Positions 1 through 44,781 of a stretch of 44,781 bases of DNA are shown one piece after another. Position numbers and translations under genes: made by a program. This stretch comes from Deltaproteobacteria bacterium (GTDB taxonomy: Bacteria; Myxococcota; Myxococcia; Myxococcales; SZAS-1). How positions within the stretch are numbered: position 1 is the stretch's first letter; every line of letters begins with the position of its first letter. The stretch lies in assembly GCA_018266075.1 (NCBI GenBank), contig JAFEBB010000060.1:1-44781 (forward strand), given 5' to 3'. The notes under the pieces are model-generated. The model was not told where the DNA came from and searched no databases. It worked only from the letters and a program-made list of their open reading frames with translations.

Positions 1-59
1 CGAGGCCCATCTTGGCCTCAGCAAGGTGTCTCAAGAAATCGTGACGCGGGGGAGCGGCG

Positions 60-341
60 TTGTCGACGCATCCCGACGTGTTTTGCCCGCACGGCCGCCA
101 CGTGTACTCGCTCGCAGGGGCGAAGATCGATTTCTCGCCGGAGTCCGCGTGGCTTGAATCCAAGTGCGCGAATGGGCCCATCCTTCTGGACGCACTACGA
201 ACGGCGGCCGCCGCGGACGGCATGGACGCACGTCGGCTTCAGGCGGTCGCGTCGCTCGACCCCGACCTCGAGTTCCTTCAAGCGAACGCTTACCGGGAGG
301 CGCAGGTGCGGTTGAAAGCCGACGACGGGCAGGCTGCGTAG
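60..341 (+). CDS. hypothetical protein, 93 aa
   Basis: I do not recognise this family. The likely start is TTG at 60: an in-frame stop lies at 42-44 and a GGGGGAG ribosome-binding site sits at 48-53. The product is a small soluble acidic-to-neutral protein. It has a Cys/His pair near the N-terminus (FCPHGRH) and a helical, Ala/Leu-rich second half, with no signal peptide or membrane segment. It is the first readable gene of the putative island and is separated from the next one (637) by about 295 bases with no convincing gene. Start and reality are both moderately certain. Confidence 0.5.
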   Translation: MSTHPDVFCPHGRHVYSLAGAKIDFSPESAWLESKCANGPILLDALRTAAAADGMDARRLQAVASLDPDLEFLQANAYREAQVRLKADDGQAA

Positions 342-636
342 AGAATCCCAAGGCTCATCGGGATGAGGCAGCCGGCCGGTGAGTCAAACGACTATCCCAT
401 TGCGCCGAACCTGGGCTGCTCGAGTCATTGCGAGCATCGAACGCCAAGTTGAGCACTTGTGTGGTGCGGCCCGCAGACCCCGCCGACAACCGCCCCGAAA
501 TGTTGCGGGCTGCACCTGCCCGACCGCCCCACAATCTGAAGTAGTGGAAGAGGACAGTTGGTGAGCACGGGAGCGTGCAGCTGTCAGCGCGCGCAGGCGC
601 TCGCGCTCTTCAGGTTCGAGACCCCTCGGAGGACGC

Positions 637-1476
637 ATGAAATCTGGCGACCATATCCGAGTGTCCCGCGGCCTCTACACCCATCACGGCATCGCAACCC
701 ATCACGGCATCGCATCGGCGGCAGACCGGGTGATCCACTACACAGGCGAACTGGCCAGGAAGGCCAACGCCGCAGTGGCGGAGACGAGCCTTGAGGACTT
801 CGCGGCAGGAGGTGTGGTCGAGGTTGTCCGGTACGCCAGGTCTTCGTCCGTCGATGAGGTGTTCCGCCGCGCCCGGAGCCGCCTCGGGGAAACGCAGTAC
901 GACCTCATCTGGAGCAACCGCGAGCACTTCGCTCGGTGGTGCAAGACAGGTGTGCACCAGAGCGAGCATGTGCGGAACACGAGCTCCACGGTCGGCGGGA
1001 CGGTGGGCGCTGGGGCGGCGACGGCGGGGAATCTCAGCGCAGTGAGCGCGCTTGGGGCGGTGGCGGGGTTGAGTGGGCCGGGGGTGATGTCGGGGCTGGC
1101 GACGGTTGGCGGTGTGGTGGGGGGTGGGGCCGTCGCCGGCCTCGGCGTGCTCGCCGCGGCCCCCGCAGTCGTCTCCACTGTCGCGATGCGACGGGTCCTC
1201 GCAGACGACTCGACGCTTCCTCAGGCCGAGCGCGATGCCCGCCAGGCCGGACGCGCAGCCACCGTCGTCGGTGGAGCCGCAGGAACGGCTGGCTCGATCG
1301 CGGCAGTCGCTACCCTCGGTGTACCTGGCCTCAGCGCGGTCGGGATCACCACGGGGCTCGCTTCAATTGGAAGCATGGTCGGGGGCGGAATGGTTGCGGG
1401 CGCAGCACTGACGATCGCCGCACCGGCGGCAGCGGCGGCCGCGGTCGGGTACGTGATCTATCGACTCTTCAAGTAG
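637..1476 (+). CDS. LRAT-domain (NlpC/P60 fold) protein with altered active site
   Basis: The N-terminal ~105 residues match the lecithin-retinol-acyltransferase fold, a circularly permuted papain-like fold used for acyl transfer or amide/ester cleavage. Visible landmarks are GDHIRV at 4-9, the catalytic-His motif THHGI at 15-19, VIHYTG at 32-37, and the terminal N-x-EHFARWC motif at 94-102. Two oddities are directly visible. The His motif is duplicated in tandem (15-19 and 21-25). The nucleophilic Cys of the usual N-C-E-H-F motif is Arg95 (codon CGC, 919-921). Residues 115-279 are Gly/Ala-rich with several hydrophobic stretches and few charges, probably membrane-inserting. ATG follows a GGAGG at 628-632. 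Family knowledge says Cys is needed for catalysis, so I infer a pseudoenzyme or a recently inactivated enzyme. Confidence 0.82.
   Translation: MKSGDHIRVSRGLYTHHGIATHHGIASAADRVIHYTGELARKANAAVAETSLEDFAAGGVVEVVRYARSSSVDEVFRRARSRLGETQYDLIWSNREHFARWCKTGVHQSEHVRNTSSTVGGTVGAGAATAGNLSAVSALGAVAGLSGPGVMSGLATVGGVVGGGAVAGLGVLAAAPAVVSTVAMRRVLADDSTLPQAERDARQAGRAATVVGGAAGTAGSIAAVATLGVPGLSAVGITTGLASIGSMVGGGMVAGAALTIAAPAAAAAAVGYVIYRLFK
679..714 (+). repeat. perfect 18-base in-frame tandem duplication
   Basis: The unit ACCCATCACGGCATCGCA occurs twice with no mismatch (679-696 and 697-714). It duplicates the six residues T-H-H-G-I-A that carry the catalytic His of the LRAT fold. Perfect identity suggests a recent event. 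Confidence 0.95.
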
Positions 1477-1524
1477 CTCGCGCCCGATCACTCGAGCTTC
1501 GAATCCACGACCTCGGAGGATTGG

Positions 1525-1547
1525 ACCGCTCCAGATCTCGGAGCGGT
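1525..1547. terminator. hairpin between LRAT-like and lipoprotein genes
   Basis: ACCGCTCC (1525-1532) and GGAGCGGT (1540-1547) form a perfect 8-bp stem with a 7-base loop, 49 bases after the stop of the LRAT-like gene. There is only a weak T-rich tail (GTTTCATCGTTT), so it may be an inefficient terminator or an mRNA-end structure. Confidence 0.45.
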
Positions 1548-1598
1548 GACGTTTCATCGTTTGGGGCGGCCACGAGAGGGCCGTGCCGGAGGGGATTC

Positions 1599-3122
1599 AT
1601 GGTGGTGCTGAGCGGGGGCGGGACCAACAACAACAGGCTCCTCGGGCGATCCAATGCCCGGAAGTGCATGCCTCATGGTGGTATCGCCATCGTCCTCTTC
1701 CTGGGACCACTCGCACCCCTCGTGGTCGGTTGCGTTACGGTGCACGAGACTTCGACGACCCACGACACCTCCGTGCGGACCGAGCGCTCCCTCGAGCCCA
1801 TCGAAGGGACCGCTCACTTGCGGGTCGGGGCGACGGCAAGCGGTACCACCGCGGCCTTCTCAGCGACGAAGCTCCAGCGCTGCAACGAGACAGCAATCCC
1901 GGTGGTGCACAGGACCGAGATGGTGAAGCGAGACACAAAGGGAAGTCTCTTCGTGGCTCCGCTGCTTGGGACCATCCTGGTCGGGACCGGGCTCTACTCG
2001 TACTTCGACGCCGATGGGCTTGCGAGCACGCCCGACGCTCAGGGCAACACAGGCGATCCAAACGACTACCGCGGCCTTGGATTGGCGATGGTAGGTGCCG
2101 GAGCGGTGGCGTTCGCCATTGCGGCGGTCGACCTCTACAGAACGCGCGATTCGGAGTTCGACCGAGGCGAGGTCCAACTCGAGCCGGACATCACTGAAAG
2201 AGAATGCCCCGCGCAGCCGGTATCCGGCAACGCCAAGCTGATCCTCGGGGCAGCAGGAATTCCCCTTGTCTTCGATGACAGGGGCCACGCATCAGTGAGT
2301 CTCGAAAACCTGGGCGTGGCAGACCTTCCGAGCGCGAGCCCGTGGAAGGTCAACCTCGAGGGTTCGGAAGCCGCAGTCTCCTGGAAGGAGGAAGAGCTCG
2401 CCTCGCTCGTCGCAGCTCTGCGCGCCAATCCGTCCTCACGCTTGGCAAGGGAAGAGACCGCCCAGGCCGCCGCCGCCAAGGCGGAGCGGGGACACCGGTT
2501 GACGGCGCTCACTGCAGCCTTCTCGAAGCAGCTGGCCGATGGGGACTTCCCCAACGCGCGGCGGTCGCTCACGGAGTTGGCAGACCTCGGCGTCGCGGTG
2601 GACGCGGACCGGAAAAGAGTCGACGACGCGGAGGCGGACGCGCGGCAGGCAAGTTGCCAGAAGGCGGCGCGCGCCTCCAAGCCGCTCCTCCACTCATCCA
2701 AGGCGGATGCTGTCGAATCCGGATTGAGCGCGCTTCGAACCTCCTGCCGGTTCGACGGCAATCCGCTCCAACCTCTGCAGAACGCCGATGGCGAGGAAGC
2801 AGCGAAGCTCGACGACGCACTACAGGAGCGCGCCGCAACGCTACGAGCTCAGGAGAAGCTTCGCACCTGGCGGACCTTCGCCGCGAAGTGCCAACGCACC
2901 GAGCGGGACCTCACCGCGCTCGACGGCGTGCGCAACTGCAATGCGACCTGTACCCGCGCGCGCACGAAGATCGAAGCGGATTGGCAGGCCTTGCAAGAGG
3001 CCGACATCCCCGACCTGCCTGAACGTACGCCAGAGGCGATCCAGGCTGTCGACCTGTGCGAGCGCTCCCACTGCCCCAACTGTCCTGTCGGTCCGATGGA
3101 GGAGAACCATGCGTCAGAGTGA
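1599..3122 (+). CDS. putative lipoprotein with long helical C-terminal region
   Basis: Family not recognised. Start ATG 1599 has a GGAGGGG site at 1588-1594; a second in-frame ATG at 1668 would give a textbook lipoprotein signal. The hydrophobic stretch IAIVLFLGPLAPLVVGC ends in a lipobox-like LVVGC (Cys at about residue 45 from 1599, residue 22 from 1668). It is followed by a Thr/Ser-rich segment, two further hydrophobic stretches (around LFVAPLLGTILVGTGLY and GLAMVGAGAVAFAIAAVDLY), then about 250 residues of Ala/Glu/Lys/Arg-rich predicted helix with regularly spaced Cys. The arrangement suggests an envelope protein with a periplasmic coiled region. Its 3' end overlaps the next gene by 14 bases, so the two are translationally linked. 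Confidence 0.68.
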   Translation: MVVLSGGGTNNNRLLGRSNARKCMPHGGIAIVLFLGPLAPLVVGCVTVHETSTTHDTSVRTERSLEPIEGTAHLRVGATASGTTAAFSATKLQRCNETAIPVVHRTEMVKRDTKGSLFVAPLLGTILVGTGLYSYFDADGLASTPDAQGNTGDPNDYRGLGLAMVGAGAVAFAIAAVDLYRTRDSEFDRGEVQLEPDITERECPAQPVSGNAKLILGAAGIPLVFDDRGHASVSLENLGVADLPSASPWKVNLEGSEAAVSWKEEELASLVAALRANPSSRLAREETAQAAAAKAERGHRLTALTAAFSKQLADGDFPNARRSLTELADLGVAVDADRKRVDDAEADARQASCQKAARASKPLLHSSKADAVESGLSALRTSCRFDGNPLQPLQNADGEEAAKLDDALQERAATLRAQEKLRTWRTFAAKCQRTERDLTALDGVRNCNATCTRARTKIEADWQALQEADIPDLPERTPEAIQAVDLCERSHCPNCPVGPMEENHASE

Positions 3123-3951
3123 AGCCAACAACCACTGGATCGAGTCTTGGATACTTCGAGCCGGACGATGGTTCTGTACGGTGATCGGCGCTCTGGCGAT
3201 CGCCTCGCTGGTCCTTGGCTCTGTCGCACTTGTGGTGGCAGCCGGCTACTTCCTCCTTGCCCACCCGACCAAGCCCGCGCTTCCGCCGGAGCCGCCGGCT
3301 GCCGCTCCCGTCTCAATCGAAGACGCGAAGCGACTCGTCAAGGCCGAGCTCGCCTTCTCGGACGCTCCGGGGCAACGCGTCCCCGAGTTGTCTGAAGAAG
3401 ACATCGCACGCGCGACCCCTCTCCGGGAGCTCTTTCCCACGACGAACTACACATGGGACGACGTCCTTGAGGACTATTGCCACACGCCAACCTCCTACGG
3501 CTGCCTGGAGCGCGGTCAACGAGTGACCCGGCGCGGAGTAGGCCGCTTCATCGCCTATGTGCTGACCCTGGTAGACGAAGACGAGCGCGAGCATTCGATA
3601 TCCGAGCTCAAGCGGCTCCTTCCCGGCGTCGCTGCGGCGGAGCGCGCGAACCTGGTTATCCCAATCCTGTCCGCGGAGCGTGATCGTTCCATCGCCGCAA
3701 AGAAGCAGCAAGACGCCCACCAGGAACAGGTCGCACAAATCGAGCGTGCCTATAACGAAGCCGTATCTGACCACCGAAGCACGGCTGGATTCATTGCAAT
3801 GCTTGGAGCGGGCGGGGTTGCCTCCGGCGTCTCGGCCATGCTCAGCATCTGCCTTGTCGTGGCGATACTGGCCATCGAGCGGCATCTGAGGACCGCGACG
3901 ACTGCCGTCGAGGCACGCCCGGCCACATGGAGCGGTGGGCCTGTGACGTAG
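3109..3951 (+). CDS. inner-membrane protein, two membrane segments
   Basis: Family not recognised. The start ATG at 3109 lies inside the end of the upstream lipoprotein gene and is preceded by GGAGGAG (3098-3104), so the pair forms an operon with coupled translation. The 280-aa product has an N-terminal membrane segment (about 24-48), a Pro/Ala-rich stretch (LPPEPPAAAP), a middle domain with many Glu/Asp/Arg, a Lys/Gln-rich helix (KKQQDAHQEQVAQ), and a second membrane segment near 222-248. The central ~170 residues would be periplasmic or cytoplasmic depending on topology. Partnership with the upstream lipoprotein is inferred from the overlap only. Confidence 0.68.
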   Translation: MRQSEANNHWIESWILRAGRWFCTVIGALAIASLVLGSVALVVAAGYFLLAHPTKPALPPEPPAAAPVSIEDAKRLVKAELAFSDAPGQRVPELSEEDIARATPLRELFPTTNYTWDDVLEDYCHTPTSYGCLERGQRVTRRGVGRFIAYVLTLVDEDEREHSISELKRLLPGVAAAERANLVIPILSAERDRSIAAKKQQDAHQEQVAQIERAYNEAVSDHRSTAGFIAMLGAGGVASGVSAMLSICLVVAILAIERHLRTATTAVEARPATWSGGPVT

Positions 3952-4027
3952 GCGGACGATGAGGATGGCGCGCGGAGCTGTCAGAGACGTGCGCCCCACA
4001 CGCTCCTATCAACGAAACGGAGGAGTC

Positions 4028-4528
4028 ATGCCCCACAAGCCTTCGACGAAAACGCGACGCCGGCGATCGAGTCCGGCATTCGCCTCCATTTTCCCGAAGG
4101 CTGGCCACTTCTCGACCAAGGCCGGCGTGCCGGCCTGGCGTGTACGAGGGAGCGGCGTGAATGGGTCGCCGCTTGAGGCCCCGAACACTGCCCGGATTGC
4201 GGAGCTCCTGGCCAGCTCCGGGCTGCAGGTGACTCCAACGTGCATCATGGGGATGTGCTGTGCCGACCAGTACAACCTCGACGTCGAGTTCCTGGACGGC
4301 GGACTGCAGGCCGTCACAGGGAACTATCTCTTCAATGAGAAGGGTGCCTGGGTGTTTGGGGCTCGAGCTGTACTTTACGTCGCGCTTCGGATGGGGCTCC
4401 GGGTACCTGATGCGTTTCGGTTGGAGCATGGCCTGGTAGGGGTCGACCTGGGCGAACTTGAGGCGGCTCTGCCCCGTCGGCAAGCGGCATCACAGGATGC
4501 CGAGCCCGGCCAGACGAATGACGCTTGA
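4028..4528 (+). CDS. hypothetical protein, 166 aa
   Basis: Not recognised. I chose ATG 4028 because GGAGGAG stands at 4019-4025; an upstream in-frame ATG at 3959 has no such site. The N-terminus is very basic (PHKPSTKTRRRRS), which could bind nucleic acid or be disordered. The middle has IAELLASSGLQVTPTCIMGMCCADQYNLDVEFLDGG, with three Cys, an alpha/beta-looking pattern and no membrane segment. The sequence GCTGTCAG lies 44 bases upstream (3977-3984), as it does near three other genes of this region. Confidence 0.6.
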   Translation: MPHKPSTKTRRRRSSPAFASIFPKAGHFSTKAGVPAWRVRGSGVNGSPLEAPNTARIAELLASSGLQVTPTCIMGMCCADQYNLDVEFLDGGLQAVTGNYLFNEKGAWVFGARAVLYVALRMGLRVPDAFRLEHGLVGVDLGELEAALPRRQAASQDAEPGQTNDA

Positions 4529-4845
4529 GTTGGCAACGTCAACCCTTCAATCACCATCTCGTTTAGGGCTGAAAGCATCAATTCATCAAGACGGAGCGAG
4601 GGCCACGGCCTTGAGACCTCCGGCCAACCGACCAGCGGCTTCTCCCGCTTGCACGGTGGCAAAACCGTGGTGATGAGGCCGCTATGGTCAATCTTTTCCG
4701 ACTCTTCGCATATCTTCTGCCGCTCTGCCGAGCTCCTTCCGGCTGACCGGTGGCGAGCTGTCAGTGTCTTCGCTTCCAAGGCATCAATCCGTTGAACCCA
4801 TTGATGCCGCGTGGTCACGCGGCCGGTTGAAACAGGAGTGTTCCC
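4529..4845. promoter_or_regulatory. 317-base intergenic stretch with an inverted repeat before the TPR gene
   Basis: I see no convincing gene here. AGCTGTCAG occurs at 4756-4764. A near-perfect palindrome, GCCGCGTG-GT-CACGCGGC (4806-4823), stands 22 bases before the ATG of the next gene and just ahead of its AGGAG ribosome-binding site. It could be an operator or an mRNA hairpin that limits translation. A minus-strand reading (4818 leftwards) is open but runs into the coding strand of the previous gene and shows no family features. Confidence 0.45.
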
Positions 4846-5448
4846 ATGCGCGATCGCAACGCGACACTCTCGAAGATGCGCGAGCGCCTCGAAGCCGCCC
4901 AGGGGCTGGTGAACCGCAACGAGTATTCGGAGGCACGGGCAGAGTTCGTGAAGCTCGCCACGGAGCTCCAGCAGCTTGGCCTTCGCTCCGCGAACGTCCT
5001 TTGGGGCCTCGCGGTGGTCGCCGACTACCTCGGCGATCCCCGCGAGGCCATCACCCGGGTCGAGGAAGCCCTGGAGCTCGATCCGCTTGCTGTGTCCATC
5101 GCGAATTCAAAGGGGATCATCTTGAACCGCATCCGCTCCATGCTCTCCGACGTGACCCGGGCTCCCGATGATCCCACTACTCCTTCGCTGTACGAACTGC
5201 TGCTGGAACGTGGGGAGGCCGATGTCGACGCGCACCTCGCAATGGCACGGTTCTACAAGCACGCTGGCCATCATGCGGATGCGCTGCGCGTTCTCTCGGC
5301 ACTGACAACCCTCTACCCGCGCGCAGTGGAAGCTTGGGTGGCAATCGAGGAGGCAGCTCGTGCCGCTGGCAACAGTCACCTCGCCGAAGAGGCCGCTATC
5401 CAGGTGAAGCTGCTGGGTGCCTCTCTTGGCAAGGGCGCTCAGGCGTAG
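4846..5448 (+). CDS. TPR-repeat protein (paralogue of the gene at 6177)
   Basis: The 200-aa soluble protein is built of helical hairpins with tetratricopeptide-type spacing: an N-terminal pair (AQGLVNRNEYSEARAEFVKL), VLWGLAVVADYLGDPREAITRVEEALELDP, then HLAMARFYKHAGHHADALRVLSALTTLYPRAVEAW. TPR domains hold protein partners, so an adaptor or chaperone-like role is inferred. Start ATG 4846 follows AGGAG at 4834-4838. N- and C-termini align with the second TPR protein at 6177 (for example RVLSALTTLYPRAVEAW against RVLEAILTLAPRSRAAW), so the two are diverged duplicates flanking an unknown gene. No signal peptide is present. Confidence 0.75.
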   Translation: MRDRNATLSKMRERLEAAQGLVNRNEYSEARAEFVKLATELQQLGLRSANVLWGLAVVADYLGDPREAITRVEEALELDPLAVSIANSKGIILNRIRSMLSDVTRAPDDPTTPSLYELLLERGEADVDAHLAMARFYKHAGHHADALRVLSALTTLYPRAVEAWVAIEEAARAAGNSHLAEEAAIQVKLLGASLGKGAQA

Positions 5449-5483
5449 CTTCTTGACTGGCTCGCGACGTGGAGGGCCAACCC

Positions 5484-6074
5484 ATGGACATGGATATCGA
5501 CCTCGACGCGTACCGCCACCAGTTCGCTGACCGGCTGAGTGACTTCAAGTTGTTGTTCGGAGAGTACGGCGTCGACTTCTATGGCGTTCCGCAACTGCGG
5601 GGGATCATCGAGGCGCTCCCCGCGGCCGACCGCTTTCGATTCGTAGCTCTCATGTTTCTCGACGCGCTATTCGAATCTGCGCTTCACGAGAAGGCGACAC
5701 CCGGAGTCGATTCGCACAAACTGGTTGATCGACCGGCGTTCATCATAAACACGTACAACGTGCTCTTGATGCCTTCGGAAAACATTTCACATCGGCACCC
5801 ACAGGTTCTGCTCGGGCTGATTGGGCAGTGGCGGCCGGCCCACCTCGACGCGCTCGCACTGACGACGCGCGCGTATGTGGGGGTTCTGATCGATCGGCTC
5901 CCAAGGGCGGCGGGGCTCGAGGAACTCTTCCGTGCTCGGGTGGCGGAAATCTCTCAGGACCCCGATTTGCTCGAGACGAGTTTCGATCCTGTAGGTCTCC
6001 ATATCGCGGAAACCGTTCGAGACACCTACTTGGAGGCCCTGCGGGCATCGGCGACTGCCGTCTCGTCAAGGTGA
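5484..6074 (+). CDS. hypothetical protein, 196 aa, between two TPR genes
   Basis: Not recognised. ATG 5484 is chosen because GGAGG lies at 5471-5475 with 8-base spacing; a GTG at 5469 overlaps that site. The N-terminus is acidic (MDMDIDLDAYR). The rest is a mostly helical, soluble protein with aromatic clusters (FKLLFGEYGVDFYGVPQL; RFRFVALMFLDALFESALHE) and a C-terminal helix rich in Leu/Ala. There is no catalytic motif that I can name. Position between two TPR paralogues, in the same direction with 35- and 102-base gaps, suggests a client or partner of the TPR proteins. Confidence 0.65.
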   Translation: MDMDIDLDAYRHQFADRLSDFKLLFGEYGVDFYGVPQLRGIIEALPAADRFRFVALMFLDALFESALHEKATPGVDSHKLVDRPAFIINTYNVLLMPSENISHRHPQVLLGLIGQWRPAHLDALALTTRAYVGVLIDRLPRAAGLEELFRARVAEISQDPDLLETSFDPVGLHIAETVRDTYLEALRASATAVSSR

Positions 6075-6176
6075 TACCAAAGAGGGTCTATTGTTCCTCT
6101 CCTTTGTACCGTTGCCGCCCGTCTATGTCGCAACTGCAATGTTCTACTGCCCGTACGAAGCACGGAGGCCCAAAGG

Positions 6177-6836
6177 ATGAGCGCCGAAACAGATCGAGAT
6201 GCTGTGAAGGCGCGGCTCAATGAGGCCCGCGCACTACTCGAGGAATCATCCTACGCGGAAGCCGAGTCCCTGCTCGCACCGCTCGACCAGGAGCTCAATC
6301 TGGCTGGCTTTGTCTCGGCTGAGACGGCGTACCTCCGGGCTTGGGTCCGCATGGGTGCGGCGTCCCTTGAGTTCCGCCAAGGAGCAATCGCGGAGGCGTC
6401 CACCCTACTCGGTGACGCCCTGGACCGCGTCAAGACGTCCTTGCGGCTCGATGCCGGGTCCAGCGACGCACAAGCGCTGCAGGAGGCGGTTCGCTCCGAA
6501 TTGTATAAGGCCGTGTCGCATTTCGCGTCACTCGGGCAGGACCGCGATGCCCTCGCCTTCTACGACACGCTCCGCTGCCGCGAGTTTGCTTCTGGCGAAG
6601 AAACCCACGTCACGGCGGCGAGCTGCCTGCACCGACTCGGGCAAATCGACGACGCGCAACGCGTCCTCGAGGCAATCCTCACTCTGGCCCCGCGGAGCCG
6701 GGCGGCGTGGACCGCCCTCAGTGAGGTGGCGAAGAAGATCGGTGATGCGGAGCTCGAGGAATCATGCGAGCTGGAGTTGTCCACCCTTGAGCCTTTCGCG
6801 CTGCCGCGGCTGCTGCCCGAACTGAAAAAGCTATGA
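6177..6836 (+). CDS. TPR-repeat protein (paralogue of the gene at 4846)
   Basis: The 219-aa helical protein has TPR-like hairpins: ARALLEESSYAEAESLLAPLDQEL, YLRAWVRMGAASLEFRQGAIAEASTLLGDALDRV, SHFASLGQDRDALAFYDTL, and CLHRLGQIDDAQRVLEAILTLAPRSRAAW. Start ATG 6177 has GGAGG at 6163-6167. The order of hairpins and the terminal motif match the gene at 4846, with an extra central hairpin. The preceding 102-base gap contains AT-richer sequence and an imperfect inverted repeat (TACCAAAGAG near 6077 and CTCCTTTGTA near 6100). It ends convergently 64 bases from the minus-strand operon starting at 8632. Function beyond protein-protein contact is unknown. Confidence 0.75.
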   Translation: MSAETDRDAVKARLNEARALLEESSYAEAESLLAPLDQELNLAGFVSAETAYLRAWVRMGAASLEFRQGAIAEASTLLGDALDRVKTSLRLDAGSSDAQALQEAVRSELYKAVSHFASLGQDRDALAFYDTLRCREFASGEETHVTAASCLHRLGQIDDAQRVLEAILTLAPRSRAAWTALSEVAKKIGDAELEESCELELSTLEPFALPRLLPELKKL

Positions 6837-6899
6837 AGTATGCCGCACCTGGAGCCTTGCGCGCCCAACCAAGGACGCACAGGCGATGACCACGGATGT

Positions 6900-7733
6900 C
6901 TAGCCTCGTTCGTCTGGTTTCCTGGTCACCCCAAGCTGAAACAAGTGGCTCCACCGCACGAGCACGACAGACTGGGCATATTCGTCGACCCAAATATCAA
7001 GGCCCTCGCGCGTAGCCACGAGCTCCAATCCTGAAACGCGGAGGCCAGAGGTCCGCTCGGCTCCTACCTCTCGTGCTCTTGGGTGTTCTGGGCCCAGCGC
7101 CCACGCAGTGACGATTCGCGCCAATGCAGCACTGGGAGGCAAGTTCCTCCGCGGGTAGCGAAGGAGTCTCAGAGACTGGAGCTCTCTTGGCCCCAGGAAG
7201 GCGGGGCCCGCGTCGTGCTCCGTCGCAGTGACGAGAAGCCCCCGCGCATTGGTCTCGAAGTGCAGCCCACTGCGAACCAGCGGTCCACACTCGTCGCACA
7301 TCGATTGCGCCTCGATCAGGAGCCTCGCGCGAATGACGTCTCCGGCTACCAGAATGCGCCAGGCAATTGCCTTCAGTAGATCGTCAGCATCTGCGCGTCC
7401 CTCGTCCCGCCTGGATACGTCGCAAGAGCTGCCTTCCTCTGGGCCGTGTCTGTCAACGAGGCGCAGTCGGGTCTGACCCGACCGGCGGGCCAACTGTGCA
7501 GCACGAGCAATGGCTTCGCCCTCGAAGAACTGGCCGAAGGCCACCGCCAGGTCCTTCACGTTGGAAGGCGGCGGATCTCCCAGTTCGGCGCGCCGCGGAT
7601 CACCCCGGGCGATTGGATAGATCACGCGCCGCAACAGCTGATCGAGGTCTTCCAGGTCGAGATTCAGATCGAGCTGCTCGAGGTCTGGATGCAGATTCGC
7701 CGAAGCGATGTCGGGTCTCCAGAGGCGGGCCAT
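6900..7733 (-). CDS. hypothetical protein, third gene of the FHA operon
   Basis: Not recognised. The 277-aa protein starts at ATG 7733 with GAGGGAAGG 8 bases upstream; a GTG at 7742 sits directly on that site. The N-terminal third is rich in Leu/Asp (LHPDLEQLDLNLDLEDLDQLLRRVIYPIARGD). The middle has FGQFFEGEAIARAAQLARRSGQTR and a Cys pair (SMCDECGPL) that might bind a metal. The C-terminus is beta-rich (GLRVSGLELVATREGLDIWVDEYAQSVVLVRWSHLFQLGV). It follows the FHA gene by 18 bases, so co-transcription is likely, and FHA-dependent contact with this protein is a reasonable guess. Confidence 0.62.
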   Translation of the reverse strand: MARLWRPDIASANLHPDLEQLDLNLDLEDLDQLLRRVIYPIARGDPRRAELGDPPPSNVKDLAVAFGQFFEGEAIARAAQLARRSGQTRLRLVDRHGPEEGSSCDVSRRDEGRADADDLLKAIAWRILVAGDVIRARLLIEAQSMCDECGPLVRSGLHFETNARGLLVTATEHDAGPAFLGPRELQSLRLLRYPRRNLPPSAALARIVTAWALGPEHPRAREVGAERTSGLRVSGLELVATREGLDIWVDEYAQSVVLVRWSHLFQLGVTRKPDERG

Positions 7734-7751
7734 CCCAAGCACCTTCCCTCT

Positions 7752-8090
7752 TCAGGCCGCTGCAGCGGAACGAGGCTGATAGCGAAGGAAGAGCCCTCCG
7801 CATTCCAACTGCGTGCCTCCGACGAGCCGCCCGGCCTGCACCTCTCGACCGCCCACGGTGATGCCGTTCGTACTGGCGAGGTCCAGCGCCCAGAGCTCAC
7901 CATCCCTGACCACCAACAGAGCGTGGACGCGCGACATCCGCCCGAGTCCTCGACTCGAGAGATTGCAGCGGGCATAGCGGCCCACGAGGATCCCTTCGCT
8001 CAGGAGCGACCAGGTCACCGGTAGCCGCTCCCTGCCTTCCATCTCCTCAGTCTCAACCTCGAGATGGCCACAAACGAGATCCCGGCCCAC
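7752..8090 (-). CDS. FHA-domain protein, 112 aa
   Basis: FHA domains bind phosphothreonine peptides. Here the canonical landmarks are present: ILVGRYARCNL (Gly-Arg), MSRVHALL (Ser-Arg-x-His) and LDLASTNGITVGG (the Asn-Gly loop). The reading is open far upstream of this domain, but in the zone 8100-8200 the other frame has better third-position GC. I therefore start this gene at GTG 8090, with AGGTGA overlapping the stop of the upstream gene (8099-8101). This gives a stand-alone FHA module, coupled to the upstream gene. The alternative is a single tandem-FHA gene broken by a frameshift near 8170-8200. Confidence 0.65.
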   Translation of the reverse strand: MGRDLVCGHLEVETEEMEGRERLPVTWSLLSEGILVGRYARCNLSSRGLGRMSRVHALLVVRDGELWALDLASTNGITVGGREVQAGRLVGGTQLECGGLFLRYQPRSAAAA

Positions 8091-8098
8091 CTCATCAC

Positions 8099-8632
8099 CT
8101 AGAGCAGCCAACGGCTTGACTCTGGTGACCTCCGTTGTGCCATCGCCAGGAGCAGGGAGTGCCTTCCGCTCGAGGCCACGCAGCGACTGGAGACGGACTC
8201 GAGGGTACCGAAGGCGCGGGCCACCACAGTCCAGCTGCCGAAAGTCACCGCAAATGAACCCGTCGCGGTGATGGCGGTCGCGAGCTCGCGTCCGAGGGTA
8301 TGCATCGGGAGCTCCGTGCGGAGGTCCCAAAGTCGCGTCTGCACCCCACCCGCTGCGACAACGGGAAGGATGGCCAGCTGGCGGAGCCCGACCCGGTGGT
8401 CCGCGATGCGCAGGCCGCACTGTTCGTGCCGGCCGATGATCAGTGGCGCATCGTGCCGGGCCACGGCCGTACCGACCAGCCGGCCGTTCATGTCGACCAC
8501 TGCCACCGCCAGCGGCGCATCCGGACCGAGCGGCGCGGCCTCGACGACCGACGCTGCAGCAGCCATGGCGGTGCTTGCCCTGCATGGCGAGTCGCGGAAG
8601 AGCGGGTCGACTCGGGTGCTCTCGTTGGACAT
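8099..8632 (-). CDS. degenerate FHA-like protein, 177 aa
   Basis: The start ATG 8632 has GAGAGGG just upstream. Residues about 38-110 follow the FHA pattern (VVDMNGRLVGTAV, LIIGRHEQCGLRI, WDLRTELPMHTLGRE), but the phosphothreonine-binding Ser-Arg-x-His and Asn residues are replaced (RVGLRQLA and LPMHT). It probably keeps the beta-sandwich without phosphopeptide binding. The last ~30 residues are Arg/Ser-rich and overlap, in another frame, a stretch that leads into the next FHA gene. First gene of a minus-strand operon divergent from the WYL regulator; GGCTGTCAG lies 41 bases upstream (8673-8681, minus strand). Confidence 0.6.
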   Translation of the reverse strand: MSNESTRVDPLFRDSPCRASTAMAAAASVVEAAPLGPDAPLAVAVVDMNGRLVGTAVARHDAPLIIGRHEQCGLRIADHRVGLRQLAILPVVAAGGVQTRLWDLRTELPMHTLGRELATAITATGSFAVTFGSWTVVARAFGTLESVSSRCVASSGRHSLLLAMAQRRSPESSRWLL

Positions 8633-8801
8633 GGCGCCCTCTCACGGTGGAGAGCCCTGAGGTCAGTCGCTTCTGACAGCCAGGAACGAGTGCCGCCGGT
8701 TGGCCGCGCTCCGTCAGAGCGGTCATCGCGCTCGGCTCTCATAAGCGAAACGTCCCGTCCCTCCCATGGACGTGACGTGGCACCGGGAGGCCCGGAAACT
8801 C

Positions 8802-9725
8802 ATGTCGAACCTCGAACGCAAGATCGCCCTCTGGCGCAAGCTGGCCGGTAGGAAGGAGGGCTACCGAATCAAGGAGCTTTCGGATGCGCTCGGGGTCTCC
8901 AAGAACACCATTCAGCGCGACATCGATGCACTGAGCCGCTGCGGTCTTCCAGTCCGCGAAGAGCGCGAGGGCCAGGCTCTTCGCTACTGGATCGAGCCAG
9001 GCGGGATCCCGGTCGCGCAGCTCACCCAATTGGAGCTCGGGTCCCTCGACGCAGCTTCCGCAGCCCTCAAACCGTTCGACCTCACGCCAATCTACGGCAA
9101 TTACGAATCCGGCCGAGCAAAGGTATCGCCTCGCTCCAACGGCGCAGCTTTCGAGACGTCGGAGCCGGTTGGTCCCAGGGTCACTCTGAGCGTCTACGAG
9201 CCGCTTCTCCAGGGGATCCTCGGGAGCCGGCGGTGCCGCATCCGCTACACCCCGCGCACAGAGAAGGAGCCGCGTGAGTACGAGGTCGAGCCGTACCAGT
9301 TCTTCCTGGCATACGGGGTGACCTACCTGCGTGCACGGGTGCCGCCCCATGCCGGACGGGCGCAGTTCCTCATGCACCGGATCTCCGAAGCGACGCTTAC
9401 TGACAGAGTGTTCGAGCGCAAGGCCCTGAAGACCACCGCCTTTAGGGTCTGGGAGTCCGAACCAGAGGACGTCGAGGTGGTCTTCTCTCCGAACATCGCG
9501 CCCCTCATCGCTGAGCGCTCCTGGCACCGCACACAGAAGCTCGAGCACCAACCTGACGGGAGCTTGGTCTTCAAGGCCAGTCTCTCTGGCAAGTCCGAGT
9601 TCGTGGGCTGGGTGATGTCCTGGGCGCCCTGGGCCGAGCTCGTGAAACCCGAGGCCTGGCGAAAGGAGCTGTTGGATCGCGCCGGACAGGCTGCTGAGAC
9701 ACACAAGTTGCGTCCTTGTGGCTGA
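8802..9725 (+). CDS. WYL-domain transcriptional regulator (HTH-WYL)
   Basis: The 307-aa protein has an N-terminal winged HTH (YRIKELSDALGVSKNTIQRDIDALSRCGLPV, about 24-55), a middle WYL ligand-binding domain (RIRYTPRTEKEPREYEVEPYQFFLAYGVTYLRARV), and a C-terminal WCX extension (EDVEVVFSPNIAPLIAERSWHRTQKLE ... EFVGWVMSWAPWAELVKP). WYL regulators sense nucleic acids or nucleotides and often control phage-defence or mobile-element genes (family knowledge). I take ATG 8802, which has GGGAGG upstream; ATG 8766 lacks a site. It is divergent from the FHA operon (start 8632), so it probably regulates that operon and itself from the 169-base gap. The 9762 gene follows in the same direction. Confidence 0.88.
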   Translation: MSNLERKIALWRKLAGRKEGYRIKELSDALGVSKNTIQRDIDALSRCGLPVREEREGQALRYWIEPGGIPVAQLTQLELGSLDAASAALKPFDLTPIYGNYESGRAKVSPRSNGAAFETSEPVGPRVTLSVYEPLLQGILGSRRCRIRYTPRTEKEPREYEVEPYQFFLAYGVTYLRARVPPHAGRAQFLMHRISEATLTDRVFERKALKTTAFRVWESEPEDVEVVFSPNIAPLIAERSWHRTQKLEHQPDGSLVFKASLSGKSEFVGWVMSWAPWAELVKPEAWRKELLDRAGQAAETHKLRPCG

Positions 9726-9761
9726 TGCAAATTCCCCTTCAAGCTCGCTGCGGAGATGGCA

Positions 9762-10616
9762 ATGAATTTCTCGCACCGAGTGAACCCTGGCGCAGCCTCC
9801 AAGGCTCTCGAGCGGATCCAGGGAAGGCTTCGGAGTTACTACCTACCCAAGAGCCCTTCCCCAGATTCGCTGGACGAGCTCGACCAACTCGGGCCGATCC
9901 AGGAGGTCCTGGCATGCCTTCGAGACATTCCGACGACGGGAAGGGGCGCCAGCGCTTCCCGCCTTCCAAGCACGCTGGGCCCCGACGGTCGCGTGGTACG
10001 GCCAGGGGAACCGGACCTCGAGCAGTATCTGGGAATGAGCCTGGCCGGTGCCGTTCGCGCCTCGGCACCCGGTTCACCGGAGCTTGGTGCACTGAAAGCG
10101 ATCCGCACTTCCCAGCTCGAGCGGCTTCGCCTTCAGCGTCTCAAGCGATTCTCAAAGAAGCACGGCGACCCACCAAGCGACGTGACGAGTCTCAGAGAAT
10201 TCTGGAACGCGGCCATGAATGAGCCAGTTCCGATCGAGGCGGAGGTCGATGAGATCCGCCTGGTCCCGCCCACCCTGAGGAAGCGGGGCAAGAACACGGT
10301 CCCGCAACTGAACCACGTGATCTGGCACCTCTATGTCGTGCTGCTTCCGTTCTACGTGGCGCGCCCGCGACTCCGCGATGACGACATCTCGGTCGCCAAA
10401 GAACCCGATTCGGACCGCCTCAAGGTCAAGGCGCATCGGCGCCACGCAATGTTTCCACGAGATCTCATTGTGGACATCGCCGACCTGCTCGACGGCGAAG
10501 TTGGTGCGCCGGACGCTCCCGTTACCACCGCCTACGTGAAGCGAGCGATTCAGGAGTTACTCGAGCGCATGCCAGAGCTTCGGCATCAACCTCCGAAAGC
10601 CCCTCGGCTTCGATAG
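9762..10616 (+). CDS. hypothetical protein downstream of the WYL regulator
   Basis: Not recognised; 284 aa from ATG 9762, which has GGAG at 9752-9755 (ATG 9756 is too close to it). The protein is basic and soluble: SKALERIQGRLRSYYLPKSP near the N-terminus, then TSQLERLRLQRLKRFSKKHGDPPSDVTSLREFWNAA. A more hydrophobic stretch (QLNHVIWHLYVVLLPFYVARP, about 180-200) follows, and a Pro-rich basic tail. It lies 36 bases after the WYL gene and is likely co-transcribed with it. The basic character would fit nucleic-acid contact, but no catalytic motif is visible. Confidence 0.62.
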   Translation: MNFSHRVNPGAASKALERIQGRLRSYYLPKSPSPDSLDELDQLGPIQEVLACLRDIPTTGRGASASRLPSTLGPDGRVVRPGEPDLEQYLGMSLAGAVRASAPGSPELGALKAIRTSQLERLRLQRLKRFSKKHGDPPSDVTSLREFWNAAMNEPVPIEAEVDEIRLVPPTLRKRGKNTVPQLNHVIWHLYVVLLPFYVARPRLRDDDISVAKEPDSDRLKVKAHRRHAMFPRDLIVDIADLLDGEVGAPDAPVTTAYVKRAIQELLERMPELRHQPPKAPRLR

Positions 10617-10630
10617 CCGACCAAGCAGGC

Positions 10631-11232
10631 TCAGCGCGCGCGAGCGCCGACCTCTTCGATCCACTTCGTCGCGACGCCGACGCCGTCTTCTCGCGCCATC
10701 GCTTCGCCGATCGCGTGCGCGCGTCGCGTCGCGTCGGAGTCGCGCAGCAGCGCGCCGATCTGCTCGGCGAGCCTGCGCGCGTCGAGCGACTGCGAGGCAC
10801 TGGCGCCGGTGCAATGCCGAACGCGCGGAGGCGATCGGCCCAGAAGAACTGGTCGCCGAGGAAGGGCACGATCACGCTCGACTTGCCTGCAAAGGTCGCC
10901 GTGTGCGTCGTGCCCGCGCCGCCGTGGTGCACGAATGCCGCGCAGCGCGGGAGCAAGAGCGCGTGCGGAGCGCGACCGAGTCGGGAAAACGTGCTCCGCA
11001 GTCGGTAGATCAGGCATGAGCTCCCACGCGTGGCGCGCGCCTTCGCGATGGCATCCACCGCCACCGCGCGCGCGTCGACGCCGAGTGAGCGCGCGAGCGT
11101 GGCGTAGTCTCGGCCATCGACCGCCACGAAGCCGAGCTTCACGTCGTGGCCGGCGCGCACCAGGCCGTGCGCGAGCGCGACGAAGGGCCGCACGTCGCCC
11201 TCGCTGCCCCACGTGTAGAGCCCGACCCTCAC
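10631..11232 (-). pseudogene. truncated, frameshifted MGT/UGT-type glycosyltransferase
   Basis: Two diagnostic pieces of a GT1-type glycosyltransferase remain. The N-terminus (GTG 11232; VRVGLYTWGSEGDVRPFVALAHGLVRAGHDV) is the acceptor-side nucleotide-binding start. The C-terminal donor-site motif is FVHHGGAGTTHTATFAGKSSVIVPFLGDQFFWADRL. They lie only about 45 residues apart instead of roughly 200, so the middle of the gene is deleted. Near 10795-10815 the frame also shifts: the expected end (LDARRLAEQIGALLRDSDATRRAHAIGEAMA) is in another frame. Normal length is about 400 residues; here about 200 codons remain. I call it a decayed gene at the island edge. Confidence 0.8.
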
Positions 11233-11300
11233 GCGCCGAGCATCGCACGATCGCGGGCTCGACCTGCGCACGCCGAGGAGGCGCAGGAGGACGCGTGCGT

Positions 11301-11485
11301 CGGGACGTCACCCGGACGTCTGCCACGTGCCCGGATCTTCACGAAGCGGCGTACCCCCACGTCCATCGCGGACGTGGGCAGCTTCGCGACCTGCGTCCCG
11401 CTCGCCCGACGTCCACGGGCAGGGGACGTCGGGTCGACGTCTGACCTGAGGCGCAATCTTCCAGAAGAACGAAGCCCGACGTCCG
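11301..11485. repeat. cluster of GACGTC-cored inverted repeats
   Basis: Six GACGTC hexamers occur in 180 bases (11304, 11315, 11408, 11425, 11436 and 11478), plus related CACGTCC/GACGTG. Two perfect hairpins are visible. CCCACGTCC (11356-11364) pairs with GGACGTGGG (11370-11378). CCCGACGTCC (11405-11414) pairs with GGACGTCGGG (11424-11433). No coding signal is convincing here. The patch could be a REP-like palindromic repeat, a structured RNA or a recombinase/regulator site array next to the integrase. Confidence 0.6.
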
Positions 11486-11848
11486 GTGCGCGGCGCCCGA
11501 GGTCTCAACCTTCACCCCTGTTTCGGAACGTCCGTGAGGTCATACCGCCGATAAGTGTCTCCGTCCCGCGTTCTGAACCTCGGATGCCTCACTGCCGCCA
11601 CACCGTGTGGCTGATGAATGCCTCGGCCTTGAAAGCAGTTTTCGACATACCCATAGACGGACACGACTCGCACGGTGGAACGAAGCGTTGCGCGCGCTAC
11701 GCCCATCACGCCAGAGGGCGGCGAATGGTGCAGGCACGACGGTGATCGGCATACCCGTCCTGGTGACGGTAGCCCCCGACGACACACGCCCCTTCCAGGC
11801 GAAATGTACTAACGGGTGCAGGTTGGCTGGGCTCGCCAGGCTTCGAGC
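11486..11848. other. intergenic stretch with only doubtful small readings
   Basis: A minus-strand reading of 64 codons (11512-11706, from an ATG at 11706) gives a protein-like end (HQPHGVAAVRHPRFRTRDGD) but no family I know and no clear ribosome-binding site. The plus strand is also open through part of this stretch. I see no RNA gene. It probably contains island-junction debris and the promoter of the HTH/integrase pair. Confidence 0.35.
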
Positions 11849-12160
11849 ATGGCGAACACGATCCCAGACTCACGACCCGACCATCCAGGGCTGGGCGATC
11901 AGGTACCCGAGGCATCTCAAGGGCACGAGGTCCACGACCTGACCGGGGAGCTGGTCGACCCCAACCACCTTCCGGTCGCACTGACCGTTGCCGAGGTGGC
12001 CGCCCTTCTCCGCCTCGACCCGCGCACCGTACGGCGGCTGATCCGGCTCGGCGATCTCGAGGGCAACCAGGCTGGCCATGCCATCCGCGTTCGCCGGGAC
12101 AGCGTACTAGAATGGCTTCGCGGCAAGCGTGCGTCTCGCTCACGAGGGAGTCCTCGATGA
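11849..12160 (+). CDS. excisionase-like HTH protein (MerR-type helix-turn-helix)
   Basis: The 103-aa protein carries a single helix-turn-helix of the DNA-binding excisionase type at about residues 43-88: ALTVAEVAALLRLDPRTVRRLIRLGDLEGNQAGHAIRVRRDSVLEWL. Such proteins steer integrases towards excision or act as small repressors. Its stop overlaps the integrase start (ATGA at 12157-12160), so the two are translationally coupled. I take ATG 11849; a GTG at 11816 is an alternative, and neither has a strong ribosome-binding site. The N-terminal 40 residues are Pro/His/Asp-rich and probably disordered. Confidence 0.8.
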   Translation: MANTIPDSRPDHPGLGDQVPEASQGHEVHDLTGELVDPNHLPVALTVAEVAALLRLDPRTVRRLIRLGDLEGNQAGHAIRVRRDSVLEWLRGKRASRSRGSPR

Positions 12161-13332
12161 GCGTGATGCAGAGGAAGTGGCGCGACCCGAAGACGGGCGC
12201 GCTGAGGAAGTCCTGGATGATCGACGTGACGGTGAGGATGCCGGACGGGTCGAGGTCGCCGCGCGTTCGCATGGCGGCCCCGGTCCAGACGCGCCGTGAC
12301 GCCGAGATCTTCGAAAGGAAGGTGCGCAACGAGATCGAGAATGGGACCTACGGGAAGAAGCCCGAGAAGAAGCTCGCACCCACGCTGAGGGAGTTCGCGC
12401 CCAAGGTGCTCGAGGCGGCCGAAGCCAACCGGTTGAAGCCGTCCACCATCGAGGCCAAGAAGCTCATCCTCGAAGGCCGGCTGATGCGAATGTTCGGCGA
12501 CAAGCGTCTCGACCAGTTCGACGAGCTCGACATCCAGCGCATCAAGGCCGAGATGAAGGAGCGGAACTCCAAGACGGTCAACAACGTCCTGTGCGTGCTC
12601 AACGGCACGCTGAAGCTCGCCGTGAAGCTGAAGGAGATCTCCGCCCTACCCGTCCACATCGAGCTCCTAAAGGTCGAGCTCCGCGACATGGATTTCTACG
12701 AGTTCGGCCAGTACACGGACCTCGTGGAGGCCGCAGGCAAGATCGATCGGCGCACCGTCGCCATGGTCTTGCTCGGGGGCGATGCCGGGCTCCGCCTCGG
12801 CGAGATCCTCGCGCTGGAGTGGACCGACGTCGACTTCAAGCGGAGGCAGCTCCGGATCCAGCGTGGCGAGTGGCGCGGCAAGGTGTCGCTGCCGAAGGGT
12901 GGTCGGGGCAGGAAGATCCCCATGACGAAGGCGCTCACCGCAGCGCTCGAAGACCTTCGACACCTTCGCGGTCCGCGGGTCTTCTACCGGGACGACGGCA
13001 CGCCCATGTCGCAGCAGACGCTGAAGAGCTGGATGGCCCAGGCGCAGAGGCGGGCGAACCTGGAGGTCACCGCAGGCCTCCACATCCTGCGCCACACCTT
13101 CTGCTCGCACCTCGCGATGAGGGCCGTGGCGCCGGTGACCATCAAGGAGCTGGCGGGCCACAAGAGCCTGTCGACGACGATGCGCTACATGCACCTGTCG
13201 CCGTCAGAGAAGGACCGGGCGATCGCCATGCTCGACGACCGCCCGGTGGAATCGATTAGCGAAACTCATGGCACATGCATGGCACATGAGGTGGTTTTCG
13301 AAGATAACCCGCGGCAACTACTACGTCCCTGA
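12157..13332 (+). CDS. int: tyrosine recombinase / site-specific integrase
   Basis: The 391-aa protein has an arm-binding-like N-terminus, a SAM-like core-binding domain (about 75-165) and the catalytic domain. All catalytic residues are visible: Arg213 (GDAGLRLGE), Lys247 (SLPKGGRGRK), His309 and Arg312 (LHILRHTF), His335 (LAGHKSL) and nucleophile Tyr344 (MRYMHLS). Start ATG 12157 overlaps the upstream stop and has GAGGGAG upstream. The last codons (CTA CGT CCC TGA) extend into the 3' end of the convergent tRNA-Glu gene, as expected for an element integrated at that tRNA. Intact and presumably active. The cargo lies to the left. Confidence 0.95.
   Translation: MSVMQRKWRDPKTGALRKSWMIDVTVRMPDGSRSPRVRMAAPVQTRRDAEIFERKVRNEIENGTYGKKPEKKLAPTLREFAPKVLEAAEANRLKPSTIEAKKLILEGRLMRMFGDKRLDQFDELDIQRIKAEMKERNSKTVNNVLCVLNGTLKLAVKLKEISALPVHIELLKVELRDMDFYEFGQYTDLVEAAGKIDRRTVAMVLLGGDAGLRLGEILALEWTDVDFKRRQLRIQRGEWRGKVSLPKGGRGRKIPMTKALTAALEDLRHLRGPRVFYRDDGTPMSQQTLKSWMAQAQRRANLEVTAGLHILRHTFCSHLAMRAVAPVTIKELAGHKSLSTTMRYMHLSPSEKDRAIAMLDDRPVESISETHGTCMAHEVVFEDNPRQLLRP
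13267..13288 (+). repeat. 11-base perfect tandem repeat in the integrase 3' end
   Basis: CATGGCACATG is present twice without gap (13267-13277 and 13278-13288). Each copy is itself a small inverted repeat (CATG-GCA-CATG). It lies about 36 bases from the tRNA end, where integrase-binding sites are expected, so it may be an accessory recombinase site. Confidence 0.7.
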
Positions 13333-13368
13333 CGGGATTCGAACCCGTGTTACCGGCTTGAAAGGCCA
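13324..13368. other. probable attachment site in tRNA-Glu 3' half
   Basis: The integrase gene ends within the tRNA 3' end, the usual arrangement for an att site where the element recreates the tRNA terminus. The exact core cannot be delimited because the second copy was not found anywhere to the left in this window. Limits given are the 3' half of the tRNA up to the anticodon loop. Confidence 0.45.
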
Positions 13369-13396
13369 GTGTCCTGGGCCTCTAGACGACAGGGAC
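13324..13396 (-). tRNA. trnE: tRNA-Glu (anticodon UUC)
   Basis: On the minus strand the gene runs from 13396 to 13324 (73 nt, CCA not encoded). The acceptor stem GTCCCTG pairs with CAGGGAC. The anticodon arm TGGCCTTTCAAGCC-type loop gives anticodon TTC. The T-arm contains GGGTTCGAATCCC. The 3' end overlaps the last 9 bases of the integrase gene, which marks this tRNA as the integration target. The gene itself is intact, so it still supplies tRNA-Glu. Confidence 0.95.
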
Positions 13397-13491
13397 TCAA
13401 CGCAGCCGCGCCCACACTTCGGACGACGCGAGGGATACCGAAGCGAAGCTCATGACGCAAGGGCCGTGCGCGTGCTGACCCGAAAAGCCGT

Positions 13492-13518
13492 GGCTGGGGG
13501 CTGGGGGCTGGGGGCTGG
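13492..13518 (+). repeat. GGCTGGG heptamer tandem repeat
   Basis: GGCTGGG is repeated three times plus GGCTGG with no mismatches, in the gap between the tRNA and the DUF1508 gene. A short G-rich simple repeat; no function is evident. Confidence 0.9.
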
Positions 13519-13634
13519 TTTGGAAGCCGAAACGGAAGCCCATTCCCCGCGTGAGACGGGCTGCGAAGCGTCCCCTCGGGGAGAACGGAATGGGGGATGG
13601 GGTTTCGAACGGGACCTGGGCCACCCGCAATAAA

Positions 13635-13668
13635 CGACGGCCCGACCACTCGCGTGGCCGGGCCGTCG
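13635..13668. terminator. strong hairpin downstream of the DUF1508 gene
   Basis: CGACGGCCCG (13635-13644) and CGGGCCGTCG (13659-13668) form a perfect 10-bp stem, and the loop has an extra CCAC/GTGG pairing. It lies 21 bases beyond the minus-strand DUF1508 stop. The T-tail is weak (TTTATTGC on the minus strand), so termination is likely but not certain. Confidence 0.75.
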
Positions 13669-13689
13669 ACCCCTCTCGCTTCCGCGAGA

Positions 13690-14466
13690 TTACTTGCTGA
13701 CGATGCCCGAGACGGTGCTGATCATCGACTGGATGCCGTCGTTCGCCGCCGCGCTGGTGCCGTACATCTGGCTCACGCCGATGACCGCGCCGTTGGCCGC
13801 CTTGAGCACGAAGTAGGTCGAGCTGTCGGCCGCCGTGCGGACCTCGAAGCGGGCCGCGTTGATGCCGTTGATCTTCACCGAGGTCACGCCCGAGTTGGCG
13901 CTGGTCTTGGTGCTGTAGCCCTGCGACTGGAGCACGATCTCACCGTTGGCCGCGCGGAGATCGAAGTAGTACTTGCCGTCGAGGCCCTTGAAGACGTCGA
14001 AGCGCGCGCCGGTCACCGGATTCGCCGATACGCCGGGGGTCACGCCAACCACCTTCTCCACCGCGTCGATGGCCTTGTTGGTCGCGGTGATGGAGCTGTA
14101 CAGCTCGCTCACGCCGATGGTCTGGCCGTTGGCCGCGGTGAGCACGAAGTACGGCGAGCCGTCCGTGGCCTGGCGCAGCTCGTAGCGGTTCGGGTCGGTG
14201 CCGTTGGTCTTCACCGAGGCGATGCCGTTCTGCATGCCGGTGGCGCTCTCGTAGCCCTGCGAGGCCAGCACCTTCTCGCCGTTCGCGGCCACGAGGTCGA
14301 AGTAGTAGCGGCCGTCCTGGCCGATGAAGCCCTCGAAGTGGCCGGGGTTGGTGAGCGCGTCGCTGTTGTCGGCGGCGGCGGCGGCGCCGTCGTCCACCTG
14401 GCCCGCGCCGCAGGCGGTGAGGGCGAGGACCGAGGCAATCAGGGCAACCAGGTTCGAGGTCCTCAT
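13690..14466 (-). CDS. DUF1508 (YegP-type) repeat lipoprotein
   Basis: The 258-aa product starts with a lipoprotein signal (MRTSNLVALIASVLALTAC, Cys19), an Ala/Asp linker, then four copies of the YegP/DUF1508 beta-hairpin unit in two pairs. The units are FEGFIGQDGRYYFDLVAANG, YELRQATDGSPYFVLTAANG, FDVFKGLDGKYYFDLRAANG and FEVRTAADSSTYFVLKAANG. Units end in QGYxS or SxxY turns (SQGYESATGMQNGI). Function of DUF1508 is not known; some members are stress-related. ATG 14466 has GGAGAG 4 bases upstream. A sigma-54-type promoter lies at 14512-14527 on the same strand and a sigma-54 activator is divergent, so transcription is probably activator-dependent. A strong hairpin follows the gene. Confidence 0.9.
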   Translation of the reverse strand: MRTSNLVALIASVLALTACGAGQVDDGAAAAADNSDALTNPGHFEGFIGQDGRYYFDLVAANGEKVLASQGYESATGMQNGIASVKTNGTDPNRYELRQATDGSPYFVLTAANGQTIGVSELYSSITATNKAIDAVEKVVGVTPGVSANPVTGARFDVFKGLDGKYYFDLRAANGEIVLQSQGYSTKTSANSGVTSVKINGINAARFEVRTAADSSTYFVLKAANGAVIGVSQMYGTSAAANDGIQSMISTVSGIVSK

Positions 14467-14511
14467 GGCGCTCTCCAAGTTTGGGTGCAGCGGGTTCGTG
14501 CCCGGCCCTAG

Positions 14512-14527
14512 AGCAGCCCGCGTGCCA
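14512..14527 (-). promoter_or_regulatory. sigma-54 (-24/-12) promoter of the DUF1508 gene
   Basis: Read on the minus strand this is TGGCACGCGGGCTGCT, against the consensus TGGCACG-N4-TTGC(A/T). There is one mismatch in the -12 part, and the invariant GG and GC are 10 bases apart as required. Predicted transcript start is near 14500, about 34 bases before the ATG at 14466. Confidence 0.75.
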
Positions 14528-14609
14528 GCCCCTCGAGGTGCGCAAGCGCCCGGATCGACGTGGATCACCCGCCAGCCAACGTTGCATCGAACGCGACGTC
14601 CGTACTATG

Positions 14610-14629
14610 GATGAGACATATGTCTCATC
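14610..14629. promoter_or_regulatory. 20-base perfect palindrome over the activator start codon
   Basis: GATGAGACATATGTCTCATC reads the same on both strands. It contains the ribosome-binding site (GGATGAG) and the start codon (ATG 14620) of the sigma-54 activator. Its centre is about 120 bases upstream of the predicted DUF1508 transcript start, the usual place for an enhancer bound by such activators. It is therefore likely both the enhancer and an autorepression site. Confidence 0.75.
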
Positions 14630-16125
14630 GCTTGGACACGGAGACCGCGCTCCACTCCGCGGACATGGAGGCGGTGGCGCGGCGGCTGGTGGAGCTGGCG
14701 TGCACCGAGACGGGCACGCGCGACGGCGCCGTCTTCCTCCACGATCCGCGCGCCCAGGGCCTCAAGGTCGACTTCCACATGGTGGAGGGCGTGATCGTGG
14801 CGCTGCCGGGCACGGGCGCCATCCTCCGGCCACGACACGACGGGCGGCCCAACGGCATCGCCCTCGCCTGCTTCCAGAGCGGCGAGCCCTACCTCTGCAA
14901 CGACACCTCTCGCGATCCGCACTACGCGCGCTACTTCCGCGAGGTGTCGTCGGTGCTGGCGGTGCCCATCCCCTGGCAGGGCAAGCCGATGGGGGTGCTC
15001 ACCGTCTCGTCGACGAAGCGCGGCGCCTTCCACCGCGAGCAGGTGGCGACGCTCGAAGAGATTGCCGCGAGCTCGAGCAAGTTCCTTCGGCGCGCGCAGC
15101 TCGCGGGCGCGACACGCGCGGATGGCCGGCCGTTTGTCATCAAGGGCCTCTCGCCCGCGTGGCTCGAGGTGGAGCGGCGCATCGAGCAGGTCTCGGGCAC
15201 CGACGCGCCCGTGCTGGTGCAGGGCGAGAGCGGCACGGGTAAGGACCTCGTCTCGCGCGCCATCCACTTCAACAGCAAGCGCAGCCACAAGCCGTACGTC
15301 ACCGTGAACTGCGCGGCCATCCCGGAGACGATGCTGGAGAGCGTGCTCTTCGGCCACGTGAAGGGCGCGTTCACCGGCGCCACGTTCAACAAGCTCGGCG
15401 AGTTCCAGAAGGCCGACGGCGGCACCCTCTTCCTCGACGAGCTCGGCGAGCTGCCGCTGGCGCTCCAGGCCAAGGTGCTGCGCGCGCTCGAGCAAGGCGA
15501 GGTCACGCCGCTGGGCTCGAACCGCGCGCCCGAGCGCGTGGACGTGCGCGTGATCTGTGCGACGAATCGCGACCTGGCCGCGATGGTGCGCGAGCGCCAG
15601 TTCCGCGACGACCTCTATTACCGCGTCGGTGTCGTGGCCATCGAGCTGCCGCCGCTGCGGACCTATAGGGACAACCTGGAGATCCTCGCTCAGGTCTTCG
15701 TGCAGCAGGCCGCGGAGCGCCACGGCCGGTCGGTGAACCGCATCTCGCGCGGGGCGCTCTCGCTGCTGGCGGCCTACGATTTCCCCGGAAACATGCGCGA
15801 GCTCAAGAACGCCATGGAGCACGCGGTGATCCTCGCGAGCGGAGAAGATCTCGACTCGGAGCACCTGCCCCGCTCCATCCGCGAGAAACCCCCGAGCGCG
15901 CCCGCGCCGACGACGACCGTCGCTTCCACGAAGAAGCCGGCCGCGACGCTCGCCGAGCTCCGCGAGACCTGGCTCGCGCCCAACGAGCGCGCGTACCTGC
16001 AAGCCCTGCTCGCGGCGTCGAACGGCGAGGTGAGCGCGGCCGCCCAGCGCGCAGGCGTGACCCGGGCCACGCTCTACCGGCTGATGAGCAAGCACGGCAT
16101 CACCCTGCGACGCCTGGCGATGTAA
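14620..16125 (+). CDS. sigma-54-dependent activator, GAF-AAA+-Fis
   Basis: The 501-aa protein has an N-terminal GAF sensor (about 10-155; GAVFLHDPRAQGLKVDFHMVEG, LCNDTSRDPHYARYFREVSSVLAVPI), then the AAA+ domain (about 175-400). The AAA+ domain carries Walker A GESGTGKD, the sigma-54-contacting GAFTGA loop, Walker B GGTLFLDELGELP and the sensor/arginine region FRDDLYYRVGV. A Fis-type HTH closes the protein (NGEVSAAAQRAGVTRATLYRLMSKHGI). It hydrolyses ATP to open sigma-54 holoenzyme promoters in response to a ligand bound by GAF. I choose ATG 14620 because GGATGAG is 5 bases upstream; ATG 14611 has no site. Both lie in a perfect palindrome. The divergent DUF1508 gene with its -24/-12 promoter is the evident target. 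A T8 run follows the stop. Confidence 0.93.
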   Translation: MSHRLDTETALHSADMEAVARRLVELACTETGTRDGAVFLHDPRAQGLKVDFHMVEGVIVALPGTGAILRPRHDGRPNGIALACFQSGEPYLCNDTSRDPHYARYFREVSSVLAVPIPWQGKPMGVLTVSSTKRGAFHREQVATLEEIAASSSKFLRRAQLAGATRADGRPFVIKGLSPAWLEVERRIEQVSGTDAPVLVQGESGTGKDLVSRAIHFNSKRSHKPYVTVNCAAIPETMLESVLFGHVKGAFTGATFNKLGEFQKADGGTLFLDELGELPLALQAKVLRALEQGEVTPLGSNRAPERVDVRVICATNRDLAAMVRERQFRDDLYYRVGVVAIELPPLRTYRDNLEILAQVFVQQAAERHGRSVNRISRGALSLLAAYDFPGNMRELKNAMEHAVILASGEDLDSEHLPRSIREKPPSAPAPTTTVASTKKPAATLAELRETWLAPNERAYLQALLAASNGEVSAAAQRAGVTRATLYRLMSKHGITLRRLAM

Positions 16126-16136
16126 CTTTTTTTGTT

Positions 16137-17504
16137 TCATATTTCGAAGTGCAGGCGCAGCGAGCCCACCCACAGAGGCCCGCGGTCGCGGTTGAAGCCC
16201 GGGTTCGCGACGAACTGCGCGTCGATGGCCGCGAAGACCCCGTGGGTGAGGCTGGCCGTGTAGTAGCCCTCGACGATCGTCTCGCGCGCGTAGGTGAGCC
16301 GCCCATCTCCGAGGATGAAGCCGCTGCCGCCGAGCGCGAGGTACTCGCGGTGATCCGGCGAGAGGCCGTTGGTCACGGCCGAGAGCCCGCTCGAGTCCAG
16401 GCTGCGGCCGTAGAGCGAGCCGTCGAGGTGCAGCCCGAGCTCCACGGTGTCGTCCACCTCGGTGTACGCAAACGACTCGTTGTGCCCCTCGTTCCAGCCC
16501 GCGCGCGCGAAGCACGCGAGCGGGCCCTGGAGCGTCTGCTCCAGGTTCCCGCTGAAGCCGTACTTGATGCGGCCCTTCTCGCGGTGCGCGTCCACGTTCG
16601 GCACCGGATCGACGCCGAGCTGGTACGCGGTGATCGCCTCCCGGTAGCTGCCCATGTCGGCGTGGTTCGCGTAGCCGATGAGCCGCACCACGCCGGCGCG
16701 CTCGGCGATCGACTCGCGGATGTCCACCTCGAGGTTCTCCGCGTGCGCGTGCTGAATGTCGAAGTCGTAGTCGGGCCCGTTGGCGATTGTGGGCATGAGC
16801 ATGGCGCCGAAGAGCACACCGAAGCGCGGCTCTTCGTAGTCGAGGATCGCGCCGAGCGTGTAGCCGCGCGTGTCGGCCGCGTAGTCGTAGGAGCCGTTGT
16901 TGTCGACGGTCCAGTTCATGAACTGCAGGTGGCTGTCGGAGCCGTAGCTGTTGGTGTCGAAGAAGTCCGCGGTGCCGAACTTGCCCGCGCGCAGCTCCAG
17001 CCGCCGCTTCGGCACCTTGCCCGCGAGGTGCAGGTTGTCGCGGTGCTCTTCGACCTCGTCGCTCGAGAAGGAGATGATCTGCCGCACCATCGCGCGGGCG
17101 ATGTAGGGCGCGGGCCCGAGCGTGGGGTTGCGCACCACGTCGAGGTCGGTGAAGCCACCCAGGCCGAGCGCGTCGCCGATGCCGCGGCCGCCGGCCGACT
17201 CGACGTCGAACAGCAGCTCCGTGAGGTGCGTGACCCGCGCGCCCAGGTAGAGCGTGGCCACGTACGACGTCCGCGCCTCGGCGCTCGCGCTCAAGCTGTT
17301 CGGCCCGCTGTACGGCGACGTGAACGTGGGGTGCGCCTGGGTGATGAGGTTCACCTGCCCGGAGCTCCACCACCAGGTGTCGGGATGCGAGAAGAGCGTG
17401 GCGCCGTCCGGATCGAGCACCGGCACCGAATCGGACTGCGCCTGCGCCGGCCCGGCGACCACCAGCAGGAGTCCCACGGAGAGTGCGGAGAGCGAGCGCG
17501 CCAT
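16137..17504 (-). CDS. OprB-family carbohydrate-type porin
   Basis: The 455-aa precursor starts at ATG 17504 with a signal peptide (MARSLSALSVGLLLVVAGPAQAQ). The mature part follows the OprB pattern: WWSSGQVNLITQAHPTFTSPYSGPNSLSA, the LYLGARVTHLTELLFDVE strand, GFTDLDVVRNPTLGPAPYIARAMVR, and many amphipathic strands ending in LRLHFEI with a terminal aromatic-Glu-Ile typical of barrel ends. It should form an outer-membrane channel for small solutes; substrate is not evident. The promoter region contains three RcnR-type operators, one only 10 bases from the start codon, and the divergent gene encodes an RcnR-like sensor. Metal-dependent expression is therefore inferred. It converges with the sigma-54 activator gene, 11 bases apart. 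Confidence 0.87.
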   Translation of the reverse strand: MARSLSALSVGLLLVVAGPAQAQSDSVPVLDPDGATLFSHPDTWWWSSGQVNLITQAHPTFTSPYSGPNSLSASAEARTSYVATLYLGARVTHLTELLFDVESAGGRGIGDALGLGGFTDLDVVRNPTLGPAPYIARAMVRQIISFSSDEVEEHRDNLHLAGKVPKRRLELRAGKFGTADFFDTNSYGSDSHLQFMNWTVDNNGSYDYAADTRGYTLGAILDYEEPRFGVLFGAMLMPTIANGPDYDFDIQHAHAENLEVDIRESIAERAGVVRLIGYANHADMGSYREAITAYQLGVDPVPNVDAHREKGRIKYGFSGNLEQTLQGPLACFARAGWNEGHNESFAYTEVDDTVELGLHLDGSLYGRSLDSSGLSAVTNGLSPDHREYLALGGSGFILGDGRLTYARETIVEGYYTASLTHGVFAAIDAQFVANPGFNRDRGPLWVGSLRLHFEI

Positions 17505-17513
17505 GGCCGGGCC

Positions 17514-17611
17514 GATACCCACCCCGGGTATCCCATGGCCGCGAGATATACCCACCCTCAGTATCCGTCAACCCACAATCCCGCGACTGGCTCGGATACC
17601 GGGTGGGGTAT
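17514..17611. promoter_or_regulatory. three RcnR/CsoR-type operators
   Basis: Site 1: GATACCC-N5-GGGTATC (17514-17532), perfect 7-base arms. Site 2: ATAC-N9-GTAT (17548-17564). Site 3: ATAC-N8-GTAT (17596-17611). On one strand all have a G-rich centre (for example TACTGAGGGTGGGTA for site 2). This matches the known RcnR layout of TAC, a G-tract, and GTA. They span the whole gap between the porin and sensor genes. Confidence 0.8.
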
Positions 17612-17623
17612 ATGCTGCCGCGC

Positions 17624-17902
17624 ATGGCCCACCTCATCCGCGAGAAGAAGAAGCTCATCAACCGCGTTCGCCGCATTCGTGGGCAGCTCGACGCGGTGGA
17701 GCGCGCCCTCGCCGACGAAGAGGAGTGCGCGAAGATCCTCCTCACCATTGCCGCGTGTCGGGGCGCGGTGGACGGCCTGATGTCCGAGGTCTTCGACGGC
17801 CACATCCGGATGCACATGGCGGATCCCGACTCGAACCCCAAGTCGGAGCGCTCGCGCGCCGCCCGCGAGCTCATCGAGGCCGCGCGCGCATATCTGCGCT
17901 AG
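17624..17902 (+). CDS. RcnR/CsoR-family metal-sensing repressor
   Basis: The 92-aa all-helical protein belongs to the CsoR/RcnR/FrmR family of tetrameric repressors. The residues that mark nickel/cobalt sensing in E. coli RcnR are present: His3 (MAHLIREK), Cys35 (EEECAKIL), His60 and His64 (DGHIRMHM). The CsoR copper pattern (Cys-His-Cys) and the FrmR formaldehyde pattern fit less well; the extra Cys45 is unusual. Start ATG 17624 gives the conserved MxH N-terminus. It is divergent from the OprB porin with three matching operators in between, so it should repress both until metal is bound. A full Ni/Co exporter gene is not adjacent. Confidence 0.88.
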   Translation: MAHLIREKKKLINRVRRIRGQLDAVERALADEEECAKILLTIAACRGAVDGLMSEVFDGHIRMHMADPDSNPKSERSRAARELIEAARAYLR

Positions 17903-17953
17903 CTCGCGCAAGGCCCCAGGCGGACACATGCGAATGCATGGGGTCGGGGTATC

Positions 17954-18868
17954 GTGATCCCCTCCGTGCGCGCGCTCCTGCAACGTCGGGCCATTCTGGT
18001 GACGGGCAAAGGCGGGGTGGGAAAGACCACCCTGGCCGCGGCGATCGCCCACCTCGGCGCGCGGAGCGGCAAGCGCGTGCTCGTTGCCGAGGTCTCCTAC
18101 GAGCCCGACGCCACCTCGCCGCTCGCCCGCGCGCTCGGCCTGGAGCGGCTCAGCGAAGAGCCCAAGGCCATCGCGCCGAGCTTGAAAGCGGTGCTGCTCA
18201 CGCCCACCTCCGGGCACGTGCGCTTCTTGCGCGCCACGCTCCCGGTGAAGCGGCTGGCCGACGCCGCCCTGCGCGCCGCCGCCATCCGCCGCTTCCTGCT
18301 CGCCGCGCCCACGCTCGCCGAGATGGGCATCCTCTATCGCATCCTCGATCTCGTGAACGAGAAGCGAGCCGACGGCAGCTTCGAGAACGAGCTCGTGGTC
18401 GTGGACCTGCCCGCCACCGGCCACGCCATGGGGCTCGCCCAGATTCCCAGCGCCATCCTCGAGGTGATCCGCTCCGGCCCCATCGCCACGGCCACGCGCG
18501 AGGGCATCGCACTCTTGAAGGACCCGAGCCGCACCACGAGCGTGGTGGTCACGCTCCCCGAGACGCTGCCCGTGAGCGAGGCGATGGAGCTCGTGCAGAG
18601 CATCCAGCACAGCGCCATTCCCTTCTCGGGCGTGGTGCTCAACCGCATGCCCGAAGATCCCTTCGTGGCCGCGGAGCGCGAGGCGGTGGACGCTTGGGTG
18701 CAAGGCAAGGCGCTGCTCGGCGCGCGCTCGCTGCCGCGGATCGATCGCGCGCGTCACGCCGAGGCCCGCCTGCGCCAACTTCGTGTGCCGGTGATGTCGG
18801 TGGGCGAGCTGGCGACAAGCGGGCACGTGGCGCCGTCGCTCGCCGACGCGTTGGGGAGCTTCTCGTGA
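17954..18868 (+). CDS. Get3/ArsA-like ATPase, first of a pair (Rv3679-like)
   Basis: The 304-aa cytosolic ATPase has the deviant Walker A GKGGVGKTT (about 18-26, with the signature Lys), a switch-like VVVDLPATGHAMGLAQIP, and VVVTLPETLPVSEAMELVQ. The DLPATGH motif and the order match the actinobacterial Get3-like protein Rv3679. Such pairs form Get3-like heteromers; in M. tuberculosis the pair is linked to envelope and redox functions. No Cys-rich arsenite-binding site is seen, so arsenic export is unlikely. Start GTG 17954 has only weak upstream GGGG. The next gene overlaps it by 4 bases. Confidence 0.87.
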   Translation: MIPSVRALLQRRAILVTGKGGVGKTTLAAAIAHLGARSGKRVLVAEVSYEPDATSPLARALGLERLSEEPKAIAPSLKAVLLTPTSGHVRFLRATLPVKRLADAALRAAAIRRFLLAAPTLAEMGILYRILDLVNEKRADGSFENELVVVDLPATGHAMGLAQIPSAILEVIRSGPIATATREGIALLKDPSRTTSVVVTLPETLPVSEAMELVQSIQHSAIPFSGVVLNRMPEDPFVAAEREAVDAWVQGKALLGARSLPRIDRARHAEARLRQLRVPVMSVGELATSGHVAPSLADALGSFS

Positions 18869-19998
18869 ACGAGCGGCGCACGCCCGACGCCCCGCCCTAC
18901 CTCGACGCGCTCCTGCGCGCCCAGCGGGTGATCGTGTGCTGCGGCGCCGGCGGCGTGGGCAAGACCACCACCGCGGCCGCGCTGGGCCTGGCCGCCGCGA
19001 GGCAGGGCCGTCGAGTGCTGGTGCTGACGATCGATCCTGCGCGCCGACTCGGCGAGGCCCTCGGGTTGCGCGAGAGCGGGCCCACACCTTCGCGCGTGGA
19101 GCGCGCCGGCGCGATGGACGCGTGGATGTTGGATCCGCGCGTGGTCTTCGAAGACATGGTGCGCCGTCTCACCGCCGACGAGGCCAAGGTTCAGCGCATC
19201 CTCCAGAACAAGCTCTACCGCGCGCTCCGCGACCTGGTGGCCGGCATGCAGGAGTACACCGCGGCCGAGGCGCTCTTCGGCTTCGTGGAGTGCGGCAAGT
19301 ACGACCTGGTGGTCCTCGACACGCCACCCTCGCGCAACGCGCTGGAGTTCCTGGAGGCGCCGAGAAAGCTCTCCCTCTTCCTCGACGAGCGCATCGTGGG
19401 CGTGTTCATGCCCAGCGAGGGCGCGAACGTGCTCATGCGCGGCGCGCGCTCGCTGGTGGGAACCATCTTCGACCGCGTCTTCGGCGAGGGATTCCTCGGC
19501 GAGGTGCAGGAGTTCCTCTCCGCGTTCTCGGGGATGTTCTCGGCCATGCGCGGCCACTCGGAGGCGGTGCGGAGCCTGCTCACCGGGCCGCAGGCGTCGT
19601 TCGTGGTGGTCACCAGCCCCGAGCCCTCGGCGATCGACGAGGGCCAGTTCCTGCACGAGCACCTGGTGAAGCTGGGGCTGCCCTTCGCGGGCTACGTGCT
19701 CAACCGCAGCTGGGCGTACACGCGCGGGCTGAGCGGGCCGGAGACGCTCGAGCTCCCGGCAGACGCGTCGGAAGCGCTCCGCGCCGGATACCAGAAGCTC
19801 TGCGGCCTCGCGGATCACGAGCGGCAGCTCGCCGCCCGCGATCGCGCCCTGCTCGCCACGCTCGCCGCCCGCGGCCGGCCCGCGGTGGCCACGCCCAACC
19901 TCGGCGGCGCCATCGAAGACTTCGAGGGCTTGCTCTCCCTGGCCGAGAGCTTCGTCTCGCGCGAGCGCGCGCCCGACGCACTCACCTCGGCATCGTGA
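18865..19998 (+). CDS. Get3/ArsA-like ATPase, second of a pair (Rv3680-like)
   Basis: The 377-aa protein starts at GTG 18865, overlapping the upstream stop (GTGA). RVIVCCGAGGVGKTTTAAALGLAAA contains the P-loop, and the following TIDPARRLGEALGL and LVVLDTPPSRNALEFLEAP are hallmarks of the Rv3680 subgroup. The P-loop is GAGGVGKT: the signature Lys of deviant Walker A (GKGG) is Ala, as in Rv3680, while the upstream partner keeps it. A heteromer with one signature Lys is therefore likely. A central hydrophobic segment (about 180-250, LFLDERIVGVFMPSEGANVLMRGARSLVGTIFDRVF) resembles the client-binding helical part of Get3. Its end overlaps a convergent membrane-protein gene by 17 bases. Confidence 0.88.
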   Translation: MNERRTPDAPPYLDALLRAQRVIVCCGAGGVGKTTTAAALGLAAARQGRRVLVLTIDPARRLGEALGLRESGPTPSRVERAGAMDAWMLDPRVVFEDMVRRLTADEAKVQRILQNKLYRALRDLVAGMQEYTAAEALFGFVECGKYDLVVLDTPPSRNALEFLEAPRKLSLFLDERIVGVFMPSEGANVLMRGARSLVGTIFDRVFGEGFLGEVQEFLSAFSGMFSAMRGHSEAVRSLLTGPQASFVVVTSPEPSAIDEGQFLHEHLVKLGLPFAGYVLNRSWAYTRGLSGPETLELPADASEALRAGYQKLCGLADHERQLAARDRALLATLAARGRPAVATPNLGGAIEDFEGLLSLAESFVSRERAPDALTSAS

Positions 19999-20422
19999 CC
20001 TGACGAGCGCCCGCGCTGAGCATCACCGCCGCGATGATGCCGAGCACGAAGCCCACCATCAACGCGAACGGCGAGCCAAAGAGCACGCCCGCGAGCACCG
20101 GCTTCACCAGGTACGAGTAGCGATCGCCGCCGTGCCCACTCAGCGCGACGGGGACGTTGGCGATCGCCACGCCCACCGACGCGCTCGCCAGCGCGCCCAC
20201 GCCCAGGAGCGGGAAGAGCCAGAGCGCGTGCCCGCTGCCGAGGTCCAGGACCGGCGCGACACGCGGCGCGACGTTCTGCACGAAGACCAGCGCCGCGACC
20301 ACCGCGACCATGCCCTGCATCCAGAGCTGCGCGCTGAACAACATCAAGCCGGCCAGCACCGCCCCCGTGATCACCCCCACCACGCCGCACGTCCGCGTCA
20401 CTCTCGTCGCTCGAATCGACAT
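19982..20422 (-). CDS. small integral membrane protein, about four segments
   Basis: Not recognised. The 146-aa product starts at ATG 20422 with GAGGAGAG upstream. It has four hydrophobic segments: VVGVITGAVLAGLMLFSAQLW, MVAVVAALVFVQNV, LWLFPLLGVGALASASVGVAIA and VLAGVLFGSPFALMVGFVLGIIAAVML. Short charged loops lie between, and the N-terminus is basic. Convergent with the ATPase pair, with overlapping stops; no functional link is evident. Confidence 0.7.
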   Translation of the reverse strand: MSIRATRVTRTCGVVGVITGAVLAGLMLFSAQLWMQGMVAVVAALVFVQNVAPRVAPVLDLGSGHALWLFPLLGVGALASASVGVAIANVPVALSGHGGDRYSYLVKPVLAGVLFGSPFALMVGFVLGIIAAVMLSAGARQVTMPR

Positions 20423-20543
20423 GGAGCTCTCTCCTCTCGACCTCCGATACCGATTCGGCGCGCGCCGGTTGCGGGCTCGCGGATTACCCTTGAACTCCAC
20501 GGGATTTCGCCTTGGGTTAGCATCGGTCCTTCGCGGAGGCGGC

Positions 20544-23500
20544 ATGCGCGCGTCGAGATGGGTCACGTTGGGCCTGCTGCTCACCGGCTGCTCGCGAAGC
20601 TTCACCGCGCCGCCCGCAACAGGCCAGGTGCCGCCCACGCAGCTCGTGGGCCGGGTGGTGATGGACCAGGCCGGCACTGCGATCGCCGCACCCGCTGCGG
20701 GCGCCTACGTGGAGCTCTCGAACAGCAACCTGAGCACCCGCACCAACTCCGATGGCCGCTTTGCGCTCGGGCCCATGCCCAGCCGCTCGGGCCTGCTCTC
20801 TCTCAAGTACAGCTCAAAGAACAATGGGACTTATGATTTACAGCGCCTGCTCGACATCTCCACGCTCGCGCCAGGAGATACGGGAAACATCGAAGCGGGC
20901 GACCTGATCCTCGGAGCGAACGGCGCCATCCGCGGTCGCGCGTTCCTCGGTGGCTCGGCCAATCCGGCCACGGGGAACAGCGGCATCGTGGTCTACGTGC
21001 CGGGAACGCCCATCGAGACGCACGCCGCCGACAACGGCCTCTATGTGCTCGACCAGGTGCCCGCGGGCGCCGGCGCGGTGGCAGCCATCGCGAGCGGCTA
21101 CGACGTCGCCGGCCTCAGCGGACTCAATTTGCAAGCCGGCCAGGTGCTCAACGTCGCGGACATGGAGCTCTCGGCCTCGGCCTCGACCGCCAGCGCAGCC
21201 GCGAACGGCAAGGCCCAGCTCATCGGCAACGGCAGCAGCAGCGGCATTCAGGTGACGCTCAACGCCGTGGGTTCCAGCGGGCCACCCACGGCCACCGCGA
21301 CCACCGAGAGCGATGGAACCTACAATTTTTCAAACATACCCGCCGGACTTTACAATATCTCCGCGAGCGGCAACGGCCTGGCCACGGCCTACGTGTACAA
21401 CGTGCTCCTGCCGGCCGGCGCCGACACCAACCTGGGCACGATCTACCTGGCGCCCGGGCAATCGCAGGGCACGGGCACGCTGAGTCCCGTCGACTCGGGG
21501 CTGCCGTTCTCGGTGCTGCCGCCCATCGCCGCGTGCGCGGATGCGGGCACCGTGGTGGGCGGGACCGTGGGAACGCTGGACGCGTCGCCAAGCCAGGATC
21601 CCAATGGCCTGCCGCTGAGCTACCAGTGGGTACAGACGCAAGGCACCACCGTTCAGCTCAACCCGGACACCACGCCGCCCATCCCCGCGTCGCCGTACGC
21701 GGTGAAGCCCACCTTCCTCGCGCCGCTCGCGGACACGCTGCTCATGTTCCAGCTCACCGTCTACAACTCGGTGGGCTTGAGCGCGCAGACCACCTGCCAG
21801 GTGCCGGTCTACGACGTGCCCGTCGCGTCGCTGCCGCAGCAAGTTGTGGTCGCCCCCGGGCAGCTGGTCACGCTCAGCGGCGCTGCGAGCTACGACCCGG
21901 ATCCGGAGCAGGCGCTGAGCTACGCCTGGACCGTGCTCTGGCCGCCCGATGCCGGCCCGCCGCCCATCACCCTCGCGTACGACGCGGGCCCTGCCGCCGT
22001 CACCTTCGTCGCGCCAACGCAAGTGGGAATCCAGAGCAATGTGCAATTGATTGTCACCAATGGACACGGGCTATCCAGCGCGCCGGCGCGGAGCACGATC
22101 ACCGTCTCGGGTGGCAACTTCCCGCCCACGGTCGACGGGGGCCCGGACTTGAATCTCGACTGGGGCGCGCAGGCGGCCCTCAATCCGGACGCCATCTCCC
22201 TCGACGGCACGACCCTCACCTACGGCGCCTGGACACTCACCAATACCCAGTGTGGAAGCTTGGGAACGACCACCGATGGCGGCATCGCCATCTACCTCGC
22301 GCCCCAGAAGAACTGCGACACCAGTGCATCCATGACCGTGTACGACGTGGGCGGCTACCAGGCCACCGCCACCGTGGGCCTGCACGTGCGCGATCAGCAG
22401 CCCGTGCAGGCCACGAACACCACCTTCTACTCGGGCGGAACGACCGGCTCGGGTTCTGGAGCGTACGCGTTCGGGCCCGTCAGCGTGCAATTCCGGAGGC
22501 CCATCAACACCGGCTCGCTCGACGGCGGATTTACAATTACCGGTGGAGGCTCCGCAGTTCCGGGCGACACCTCGTACAACCCAACCACTCTCGAGCTCGA
22601 CTTCGTGCCCCGGCTGCCCTTCCCGCCGGGCGTGAGCATCCAGGTCTCGCTCGACGGTGTCATCTCCCAGAACGGCCTCGGCATGCAGGACGGCGGCTTG
22701 AGCTTCTCGTTTACTGCGCTCCCGCCCACCCTCCAGGCTCTCAACTATCCCTTCCCGGCTGGCTACGCCCCCTTCGGCCCGCTCGGCGGCATCACCGAAG
22801 GCCCCGAGGGCGACTGGTTCGACTACACAGAATGCGCCGGTTGCAATGATGAGTATCTTGCCAAGGCGGGTGCCGTTCAGTACGCGACCACCGAGGGCGT
22901 GTCTCTGAACAGCCCCGACTACATCAGCGGGAACGCCGGACAAATCGAGACGGACCTCTTGCGGGTCGACCCGCTCTCCACCTACTCGTCAGGCAGCGCG
23001 TGGTTCTCGCGCGTCGACAACTGGGCCTACAACCAGGACAGCGTCTGCATCGCCGGGTTGAACGGCGGGGTCGCACAGATCCTGACGCGAGTGACCGATG
23101 TGGTGGGCAACCCCATTCACATGGGCGTGGCCACGCCCGACATCACGGATCAGGAGTTCTATCGATTTGCTTTCTCGCCGGGCACGGACTGCCGCGTCAC
23201 CCAGTACGCCACGGCGACGCTTCAAGGCTCCGCGTCGGTGATGGTCGGCACCATCGACTGGGTCACGGCCGATGCGGGCCGACCGACCCTGGACATGAAC
23301 GCCCTCTGCAACACGGGCAACTTCACCGTGGAATGCCCCATCGACGCCGGCATGTACTACTGCCCAGAGCACGGTACTTGTTATTCCAATTCCGAACAGG
23401 GCAATGGATATCTCAACTGCGATTGTGCGACCGGCTATGCCTATTTGGATTGCACGAACACGCCCTGCGCCGGCGACGGGAGCAACTGCTCGTACCCGGA

Positions 23501-24335
23501 AGGCTCCGCCGTCTGGTACTGCGGCGCCGAGGGGCCAGCCAACGACGGAATTCCCTTCGACACCGGAAGATCCGCGGTGAACGCGTTCTATTGCCCGAGC
23601 TGCATGGGCGCCGTCGACCCCGTAGCGAGCTTCCCCGTTCCGGCGAGTGCCTGGCTCCAGCTCCCTTCGCCCAGCGGCATCACCACCGACACCCTCAGCG
23701 CCGTCACCATGGACGCCACCGGAGGCGACCCCGCCATGGCCTGGATCGACGAGACACGGGGCGGCGTGCTCCAGGCCGCGGTGCTCGACTGGACGGGCGG
23801 CACGGGCGGCACCCCGGCGTGGACCCATCTCACCAACGCTTCGGGCTCCACCGCGCTCAACGCCGCGGGAAGCACCGCCTCGTATCCCACAGCGCGATGG
23901 ATCGGCTCGGACTTGTGGGTTGCATACTATCTCGCGCAAGGCGCGAGCTCGCTCATCGATGTGATGGTATTCCCCAACGGTCAGAACCCCGGCCACTCTC
24001 TCGGCGGCCCGGCACTGGGCGGGGGCGTCCCCATCACCCAGCGGTTGCGGCTGGCCGCAGTGCAGGACACCGGCTGGCTCTCGTGGGACGAGCCCTCGTC
24101 GACCGTGACCTACCAGCCTCACCTCGCCTGGTATGACCCGCGCACGTCCGCCTGGGAGGTGCCAGCGGGTGCCGGCAACCTGGGCGAGCTCCCCCTCGAC
24201 CCCACGTGCGAGGCCGACCGCGCCAACGTGAGCCCGCGCTGGCTCGGCGCCGGCCTGGTGGCTTCGTACGTGGAGAACTGCGTCACGGCGCCCAGCTCGG
24301 GCGCCTCGCCCGTGGGGCTCGTTCAGGTGCGGTGA
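20544..24335 (+). CDS. large multidomain surface lipoprotein
   Basis: The 1263-aa protein starts at ATG 20544 (GGAGG at 20535-20539) with a lipoprotein signal ending LGLLLTGC (Cys15). Repeated carboxypeptidase-regulatory/Cna-B-like beta folds follow (LVGRVVMDQAGTAIAAPAAGAYVEL..NSDGRFALG; AVGSSGPPTATATTESDGTYNFSNIPAGLYNISASG). PKD-type modules come next (LSYQWVQTQGT; VVAPGQLVTLSGAASYDPDPEQALSYAW; NFPPTVDGGPDLNLDWG), then a Big_5-like domain (VSVQFRRPINTGSLDGGFTITGGG). A Cys-rich EGF-like stretch is CPIDAGMYYCPEHGTCYSNS..YLNCDCATGYAYLDC. The C-terminal ~220 residues look like a beta-propeller. It is an envelope or surface protein for adhesion or polymer binding, by family knowledge. No enzyme motif is visible. 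Confidence 0.82.
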   Translation: MRASRWVTLGLLLTGCSRSFTAPPATGQVPPTQLVGRVVMDQAGTAIAAPAAGAYVELSNSNLSTRTNSDGRFALGPMPSRSGLLSLKYSSKNNGTYDLQRLLDISTLAPGDTGNIEAGDLILGANGAIRGRAFLGGSANPATGNSGIVVYVPGTPIETHAADNGLYVLDQVPAGAGAVAAIASGYDVAGLSGLNLQAGQVLNVADMELSASASTASAAANGKAQLIGNGSSSGIQVTLNAVGSSGPPTATATTESDGTYNFSNIPAGLYNISASGNGLATAYVYNVLLPAGADTNLGTIYLAPGQSQGTGTLSPVDSGLPFSVLPPIAACADAGTVVGGTVGTLDASPSQDPNGLPLSYQWVQTQGTTVQLNPDTTPPIPASPYAVKPTFLAPLADTLLMFQLTVYNSVGLSAQTTCQVPVYDVPVASLPQQVVVAPGQLVTLSGAASYDPDPEQALSYAWTVLWPPDAGPPPITLAYDAGPAAVTFVAPTQVGIQSNVQLIVTNGHGLSSAPARSTITVSGGNFPPTVDGGPDLNLDWGAQAALNPDAISLDGTTLTYGAWTLTNTQCGSLGTTTDGGIAIYLAPQKNCDTSASMTVYDVGGYQATATVGLHVRDQQPVQATNTTFYSGGTTGSGSGAYAFGPVSVQFRRPINTGSLDGGFTITGGGSAVPGDTSYNPTTLELDFVPRLPFPPGVSIQVSLDGVISQNGLGMQDGGLSFSFTALPPTLQALNYPFPAGYAPFGPLGGITEGPEGDWFDYTECAGCNDEYLAKAGAVQYATTEGVSLNSPDYISGNAGQIETDLLRVDPLSTYSSGSAWFSRVDNWAYNQDSVCIAGLNGGVAQILTRVTDVVGNPIHMGVATPDITDQEFYRFAFSPGTDCRVTQYATATLQGSASVMVGTIDWVTADAGRPTLDMNALCNTGNFTVECPIDAGMYYCPEHGTCYSNSEQGNGYLNCDCATGYAYLDCTNTPCAGDGSNCSYPEGSAVWYCGAEGPANDGIPFDTGRSAVNAFYCPSCMGAVDPVASFPVPASAWLQLPSPSGITTDTLSAVTMDATGGDPAMAWIDETRGGVLQAAVLDWTGGTGGTPAWTHLTNASGSTALNAAGSTASYPTARWIGSDLWVAYYLAQGASSLIDVMVFPNGQNPGHSLGGPALGGGVPITQRLRLAAVQDTGWLSWDEPSSTVTYQPHLAWYDPRTSAWEVPAGAGNLGELPLDPTCEADRANVSPRWLGAGLVASYVENCVTAPSSGASPVGLVQVR

Positions 24336-24343
24336 GGTACTGT

Positions 24344-25267
24344 TTAGAAGATCTTGACGGTCAGGTACCGCTTGGGATCTTTGCGAATGTCCGCGACGAG
24401 CTTGCTGAGCTCGCTGGCGGCCTGGCTCAGGTTCACGGCCGCCTGATCCGCATTGGTGTAGAGCCTGTCATCGCGGCTGAGCTTTCCCAGCACGCCCTCG
24501 CCCCGGTTGATGCGCCCCACCACCTGCGCGGCCGAGCGCGAGGTGCCCTCCAGCTGCTCGGTGAGCGCGTCCAGCCGCTTCATGCTCCGCTCCAGCTCCG
24601 GCCCGGTGGCGGCCTTCTCCAGGCCGCCTGCCGTCCGGTTCAGGCTCTGGGTGAGGCTGGCGACCTGCGCGCGCTCCTGGCTCACGAGCGAGTCCAGGTC
24701 GGCGAGCACCTGCGAGAGGTTCGCGGTGCTCGATTCCACATTGTCGACGGTTTGGTCCGAGAGCAGGTTCTGCACCCTGCCCAGCGTCTCCGAGGCCTGA
24801 TCGGCGATCTCGCCGGCCTTGCTGACCACGCTGGGCGCCGTGACGCCCTGGATGCGGTCGCCGCCGCGGAGCTGCTTGGTCGAGCTGCCCGGCTGGATCT
24901 CCGCGGCCATGTCGCCGAGCACGCTGCTCATGTTCACGACGAACTTCGAGTCGGCGGGGATCTTGTATTGCCCTTCGATCTCCAGCTCCATGTCCACGCC
25001 GCCCCGGGTGATCTTGAAGCCCTTGATGCGGCCGATGTTCACGCCGCGCATCTGCACCGGGTCGCCGCGGCGGATGCCCTTGGCGTCGGCGATCATGCCG
25101 TTGATGTTGTAGCGGCCACGCAGCATCGCCGGGCTGGTGAGCGTGAAGAGCAAGAAGAGCGTGGCGAGGATGCCCACGATGGTGAGCGCGCCCACCCAGA
25201 GCGTGCGGTCGCGCGGGGGCCGGGTGGAGAGCTCGGGAAAGGGCATGGGGCTGGCGGCGGTGGTCAT
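24344..25267 (-). CDS. mlaD: MlaD-like MCE-domain protein of a lipid ABC transporter
   Basis: The 307-aa protein has one N-terminal membrane anchor (about 24-45, LWVGALTIVGILATLFLLFTL) and one MCE domain (about 48-130; YNINGMIADAKGIRRGDPVQMRGVNIGRIKGFKI..SKFVVNMSSVLGDMAAEIQPG). The long helical tail is rich in Ser/Gln/Leu heptads (ASLTQSLNRTAGGLEKAAT, LDALTEQLEGTSRSAAQVV), which should form the channel-like or coiled part. It binds lipids in the periplasm and delivers them to or from MlaE. ATG 25267 overlaps the ATPase stop by 4 bases. Last gene of the operon MlaE-MlaF-MlaD. Confidence 0.9.
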   Translation of the reverse strand: MTTAASPMPFPELSTRPPRDRTLWVGALTIVGILATLFLLFTLTSPAMLRGRYNINGMIADAKGIRRGDPVQMRGVNIGRIKGFKITRGGVDMELEIEGQYKIPADSKFVVNMSSVLGDMAAEIQPGSSTKQLRGGDRIQGVTAPSVVSKAGEIADQASETLGRVQNLLSDQTVDNVESSTANLSQVLADLDSLVSQERAQVASLTQSLNRTAGGLEKAATGPELERSMKRLDALTEQLEGTSRSAAQVVGRINRGEGVLGKLSRDDRLYTNADQAAVNLSQAASELSKLVADIRKDPKRYLTVKIF

Positions 25268-25992
25268 GATCTCTCCAGGAGTCTGAGCGAGGTCTCGGCG
25301 GCGGCGCGGCGGTCCACGAAGGCGCGCACCAGCGGCTCGCGCGAGGCGCGGAACGCCTCGGCGTCGCCCACGAAGTGCACCCGGCCGCGGTCCAGCAGCG
25401 CGATGCGATCGGAGATCTCCAGCGCGCCCTCGATGTCGTGGGTGACGATCACCGAGGTCACGTTGTGCGTGCGCCCGATCTTCACGATCAGCCGGCCGAT
25501 GGTGGCGGAGTTCACCGGGTCGAGCCCCGTCACCGGCTCGTCGTAGAGCACGATCCCCGGCCGGCCGATGATGGCCCGCGCCACGCCCACGCGCTTGCGC
25601 ATGCCGCCCGAGAGCTCCGCCGGGAGCTTGGTGAGCACCTCGCGCGGATCGAGGTTCACCTCCTCGAGCGCCTGGCACACGCGCTGCGTCACCTCGCGTG
25701 GGGAGAGCGAGCGCAGCGTGTCCTCGGGCAGGCCCTCGGCCACGTTCTCCAGAATGGTCATGGAGTCGAAGAGCGCGGCGTACTGGAACACGTAGCCCAC
25801 CTTGCGGCGGATGGCCTCGAGCTGCTCGCGGCGGGCGGTGACCACCGATTGGCCGTCGATGCGCACGTCGCCGCGCTCCGGCCGGAGCAGGCCGATGGTG
25901 GTCTTGAGGAGCACGCTCTTGCCCACGCCGGAGGTGCCGACGATGGAGACGGTCTCGCCGTCGTGCACGGTGAGCGTCACGCCGCTCAGCAC
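25264..25992 (-). CDS. mlaF: MlaF-like ABC transporter ATPase
   Basis: Motifs in order are Walker A GTSGVGKS (about 19-26), Q-loop YVFQYAALFDSM, signature LSGGMRKRVGVARAI, Walker B GIVLYDEP and switch His IVTHD, all typical of MlaF-type lipid transport ATPases. The limits given start at GTG 25992, the first standard start codon. The conserved first beta-strand of the family is nevertheless encoded just upstream in the same frame (IEYRDVWKAFEAP, 26031-25993), where only ATT at 26031 follows a GCGGAG site. The true start may therefore be non-standard. The MlaE stop is at 26050-26052, and the genes are presumably coupled. Confidence 0.92.
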   Translation of the reverse strand: MLSGVTLTVHDGETVSIVGTSGVGKSVLLKTTIGLLRPERGDVRIDGQSVVTARREQLEAIRRKVGYVFQYAALFDSMTILENVAEGLPEDTLRSLSPREVTQRVCQALEEVNLDPREVLTKLPAELSGGMRKRVGVARAIIGRPGIVLYDEPVTGLDPVNSATIGRLIVKIGRTHNVTSVIVTHDIEGALEISDRIALLDRGRVHFVGDAEAFRASREPLVRAFVDRRAAAETSLRLLERS

Positions 25993-26049
25993 CGGCGCTT
26001 CGAAGGCCTTCCAGACGTCGCGGTACTCAATCGTGGCCGAACTCCGCGC

Positions 26050-26847
26050 TCACCCGAGCATGAGGGGTGGAAAGAGGGCGTCGACCACCAGCACCGCGAT
26101 GATCATGAACACCACCGACGCGGTGGTGGCGCGGCCCACGCCCTCGGCGCCGCCGTGGGTGAGCAGCCCCATGTGCACCGAGATGAGGGGGATGACGAAG
26201 CCGAAGACCAGCGCCTTGCAGAGCGAGTACAGCAGGTCCCAGGGGTGAAAGCCGATGCGCACGCCGTACAGGAAGGATGCGGCGCCCAGGTGGAGCGTGG
26301 CGCCCGCGGTGATCATCCCGGAGAAGAGCCCCACCGTGTCGGCCAGGCCCACCAGCACGGGCATGACCATCACGCTGGCCAGGAGCCGCGGCGCGGCCAG
26401 GCTGCGCACCGGGTCGCGGCCGAGCGAGTAGAGGGCGTCGATCTGCTCGGACACCTGCATGGTGCCAATCTGCGCGGTGTTGCGCGCGCCCACGCGGCCG
26501 ATGATCACGATGGCCGTGAGGATGGGACCGAGCTCGAGGATGATGCTCGAGCCCACCACGCTGCCCACCACGTAGAGCGGCACCGAACCGGTGAACTGGT
26601 AGCCGCCCTGCTGCGAGGTCACGATGCCCGCGAGGGTGGCGGTGAGGAGCACCAGGGGCAGGCTCTGCACGCCCATCAGGTACGCCTCGTTGAGCACGTC
26701 GCGGCCGCGCACGCCGCCGCGCAGCAGCGAGCGCACGATGTTGCCGAGGAGCACCGCCAGGTTTCCCGCGTGGCGCGCCACCGACTCCGCGCCGCGCCCC
26801 ATCGCGCGAATTGGCCGTGTCACCAAACGGTTAACACCGCGCTCCAT
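26050..26847 (-). CDS. mlaE: MlaE-like ABC transporter permease
   Basis: The 265-aa protein has five or six membrane segments. Typical MlaE motifs are VLLTATLAGIVTSQQGGYQF, VVGSSIILELGPILTAIVIIGRVGARNTAQIGTMQVSEQIDALYSLGRDPVRSLAAPRLLASVMVMPVLV (the coupling helix and conserved E-x-ALxxLG region), and a C-terminal GFVIPLISVHMGLLTHGGAEGVGRATTASVV. I choose ATG 26847 (GGGAGCG upstream); a much longer upstream opening is Arg-rich and unlikely. First gene of the MlaE-MlaF-MlaD operon for lipid movement between the two membranes. Substrate-specific partners (MlaA, MlaB, MlaC) are not adjacent. Confidence 0.92.
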   Translation of the reverse strand: MERGVNRLVTRPIRAMGRGAESVARHAGNLAVLLGNIVRSLLRGGVRGRDVLNEAYLMGVQSLPLVLLTATLAGIVTSQQGGYQFTGSVPLYVVGSVVGSSIILELGPILTAIVIIGRVGARNTAQIGTMQVSEQIDALYSLGRDPVRSLAAPRLLASVMVMPVLVGLADTVGLFSGMITAGATLHLGAASFLYGVRIGFHPWDLLYSLCKALVFGFVIPLISVHMGLLTHGGAEGVGRATTASVVFMIIAVLVVDALFPPLMLG

Positions 26848-27048
26848 GCGCCACACGCTCCCGAGCCGCAGGCGCGCACCGTCCGCCCGCAGCGACGTGC
26901 GCCGTCTTCGGCGACGTTCGTTCGAGGACAGGTTGGCCACGCGGGCACGGTTCGGCCAGCTCAGGAGGGAGCGCGCCGGGAGGCTCGCCTCGTGCGCGGG
27001 CACGGGCCGCCAGGCCGCGCGCTCGGGCAGGTGGCGCCTGCCTGGCGC

Positions 27049-29421
27049 TCAGCTCCGGCGCTTGCGGCCGAGCACCACCACCGCCATGCCGAAGAAGATC
27101 AGGTTCTCCGCGCCGGCGGCGCCCTGGCCGGGCCGGCACGCGCCGCACCCGGAGAGCTGGGCGCTCGCCAGCGGCGCCATCGGCAGGTCGGAGCCGCAGT
27201 AGTCGCGGATGCAGCGATGGCTGTAGTCGCCGCAGAAGCCGCTGTCGCAGTCGGTGTCGGAGCTGCAGGAGGCACCGAGCGGCAGGCCATCGGTGCAGTT
27301 GCCCGTCGCGTCGCAGGTCAGGCCCGGCCCGCAGCGGCCGGTCAGGCACGGCTGTCCCACCGGAGGCGCAGCCACGCACACCGGCTCCGGCAGCGCGCCG
27401 CCGTCCGCATCGGTGGTCGCACAGAGCGCGTCGGCCTCGCAGGGGAGCACCGCGCACGGCGCGCCGGCCGCACCGGGGGCGACGCAGACGAAGCCGCCGC
27501 CGTCGGAGATCGCGCCGCCGTCCCCCCACACGCTCGAGCAGGCGAGCCCTGCCGCGCACGCCACGTTCATGCACGCCTCGCCGGCCGCTGCCGGACCGAC
27601 ACAGGCCATGCCTCCGTCGCCGAGGACCGCGCAGGTGTCGTGATCGTCGAAGCAGCTGCAGGGCAACGCGGTGCCGGCGCATGAGCCGCATGGGGCGAGG
27701 TGTGCCGCGTACTCGGACACGCAGGTGCCCGAGGCTCCGCCGTCGGGTCGCGCGCACACGTCGTCGTTCCAGAGGCAGTTGCCCTGGTCGAGGGAACTCG
27801 CGGTGCTGGTGCAAGCCTGGCCTTCCCTCGGCCGCGGCACGCAGATCTGGCTGGGGCCGCAGAAGGAGAACGGCTTGCATCCCGTGTCCGAGGTGCAGGG
27901 CGCGAAGTCCTGGATGTACGTGGCGCAGGTTCCGACCAGGCCGCCGTCGAGGGTCCCGCCGTCGCCGTCGTCGCCGCCGTCGAGCGCAGTGGCGTTGATG
28001 CACAAGGCGCAGCCTGCGCACGAAGCCAGCGGCCCCTCGCTGGAGGTGGGATCGAGCGGATCGGCGAGCGGGCTGCACGCGCCGCCGAGGTTGCCCTGCA
28101 GCTGGCACACGCCCCCGACGCAGAACAGCCCGGACGCGAACGGATCGCACACGGTGCCATCGTCGCAGCGGTCGCCCAGCTCGCCGAAGCTCGCGCAGCG
28201 GTTGGTGCTGCTGTTGCAGATGAGGCCCGGCTGGCAGGCGTTGTACCCCGCACAGACCCCGCCCTGGACCGAGCGCGGCATGCACACGAGCCCGCCGTCG
28301 GGCGCGGCGTCGCAGTAGCTGTAGGGATCGCAGAGCACCTGCTCGTTGCACACCTGGCCCACGGTCTGGAAGTACTGGCAGGTGCCGCCGCAGCTCACGT
28401 CCGCGTCGGTGGGGCGGCAATAGAGGTGCGACTGGCATTCCACGCCTCGGCTGCAGGCGCCGCCCAGCCCCACGTTGGGCACGAAGATGCCGCGGCAGGA
28501 TGCATCGCCGCTGGAGATCCCCGCATCCACGCCGAGGAGCACCTGCTGGCCGTGCGCCATGCACCGCGCAGCCGCGGCCGGGTCGTAGCAGAGCGCGCCG
28601 CGGGCCACGCTGTCCTGCAGCTGCTGCGCGGTCAGCCCCAGCATGCCCGTGGGGGTGGTTCCCAGGCCGGGGATCGGGCCTGCGTCGGCGTCGCAGCCCA
28701 GGATCTGCAGGATCGGTCCGACCGGCACCTCGCTGAAGTAGCCTCCCCCGAACTGCGGCGTGCCTTGCAGATCGGAGAAGGGATCGGCGCCGCCCGCGCC
28801 CGAGATCTGGCTGTTCTGCAGCGCGACGACGGCCATTTCGGTCTGCACGTTGAGGTGCGGCAGATCGCTGGGATCGCCGCCGCAGGTGAACACCACGCTC
28901 TGGAGCGCGTTGGCCAGGCCCTGGTGCATCACGCCGCAGATCTGATCGAGCGGCGGTCCCGCATCGGGATCGGAGAGGTAGCAGGGCGTGGCCGTGGTGC
29001 CGCCGCTGGACGAGCTCGACGCGCTCGATGACGCGGACGACGACGTGCCCGTGCTCCCCGAGCCCGAGCTGCTCGAGGCAGTGCTGCTGCTGCTGGAGCT
29101 GGTGGCGCTGCTCGAGCTGCTGCTCGCCGTGGCGCTGGCGCTCGACGACGTGGTCGAGGTGCCGCTGCCGCCGGAGCTCGCGCCCGTGCTGGCGCTGCCC
29201 ACGCTTGCCCCGGCGCTCGCCTGGGGTGGGCAACGGTTGCGGTCCTGGCCGGGGGCGATGCAGAGGCCCTCCACGCACTGCGCGGGGGCCACGCACACCG
29301 ACTCTGCGCTGCAGGGGATGCACTGGAACTTCGATGAACCGCCGCCGCATCCACCGAGGCCCAGCGCCAGCGCGCCCGCTACCGCCAACGCGCTCCAGCA
29401 CGACCGTCCACGAGCGAACAT
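27049..29421 (-). CDS. Cys-rich surface lipoprotein with Ser-rich stalk and MYXO-CTERM-like tail
   Basis: The 790-aa protein starts at ATG 29421. The signal is ARGRSCWSALAVAGALALGL followed by GGCGGG (a lipobox-like Cys near residue 24). A low-complexity stalk of Ser/Thr/Gly/Ala (about 75-145) comes next, then ten or more short Cys-rich modules (for example GGACSRGVECQSHLYCRP, GQVCNEQVLCDPYSYC, GDRCDDGTVCDPFASGLFC) of the Dickkopf-like kind found in myxobacterial surface proteins. The C-terminus has Cys-Gly-x-Cys (GCGACRPGQGAAG), a hydrophobic segment (NLIFFGMAVVVLG) and RKRRS, which matches the MYXO-CTERM sorting pattern. It would thus carry two anchoring signals. The DNA of the stalk is repetitive. 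Role is unknown: adhesion or predation is speculative. Confidence 0.83.
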   Translation of the reverse strand: MFARGRSCWSALAVAGALALGLGGCGGGSSKFQCIPCSAESVCVAPAQCVEGLCIAPGQDRNRCPPQASAGASVGSASTGASSGGSGTSTTSSSASATASSSSSSATSSSSSSTASSSSGSGSTGTSSSASSSASSSSSGGTTATPCYLSDPDAGPPLDQICGVMHQGLANALQSVVFTCGGDPSDLPHLNVQTEMAVVALQNSQISGAGGADPFSDLQGTPQFGGGYFSEVPVGPILQILGCDADAGPIPGLGTTPTGMLGLTAQQLQDSVARGALCYDPAAAARCMAHGQQVLLGVDAGISSGDASCRGIFVPNVGLGGACSRGVECQSHLYCRPTDADVSCGGTCQYFQTVGQVCNEQVLCDPYSYCDAAPDGGLVCMPRSVQGGVCAGYNACQPGLICNSSTNRCASFGELGDRCDDGTVCDPFASGLFCVGGVCQLQGNLGGACSPLADPLDPTSSEGPLASCAGCALCINATALDGGDDGDGGTLDGGLVGTCATYIQDFAPCTSDTGCKPFSFCGPSQICVPRPREGQACTSTASSLDQGNCLWNDDVCARPDGGASGTCVSEYAAHLAPCGSCAGTALPCSCFDDHDTCAVLGDGGMACVGPAAAGEACMNVACAAGLACSSVWGDGGAISDGGGFVCVAPGAAGAPCAVLPCEADALCATTDADGGALPEPVCVAAPPVGQPCLTGRCGPGLTCDATGNCTDGLPLGASCSSDTDCDSGFCGDYSHRCIRDYCGSDLPMAPLASAQLSGCGACRPGQGAAGAENLIFFGMAVVVLGRKRRS

Positions 29422-29573
29422 GCCTAGAGTGTAGCCGGTCCAGCGAGCGCTCCGACGCTCCCCACGCAGGGCCTGGAATTCCGGCCGAACGTGGGATGCA
29501 GCGTTCGGCAGCGCGCCTGGCTCGGCCGCGATATTCACTGGAGTGCTATCCAGGGCAGGTTTGGGAGTCTTGA

Positions 29574-29939
29574 TTGCGGCTCTTCATCGTCGACGACGAC
29601 CCCGATGTCTTGCGCGCGCTGGAGTTGCAGCTCCGGCCAGTGGGCGCCGAGCTCCACCGCTTCCAGGATCCGCAGGCCGCGCTTCAGGCCGCCAAGACCA
29701 AGCTCCCTGACCTCGCGGTGGTGGACTTCAACCTCCCGCGCATGAGCGGGCTGGAGCTCTTGCGCCGGCTGAAGGAGCTCAACCCGAACCTGCGGGCCAT
29801 GCTCATCACCGCGCAGGACGCCAACGACGAGATCGCCAAGGCACGCGACGAGCACCTCTTCGACGTGCTGCTGGGCAAGCCCTGGCGCATGTCGGAGATC
29901 ATCGAGAAGGCGCGTGAGCTGGTCGCGCTCGCCCGCTGA
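29574..29939 (+). CDS. stand-alone response-regulator receiver domain
   Basis: The 121-aa CheY-like domain has the acidic pair Asp8/Asp9 (VDDDPD), phospho-acceptor Asp51 (LAVVDFNLP), Thr79 (MLITAQD) and Lys102 (GKPW). No output domain is attached, so it passes phosphate or binds a target protein. Start is TTG 29574, with GGGAG at 29562-29566. The cognate kinase is not in this window. It is followed after 53 bases by a trehalose synthase-type gene in the same direction; a link is not proven. Confidence 0.88.
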   Translation: MRLFIVDDDPDVLRALELQLRPVGAELHRFQDPQAALQAAKTKLPDLAVVDFNLPRMSGLELLRRLKELNPNLRAMLITAQDANDEIAKARDEHLFDVLLGKPWRMSEIIEKARELVALAR

Positions 29940-29992
29940 GCGCACCGGCAGCCGCGGCTTGCCCGCGACCGAACACGACCACAGCTTGCGGC

Positions 29993-31435
29993 GTGGCCGA
30001 CAACGATCCCGTCCAGGAGCTGCACATCCCGCCCCAGGCGATGAGCCGCTTCATCCGGCCGCTCGGCGAGAAGCGCGTGACCGAGGTCCTCGGCGCGGGC
30101 GAGCGGCTGCGCGCGGCGCTCGGCGGGCGCTCGGTGTGGAACGTGAACTCGACCGCGATGGGCGGCGGCGTCGCGGAGATGATTCGCCCGCTGCTCGCCT
30201 ACGCGCGCGGCGCCGGCCTCGAGGCCCGCTGGCTGGTGATTCAGGGCAATCCGGCCTTCTTCCAGATCACCAAGCGCGTGCACAACGCCATCCACGGCGA
30301 CCGCGGCGACGGCAGCGCGCTGGGAACTGCCGAGCGCGAGGCCTACGAGCACACGCTGCGCACCAACGGCGACGCGCTGCTCAACCGCGTGAAGAAGGGC
30401 GACGTCGTGCTCCTGCACGACCCGCAGACCGCGGGCCTCGCGCCGATGCTCAGCCAGGCCGGGGTGCACGTGGTGTGGCGCTCGCACATCGGCACCGACG
30501 GCACCAACGCCGAGACCGAGCGCGGCTGGCACTTCCTGCAACCCTACCTGCAGCACGCACGCGCGCTCGTGTTCTCGCGCGCCGCGTATGTGCCCGCGAT
30601 GTTCAAGGGCATTCCCACGGCGATCATCCAGCCATCGATCGATCCGTTCTCGACCAAGAACCAGGAGCTCTCGGAGGACAAGGTCCGCGAGATCCTGGGC
30701 GCCACGGGCCTGGTGGGCGCACCGCGCGCGTGCACCACCGTGAGCTACCCGCGCAGCGACGGCACGCTCGGCGAGGTGCGACACGCAGCGGAGGTCATTC
30801 GGCTCGGCGGCCCGCCCACGTTCGAGGCGCCCCTCATCGTGCAGGTCTCGCGCTGGGATCTGCTGAAGGATCCCAAGGGCGTGATGGAGGGCTTCGCGGA
30901 GCTCGCGCAGGAAGGCGGCGCCGCGAACGCGGAGCTCATGCTCATGGGCCCGGGCTTCGGCGCGGTGGCCGACGACCCGGACGGCGAGCGCATCTTCAGC
31001 GACCTGATGATCTCGTGGCGCAAGCTGCCCCACGAAATCCGCCGCAGGGTGCACCTGGCGAGCATCCCCACCACCGACGGCGACGAGAACGCCATCATCG
31101 TCAACGCCCTGCAGCGCCACGCGGCCATCGTGGTCCAGAAGAGCCTGCAGGAGGGCTTCGGGCTCACCGTCACCGAGGCGATGTGGAAGGCGCGGCCCGT
31201 GGTCGCCACGCGCGTGGGCGGAATCCAGGATCAGATCACCGACGGCGTGGACGGCCTGCTCCTCGACGATCCCAGCGACCTCGAGGGCTTCGGCCAGCTC
31301 CTGGGCAAGCTCCTCCACGACCCGGAGCTGGCCAAGAAGCTCGGCGCGCAGGCGCAGGTGCGCGCACGCGAGGAGTTCCTCGGGGTGCGCCACCTCATGC
31401 AATACGCGACGCTGCTCGAGCGGCTCCTGCATTGA
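29993..31435 (+). CDS. treT: trehalose synthase-type glycosyltransferase (TreT-like, GT4)
   Basis: The 480-aa GT-B enzyme has VWNVNSTAMGGGVAEMIRPLLAYARGAGLEARWLVI near the N-terminus, the TreT-specific acceptor region. It also has the Rossmann C-half: PLIVQVSRWDLLKDPKGVMEGFAEL, LASIPTTDGDENAIIVNALQRHAAIVVQKSLQEGFGLTVTEAMWKARPVVATRVGGI (the donor E-x7-E motif). TreT joins NDP-glucose and glucose to trehalose, reversibly. In bacteria this would supply an osmolyte or spore protectant. Start GTG 29993 has no strong ribosome-binding site. A weak T-run structure follows near 31466-31485. Confidence 0.85.
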   Translation: MADNDPVQELHIPPQAMSRFIRPLGEKRVTEVLGAGERLRAALGGRSVWNVNSTAMGGGVAEMIRPLLAYARGAGLEARWLVIQGNPAFFQITKRVHNAIHGDRGDGSALGTAEREAYEHTLRTNGDALLNRVKKGDVVLLHDPQTAGLAPMLSQAGVHVVWRSHIGTDGTNAETERGWHFLQPYLQHARALVFSRAAYVPAMFKGIPTAIIQPSIDPFSTKNQELSEDKVREILGATGLVGAPRACTTVSYPRSDGTLGEVRHAAEVIRLGGPPTFEAPLIVQVSRWDLLKDPKGVMEGFAELAQEGGAANAELMLMGPGFGAVADDPDGERIFSDLMISWRKLPHEIRRRVHLASIPTTDGDENAIIVNALQRHAAIVVQKSLQEGFGLTVTEAMWKARPVVATRVGGIQDQITDGVDGLLLDDPSDLEGFGQLLGKLLHDPELAKKLGAQAQVRAREEFLGVRHLMQYATLLERLLH

Positions 31436-31588
31436 ACACTGCGGCGAGCGAAGTTTCCGCGCGCAAACAGCGCTGCATTTTTTCGGTCGGCGATTGAGCA
31501 GGACCTCCGGAGCGCGGTGGTGATCGCCTGTTTGCGCAGGCCAGAGTGCGCGCGCTTCACCTCACACCACTCACACCGGAGGCTATCG

Positions 31589-31822
31589 ATGAAGGGCCAG
31601 TTCCAGGACGTCCACCAGGCTGTCGGCTTCGCCGCAGGCGACATCTTTCATTGGCTGCAGCAGCGCAACAACAGCGGCGACTTCAACAGCCTCCGCTCGG
31701 AGCTGCGCCACATCGAGGAGCCCATCCTCTATCAGGGCATGGGCTGGCTGATGCGCGAGGGCAAGCTGGCGGTCTCGACGACCAACAACGGCACCACCGC
31801 GCTGCAACTCACCCGCAGCTGA
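31589..31822 (+). CDS. DUF2582-type winged-helix protein
   Basis: The 77-aa protein matches the small winged-helix family DUF2582: AVGFAAGDIFHWLQQRNNSGDFNSLRSELRHIEEPILYQGMGWLMREGKL. ATG 31589 has GGAGG 6 bases upstream. It is monocistronic: a strong terminator lies 18 bases after the stop. The small size, strong ribosome-binding site and own terminator suggest abundant expression. Whether it binds DNA or protein is not known. Confidence 0.82.
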   Translation: MKGQFQDVHQAVGFAAGDIFHWLQQRNNSGDFNSLRSELRHIEEPILYQGMGWLMREGKLAVSTTNNGTTALQLTRS

Positions 31823-31839
31823 GCGAACACGCAGCAACG

Positions 31840-31881
31840 GAGCGCCCGTCTGGCTGGAAGCCAGGCGGGCGCTCTGCTTTT
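31840..31881 (+). terminator. intrinsic terminator after the DUF2582 gene
   Basis: GAGCGCCCGTCTGGC (31840-31854) pairs with GCCAGGCGGGCGCTC (31860-31874) through one T-G wobble, with a 5-base loop, followed by TGCTTTT. A strong Rho-independent structure. Confidence 0.92.
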
Positions 31882-31969
31882 CGAGAGCAGGGCGTGCGTG
31901 CGTGCGTGCGCCCGAAGTCGAAGCGGAGGAGCGTGCGCAGCTTTGAGCCGGCAACCGGAGGGGGTTCCC

Positions 31970-32887
31970 GTGCTCGGCAGGCGTTGGCGCGCAGCGACGA
32001 TCATGGCGGCGACGTTGCTCGCCGCGAGGGCGCATGCCCAGGCGGTCGTCACCATCAACCCGGTGCAGCAGCTCAACGTGCACTCGCCCGAGACCTGGGC
32101 GATGCGCTTCTTCACCGCGATGACGCAGGTGACCGGCTTCGGCCCGCCTCCTGTCGCGCGACTGGGCCAGATCTTCGCCACTGCCGAGCTCACCAACGTG
32201 CCCTACCTCACCGAGCGCCAGCGCGTGGTGGGCTTCGACGGCACCAAGGAAGAGGACCTGAACCACACCCACGTCTTCGGCCAGATCGCCGTGGGCGTGG
32301 GCCTGCCCGCAGAGTTCTCGCTCGGCCTGCACTGGACGCCGCCCATCGTCATCAACCACGTGAAGGCCAACCTGCTCGCAGCCACGCTCGCGCGGCCGAT
32401 CTACTCGGGCTACGGCTTCAACCTGGGGCTCACCGGCGCCGGCCAGGTGGGCTGGTCCAAGGGCTCGTTCACCTGCTCGCAGGAGCAGGTCGACGCCGGA
32501 CTTAACAGTCCGGTTAATCCCTTCAATTGTCAGGAGGCGAGCAACGACGAGGTGCTCATGCGCTACGTGAGCCTCGAGCTCGCGGGGTCGTACCGCATCG
32601 CGCCGCTCGCGGGGCTCGAGCCGTTCGTCTCCATCCTGGGCAGCCGCTACTGGAACACGTTCGAGGTGAGCGCGCTGTACTCCAACATCCAGGACAACAC
32701 CCAGCTCGTGGCCAACACCTGGAACGGCGCGTTCACCACGGGCCTGAGCCTGCCCATCGGCCACTGGGTGCGCGTCGCCGCCGAGTTCTACTACCAGCCC
32801 ATCCAGGTGAAGCGCCGCGACTCCACGACCAACGAGAACGACCCCTTCTACAACGCGCGCGGCCTGCTCGAGTTCCACACGCCCTGA
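31970..32887 (+). CDS. outer-membrane beta-barrel-type protein
   Basis: The 305-aa precursor starts at GTG 31970 with GGAGGGGG at 31957-31964. A signal peptide (VLGRRWRAATIMAATLLAARAHAQA) is followed by a beta-rich protein with alternating amphipathic strands (FGQIAVGVGLPAEFSLGLHWTPP, YGFNLGLTGAGQVGWS, VRVAAEFYYQPIQV) and two Cys that may pair (FTCSQEQ..PFNCQEA). It ends near ARGLLEFHTP. No specific channel family is recognised. The YceI gene follows after 12 bases, so both are probably one operon. Confidence 0.72.
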   Translation: MLGRRWRAATIMAATLLAARAHAQAVVTINPVQQLNVHSPETWAMRFFTAMTQVTGFGPPPVARLGQIFATAELTNVPYLTERQRVVGFDGTKEEDLNHTHVFGQIAVGVGLPAEFSLGLHWTPPIVINHVKANLLAATLARPIYSGYGFNLGLTGAGQVGWSKGSFTCSQEQVDAGLNSPVNPFNCQEASNDEVLMRYVSLELAGSYRIAPLAGLEPFVSILGSRYWNTFEVSALYSNIQDNTQLVANTWNGAFTTGLSLPIGHWVRVAAEFYYQPIQVKRRDSTTNENDPFYNARGLLEFHTP

Positions 32888-32899
32888 TCTGGAGGAGCC

Positions 32900-33526
32900 A
32901 TGAGAGCGCTCATTGTGGCGACGCTGGCGACGCTGCTTGGCTCGACCGCGAACGCGGCCACCTACCAGGTGGACAACCGGCAGTCGGTGCTCGTGGCCCG
33001 CACCTACAAGGCCGGCATCGCCAGCGGCGCCGGCCACGAGCACGCCATCCGCGCCACGCAGGTGCAAGGCACCGTGGAGTTCGTGCCCGGCCGGCCCCAA
33101 GGCGACAAGGTGGAGATCACCGTGCAGACGGCCACGCTCAGCGCGGACGACCCCACGGGCCGCCAGTTCGCGCGCCTGCCGCCCAACGGCCCCTCGGAGA
33201 GCCAGCGCGCCGCCATCACCAAGGGCATGCTCGGCAAGGGCCAGCTCAACGCCGCGCAATTTCCGACCATCACCTTCCGCTCCACGCGCGCAGGCGAGAC
33301 GAGCCCAGGCAACATCCTCGTGGACGGTGAGCTCACCCTGCACGGCGTGACGCGGCCCTTCCGCGTGAACATGCGCGTGCGCAGCTCGGGCGCGCGCCTC
33401 ATCGCCGATGGCCAATTCGACATCAAGCAAACCGACTTCGGCATCAAGCCCTACGGCACCTTCATGGGCGCGGTAAAGAACCAGGACCGCATCACCCTGA
33501 TCCTGCACGTGGTGGCCACACGCTGA
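32900..33526 (+). CDS. yceI: YceI-family lipid-binding periplasmic protein
   Basis: The 208-aa precursor has a signal peptide (MRALIVATLATLLGSTANAA) and a YceI lipocalin-like barrel: TYQVDNRQSVLVARTYKAGIASGAGHEHAIRATQVQGTVEF, FPTITFRSTRAG, LVDGELTLHGVTRPFRVNMRV, IKQTDFGIKPYGTFMGAVKNQDRITLILHVVA. YceI proteins hold isoprenoid or quinone-type lipids in a central pocket (family knowledge). It stands just upstream of the phenolic-lipid cluster. A carrier role for that lipid is a testable inference. ATG 32900 has GGAGG close upstream (32891-32895). Confidence 0.9.
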   Translation: MRALIVATLATLLGSTANAATYQVDNRQSVLVARTYKAGIASGAGHEHAIRATQVQGTVEFVPGRPQGDKVEITVQTATLSADDPTGRQFARLPPNGPSESQRAAITKGMLGKGQLNAAQFPTITFRSTRAGETSPGNILVDGELTLHGVTRPFRVNMRVRSSGARLIADGQFDIKQTDFGIKPYGTFMGAVKNQDRITLILHVVATR

Positions 33527-33555
33527 GTGGCGCCGCGCCATCGCCGCCGGTGGAG

Positions 33556-33582
33556 CGCGAGACCGCGGAACGCGGTCTCGCG
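33556..33582. terminator. 12-bp perfect hairpin between YceI and the PKS operon
   Basis: CGCGAGACCGCG (33556-33567), loop GAA, CGCGGTCTCGCG (33571-33582). It lacks a T-run, so it could end the YceI transcript, act as attenuator or be a DNA-binding site for the 33722 operon. The remaining gap to 33721 has no visible gene. Confidence 0.6.
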
Positions 33583-33721
33583 GGCTTGGCATCGGGCGAT
33601 GGTTCGGCGTGGAGATGTCCATGGCCGACGGTGAGCGCGTGCGGAGCGCGACGCTTCGCGCCGCTCGCGCTTTCCGCCGCCGGGCGCGCTGCGTACGGTC
33701 GCTGCACGCCCGGGAGCACCC

Positions 33722-34780
33722 TTGAGCTCACCCAGCCTCGTCGCCGTCGGCACCGCGCTGCCCCCCCACTACGTGGAGCAGGAGCGGCTCATCGCTGCCC
33801 TGCGTACGCTCTGGGCCGGCAAGCACCACAACGCCGACCGCATCGATCAGCTCCACCGCGCCGTGCGGGTCTCCGGCCGACACCTGGCGCTGCCGATGGA
33901 GCAGTACCTCGAGCTCGACACCTTCCAGAAACAGAACGACGCGTGGATCCGCGCCGCGACCGATCTCGGCGAGGCCGCGCTGCACGACGCGCTCGCCCGC
34001 GCGAACATGAAGCCCGAGGAGCTCGACCACATCTTCGTGGCGACGGTCACCGGCATCGCCACGCCGTCCATCGACGCGCGGCTCGCCAATCGCATGGGGC
34101 TGCGCGCCGACGTGAAGCGCACGCCGCTCTTCGGGCTGGGCTGCGTGGCCGGCGCAGCAGGCACCGCGCGCGCGAGCGACACGCTGCGCGCCTTTCCCAA
34201 ACAGACCGCGGCGCTGCTCTCGGTGGAGCTCTGCTCGCTCACGCTCCAGCGCAGCGACCTCTCCATCCAGAACGTGATCGCCTCGGGGCTCTTCGGCGAC
34301 GGCGCGGCCGCCCTCATCATCGCCGGCGGCGAGCGCGCGCGCCGCGGCCCCGAGGTGCTCGCGAGTCGCTCGGCGCTCTATCCGGACTCCGAGCGCGTGA
34401 TGGGCTGGGACGTCACCGACGGCGGCTTCAAGGTGGTGCTCTCCGCGCAGGTGCCGGAGATCATCCGCTCGCACATCCGCCGCGACGTGGACGCCTTCCT
34501 GCGCGACCACGGCCTCACCCGCCGCGACGTGCGCCACTGGGTGAGCCACCCCGGCGGACCGAAGATCCTCGACGCCGTGGCCGAAGCGCTGGAGCTTCCG
34601 CGCGAGGCGCTGCGGCTCACCTGGGACTCGCTGGAGAAGGTGGGCAACCTCTCGAGCGCGTCGGTGCTCTTCGTGCTCCGCGACACGCTCGATCAGGTGG
34701 ACGCCAAGCCCGGTGACCACGGGCTGATGCTCGCCATGGGCCCGGGCTTCTGCTCCGAGCTGGTGCTGCTGCGATGGTGA
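33722..34780 (+). CDS. type III polyketide synthase (chalcone/alkylresorcinol synthase family)
   Basis: The 352-aa thiolase-fold enzyme has the catalytic triad at Cys141 (LFGLGCVAGAAG), His276 (WVSHPGGPK) and Asn309 (KVGNLSSAS). The GxGxxGG-like C-terminal loop is GPGFCSELVLL. It would extend an acyl starter with malonyl units on the Cys thiol and cyclise it to an alkylpyrone or alkylresorcinol. Start TTG 33722 has GGGAG at 33711-33715. It heads a five-gene operon with overlaps. Next to an O-methyltransferase and a FAD monooxygenase, it matches the SrsA position of the Streptomyces phenolic-lipid genes. Chain length of the starter cannot be read from the sequence. Confidence 0.93.
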   Translation: MSSPSLVAVGTALPPHYVEQERLIAALRTLWAGKHHNADRIDQLHRAVRVSGRHLALPMEQYLELDTFQKQNDAWIRAATDLGEAALHDALARANMKPEELDHIFVATVTGIATPSIDARLANRMGLRADVKRTPLFGLGCVAGAAGTARASDTLRAFPKQTAALLSVELCSLTLQRSDLSIQNVIASGLFGDGAAALIIAGGERARRGPEVLASRSALYPDSERVMGWDVTDGGFKVVLSAQVPEIIRSHIRRDVDAFLRDHGLTRRDVRHWVSHPGGPKILDAVAEALELPREALRLTWDSLEKVGNLSSASVLFVLRDTLDQVDAKPGDHGLMLAMGPGFCSELVLLRW

Positions 34781-35349
34781 CCACGAGCGAAGCGCTCTAC
34801 CTCGCGTTCCTCTTTGCGCTCGCGTTGGAGCGCGGCTTCGAGCTCGCGCTCTCGCATCGCAACGCGACGCGCGCGTTTGCCAGGGGCGGCGTCGAAGTGG
34901 GACGTGCGCACTTCCGGGTGATGGCACCGTTTCACGCGCTCTTCCTGGTGGCCTGCGGCGCCGAAACACTTCTGTTACATCGGCGCTTTCCAGGCGCTCT
35001 GGGTTGGCTCGCGCTCGCGGGCGCGCTCGGGGCGCAGGGGCTGCGGTACTGGGCCATCGCCGCGCTCGGCGAGCAGTGGAACACGCGGGTGATCGTGGTG
35101 CCCGGCTTGCCGCCCGTGACGCGCGGGCCCTACCGCTGGGTGCGCCACCCCAACTACGACGCGGTGATCCTGGAGATTGCCTGTGTGCCGCTCATCCACG
35201 GCGCGTGGATCACGGCGCTCGTCTTCAGCCTCTCGAACGCTGCGTTGCTCGTGGTGCGTGTGCGCGTGGAGGAGCGCGCGCTCGGCGAGAGCTGGGCGCG
35301 GGCCTTCTCGCATGCGCCGCGCTTCATCCCTGGAGGTCCCCGTGATTGA
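34774..35349 (+). CDS. isoprenylcysteine carboxyl methyltransferase-like O-methyltransferase
   Basis: The 191-aa membrane protein starts at ATG 34774, overlapping the PKS end by 7 bases. It has four or five hydrophobic segments and the ICMT signature GPYRWVRHPNYDAVILEIACVPL plus a C-terminal RVEERALGESW. The same family sits next to type III PKS genes in Bacillus (bpsB) and Streptomyces (srsB), where it methylates the phenolic or pyrone hydroxyl. Here it should O-methylate the PKS product at the membrane, using S-adenosylmethionine. Confidence 0.9.
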   Translation: MVTTSEALYLAFLFALALERGFELALSHRNATRAFARGGVEVGRAHFRVMAPFHALFLVACGAETLLLHRRFPGALGWLALAGALGAQGLRYWAIAALGEQWNTRVIVVPGLPPVTRGPYRWVRHPNYDAVILEIACVPLIHGAWITALVFSLSNAALLVVRVRVEERALGESWARAFSHAPRFIPGGPRD

Positions 35350-35602
35350 GATCGCCGAGCCAACGACGGTGCTCGAAGAGATCGCCCGCGTGGTGCATGA
35401 CGAGCTCGGCGTGGCGCGGCCGGTCGACGCGAACGTGGACCTGCTCCAGGACCTCGCCCTCGACTCGCTGGCCATCCTCACGCTGGTGGTGGCCCTCGAG
35501 GATCGCTTCAGGGTCGCACTCAAAGAGGAGGACGCCGGCGAGATCCGCACCGCGGGAGAGCTCGCGCAGCTCGTCGCTCGTCGCGCACGGGAGCAGGCAT
35601 GA
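35342..35602 (+). CDS. acyl carrier protein
   Basis: The 86-aa helical protein has the phosphopantetheine-attachment motif LALDSLAILTL with Ser42. GTG 35342 has GGAGG 5 bases upstream and overlaps the methyltransferase end by 8 bases. Family knowledge: such an ACP, next to a fatty acyl-AMP ligase, receives an acyl group from it. Here it would carry the starter acyl chain to the type III PKS. The next gene overlaps its stop by 4 bases. Confidence 0.9.
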   Translation: MIEIAEPTTVLEEIARVVHDELGVARPVDANVDLLQDLALDSLAILTLVVALEDRFRVALKEEDAGEIRTAGELAQLVARRAREQA

Positions 35603-37365
35603 AGGCGCGCCTCGTCGGCCCCCCGCTTCCGCCGCTCAAGTTCGGCACGGTGACCGAGATGCTCGAGAGCGCCGCGCGTTCGCCCGAGCGGCTCTTCTTC
35701 GTGGACGCCGCCGAGCGCGAGACGACGTTGTCCTTCACAGAATTGTTACAACGCGCTCGGCGCACGGCGGGCCAGCTCGCGGCGCGCGGCGTGCGCCCGG
35801 GCGACTCGGTGGCGCTGGTGTTGCCCACCGGCCCAGGCTTCATGGACGCGTTCTTCGGCGCGCTCTGCGCCGGCGCCGTTCCCGTGCCGCTCTACCCGCC
35901 CGTCCGGCTGGGTCGCCTCGCGGAGTACCACGCGCGAACCGCGGCCATGCTGCGCGGGTGTCGCGCGCGGGTGCTGGTCACCGACTCCCGGGTGCGACGG
36001 CTGCTCGGCGAGTCGGTGGCGGCGGCGCAGCCCGAGCTCGGCTGTGTCACCCTCGATGCGCTCGCGGAGATGAGCGTGAGCGACCTCTTCGTTCACGGCG
36101 AACCCGATGACCTGGCGCTGGTGCAGTTCTCGAGCGGCACCACCGTGGACAGCAAGCCGGTGGCGCTCACGCACCGCAACCTGCTCTCGAACGTCTCGGC
36201 GATCGACTCGCTTCTGCCCTTCGACGCGGAGGCCCGCTGTGGCGTGAGCTGGCTGCCGCTGTACCACGACATGGGTCTCATCGGCTGTCTGCTGGAGGCG
36301 CTCTACCGGCCGGGTGGGCTCTGTCTGATTCCACCGGAGCTCTTCCTGGCGCGGCCGGCGCTCTGGCTGCGCGCGCTCTCGCGGCACCGCGCCACCGTCT
36401 CGCCCGCGCCGAACTTCGCGTACGGGCTCTGCACCAAGCGCATCCGCGACGAGGAGCTCGAGGGCGTGGATCTCTCCGCGTGGCGGCTGGCGCTCAACGG
36501 CGCCGAGCCCATCTCGCCGGCGGTGCTGCACGCCTTCGCCGATCGGTTCGCGCGCTGGGGCTTGCGTCGCGAGGCGCTCAATCCCGTCTACGGCCTCTCG
36601 GAGGCGTCGCTCGCGGTGACGTTCTCGCCGGCGGGCCGCGCGTTCCGCTGCGCGCGAGTCGACGCGTTGCACCTCGCGCGCACCGGCGATGTCCGCGAGG
36701 GCAACCGCGAGCTCGCCAGCGTGGGGATGCCGGTGCCTGGCGCGGAGGTCGAGCTCCGCAGCGACGGCGGCGAGGTCATCGAAACCGGCAAGGTGGGCCA
36801 CGTCTGGGTCCGCGCGCCGAGCGTGATGCGCGGCTACTTCGACGCGCCCGAGGTCACCGCGCGCGTGCTGCGCGAGGGCTGGCTCGACACCGGCGACCTT
36901 GGCTTCGTGCTCGACGGAGAGCTGCACCTCTCGGGCCGCGCCAAGGAGCTGGTGATCCTGCGCGGCGCCAACCACGCGCCACAAGAGTTCGAGGAATGCC
37001 TCGACGGGCTCACCGGCGTGCGCGCGGGCTGCGTGGTCGCCTTCGGCTTCGTGCCCGAAGGCGCGGACAGCGAAGCGCTGGCGCTGCTGGTGGAGCGCGA
37101 GCGCGAAGGCGAGACGTCGAAGTCGCTGGTGGAGCAGATTCGCGGGCGCGTCGCAGAGCGCACCAGCGTGCGGCCACACGTGGTGGAGCTGCTCGAGCCG
37201 GGAACGTTGCCGCGCACGTCGAGCGGAAAGCTGCGACGCGCCGAGGCTGCGCGGCTCTGGCAAGCGGGTGAGCTCCGGCCGCCGAGCGCGGTGAACGCGC
37301 TCACCGTGGCCGCGGCCGTCGTGCGGAGCGAGGTGGCCTTCCTGCGCAGCAAGCGTCGGGGTTGA
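35599..37365 (+). CDS. fatty acyl-AMP ligase (FAAL-type, AMP-binding)
   Basis: The 588-aa adenylating enzyme has the A3-type loop FSSGTTVDSKPVALTHRN, WLPLYHDMGLIG, NPVYGLSEASLAVTFSP (the FAAL version of the A5 motif), MRGYFDAPEVTARVLREGWLDTGDLGFVLDGELHLSGRAKELVILRG, and a C-terminal Lys in PRTSSGKLRRAE. FAALs turn free fatty acids into acyl-AMP and load a carrier protein rather than CoA. The ATG at 35599 overlaps the ACP stop, and the two clearly act together. This pair adds a dedicated starter-supply step to the PKS operon. Confidence 0.92.
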   Translation: MKARLVGPPLPPLKFGTVTEMLESAARSPERLFFVDAAERETTLSFTELLQRARRTAGQLAARGVRPGDSVALVLPTGPGFMDAFFGALCAGAVPVPLYPPVRLGRLAEYHARTAAMLRGCRARVLVTDSRVRRLLGESVAAAQPELGCVTLDALAEMSVSDLFVHGEPDDLALVQFSSGTTVDSKPVALTHRNLLSNVSAIDSLLPFDAEARCGVSWLPLYHDMGLIGCLLEALYRPGGLCLIPPELFLARPALWLRALSRHRATVSPAPNFAYGLCTKRIRDEELEGVDLSAWRLALNGAEPISPAVLHAFADRFARWGLRREALNPVYGLSEASLAVTFSPAGRAFRCARVDALHLARTGDVREGNRELASVGMPVPGAEVELRSDGGEVIETGKVGHVWVRAPSVMRGYFDAPEVTARVLREGWLDTGDLGFVLDGELHLSGRAKELVILRGANHAPQEFEECLDGLTGVRAGCVVAFGFVPEGADSEALALLVEREREGETSKSLVEQIRGRVAERTSVRPHVVELLEPGTLPRTSSGKLRRAEAARLWQAGELRPPSAVNALTVAAAVVRSEVAFLRSKRRG

Positions 37366-37368
37366 TCC

Positions 37369-38448
37369 ATGCACGATGCAGATCTGGCCATCATCGGCGG
37401 CGGGCCTGCGGGACTGGCGACGGCGATCTTCGCCGCGCGACGTGGGCTGCACGCAGTGCTCCTCGAGCAGCAGCGCGGCGCTCCCGACAAGGCGTGCGGC
37501 GAGGGCCTGATGCCCGCAGGCGTGCGACTCCTCGAATCGCTTGGAGCGCGACACCACCTCGACCCCGAGCACGCGTCGTCGTTCGTCGGCATTCGCTACG
37601 TGCAAGAGGATGGCAGCTCGGTGGATGGGCGCTTCCACGACGGCGCGGGGCTCGGCGTGCGGCGCACGTCACTGATGGAAGCGCTGGCCGCGGCCGCGAT
37701 CGAATCGGGTGTCGAGCTCCGCCGCGGCATCAAGGCGCGCGACATCCAGCTCTCGGACGACCATGTCGAGCTCGCGCTCGGCGACGACGTGCTCCGCGCG
37801 CGCCTGCTCGTGGCCGCCGACGGGTTGCACTCGCCGCTGCGACGGATGCTCGCGCTCGACGGACCCGCGCCCAAGCACCCGCGCTTCGGGCTGCGGCGGC
37901 ACTACGCGGGCGTCGACCCGGGCGAGCTCGTGGAGGTCCACTGGCGCGACGGCGTGGAGTGCTACCTGACGCCGGTGGGCCCCGATCGACTCGGCGTCGC
38001 GTTTCTCTTCGAGGGCCAGGGGCGGCTCCCCGATCATGACGCGCTGCTCGCCAGCTTTCCCCGCGTGGCCGAGCGCCTCGCGCAAGCGCGCGTGGACTCG
38101 GCGGTTCGCGGCGCGGGTCCGCTCGCGCAGCGGCCGGCGGCAGTGGCGCGCGGACGCGTGGCGCTCGTCGGCGACGCGGCCGGGTACGTCGACGCCATCA
38201 CGGGTGAGGGGCTCAGCCTCTCCTTCGCTTGCGCGCGCGCGCTCATCGACGCGGTGCCCGACGCGCTCGCCGATCCGTCGAAGCTCTCGCACTACGCGCG
38301 CGCGCACGCGACGCTCTTCGAGACCTACGCGCGGCCAGCGCGGCTCCTGGTGTGGCTCTCGCGGCGGCCCGCGTTGCGGCGACGCGTGTTCGGAGGACTG
38401 ACGCACGCGCCGAAGCTCTTCGAGCTCGCGCTAGAGGCCGTGGGCTAG
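37369..38448 (+). CDS. FAD-dependent monooxygenase/oxidoreductase
   Basis: The 359-aa flavoprotein has the N-terminal dinucleotide-binding motif IIGGGPAGLATAIFAARRG (about 8-26), LLVAADGLHSPLRR (DG motif) and ARGRVALVGDAAGYVDAITGEGLSLSFACARAL (GD motif). It belongs to the phenol-hydroxylase/geranylgeranyl-reductase branch. The Streptomyces counterpart SrsC decarboxylates/hydroxylates the alkylresorcinol to a quinone form. Here it probably oxidises the ring of the PKS product. Starts 4 bases after the ligase stop; the 3' end overlaps a convergent TetR gene by 18 bases. Confidence 0.9.
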   Translation: MHDADLAIIGGGPAGLATAIFAARRGLHAVLLEQQRGAPDKACGEGLMPAGVRLLESLGARHHLDPEHASSFVGIRYVQEDGSSVDGRFHDGAGLGVRRTSLMEALAAAAIESGVELRRGIKARDIQLSDDHVELALGDDVLRARLLVAADGLHSPLRRMLALDGPAPKHPRFGLRRHYAGVDPGELVEVHWRDGVECYLTPVGPDRLGVAFLFEGQGRLPDHDALLASFPRVAERLAQARVDSAVRGAGPLAQRPAAVARGRVALVGDAAGYVDAITGEGLSLSFACARALIDAVPDALADPSKLSHYARAHATLFETYARPARLLVWLSRRPALRRRVFGGLTHAPKLFELALEAVG

Positions 38449-39057
38449 CAGCGTCGCCAGCGCGCGGCGCAGCATCGCGGTGGCCTCGGCCGGCGAGAGC
38501 CGCAGCGCGTGACGCAGGGTGTCCCAGGTGCGCCCGTGCGCGAGGAGATCGAGCGCGTCGAGCAGCGCCTTGCGATCGTCCGCGGCCTTGAGCTCGCGCG
38601 CGAAGACGTGCGCCAGCTCGCCCCGTCGGCGCGCCCACGCTGCATCGGTCGCGCGGCCAATCGCGCTCGCGGCGCGCGCAGGTCGCGGCGCAGAATCGAG
38701 AAACGCGGAGGCCCGTCGAATGGGCGCGGTGGCCTCGAGCTCGCGCCCACGCACCTCGGCAAAGATCGCGATTCGCTCGCGCAGCGGCATCGTCGGCGGC
38801 ACGGAGATCGGCGTCGGCGCCACGCGCTTGGTGTGCGCTTCCACTGCGGCCAGGAAGAGCTGCTCGCGCGATGCGAAGTGCTGACCAATCGAGCGCACGG
38901 CGATCCCAGCGCGCGCGGCAATCTGCGCCGCCGTCGGCTCGAGCTCGCCGTCCTCCACGAGATCCAGCAGCGCATCGACGATGGCCCGCCGCGTGCGCAA
39001 CGAGCGCGCGCGCCGACCGTCGACATGCGCCTCGCGCTCGCGCTTCACGGCGTGCAT
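38431..39057 (-). CDS. TetR-family transcriptional regulator
   Basis: The 208-aa protein has an N-terminal TetR HTH: RSLRTRRAIVDALLDLVEDGELEPTAAQIAARAGIAVRSIGQHFASREQLFLAAVEAH (about 17-72). The ligand-binding C-terminal domain is helical and Ala/Arg-rich. ATG 39057 lies inside the 3' end of the upstream lipase gene (overlap 13 bases), so it is co-transcribed with it. It converges on the FAD monooxygenase gene. It may control the lipase operon, the neighbouring lipid cluster, or both. Confidence 0.87.
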   Translation of the reverse strand: MHAVKREREAHVDGRRARSLRTRRAIVDALLDLVEDGELEPTAAQIAARAGIAVRSIGQHFASREQLFLAAVEAHTKRVAPTPISVPPTMPLRERIAIFAEVRGRELEATAPIRRASAFLDSAPRPARAASAIGRATDAAWARRRGELAHVFARELKAADDRKALLDALDLLAHGRTWDTLRHALRLSPAEATAMLRRALATLLAHGL

Positions 39058-40670
39058 GCCGGCATCCCTGCGCTGGAAGAGCTGGGCAATGGGGCGCCGG
39101 CGAGGAGCGCCTGGCTCCACTGGATGGCAAAGTCCGCGTTGCGGCCAACCACGGTCTGGTGCTGCGCCAGGGCGTCCACGAGGACCTGGGGCGTCACGCC
39201 GTCGTTCTCGAGCTTCTCGATGTTGCACGCTGCTTCGCTCGCGGCGGGCATCACGTAGTCGGCCAGGCCCTGGACGATGAGCACCGGCGCGCCCTGCGGA
39301 TCGGCGGTGAGGATGTTGTTCTGCAGGAACGCGAAGTAGCTCGCGCCCGGCTCCACGCAGCCGGTGCTCGAGGCACCGTGCTGGATGCAGGCCAGCAGGC
39401 TGTTCTGCAGCGCGGGATCGATGGTGTCGCCGACTCTCATTGCCGTGCCCTGCAAATACCCGCCGAGCGCCACTTCGTCCAGGCTGTTCACGGCCTGGTC
39501 GATGCCGGCACGCGCGAGCGCAGGGAAGCCATCGTCCGCGTGGCTCGGACCCACGTCGTTGTAGAAGTACGCGTAGGTGCGCATCACCTCCACCACGTTG
39601 TCGCTGATGCCGGTCTCGATGGTGAACGCGTTGGGGTTCTCGAGCATGTCGACATATCCAAACGAGTTCATGCGCGAGGGCCACTCGGGCGCGAAGGCCA
39701 CCACCCCCACGAGGTTCCCATCGGCGCCGTACGTCTTCGCCAGCGCCTGCGCGGAGAGCACCGAGCCGCCACCCTGGCTGAAGCCGAGCGCCAAGACCTG
39801 TGCGTTGAGCGCGCCGGCGGGCAGGAGCTTTCGCAGCGCGCGGGCGCCGTCGAGGATCGCCTGACCCTGGTCGTGGTTGTCGAGGTAGCTCTGCACGCCT
39901 TCATTTCCGAGCCCGGCGTAGTCGGGGACGATCACCGCGTAGCCCAGCCCCGCGAACGGCAGCGCCAGCTCGTCGTTGGAGCTCGCATCGAGCGAGGGCG
40001 CGGTGGAGTCGGCGAGGCCCTCCGTCGGGTGTCCGACGGTGATCACCGGCAGTGGCAAAGTATTGGGTATGGTCGGCAAATAGACGCGCGCCGTGCTCAC
40101 GCCCTCGCTGCCGTTGCCGCGCCAGGTCCGGAACGCGATGCGATAGCGGTTCACGCCGCTGGTCATCGCCGTGGTCAGTCCGTCCGACGCCACGCGCGCG
40201 GCCACGTCCGGTTGCGCCAGGGTGGCATCGAAGGCGCAGCGCACCACGTCGCCGCGGTTGGCATCGGTCATCGCCGCCAGGGCCGGCGTGACCGACACGT
40301 CCGAGAGCGCGTCCAGGCAGCTCACCGCCGGCGCGCTCACCACCACCGGCCCCGCGTCGACGCCCGCGTCCTCGGCACCTGCATCCACGGGGCCCGCGTC
40401 CTCGGCGCCTGCGTCGACGGGCCCTGCATCGAGCTCACCGGCGTCCACGCCGCTGCCGCTGGTTCCGCTCGATCCGCTGCTGCCGATGGAGCCCGTCGAG
40501 CTCGTCGAGCCCGTCGTGCCGCTCGACCCGCTCGTTCCCGATGAGCCGGATGAGCCCGACGTCCCCGTGGCCGTCGTGGTCACCCCGGTGCTCGCCCTCA
40601 ACGGCTTCGACGCGCCCCCGCACGCCGCGAGCACCACGGCCAACCCCATGAGCGTCCCCGAGCCGCGCAT
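39045..40670 (-). CDS. secreted alpha/beta-hydrolase lipoprotein (secretory lipase-like)
   Basis: The 541-aa precursor starts at ATG 40670 with a lipoprotein signal (MRGSGTLMGLAVVLAAC, Cys17). A Ser/Gly/Thr stretch and Asp-Ala-Gly repeats (GVDAGELDAGPVDAGAEDAG) form a disordered spacer. The catalytic domain follows the secretory-lipase pattern: VYLPTIPNTLPLPVITVGHPTEGLADS, LGYAVIVPDYAGLGNEGVQSYLD, nucleophile Ser in ALGFSQGGGSV, Asp in VQGLADYVMP and His in ALAQHQTVVG. It should cleave esters or lipids outside the inner membrane. It overlaps the TetR gene downstream. Confidence 0.87.
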   Translation of the reverse strand: MRGSGTLMGLAVVLAACGGASKPLRASTGVTTTATGTSGSSGSSGTSGSSGTTGSTSSTGSIGSSGSSGTSGSGVDAGELDAGPVDAGAEDAGPVDAGAEDAGVDAGPVVVSAPAVSCLDALSDVSVTPALAAMTDANRGDVVRCAFDATLAQPDVAARVASDGLTTAMTSGVNRYRIAFRTWRGNGSEGVSTARVYLPTIPNTLPLPVITVGHPTEGLADSTAPSLDASSNDELALPFAGLGYAVIVPDYAGLGNEGVQSYLDNHDQGQAILDGARALRKLLPAGALNAQVLALGFSQGGGSVLSAQALAKTYGADGNLVGVVAFAPEWPSRMNSFGYVDMLENPNAFTIETGISDNVVEVMRTYAYFYNDVGPSHADDGFPALARAGIDQAVNSLDEVALGGYLQGTAMRVGDTIDPALQNSLLACIQHGASSTGCVEPGASYFAFLQNNILTADPQGAPVLIVQGLADYVMPAASEAACNIEKLENDGVTPQVLVDALAQHQTVVGRNADFAIQWSQALLAGAPLPSSSSAGMPACTP

Positions 40671-40735
40671 GGCGCCGGGTTAGAGCACATATTTGCCGAG
40701 CTCTGCAAATAGATGCCACCCGTGTGTCTGGCCCA

Positions 40736-40775
40736 AGAAAAATGGACTCCGCCCCGCAGGTCCGGGACGGAGTCC
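40736..40775 (-). terminator. intrinsic terminator after the cupredoxin gene
   Basis: Read on the minus strand, GGACTCCG (40775-40768) pairs with CGGAGTCC (40751-40744) around a GC-rich inner stem, followed by ATTTTTC. Good Rho-independent form, 26 bases beyond the stop. Confidence 0.9.
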
Positions 40776-40800
40776 AACGGCAGCGCCTGCGAGGGCTGAG

Positions 40801-41397
40801 CTAGTAGCCGGTGGTGGTGGTCGCGCCAGCGCCGGTGGTGCCAGTGGTGGTGGTCGCGCCAGCGCCGGTGGTGCCAGTGGTGGTGGTGCCCATGGTGGCG
40901 GACGTCGCGCTGGCACCGCTGGTGGGTACGGCGGTGGTGCCGGTGCCGCCCGTGGTGTTGATGGCCGTGCTCACCGTCACCGAGCCCACCATGCCCATGG
41001 TGAAGTGGAAGCGGCAGAAGTACGGGAACGTGCCCGCGGTGTCGAAGGTGAAGCTGAAGGTCTCACCGGGGTGCAGGAGCTGGTCGAACTTGCCGTCGGG
41101 CACGCCGTTCACGCCGGAGGTGACGGTGTGATCGATGGTGTCGGTGTTGGTCCAGATCACGGTCTGACCTTCCTGCACGGTCATGGTCTGGGGCGTGAAC
41201 TTGAAGCTGGTCACGTTCACGTTCACGGTGGTCGAGCCGGTGGTGCCGCTCGTGCCCGTGGACGCGCCGGTGGCCGCGGTGGTGCCGGTGGTGCCGGTGG
41301 TGGTCCCCGTGGCCGGGTTGGGGGTGGTGGTGCTGGTGCCGCTGCAGCCCGCAGTCACGGCCAGCGCCAGGCTGGCCAACATCACGCGATAACGCAT
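40801..41397 (-). CDS. blue-copper (plastocyanin-like) lipoprotein
   Basis: The 198-aa precursor has a lipoprotein signal (MRYRVMLASLALAVTAGC, Cys18), a Thr/Gly-rich linker and a cupredoxin fold (about 55-145). Copper ligands are visible: His in TIDHTVTSG, Cys and His in FPYFCRFHF, and Met in TMGMVG. It would be an electron carrier or copper-binding protein at the cell surface. A Thr/Gly/Ala-rich tail ends in GTTGAGATTTT repeats encoded by a 33-base tandem repeat. Start ATG 41397; the 5' gap to the DUF2171 gene is about 209 bases without a visible gene. Confidence 0.9.
   Translation of the reverse strand: MRYRVMLASLALAVTAGCSGTSTTTPNPATGTTTGTTGTTAATGASTGTSGTTGSTTVNVNVTSFKFTPQTMTVQEGQTVIWTNTDTIDHTVTSGVNGVPDGKFDQLLHPGETFSFTFDTAGTFPYFCRFHFTMGMVGSVTVSTAINTTGGTGTTAVPTSGASATSATMGTTTTGTTGAGATTTTGTTGAGATTTTGY
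40811..40886 (+). repeat. 33-base tandem repeat coding the cupredoxin tail
   Basis: Two perfect 33-base units (40811-40843 and 40844-40876) plus 10 bases of a third. Each encodes 11 residues of Thr/Gly/Ala. Identity at the DNA level suggests recent expansion and likely length variation between strains. Confidence 0.93.
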
Positions 41398-41606
41398 TTG
41401 CGCCTCCCCTCGCCTCCTCGAGCCGGCGAGCTTGGACCCAAGCTTGGGTACGCGCCTGCGGGGCTCCACCGGACCGCGGGACCTTGTGCCGCCCAGAGCG
41501 TCCGTTGTCGGGAGCCCGCGCTTTCCGCGCGAGGACGCTGCGCGCGCGATCGCGGGCGCCCTCTCGGCGCGTCGGCCGGGCAGCGTCGAAGCGAGCGAGG
41601 CCGACT

Positions 41607-41867
41607 TCACTCTCCGTGTGGGTGCCCGAGGGCGCTCGGCAGGTCGAGGAGGGCGCGGGCGTGAAACCACTCGGCGTCGTGCGAGAGGACGAGCGCGCCG
41701 CCGCGGACCTCGCGCACGTCGGCGTAACGCGCGGGGTAGTCCTCGTAGAAGAAGCCTCCGCGCGCGACCTGGAAGCCGTCTGCGTCGGCCGAGCACACGG
41801 CGCCCAGCTCGGCGCCGTCGCTGCTGAGCGCGCTCATGCCGGGTTGGACGTCGCTCGCGGAGATCAT
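41607..41867 (-). CDS. DUF2171 (PRC-barrel-like) protein
   Basis: The 86-aa protein fits DUF2171: ISASDVQPGMSALSSDGAELGAVCSADADGFQVARGGFF, then YADVREVRGGALVLSHDAEWFH. Such small beta-barrels bind RNA or proteins in related families; role is unknown here. ATG 41867 begins 7 bases after the OmpA gene stop, so the two are one operon. Confidence 0.78.
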   Translation of the reverse strand: MISASDVQPGMSALSSDGAELGAVCSADADGFQVARGGFFYEDYPARYADVREVRGGALVLSHDAEWFHARALLDLPSALGHPHGE

Positions 41868-41874
41868 CGCGCAC

Positions 41875-42969
41875 CTACCGGGTGACCAGCTCCACGCTCG
41901 CGTGCTCGCTCCCCGTCGTCCTCCCTCGGGCCTGGATGCGATCCGCTGGGATGCCACCGGCGATGAGCGCGTGGCGCACGGCTTCGGCGCGCTGCTGCGA
42001 GAGGTTCTGGTTGGCGGCCTGGTTGCCGACCGCCTGGGCGGGCCCGTCCAGGCGCACCTTCGCGTCGGGGTAGGCCTGCAGCACGCTCACCAGGGGATCG
42101 AGCGAGGTCCGGCTGCCCGGCGCGAGCTCGGCGCTGTGCCCAACGAACTCGACTCCCGGCAGCGAGAACGGATTCGGACCTGGCTTGTCCTGCGCGATCG
42201 CCTGGGCGAGCTGGTAGGCGCCCGGGCTCTCGCGCGGGTCCACCTTCACGCCGGTGGGCAGGGTGATCGACGTGGCGTGCAAGAGCCCGATGGGCGGGGC
42301 GCGGCCGACGGTCATCGGGCGCCCCGGGTTCACGGGCGACGGCGACGGGCTGAGGATGCCCTTCACCAACGAGATCACCGCTGCCGCCAACAGCACCACC
42401 AGGCCTGCGGTCACCCAGCGCAGGCGCGCCCGCTTACGTGGCTGCTCCGCGGGCGGCGGCGCGGCAGGCGAGGGCCTGACCTCTGGCGCGGTGCCCTGGG
42501 CGCCGAGCGCCACCCAGACGTCCCGCGCGTCCAGGCCGTGCGCGCGTGCGTACCGACCGAGCGCGCCGACCGCCACGGGCACCACCATCGAGAGCAGCCT
42601 GTAGCCCGAGGCCCCGCCTGTCCCCGCCACGCGCCCCATCTCTTCGGCCAACCCGCCCGCGCGCGCACCGAGCACGGTCGCCACCAGGTCGTGGCCGTGC
42701 AGGCCGAGGTGCGACAGCTCCATGCCGGTCATGTTTCCCACGGCGCCTGGCGCAGGGAGCACGGGCTCTGCGTCGCGGGCCATGTCGAGGAGGCGCTGGG
42801 CGCCGCGCGGCGAGTCGCCCAGGTTGGTGATGCCGTTCGTGATCGCAGGCAGCGCGACGCCGAGCGCTTGCTCGGCTCGGATGGGCTCCATGCCCGCAGC
42901 CGAGCCGAGCGCCGCTTCGGCCCCGGGGCCGAGCTCACGCCGGGTCAACTCGATGAGGTCCAGGCCCAT
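41875..42969 (-). CDS. DUF937 - membrane segment - OmpA-C fusion protein
   Basis: The 364-aa protein starts at ATG 42969 with GGAGGACTGCC upstream. N-terminal 1-165 is DUF937/YidB-like (GLDLIELTRRELGPGAEAALGSAAGMEP, AITNGITNLGDSPRGAQRLLDMARD, LSMVVPVAVGALGRYARAHGLD). A membrane segment lies around 205-225 (RWVTAGLVVLLAAAVISLVKGIL). The C-terminus is an OmpA peptidoglycan-binding domain (LDPLVSVLQAYPDAKVRLDGPAQAVGNQAANQNLSQQRAEAVRHALIAGGIPADRIQARG). So a cytoplasmic DUF937 part is tied across the inner membrane to the cell wall. The DUF2171 gene follows. Confidence 0.85.
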   Translation of the reverse strand: MGLDLIELTRRELGPGAEAALGSAAGMEPIRAEQALGVALPAITNGITNLGDSPRGAQRLLDMARDAEPVLPAPGAVGNMTGMELSHLGLHGHDLVATVLGARAGGLAEEMGRVAGTGGASGYRLLSMVVPVAVGALGRYARAHGLDARDVWVALGAQGTAPEVRPSPAAPPPAEQPRKRARLRWVTAGLVVLLAAAVISLVKGILSPSPSPVNPGRPMTVGRAPPIGLLHATSITLPTGVKVDPRESPGAYQLAQAIAQDKPGPNPFSLPGVEFVGHSAELAPGSRTSLDPLVSVLQAYPDAKVRLDGPAQAVGNQAANQNLSQQRAEAVRHALIAGGIPADRIQARGRTTGSEHASVELVTR

Positions 42970-43099
42970 GGCAGTCCTCCGCGCGCACGCGCGGTCCAAA
43001 CTTGGACTGCGCGGCGTGGGGCCGGGAGGAAGCATCCATCCGAGCGAGCACGACGAGCGAGGTCGCGCCTCGCACAGCGAGCGGCGGAGCGGTCGACGG

Positions 43100-43753
43100 C
43101 TACTGCGCGTCCTCCACCCGCTGCTTCACCACGTGCGCGCGGAACGGATCCGCGATGCTCCAGGTGGTCTTCTGGATCATGCGCGTGTACGCGTTGTCCG
43201 TGCCCTCCACGCCCACGCCCACGTCGCCGCCGTTGAGGCTCACCCCGCCGGCCGAGTCGTGCGCCGCGGCGGAGCTCGTCCAGACGATGGTGCCGTTGCC
43301 CGCGTCGTAGAGCGTGGCCGCGAGGTTGGCGTTCACGTCGGCGCTCACGCCCACGTTGTGCGCGAAGTTGGCCACGCTCACCGTGGGCTTGGCGTCGGTG
43401 AGCTCGAGCGTGCCCGCGAACACCGCCTGCGCGCCGTTCTTCTGGCCGATGGCGCGGATGGCGTCGGCGTCGAGCTGCGACTTGCCCACGCTCGCCAGCG
43501 CCTGCTGCAGCGTGCCCAGCTGCATGATCCGCGCGTTCGGCTGCGCTTCGAGGACGCGCTGCAGGAACTGGTGCGTCGCGTACGACGGCAGCTGGCCGCG
43601 GTTCGCGGGCGACGAGAAGTCGATGAGGGCCACCGCGGTGTAGTGCGTGAGATCGACCTGCGGCGGAACCGTCACCCGCTCGATGTGCGTGTGCGAGCAG
43701 CCGACGCCCACCAGCAGCACCAGCGCGGCCAACCTCGGAAAGCTCGGGCGCAT
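43100..43753 (-). CDS. lipoprotein of the CsgG/LpoB/TolB-N-like type
   Basis: The 217-aa precursor starts at ATG 43753 with a lipoprotein signal (MRPSFPRLAALVLLVGVGC, Cys19). The mature part, TAVALIDFSSPANRGQLPSYATHQFLQRVLEAQPNARIMQLGTLQQALASVGKSQLDADAIRAIGQKNGAQAVFAGTLELTD, follows the alpha/beta pattern of CsgG/TolB-N/LpoB domains, which open or regulate periplasmic complexes. A C-terminal beta part (LAATLYDAGNGTIVWTSSAA) also fits that class. Specific partner unknown. Confidence 0.72.
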   Translation of the reverse strand: MRPSFPRLAALVLLVGVGCSHTHIERVTVPPQVDLTHYTAVALIDFSSPANRGQLPSYATHQFLQRVLEAQPNARIMQLGTLQQALASVGKSQLDADAIRAIGQKNGAQAVFAGTLELTDAKPTVSVANFAHNVGVSADVNANLAATLYDAGNGTIVWTSSAAAHDSAGGVSLNGGDVGVGVEGTDNAYTRMIQKTTWSIADPFRAHVVKQRVEDAQ

Positions 43754-43824
43754 CCAGACTCCTCCAATGGGTTCGCGCACATCATGCACGACGCGGTCGG
43801 ACGCTCGCCATCGCCGAGAATTCA

Positions 43825-43853
43825 AAGGCCCCCGGCGTCGCGCCGAGGGCCTT
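43825..43853. terminator. hairpin between the two lipoprotein genes
   Basis: AAGGCCC/GGGCCTT outer arms (43825-43831, 43847-43853) and GGCG/CGCC inner arms, about 23 bases beyond the stop of the Thr-rich gene on the minus strand. Weak T-run on the minus side (TTTGAATT). Confidence 0.65.
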
Positions 43854-43875
43854 CGTGTCGCTGCGCGAGCTTCGC

Positions 43876-44781
43876 CTACAGGTCGGCGCAGTCGGCGAAG
43901 AGGAGCATCGCGCCCTGGGTGCCGTTGGGGGCGAGGCCGTAGTCGAAGATGGCCTTGAAGTTACCGGCCGAGAGATCCGGCATGCCGCCGTCGCCGGGGA
44001 TGCAGCTCTTGTTGGCCGCGCCCTTGCCCAGGTCGTAGGTGTCCACCCAGACCACGTTGCCGCCGGAGCTGAGCGAGAAGCCGTCCTGGTAGGTGTTGCC
44101 GTTGCTGGCGTGGAACTGCAGGCCGGGGTCGGTCGCGTTCTCGGTGTAGCTGCCCGCCGGCACGAGGACGTAGCTGCCGATGAGGGAGACGTTGGGGCTG
44201 TTGCGGTCGAGGTCGGCGAAGCTCACCGTCTTCGGCGTGGGCAGCGTGCCCGGGCCCACGGCGGTGATCTGGAGGTTGATGCCCGCGACCTCGATGGTCG
44301 CCGTGGCGCCGCCGTCCGCGGGCAGCGCCTTGGTGATGCCGTCGACGTTGACCGCGTTGCCGCGGGTGGGATCGTCGATGGGCGCCTCGTACTTGGTCTT
44401 GAAGACCTCGATGGCGTTCGCGCTGTTGTCGGCCACGTAGTACTCGCCGTTGTACTGGGTGCCGCCGTCCTGGGTGGCGTTGCCGGCGTTGTTCGCGCCC
44501 ACCACCACCACGTTGGAGAGGCACACCTCGGTGAAGAGCGGCGTGGACGCCGAGCGCACCGTGGGGATGTCCGACTGGATGCACACGCCCGTGGTCCCGC
44601 TGGTGCCGGTGGTGGTCGTGGTGCCGGTCGTCGTCGCGCCCGTGGTGCTGCTGGTGCCGGTGGTGCTGGTGTTGGTGGTGCCGGTCGTCGTGGTGCCGGA
44701 GTTGCTCGTGGTGGTGTTGCCCGTGTTGTTGCCCGCGAGCGTGCCCGTGGTGTTGCCGGTGGTGTTGCCCGCGAGCGTGCC
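43876..44781 (-). CDS. Thr/Asn-rich secreted protein, 5' end outside the window
   Basis: Only the C-terminal 301 residues are present; the reading remains open to the right edge. The visible N-terminal ~65 residues are Thr/Gly/Asn repeats, a stalk like those of the other lipoproteins here. The globular part begins at [35 protein letters not shown] and is beta-rich with four Cys. It contains an OB-like or beta-sandwich pattern ([37 protein letters not shown]), and ends CSIPGD-like/ADCADL. Probably an exported or lipid-anchored surface protein; family not recognised. Stop at 43876-43878. Confidence 0.8.
44728..44781 (+). repeat. 36-base periodic repeat in the Thr/Asn-rich stalk
   Basis: GTTGCCCGCGAGCGTGCC occurs at 44728-44745 and again at 44764-44781, a 36-base (12-codon) period running off the window edge. 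It encodes part of the Gly/Asn/Thr stalk. Confidence 0.85.

Follow-up and report, generated by a model that had tools for sequence, protein, structure and literature searches.

The block between 4.8 and 10.6 kb of the DNA studied here raises the question of whether its genes, which encode TPR, FHA and WYL proteins as well as three proteins of no known family, work together or only travel together on a mobile element. The window, meaning the whole stretch that was analysed, is the entire contig C60 (44,781 bases) of a 7.84-Mb draft genome from the phylum Myxococcota, and the close relatives searched belong mostly to the same order as the window genome. All genes of the block were found where the initial annotation had placed them, with two TPR reading frames (Pfam TPR) flanking one protein of no known family, and with a WYL regulator that is divergent from the FHA gene and followed by another such protein (Table 1). 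Each ORF in the block is the sole or nearly sole open frame of its stretch and has a coding-like codon profile, the weakest codon-position profile being that of 6900-7742. The best explanation, to which we give a probability of roughly 0.4, is that an integrative element at tRNA-Glu carries these genes as cargo and that they serve WYL-controlled signalling by Ser/Thr phosphorylation, through a tandem-FHA protein with TPR scaffolds.

Table 1. Features of the block and of the adjoining end of the element, in window coordinates.
Feature	Position	Strand	Basis or remark
TPR1, ~200-aa TPR protein, Myxococcales family	4846-5448	+	Pfam TPR; profile search; tree
Orphan protein, 196 aa	5484-6074	+	predicted mostly helical, pLDDT 45 (low confidence)
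TPR2, diverged TPR1 paralogue	6177-6836	+	Pfam TPR; match to TPR family profile; groups with TPR1 (long branch)
Orphan protein, 280 aa, one CxxC pair	6900-7742	-	coding, weakly supported by codon profile
Tandem-FHA C-terminal half, canonical FHA (GR, SRVH, STNG)	7752-8190	-	Pfam FHA 2.8e-7; colinear with single-ORF relatives
Tandem-FHA N-terminal half, degenerate FHA and N-terminal STRVD motif	8200-8632	-	matches in 18 of 193 genomes; alignment; frame analysis
Divergent intergenic region, tandem-FHA gene/WYL	8633-8765		133 bp
WYL+WCX transcription regulator with N-terminal helix-turn-helix	8766-9725	+	Pfam HTH_11 3e-7, WYL 3e-10, WCX 5e-14
Lineage-specific protein, 286 aa	9756-10616	+	starts 31 bp past WYL gene
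HTH_17 excisionase-like gene of element	11816-12160	+	Pfam HTH_17 9e-13
Tyrosine integrase	12112-13332	+	Pfam Phage_integrase 4e-28; abuts tRNA-Glu
tRNA-Glu	13324-13396	-	3' end of integrase runs onto tRNA-Glu

With regard to the element itself, the integrase ends on tRNA-Glu and the GC content drops to the left of these two genes, so that the integrative element proposed in the initial annotation is a reasonable reading. A search for a duplicate att site (27 nt, up to two mismatches) found none, and since there is no second att copy and the window is a whole contig, the left end of the element is undefined. The same element also carries a gene for an LRAT-domain protein (637-1476, Pfam 4.5e-21), the C-terminal half of which is long, Gly/Ala-rich and hydrophobic. 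Between the block and the integrase, 10522-11271 encodes a probable truncated glycosyltransferase, whose N- and C-terminal parts seem to be fused with the middle missing.

The initial annotation had read the FHA genes as a degenerate and a real member of a pair. Both FHA domains are indeed present on the minus strand, but as judged by sequence comparison they are two halves of one frame-split gene. When used as queries against about 190 Myxococcota genomes, both halves matched one set of ORFs, with their order preserved, and at least 22 Myxococcota loci contain one ORF, typically of 300-350 aa, that is matched by both. In the alignment (~300 aa) the two frames of the window are colinear with 30 relatives, the closest identity being 33% over 287 columns (to L089). 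The window gene is not a single uninterrupted frame: the frame switches near 8200-8100, and the ORF of the N-terminal half extends out of register to 8099. Given this split, the adaptor may be inactive or made as two pieces, or the split may be an assembly error.

The first FHA domain has GRH and S/A-L-R-H/Q, and the NG of canonical domains is usually absent. The second domain keeps GR (GRYARC in the window), SRVH and STNG, the residues expected of a phospho-threonine-binding domain. N-terminal to the first FHA domain, 24 of the 31 family members have a Thr-Arg-hydrophobic motif; these include the window (8617-8609, minus strand) and, for example, L089:9399-10370 and L121:8837-9784. If the protein works like GarA and OdhI, the motif might serve as a phospho-ligand for its own FHA domain, which makes it a candidate phospho-threonine switch. 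GarA and OdhI, which act with PknG in Actinobacteria, are likewise small FHA proteins with a threonine motif N-terminal to the FHA domain, and in the PknG/OdhI pathway a TPR scaffold guides phosphorylation of the FHA protein (PMC8546545). In contrast to these, the window gene has two FHA domains of which the first is degenerate, its TPRs are separate proteins, the block holds no kinase and the phylum is another one; the feature of a GarA/OdhI-type switch that was seen here is the conserved Thr-Arg-hydrophobic motif, and no sequence test placed the protein in that group. Hanks kinases lie near some of the solo tandem-FHA genes.

The ~200-aa TPR family was detected by profile search in 22 of 193 Myxococcota genomes. 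TPR1 is matched from position 1 to 191 of its 203 residues (E 1e-77) by a profile that contains TPR1 itself, and its independent pairwise scores against the L107 and L108 members were 50-98 bits. The two TPR proteins had been described as paralogues, and TPR2 is related to TPR1 but very diverged, scoring 47 bits against the family profile compared with 262 bits for TPR1, which is included in it. A PADLOC match of TPR2 to PtuA spans 41 residues and is low-scoring, and was hence discounted as evidence. In two Myxococcales families, metK (S-adenosylmethionine synthetase) is preceded immediately, or almost so, by a TPR-family gene (L108:7071-9453 and L134:9551-11638).

The regulator has the N-terminal helix-turn-helix, the WYL domain and the WCX domain of the WYL/WCX family. 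Its nearest relatives, at 44-46% identity, are in G106 and G151, and a scan of genome contigs with the WYL protein returned nothing beyond these two. One of them sits in an integrase-bearing island and the other adjoins a helicase of the PLD/SNF2 type with matches to defence models; FHA and TPR genes are absent from these islands. The regulator resembles BrxR, CapW and PafBC in its domains, in its location in an accessory island and in having divergent or adjacent cargo. It differs from them in adjoining an FHA gene instead of a known defence system, PADLOC detecting no system in the block, and in the absence of a BrxR-like operator repeat, since the 133-bp intergenic region contains no inverted repeat above what shuffled sequences give by chance. 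BrxR homologues without inverted repeats do exist (PMC9122601). Elsewhere, stand-alone ORFs of 86-107 aa match the window WYL protein at 44-53% over its helix-turn-helix part and nowhere else (L032:8728-10084, L034:3755-4015 and L035:9422-9745), and in L032 one of them is divergent from an adjoining full WYL gene.

The tandem-FHA, TPR and WYL proteins are thus members of real families with relatives in the Myxococcota, whereas the three other proteins have no known family. For the 5484 protein, neither a convincing family in Pfam, PADLOC, PHROGs or NCBIfam nor a relative among 195 Myxococcota genomes was found. The 7742 protein also lacks a family in these collections and a relative among 189 genomes, save for an off-frame chance match; this apparent homologue in G124 (E 7e-5) was rejected because it falls in an ORF that overlaps, in another frame, what appears to be the real gene. 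For the 9756 protein the searches gave one relative, which is 65% identical and is encoded on contig C66 of its own genome (L005:8547-9398), and a scan of genome contigs with the pair gave no matches. The C66 copy has none of the WYL, FHA or TPR genes of the block nearby, and both copies precede an excisionase-like HTH gene on the same strand, about 0.6 and 1.2 kb downstream. Being alone on C66 and followed by such a gene in both places, the 9756 protein looks like a gene of the element and not like a partner of WYL. Viral contigs yielded no relatives for four queries and plasmids none for two. Structure predictions were poor (pLDDT 45 for the 5484 protein and 41 for the 9756 protein) and PDB sequence matches for the three lineage-specific proteins were marginal; the profile matches of the 9756 protein to designed SAKe proteins, covering ~35 residues, of which no single stretch passed by itself, were set aside. 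All three proteins may be passengers, and as two of them lack relatives and the third is found elsewhere by itself, the system of six or seven genes originally described is unsupported.

Whether the remaining gene types are associated was examined by fetching the regions around TPR, tandem-FHA and WYL loci, which were then cross-searched; several of the linked loci were selected since both matches shared one contig. Family searches provided the names PD-(D/E)XK nuclease (AddB), NERD helicase, WYL, GGDEF and esterase, and sequence inspection those of AddA, vWA and metK. G150 (L107, C326:11000-30900) has two adjacent TPR genes, a NERD helicase, AddA, AddB, WYL and tandem-FHA within ~12 kb, and G109 (L125) has AddA, AddB, WYL and tandem-FHA. 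The tandem-FHA gene is near or adjoining WYL in G069, G070 and G071 (a single genus) and more loosely linked to it, at 7 kb, in G193. G148 (L108) combines tandem-FHA with an esterase-like gene, an FHA-GGDEF protein and two adjacent TPR genes, and G035 and G036 contain AddB, AddA, a vWA protein, TPR and WYL. Tandem-FHA and WYL are thereby neighbours in four lineages besides the window, and a TPR pair accompanies tandem-FHA in two genomes (G148 and G150). The gap between WYL and tandem-FHA is 7 bp in L121, about 30 bp in L107 by homologous starts, ~1 kb in L105, ~1.4 kb in L125 and ~2.6 kb in L106. AddAB is present in L107, L125, L129 and L131, and a NERD helicase in 7 of the 22 TPR loci. Within the Myxococcales, the linked tandem-FHA, TPR-family and WYL genes often have these DNA-repair enzymes beside them. 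AddA/AddB, WYL, NERD-UvrD helicase, vWA, the ~200-aa TPR protein and tandem-FHA occur in varying combinations in L107, L125, L129, L131 and L134.

Compared with the AddAB-WYL-FHA-TPR neighbourhoods of L107, L125, L129 and L131, in which the same gene types lie within 5-20 kb, the window has no AddAB, NERD helicase or vWA gene, and its copies come from other family branches. The exact block is conserved in none of the genomes examined. In the trees, the window tandem-FHA falls among solo genes on the chromosomes of other genera, outside the WYL-linked clade (weak support, long branch), and both window TPR proteins cluster with TPR genes lacking an FHA or WYL neighbour. As the window copies are not the nearest kin of the linked copies, the window arrangement probably arose separately, either by convergent association or by chance. 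The co-occurrence that the initial annotation had named as a check thus gave a mixed outcome, in that tandem-FHA is linked to WYL and to TPR elsewhere, above rough chance, but the full block is not conserved. The idea of one working system accordingly gains partial support for WYL, tandem-FHA and TPR as recurrent neighbours, and none for the three other proteins. We read part of the window cargo as belonging to a recurrent myxobacterial neighbourhood.

These data also leave a good deal of room for coincidence, namely that unrelated accessory genes, some of them decaying, gathered in one integrative element and have no joint function, which we consider a realistic possibility. The split FHA gene and the truncated glycosyltransferase would be the decaying genes, the nearest kin of every window family member sit in other contexts, and gene order and strand are unlike those of the linked loci; the orphan proteins, and the 9756 protein standing alone on C66, fit the same picture. 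What speaks against coincidence is that the same three gene types recur as neighbours in other lineages: a WYL gene lies within 3 kb of five of ~36 tandem-FHA genes (in three lineages) where ~0.2 would be expected, a back-of-envelope, uncorrected figure that takes a 9-Mb genome to hold some ten WYL genes.

A defence role is possible, and the WYL family is known for regulators of defence and DNA-damage genes (PMC9122601, PMC11804915). That the block is a dedicated anti-phage system, with its effector among the three orphan proteins and silenced by the WYL regulator, nevertheless seems unlikely to us. Defence islands often contain WYL regulators (PMC9122601), one of the two closest WYL relatives has the helicase mentioned above beside it, the block is element-borne, and AddAB and NERD helicase occur in related neighbourhoods. 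However, no core genes of characterised anti-phage systems were matched in the block, strong PADLOC-DB matches being limited to WYL-related models; the block does not recur as a unit, the candidate effectors have no relatives, and no catalytic motif is recognisable. A secretion or motility scaffold of the T3SS or gliding type, hinted at by weak matches to Yop-YscD_cpl (9e-4) and GltG (1e-6) for FHA and to the chaperone profile LcrH_SycD (0.003) for TPR, is very improbable, as these matches are far under curated cut-offs and restricted to the generic FHA or TPR fold (we took those to YscD and GltG as generic FHA similarity), and no membrane, ATPase or secretin genes were recognised in the 4.8-10.6 kb block.

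In the phosphorylation signalling that we favour, the WYL protein would sense a nucleotide or nucleic-acid signal, such as might arise from DNA damage or invasion, and control the divergent tandem-FHA operon accordingly. A Hanks-type kinase of the host would phosphorylate the N-terminal threonine of the Thr-Arg-hydrophobic motif, and the C-terminal FHA domain might then bind this phospho-threonine or a partner, as in GarA and OdhI, with the TPR proteins presumably serving as scaffolds. Pfam, NCBIfam, PADLOC and PHROGs bear out the initial annotation in that the block encodes nothing recognisable as a kinase, nuclease or toxin, and with no catalytic gene recognised any effect would have to come through host kinases or the orphan proteins. 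The lack of a kinase, the split FHA frame, the two orphan partner ORFs and the missing operator-like inverted repeat all count against this signalling explanation, as does the fact that the nearest kin of the window tandem-FHA, WYL and TPR1 lie outside the linked loci. A bolder version, which we hold to be distinctly improbable, is a so far undescribed stress or anti-invader module of myxobacteria in which WYL, as a sensor of nucleic-acid damage, would control a tandem-FHA phospho-switch and TPR scaffolds acting with DNA processing by AddAB and the NERD helicase. Such a module would be a bacterial analogue of kinase-FHA DNA-damage signalling, and the window a mobile, reduced version of it with three new partners.

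If the neighbourhood is functional, it would mean that Ser/Thr phospho-signalling through FHA domains is tied in myxobacteria to DNA repair or defence genes under WYL control, a connection of which a limited literature search found no report. If it is not, the window exemplifies how accessory genes cluster in islands and come to resemble a system. The wider neighbourhood with AddAB and the NERD helicase is a more interesting lead than the window block.

Follow-up and report, generated by a model that had tools for sequence, protein, structure and literature searches.

A CsoR/RcnR-family sensor and a divergent OprB-type porin with shared predicted operators suggest an outer-membrane target for a metal-responsive repressor

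The window, a stretch of 44,781 nucleotides from a 7.84-Mb myxococcal genome, carries two divergent genes separated by a gap of 119 bp (17505-17623). On the plus strand lies a CsoR/RcnR-family (PF02583) repressor gene that runs from an ATG at 17624 to a stop at 17902 and encodes 92 aa. On the minus strand an OprB-family (PF04966) outer-membrane porin gene (16137-17504) encodes 455 aa with a signal peptide. The porin gene is convergent with a gene for a GAF-sigma54-Fis activator (14560-16125, plus strand), which ends 11 bp before the porin stop, and an integrase gene occupies 12112-13332. Two ArsA/Get3-type ATPase genes resembling BagA/BagB (17954-20003, plus strand) begin 51 bp after the sensor gene and may share a transcript with it. 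Other genes take this downstream place in the nearest relatives of the sensor. A search for defence families found none.

The repressor scores 75.4 bits against the PF02583 profile (curated cut-off 22.8), which places it in the family, and it is the only PF02583 protein in the source genome. Counting Met as 1, its residues include His3, Glu34, Cys35, Cys45, His60, Met63 and His64, and residue 2 is Ala. The four ligands named in the original prediction, His3, Cys35, His60 and His64, are therefore all present in the 92-aa protein. Cys35 and His60 are also the Cys with which helix 2 begins (position X) and the His that are conserved in the family, and another family trait, a G/C-tract pseudopalindromic operator 5′ of the own gene, is represented by three predicted sites. 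Among homologues of the sensor, C35 is conserved in 80/80, H60 in 76/79 and H64 in 77/79. His3 is missing from about 40% of them and position 63 holds Met or Phe instead of Glu63, so that the metal identity of the sensor may have drifted.

RcnR binds Co(II) through the N-terminal amine, His3, Glu34, Cys35, Glu63 and His64, and an HCHH-type ligand set has been described for RcnR and DmeR, with metal binding leading to release from DNA (PMC7055735). All of the RcnR Co/Ni ligand residues His3, Glu34, Cys35, Glu63 and His64 are found in the sensor except Glu63, which is Met. The protein had been called RcnR-like, and this description holds for the metal fingerprint. It does not extend to RcnR in the strict sense, as the score against the NCBIfam RcnR equivalog NF011613 is 70.5 bits (cut-off 138), the FrmR cut-off is likewise missed and Glu63 is replaced by Met. 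The idea that Cys45 might change metal specificity is not supported: the residue also occurs in Alphaproteobacterial relatives located by DmeF/NRMT genes, most of the porin-linked sensors of Acidobacteria have Val in its place, and it is not tied to porin pairing.

Sugars are the namesake substrate of OprB porins. The porin of the window belongs to this family by its score of 97.6 bits against PF04966 (cut-off 22.9), and it is the only OprB protein in the source genome. Its predicted structure (pLDDT 81) finds its best PDB match in Pseudomonas putida OprB (4gey; TM 0.69/0.74). OprB-family precedents in metal uptake include Slr1908 of Synechocystis and porins of Anabaena (PMC9705863), and in Geobacter sulfurreducens an OprB gene is found with feoAB and a predicted FUR box (PMC545781).

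The gap between the two genes holds three predicted operators, to which no strand is assigned. Operator 1 (17515-17531, ATACCCACCCCGGGTAT) has the form TAC-N9-GTA and starts 11 bp upstream of the porin ATG. Operator 2 (17548-17564, ATACCCACCCTCAGTAT), also TAC-N9-GTA, has one mismatch to TACC-N7-GGTA, and operator 3 (17596-17611, ATACCGGGTGGGGTAT), of the form TAC-N8-GTA, ends 12 bp before the sensor ATG. The three TAC-N8/9-GTA sites originally noticed in the gap are thus real features of the sequence, and they exceed chance: three TACC-N6/7-GGTA sites were observed against a mean of 0.21 expected from dinucleotide shuffles, and three or more were reached in 3 of 5000 dinucleotide shuffles of the gap. 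Across the whole genome ATACC-N4..8-GGTAT occurs at 12 places, two of them in the gap, and the sole other C/G-rich ATACC/GGTAT pair is part of a repeated stretch, just 3′ of an unrelated gene's stop codon. A genome-wide site scan for further regulon members in the source genome gave no convincing extra operator. Tandem copies of ATACCAAGCGATGGTAT at G000:C109:14778-14941, spaced 42-63 bp apart, resemble a repeat rather than a gap operator. By simple consensus, no sigma-70-like promoter was found in the gap.

A scan of public genomes recovered 80 relatives of the sensor. The window left out, 53 loci have the sensor and a porin as immediate divergent neighbours no more than 470 bp apart. An exact TACC-N5..8-GGTA site is present in the gap of 49 of these 53 pairs, and all 53 have one when up to one mismatch is allowed; many Acidobacterial loci have a pair of sites at a distance of 22 bp. 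The corresponding upstream region of 20 porin orthologues with no sensor beside them served as the control, and there an exact site was found in 0/20 and a one-mismatch site in 2/20. The association of sensor and operator has a Fisher p of 2.5e-14, a statistic that ignores phylogeny. Conservation of the sites in orthologous loci had been set beforehand as the check on the pairing, and its outcome, together with the retention of the divergent pair in other genomes, supports the earlier proposal that the porin would be a divergent target controlled through shared operators.

The co-occurrence of the two genes was also followed in 120 Acidobacteriaceae genomes, where the porin is found in 82, the sensor in 49 and both in 47. 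The porin is thereby present in 47/49 genomes with the sensor vs 35/71 of the others (p 1.8e-8), and the 32 adjacent pairs of this set are divergent without exception (32/32). The porin can nonetheless be used without the sensor, as 35 of the 82 porin-bearing genomes lack it. Across species, several separate OprB lineages adjoin the sensor. In trees, the sensor and the porin of the window both fall outside the main Acidobacterial sensor-linked clades; a single clade for the window's sensor and the Acidobacterial porin-linked sensors is not rejected (AU p 0.35). The pair is met with in dozens of soil bacteria, and its carriers include named, cultured organisms, among them Granulicella aggregans, Terriglobus albidus, Occallatibacter savannae, Acidicapsa dinghuensis and Reyranella massiliensis. 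The porins themselves vary. At one Acidobacterial sensor locus (L056, 2432-3805) the porin shares only 34% identity with that of the window and branches apart from the main porin clade, as though a different OprB lineage had taken over its place. Alphaproteobacterial module porins (L013, L017, L037) carry an additional OMP_b-brl domain, fused N-terminally to OprB, and measure 586-749 aa.

Relatives of the sensor are found beside genes for metal transport. In two genomes of the same order (L093 and L094), sensors 57% and 54% identical to that of the window are followed by a heavy-metal P-type ATPase and have the same operator type. In L096, from the same phylum, the sensor lies between DmeF and a COG0523/CobW-type GTPase. 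A DmeF equivalog scoring over its cut-off lies 3′ of the sensor in L007 (489 bits, cut-off 250) and in L096, and CDF efflux genes follow Proteobacterial sensor relatives in L007, L015, L016 and L078. In L005, L007, L010, L013, L024 and L043 the divergent neighbour of the sensor is an Nramp gene, and MgtC-family genes occur in seven sensor loci (L005, L017, L024, L035, L037, L039, L061). The Nramp protein of L013 has EleNRMT as its best structure (7qia, 5e-46; the next structure is at 1.6e-15) and carries the NRMT residue pattern (DxxG, TTxA); EleNRMT transports Mg2+ and Mn2+ (PMC8806188). Some Acidobacteria that lack the sensor likewise have an Nramp gene next to the porin (L143, L147, L148, L158). 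No Nramp was found in the window's own genome, so an NRMT partnership is for the window an analogy only. The metal-linked channel that had been predicted fits the recurrence of DmeF, NRMT/Nramp, MgtC and P-type ATPase genes, and the pair, its sites, their conservation and co-variation with the sensor and this neighbourhood are all read directly from the genomes at the level of sequence.

Two of the loci have features of their own. The sensor, its flanks and the P-type ATPase look identical in the metagenome-assembled genomes of L003 ('Chloroflexi') and L004 ('Myxococcales'), whose names point to one study, which suggests a mis-binned contig. The Acidobacterial locus L044 has two sensor-family members about 2.4 kb apart (4001-4282 and about 6695-6949), one of which is followed by a P-type ATPase.

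Operators of the same kind are found elsewhere in these genomes. In Acidobacteria, another five strict operators precede copZ-copA or copA genes, and near each of them is a CsoR paralogue distinct from the porin-linked sensor. Copper was rejected as the signal on these grounds: since the copA operators accompany a separate paralogue, copper is probably not what the porin-linked sensor detects, and in Acidobacteria with a CsoR-copZA operon it appears to be handled by that paralogue. In Granulicella aggregans a CzcCBA-type (CzcA-family RND) efflux operon starts about 80 bp downstream of a second strict operator. A wider regulon was likewise rejected, as extra strict operators number about 12 in 32 sensor genomes vs 9 in 32 controls, and the CzcA site is no more than suggestive, because such operators are not clearly enriched. 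In G317 the sole other operator has an NRMT-type gene downstream, at a distance of about 590 bp that is too great for a firm link. Strict sites in L126 and L135, from a scan of 13 genomes, adjoin unrelated genes.

From its sequence, the protein of the window is most likely a CsoR/RcnR-family sensor with Co(II)/Ni(II) as its signal. Cobalt and nickel are the best guess because of the ligand set, the DmeF neighbours of its relatives and the separate copper paralogue. In the mechanism that we propose, the apo-sensor would bind the three operators of the gap and repress both its own gene and the divergent OprB-type porin gene. Metal bound at the N-terminus, His3, Cys35, His60 and His64 would release the sensor, so that the porin would be made as metal rises, and the porin would act as an outer-membrane channel for divalent cations. 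Through it, harmless hard cations (Mg2+/Mn2+) may enter and compete with the toxic metal, which is slightly more probable than an outlet for metal. As a whole, a Co/Ni sensor acting through shared operators on a metal-derepressed divalent-cation porin is a reading that we hold with moderate confidence. Repression, release by metal and the Ni/Co identity are inferred from the known biochemistry of the family, and what the channel carries, and in which direction, is speculative. It also counts against the proposal that a channel induced by toxic metal seems counter-intuitive for either direction of ion flow.

A tentative extension would have the Co/Ni-responsive RcnR-type repressor induce a supply line for Mg2+/Mn2+ besides or instead of efflux, made up of the porin, a non-proton-coupled NRMT and MgtC, with Mg2+ out-competing Co/Ni and the window holding a porin-only form. 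By analogy with the other loci, the recurrence of Nramp/NRMT and MgtC neighbours makes an inflow of Mg2+/Mn2+ through the porin under Co/Ni stress slightly more probable than an exit for metal. Exit is a rather doubtful reading in which the porin would passively drain Co/Ni/Zn that CDF and P-type ATPase pumps have moved to the periplasm. It agrees with the DmeF and P-type exporters under the same sensor group, with the CzcCBA-type operon that follows the second operator of G. aggregans, and with the derepression of export genes by known CsoR/RcnR nickel sensors (PMC7055735). However, a passive porin would admit metal from outside as well, the recurrent inner-membrane neighbours of the porin are Nramp/NRMT importers and MgtC and not exporters alone, and no exporter adjoins the porin of the window.

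The signal could also be formaldehyde or another reactive species, with a FrmR-like sensor and a porin for small organic molecules. FrmR is indeed the first NCBIfam match of the sensor (NF008464, 91.5 bits), ahead of RcnR, and its nearest solved relative (5lbm, 5lcy), and true FrmR-frmA loci are present in the same order. However, the FrmR score is below the cut-off of 133, and the sensor has Ala2 and His64 where FrmR, including the true FrmR loci of the order, has Pro2 and Glu64; these two residues are the reason for reading it as a metal sensor. The FrmR variant E64H gains a response to Zn/Co (PMC4528141, PMC5016687). No frmA is found among the annotated genes flanking the window's sensor, nor beside any of the porin-linked sensors seen, and in the tree the sensor falls outside the FrmR clade (100/97). 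A formaldehyde-type signal is therefore improbable. Least likely of all is a sensor that regulates only itself, perhaps with the ArsA-type ATPase genes 51 bp downstream on the same strand, and has the porin as a chance neighbour: divergent gaps can in general hold autoregulatory sites, but operator 1 begins at a distance of 11 bp from the porin start codon, dozens of species have the same divergent arrangement, with several OprB lineages beside the sensor, and exact sites are absent at porins without the sensor (0/20).

To our knowledge, characterised nickel and cobalt sensors of the CsoR/RcnR family have cytoplasmic-membrane exporters as targets. Full-text literature searches, from which subscription journals were mostly missing, returned no paper describing a CsoR/RcnR-family repressor that controls an OprB porin. 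Both protein families have been known before, as have porins with a link to metal, and it is their conserved combination that appears to be new. It suggests that some bacteria induce an outer-membrane channel in response to metal, which would give this repressor family a kind of target that it was not known to have. If the metal-derepressed porin is real, the outer membrane would be a regulated step in transition-metal stress, a group of 'OprB carbohydrate porins' common in Acidobacteriaceae would gain a function, and a link from Co/Ni sensing to Mg/Mn supply (NRMT, MgtC) could be tested.

Several known systems resemble parts of this arrangement. Escherichia coli RcnR belongs to the same family and shares H3, E34, C35, H60 and H64, an initial Met that can be cleaved off ahead of a small residue at position 2, and TAC-N8/9-GTA operators that contain a G/C tract and lie between divergent genes (PMC7055735). 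The window differs in its target, a porin and not the efflux pump RcnA, in the Met that replaces Glu63 and in a score below the RcnR cut-off. RcnR has two operators of the form TACT-G6-N-AGTA (PMC7055735), whereas the window has three with C and not T at position 4. Rhizobial DmeR-DmeF has the same HCHH fingerprint, and relatives of the sensor are followed by DmeF in Alphaproteobacteria, in Ramlibacter and in a genome of the same phylum; in contrast, the window has no adjacent dmeF and its divergent gene is a porin. FrmR is closest by sequence and its engineered E64H form, responsive to Zn/Co, shares His64 (PMC4528141), but in the window His64 is natural, Pro2 and frmA are lacking and the FrmR cut-off is not reached. 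The CsoR-copZ-copA copper operons of Acidobacteria have similar C/G-rich palindromes, yet they involve a separate paralogue and target, and coexist with the porin-linked sensor in several genomes. In Bradyrhizobium, MnoP partners MntH and responds to manganese shortage rather than metal excess, with a channel and a regulator other than those of the window. Slr1908 and the Fur-box OprB of Geobacter are, like the porin proposed here, OprB-family proteins tied to metal ions (PMC9705863, PMC545781), but they concern iron, and it is the window's porin that is paired with a CsoR/RcnR-type repressor, as neither of them is.
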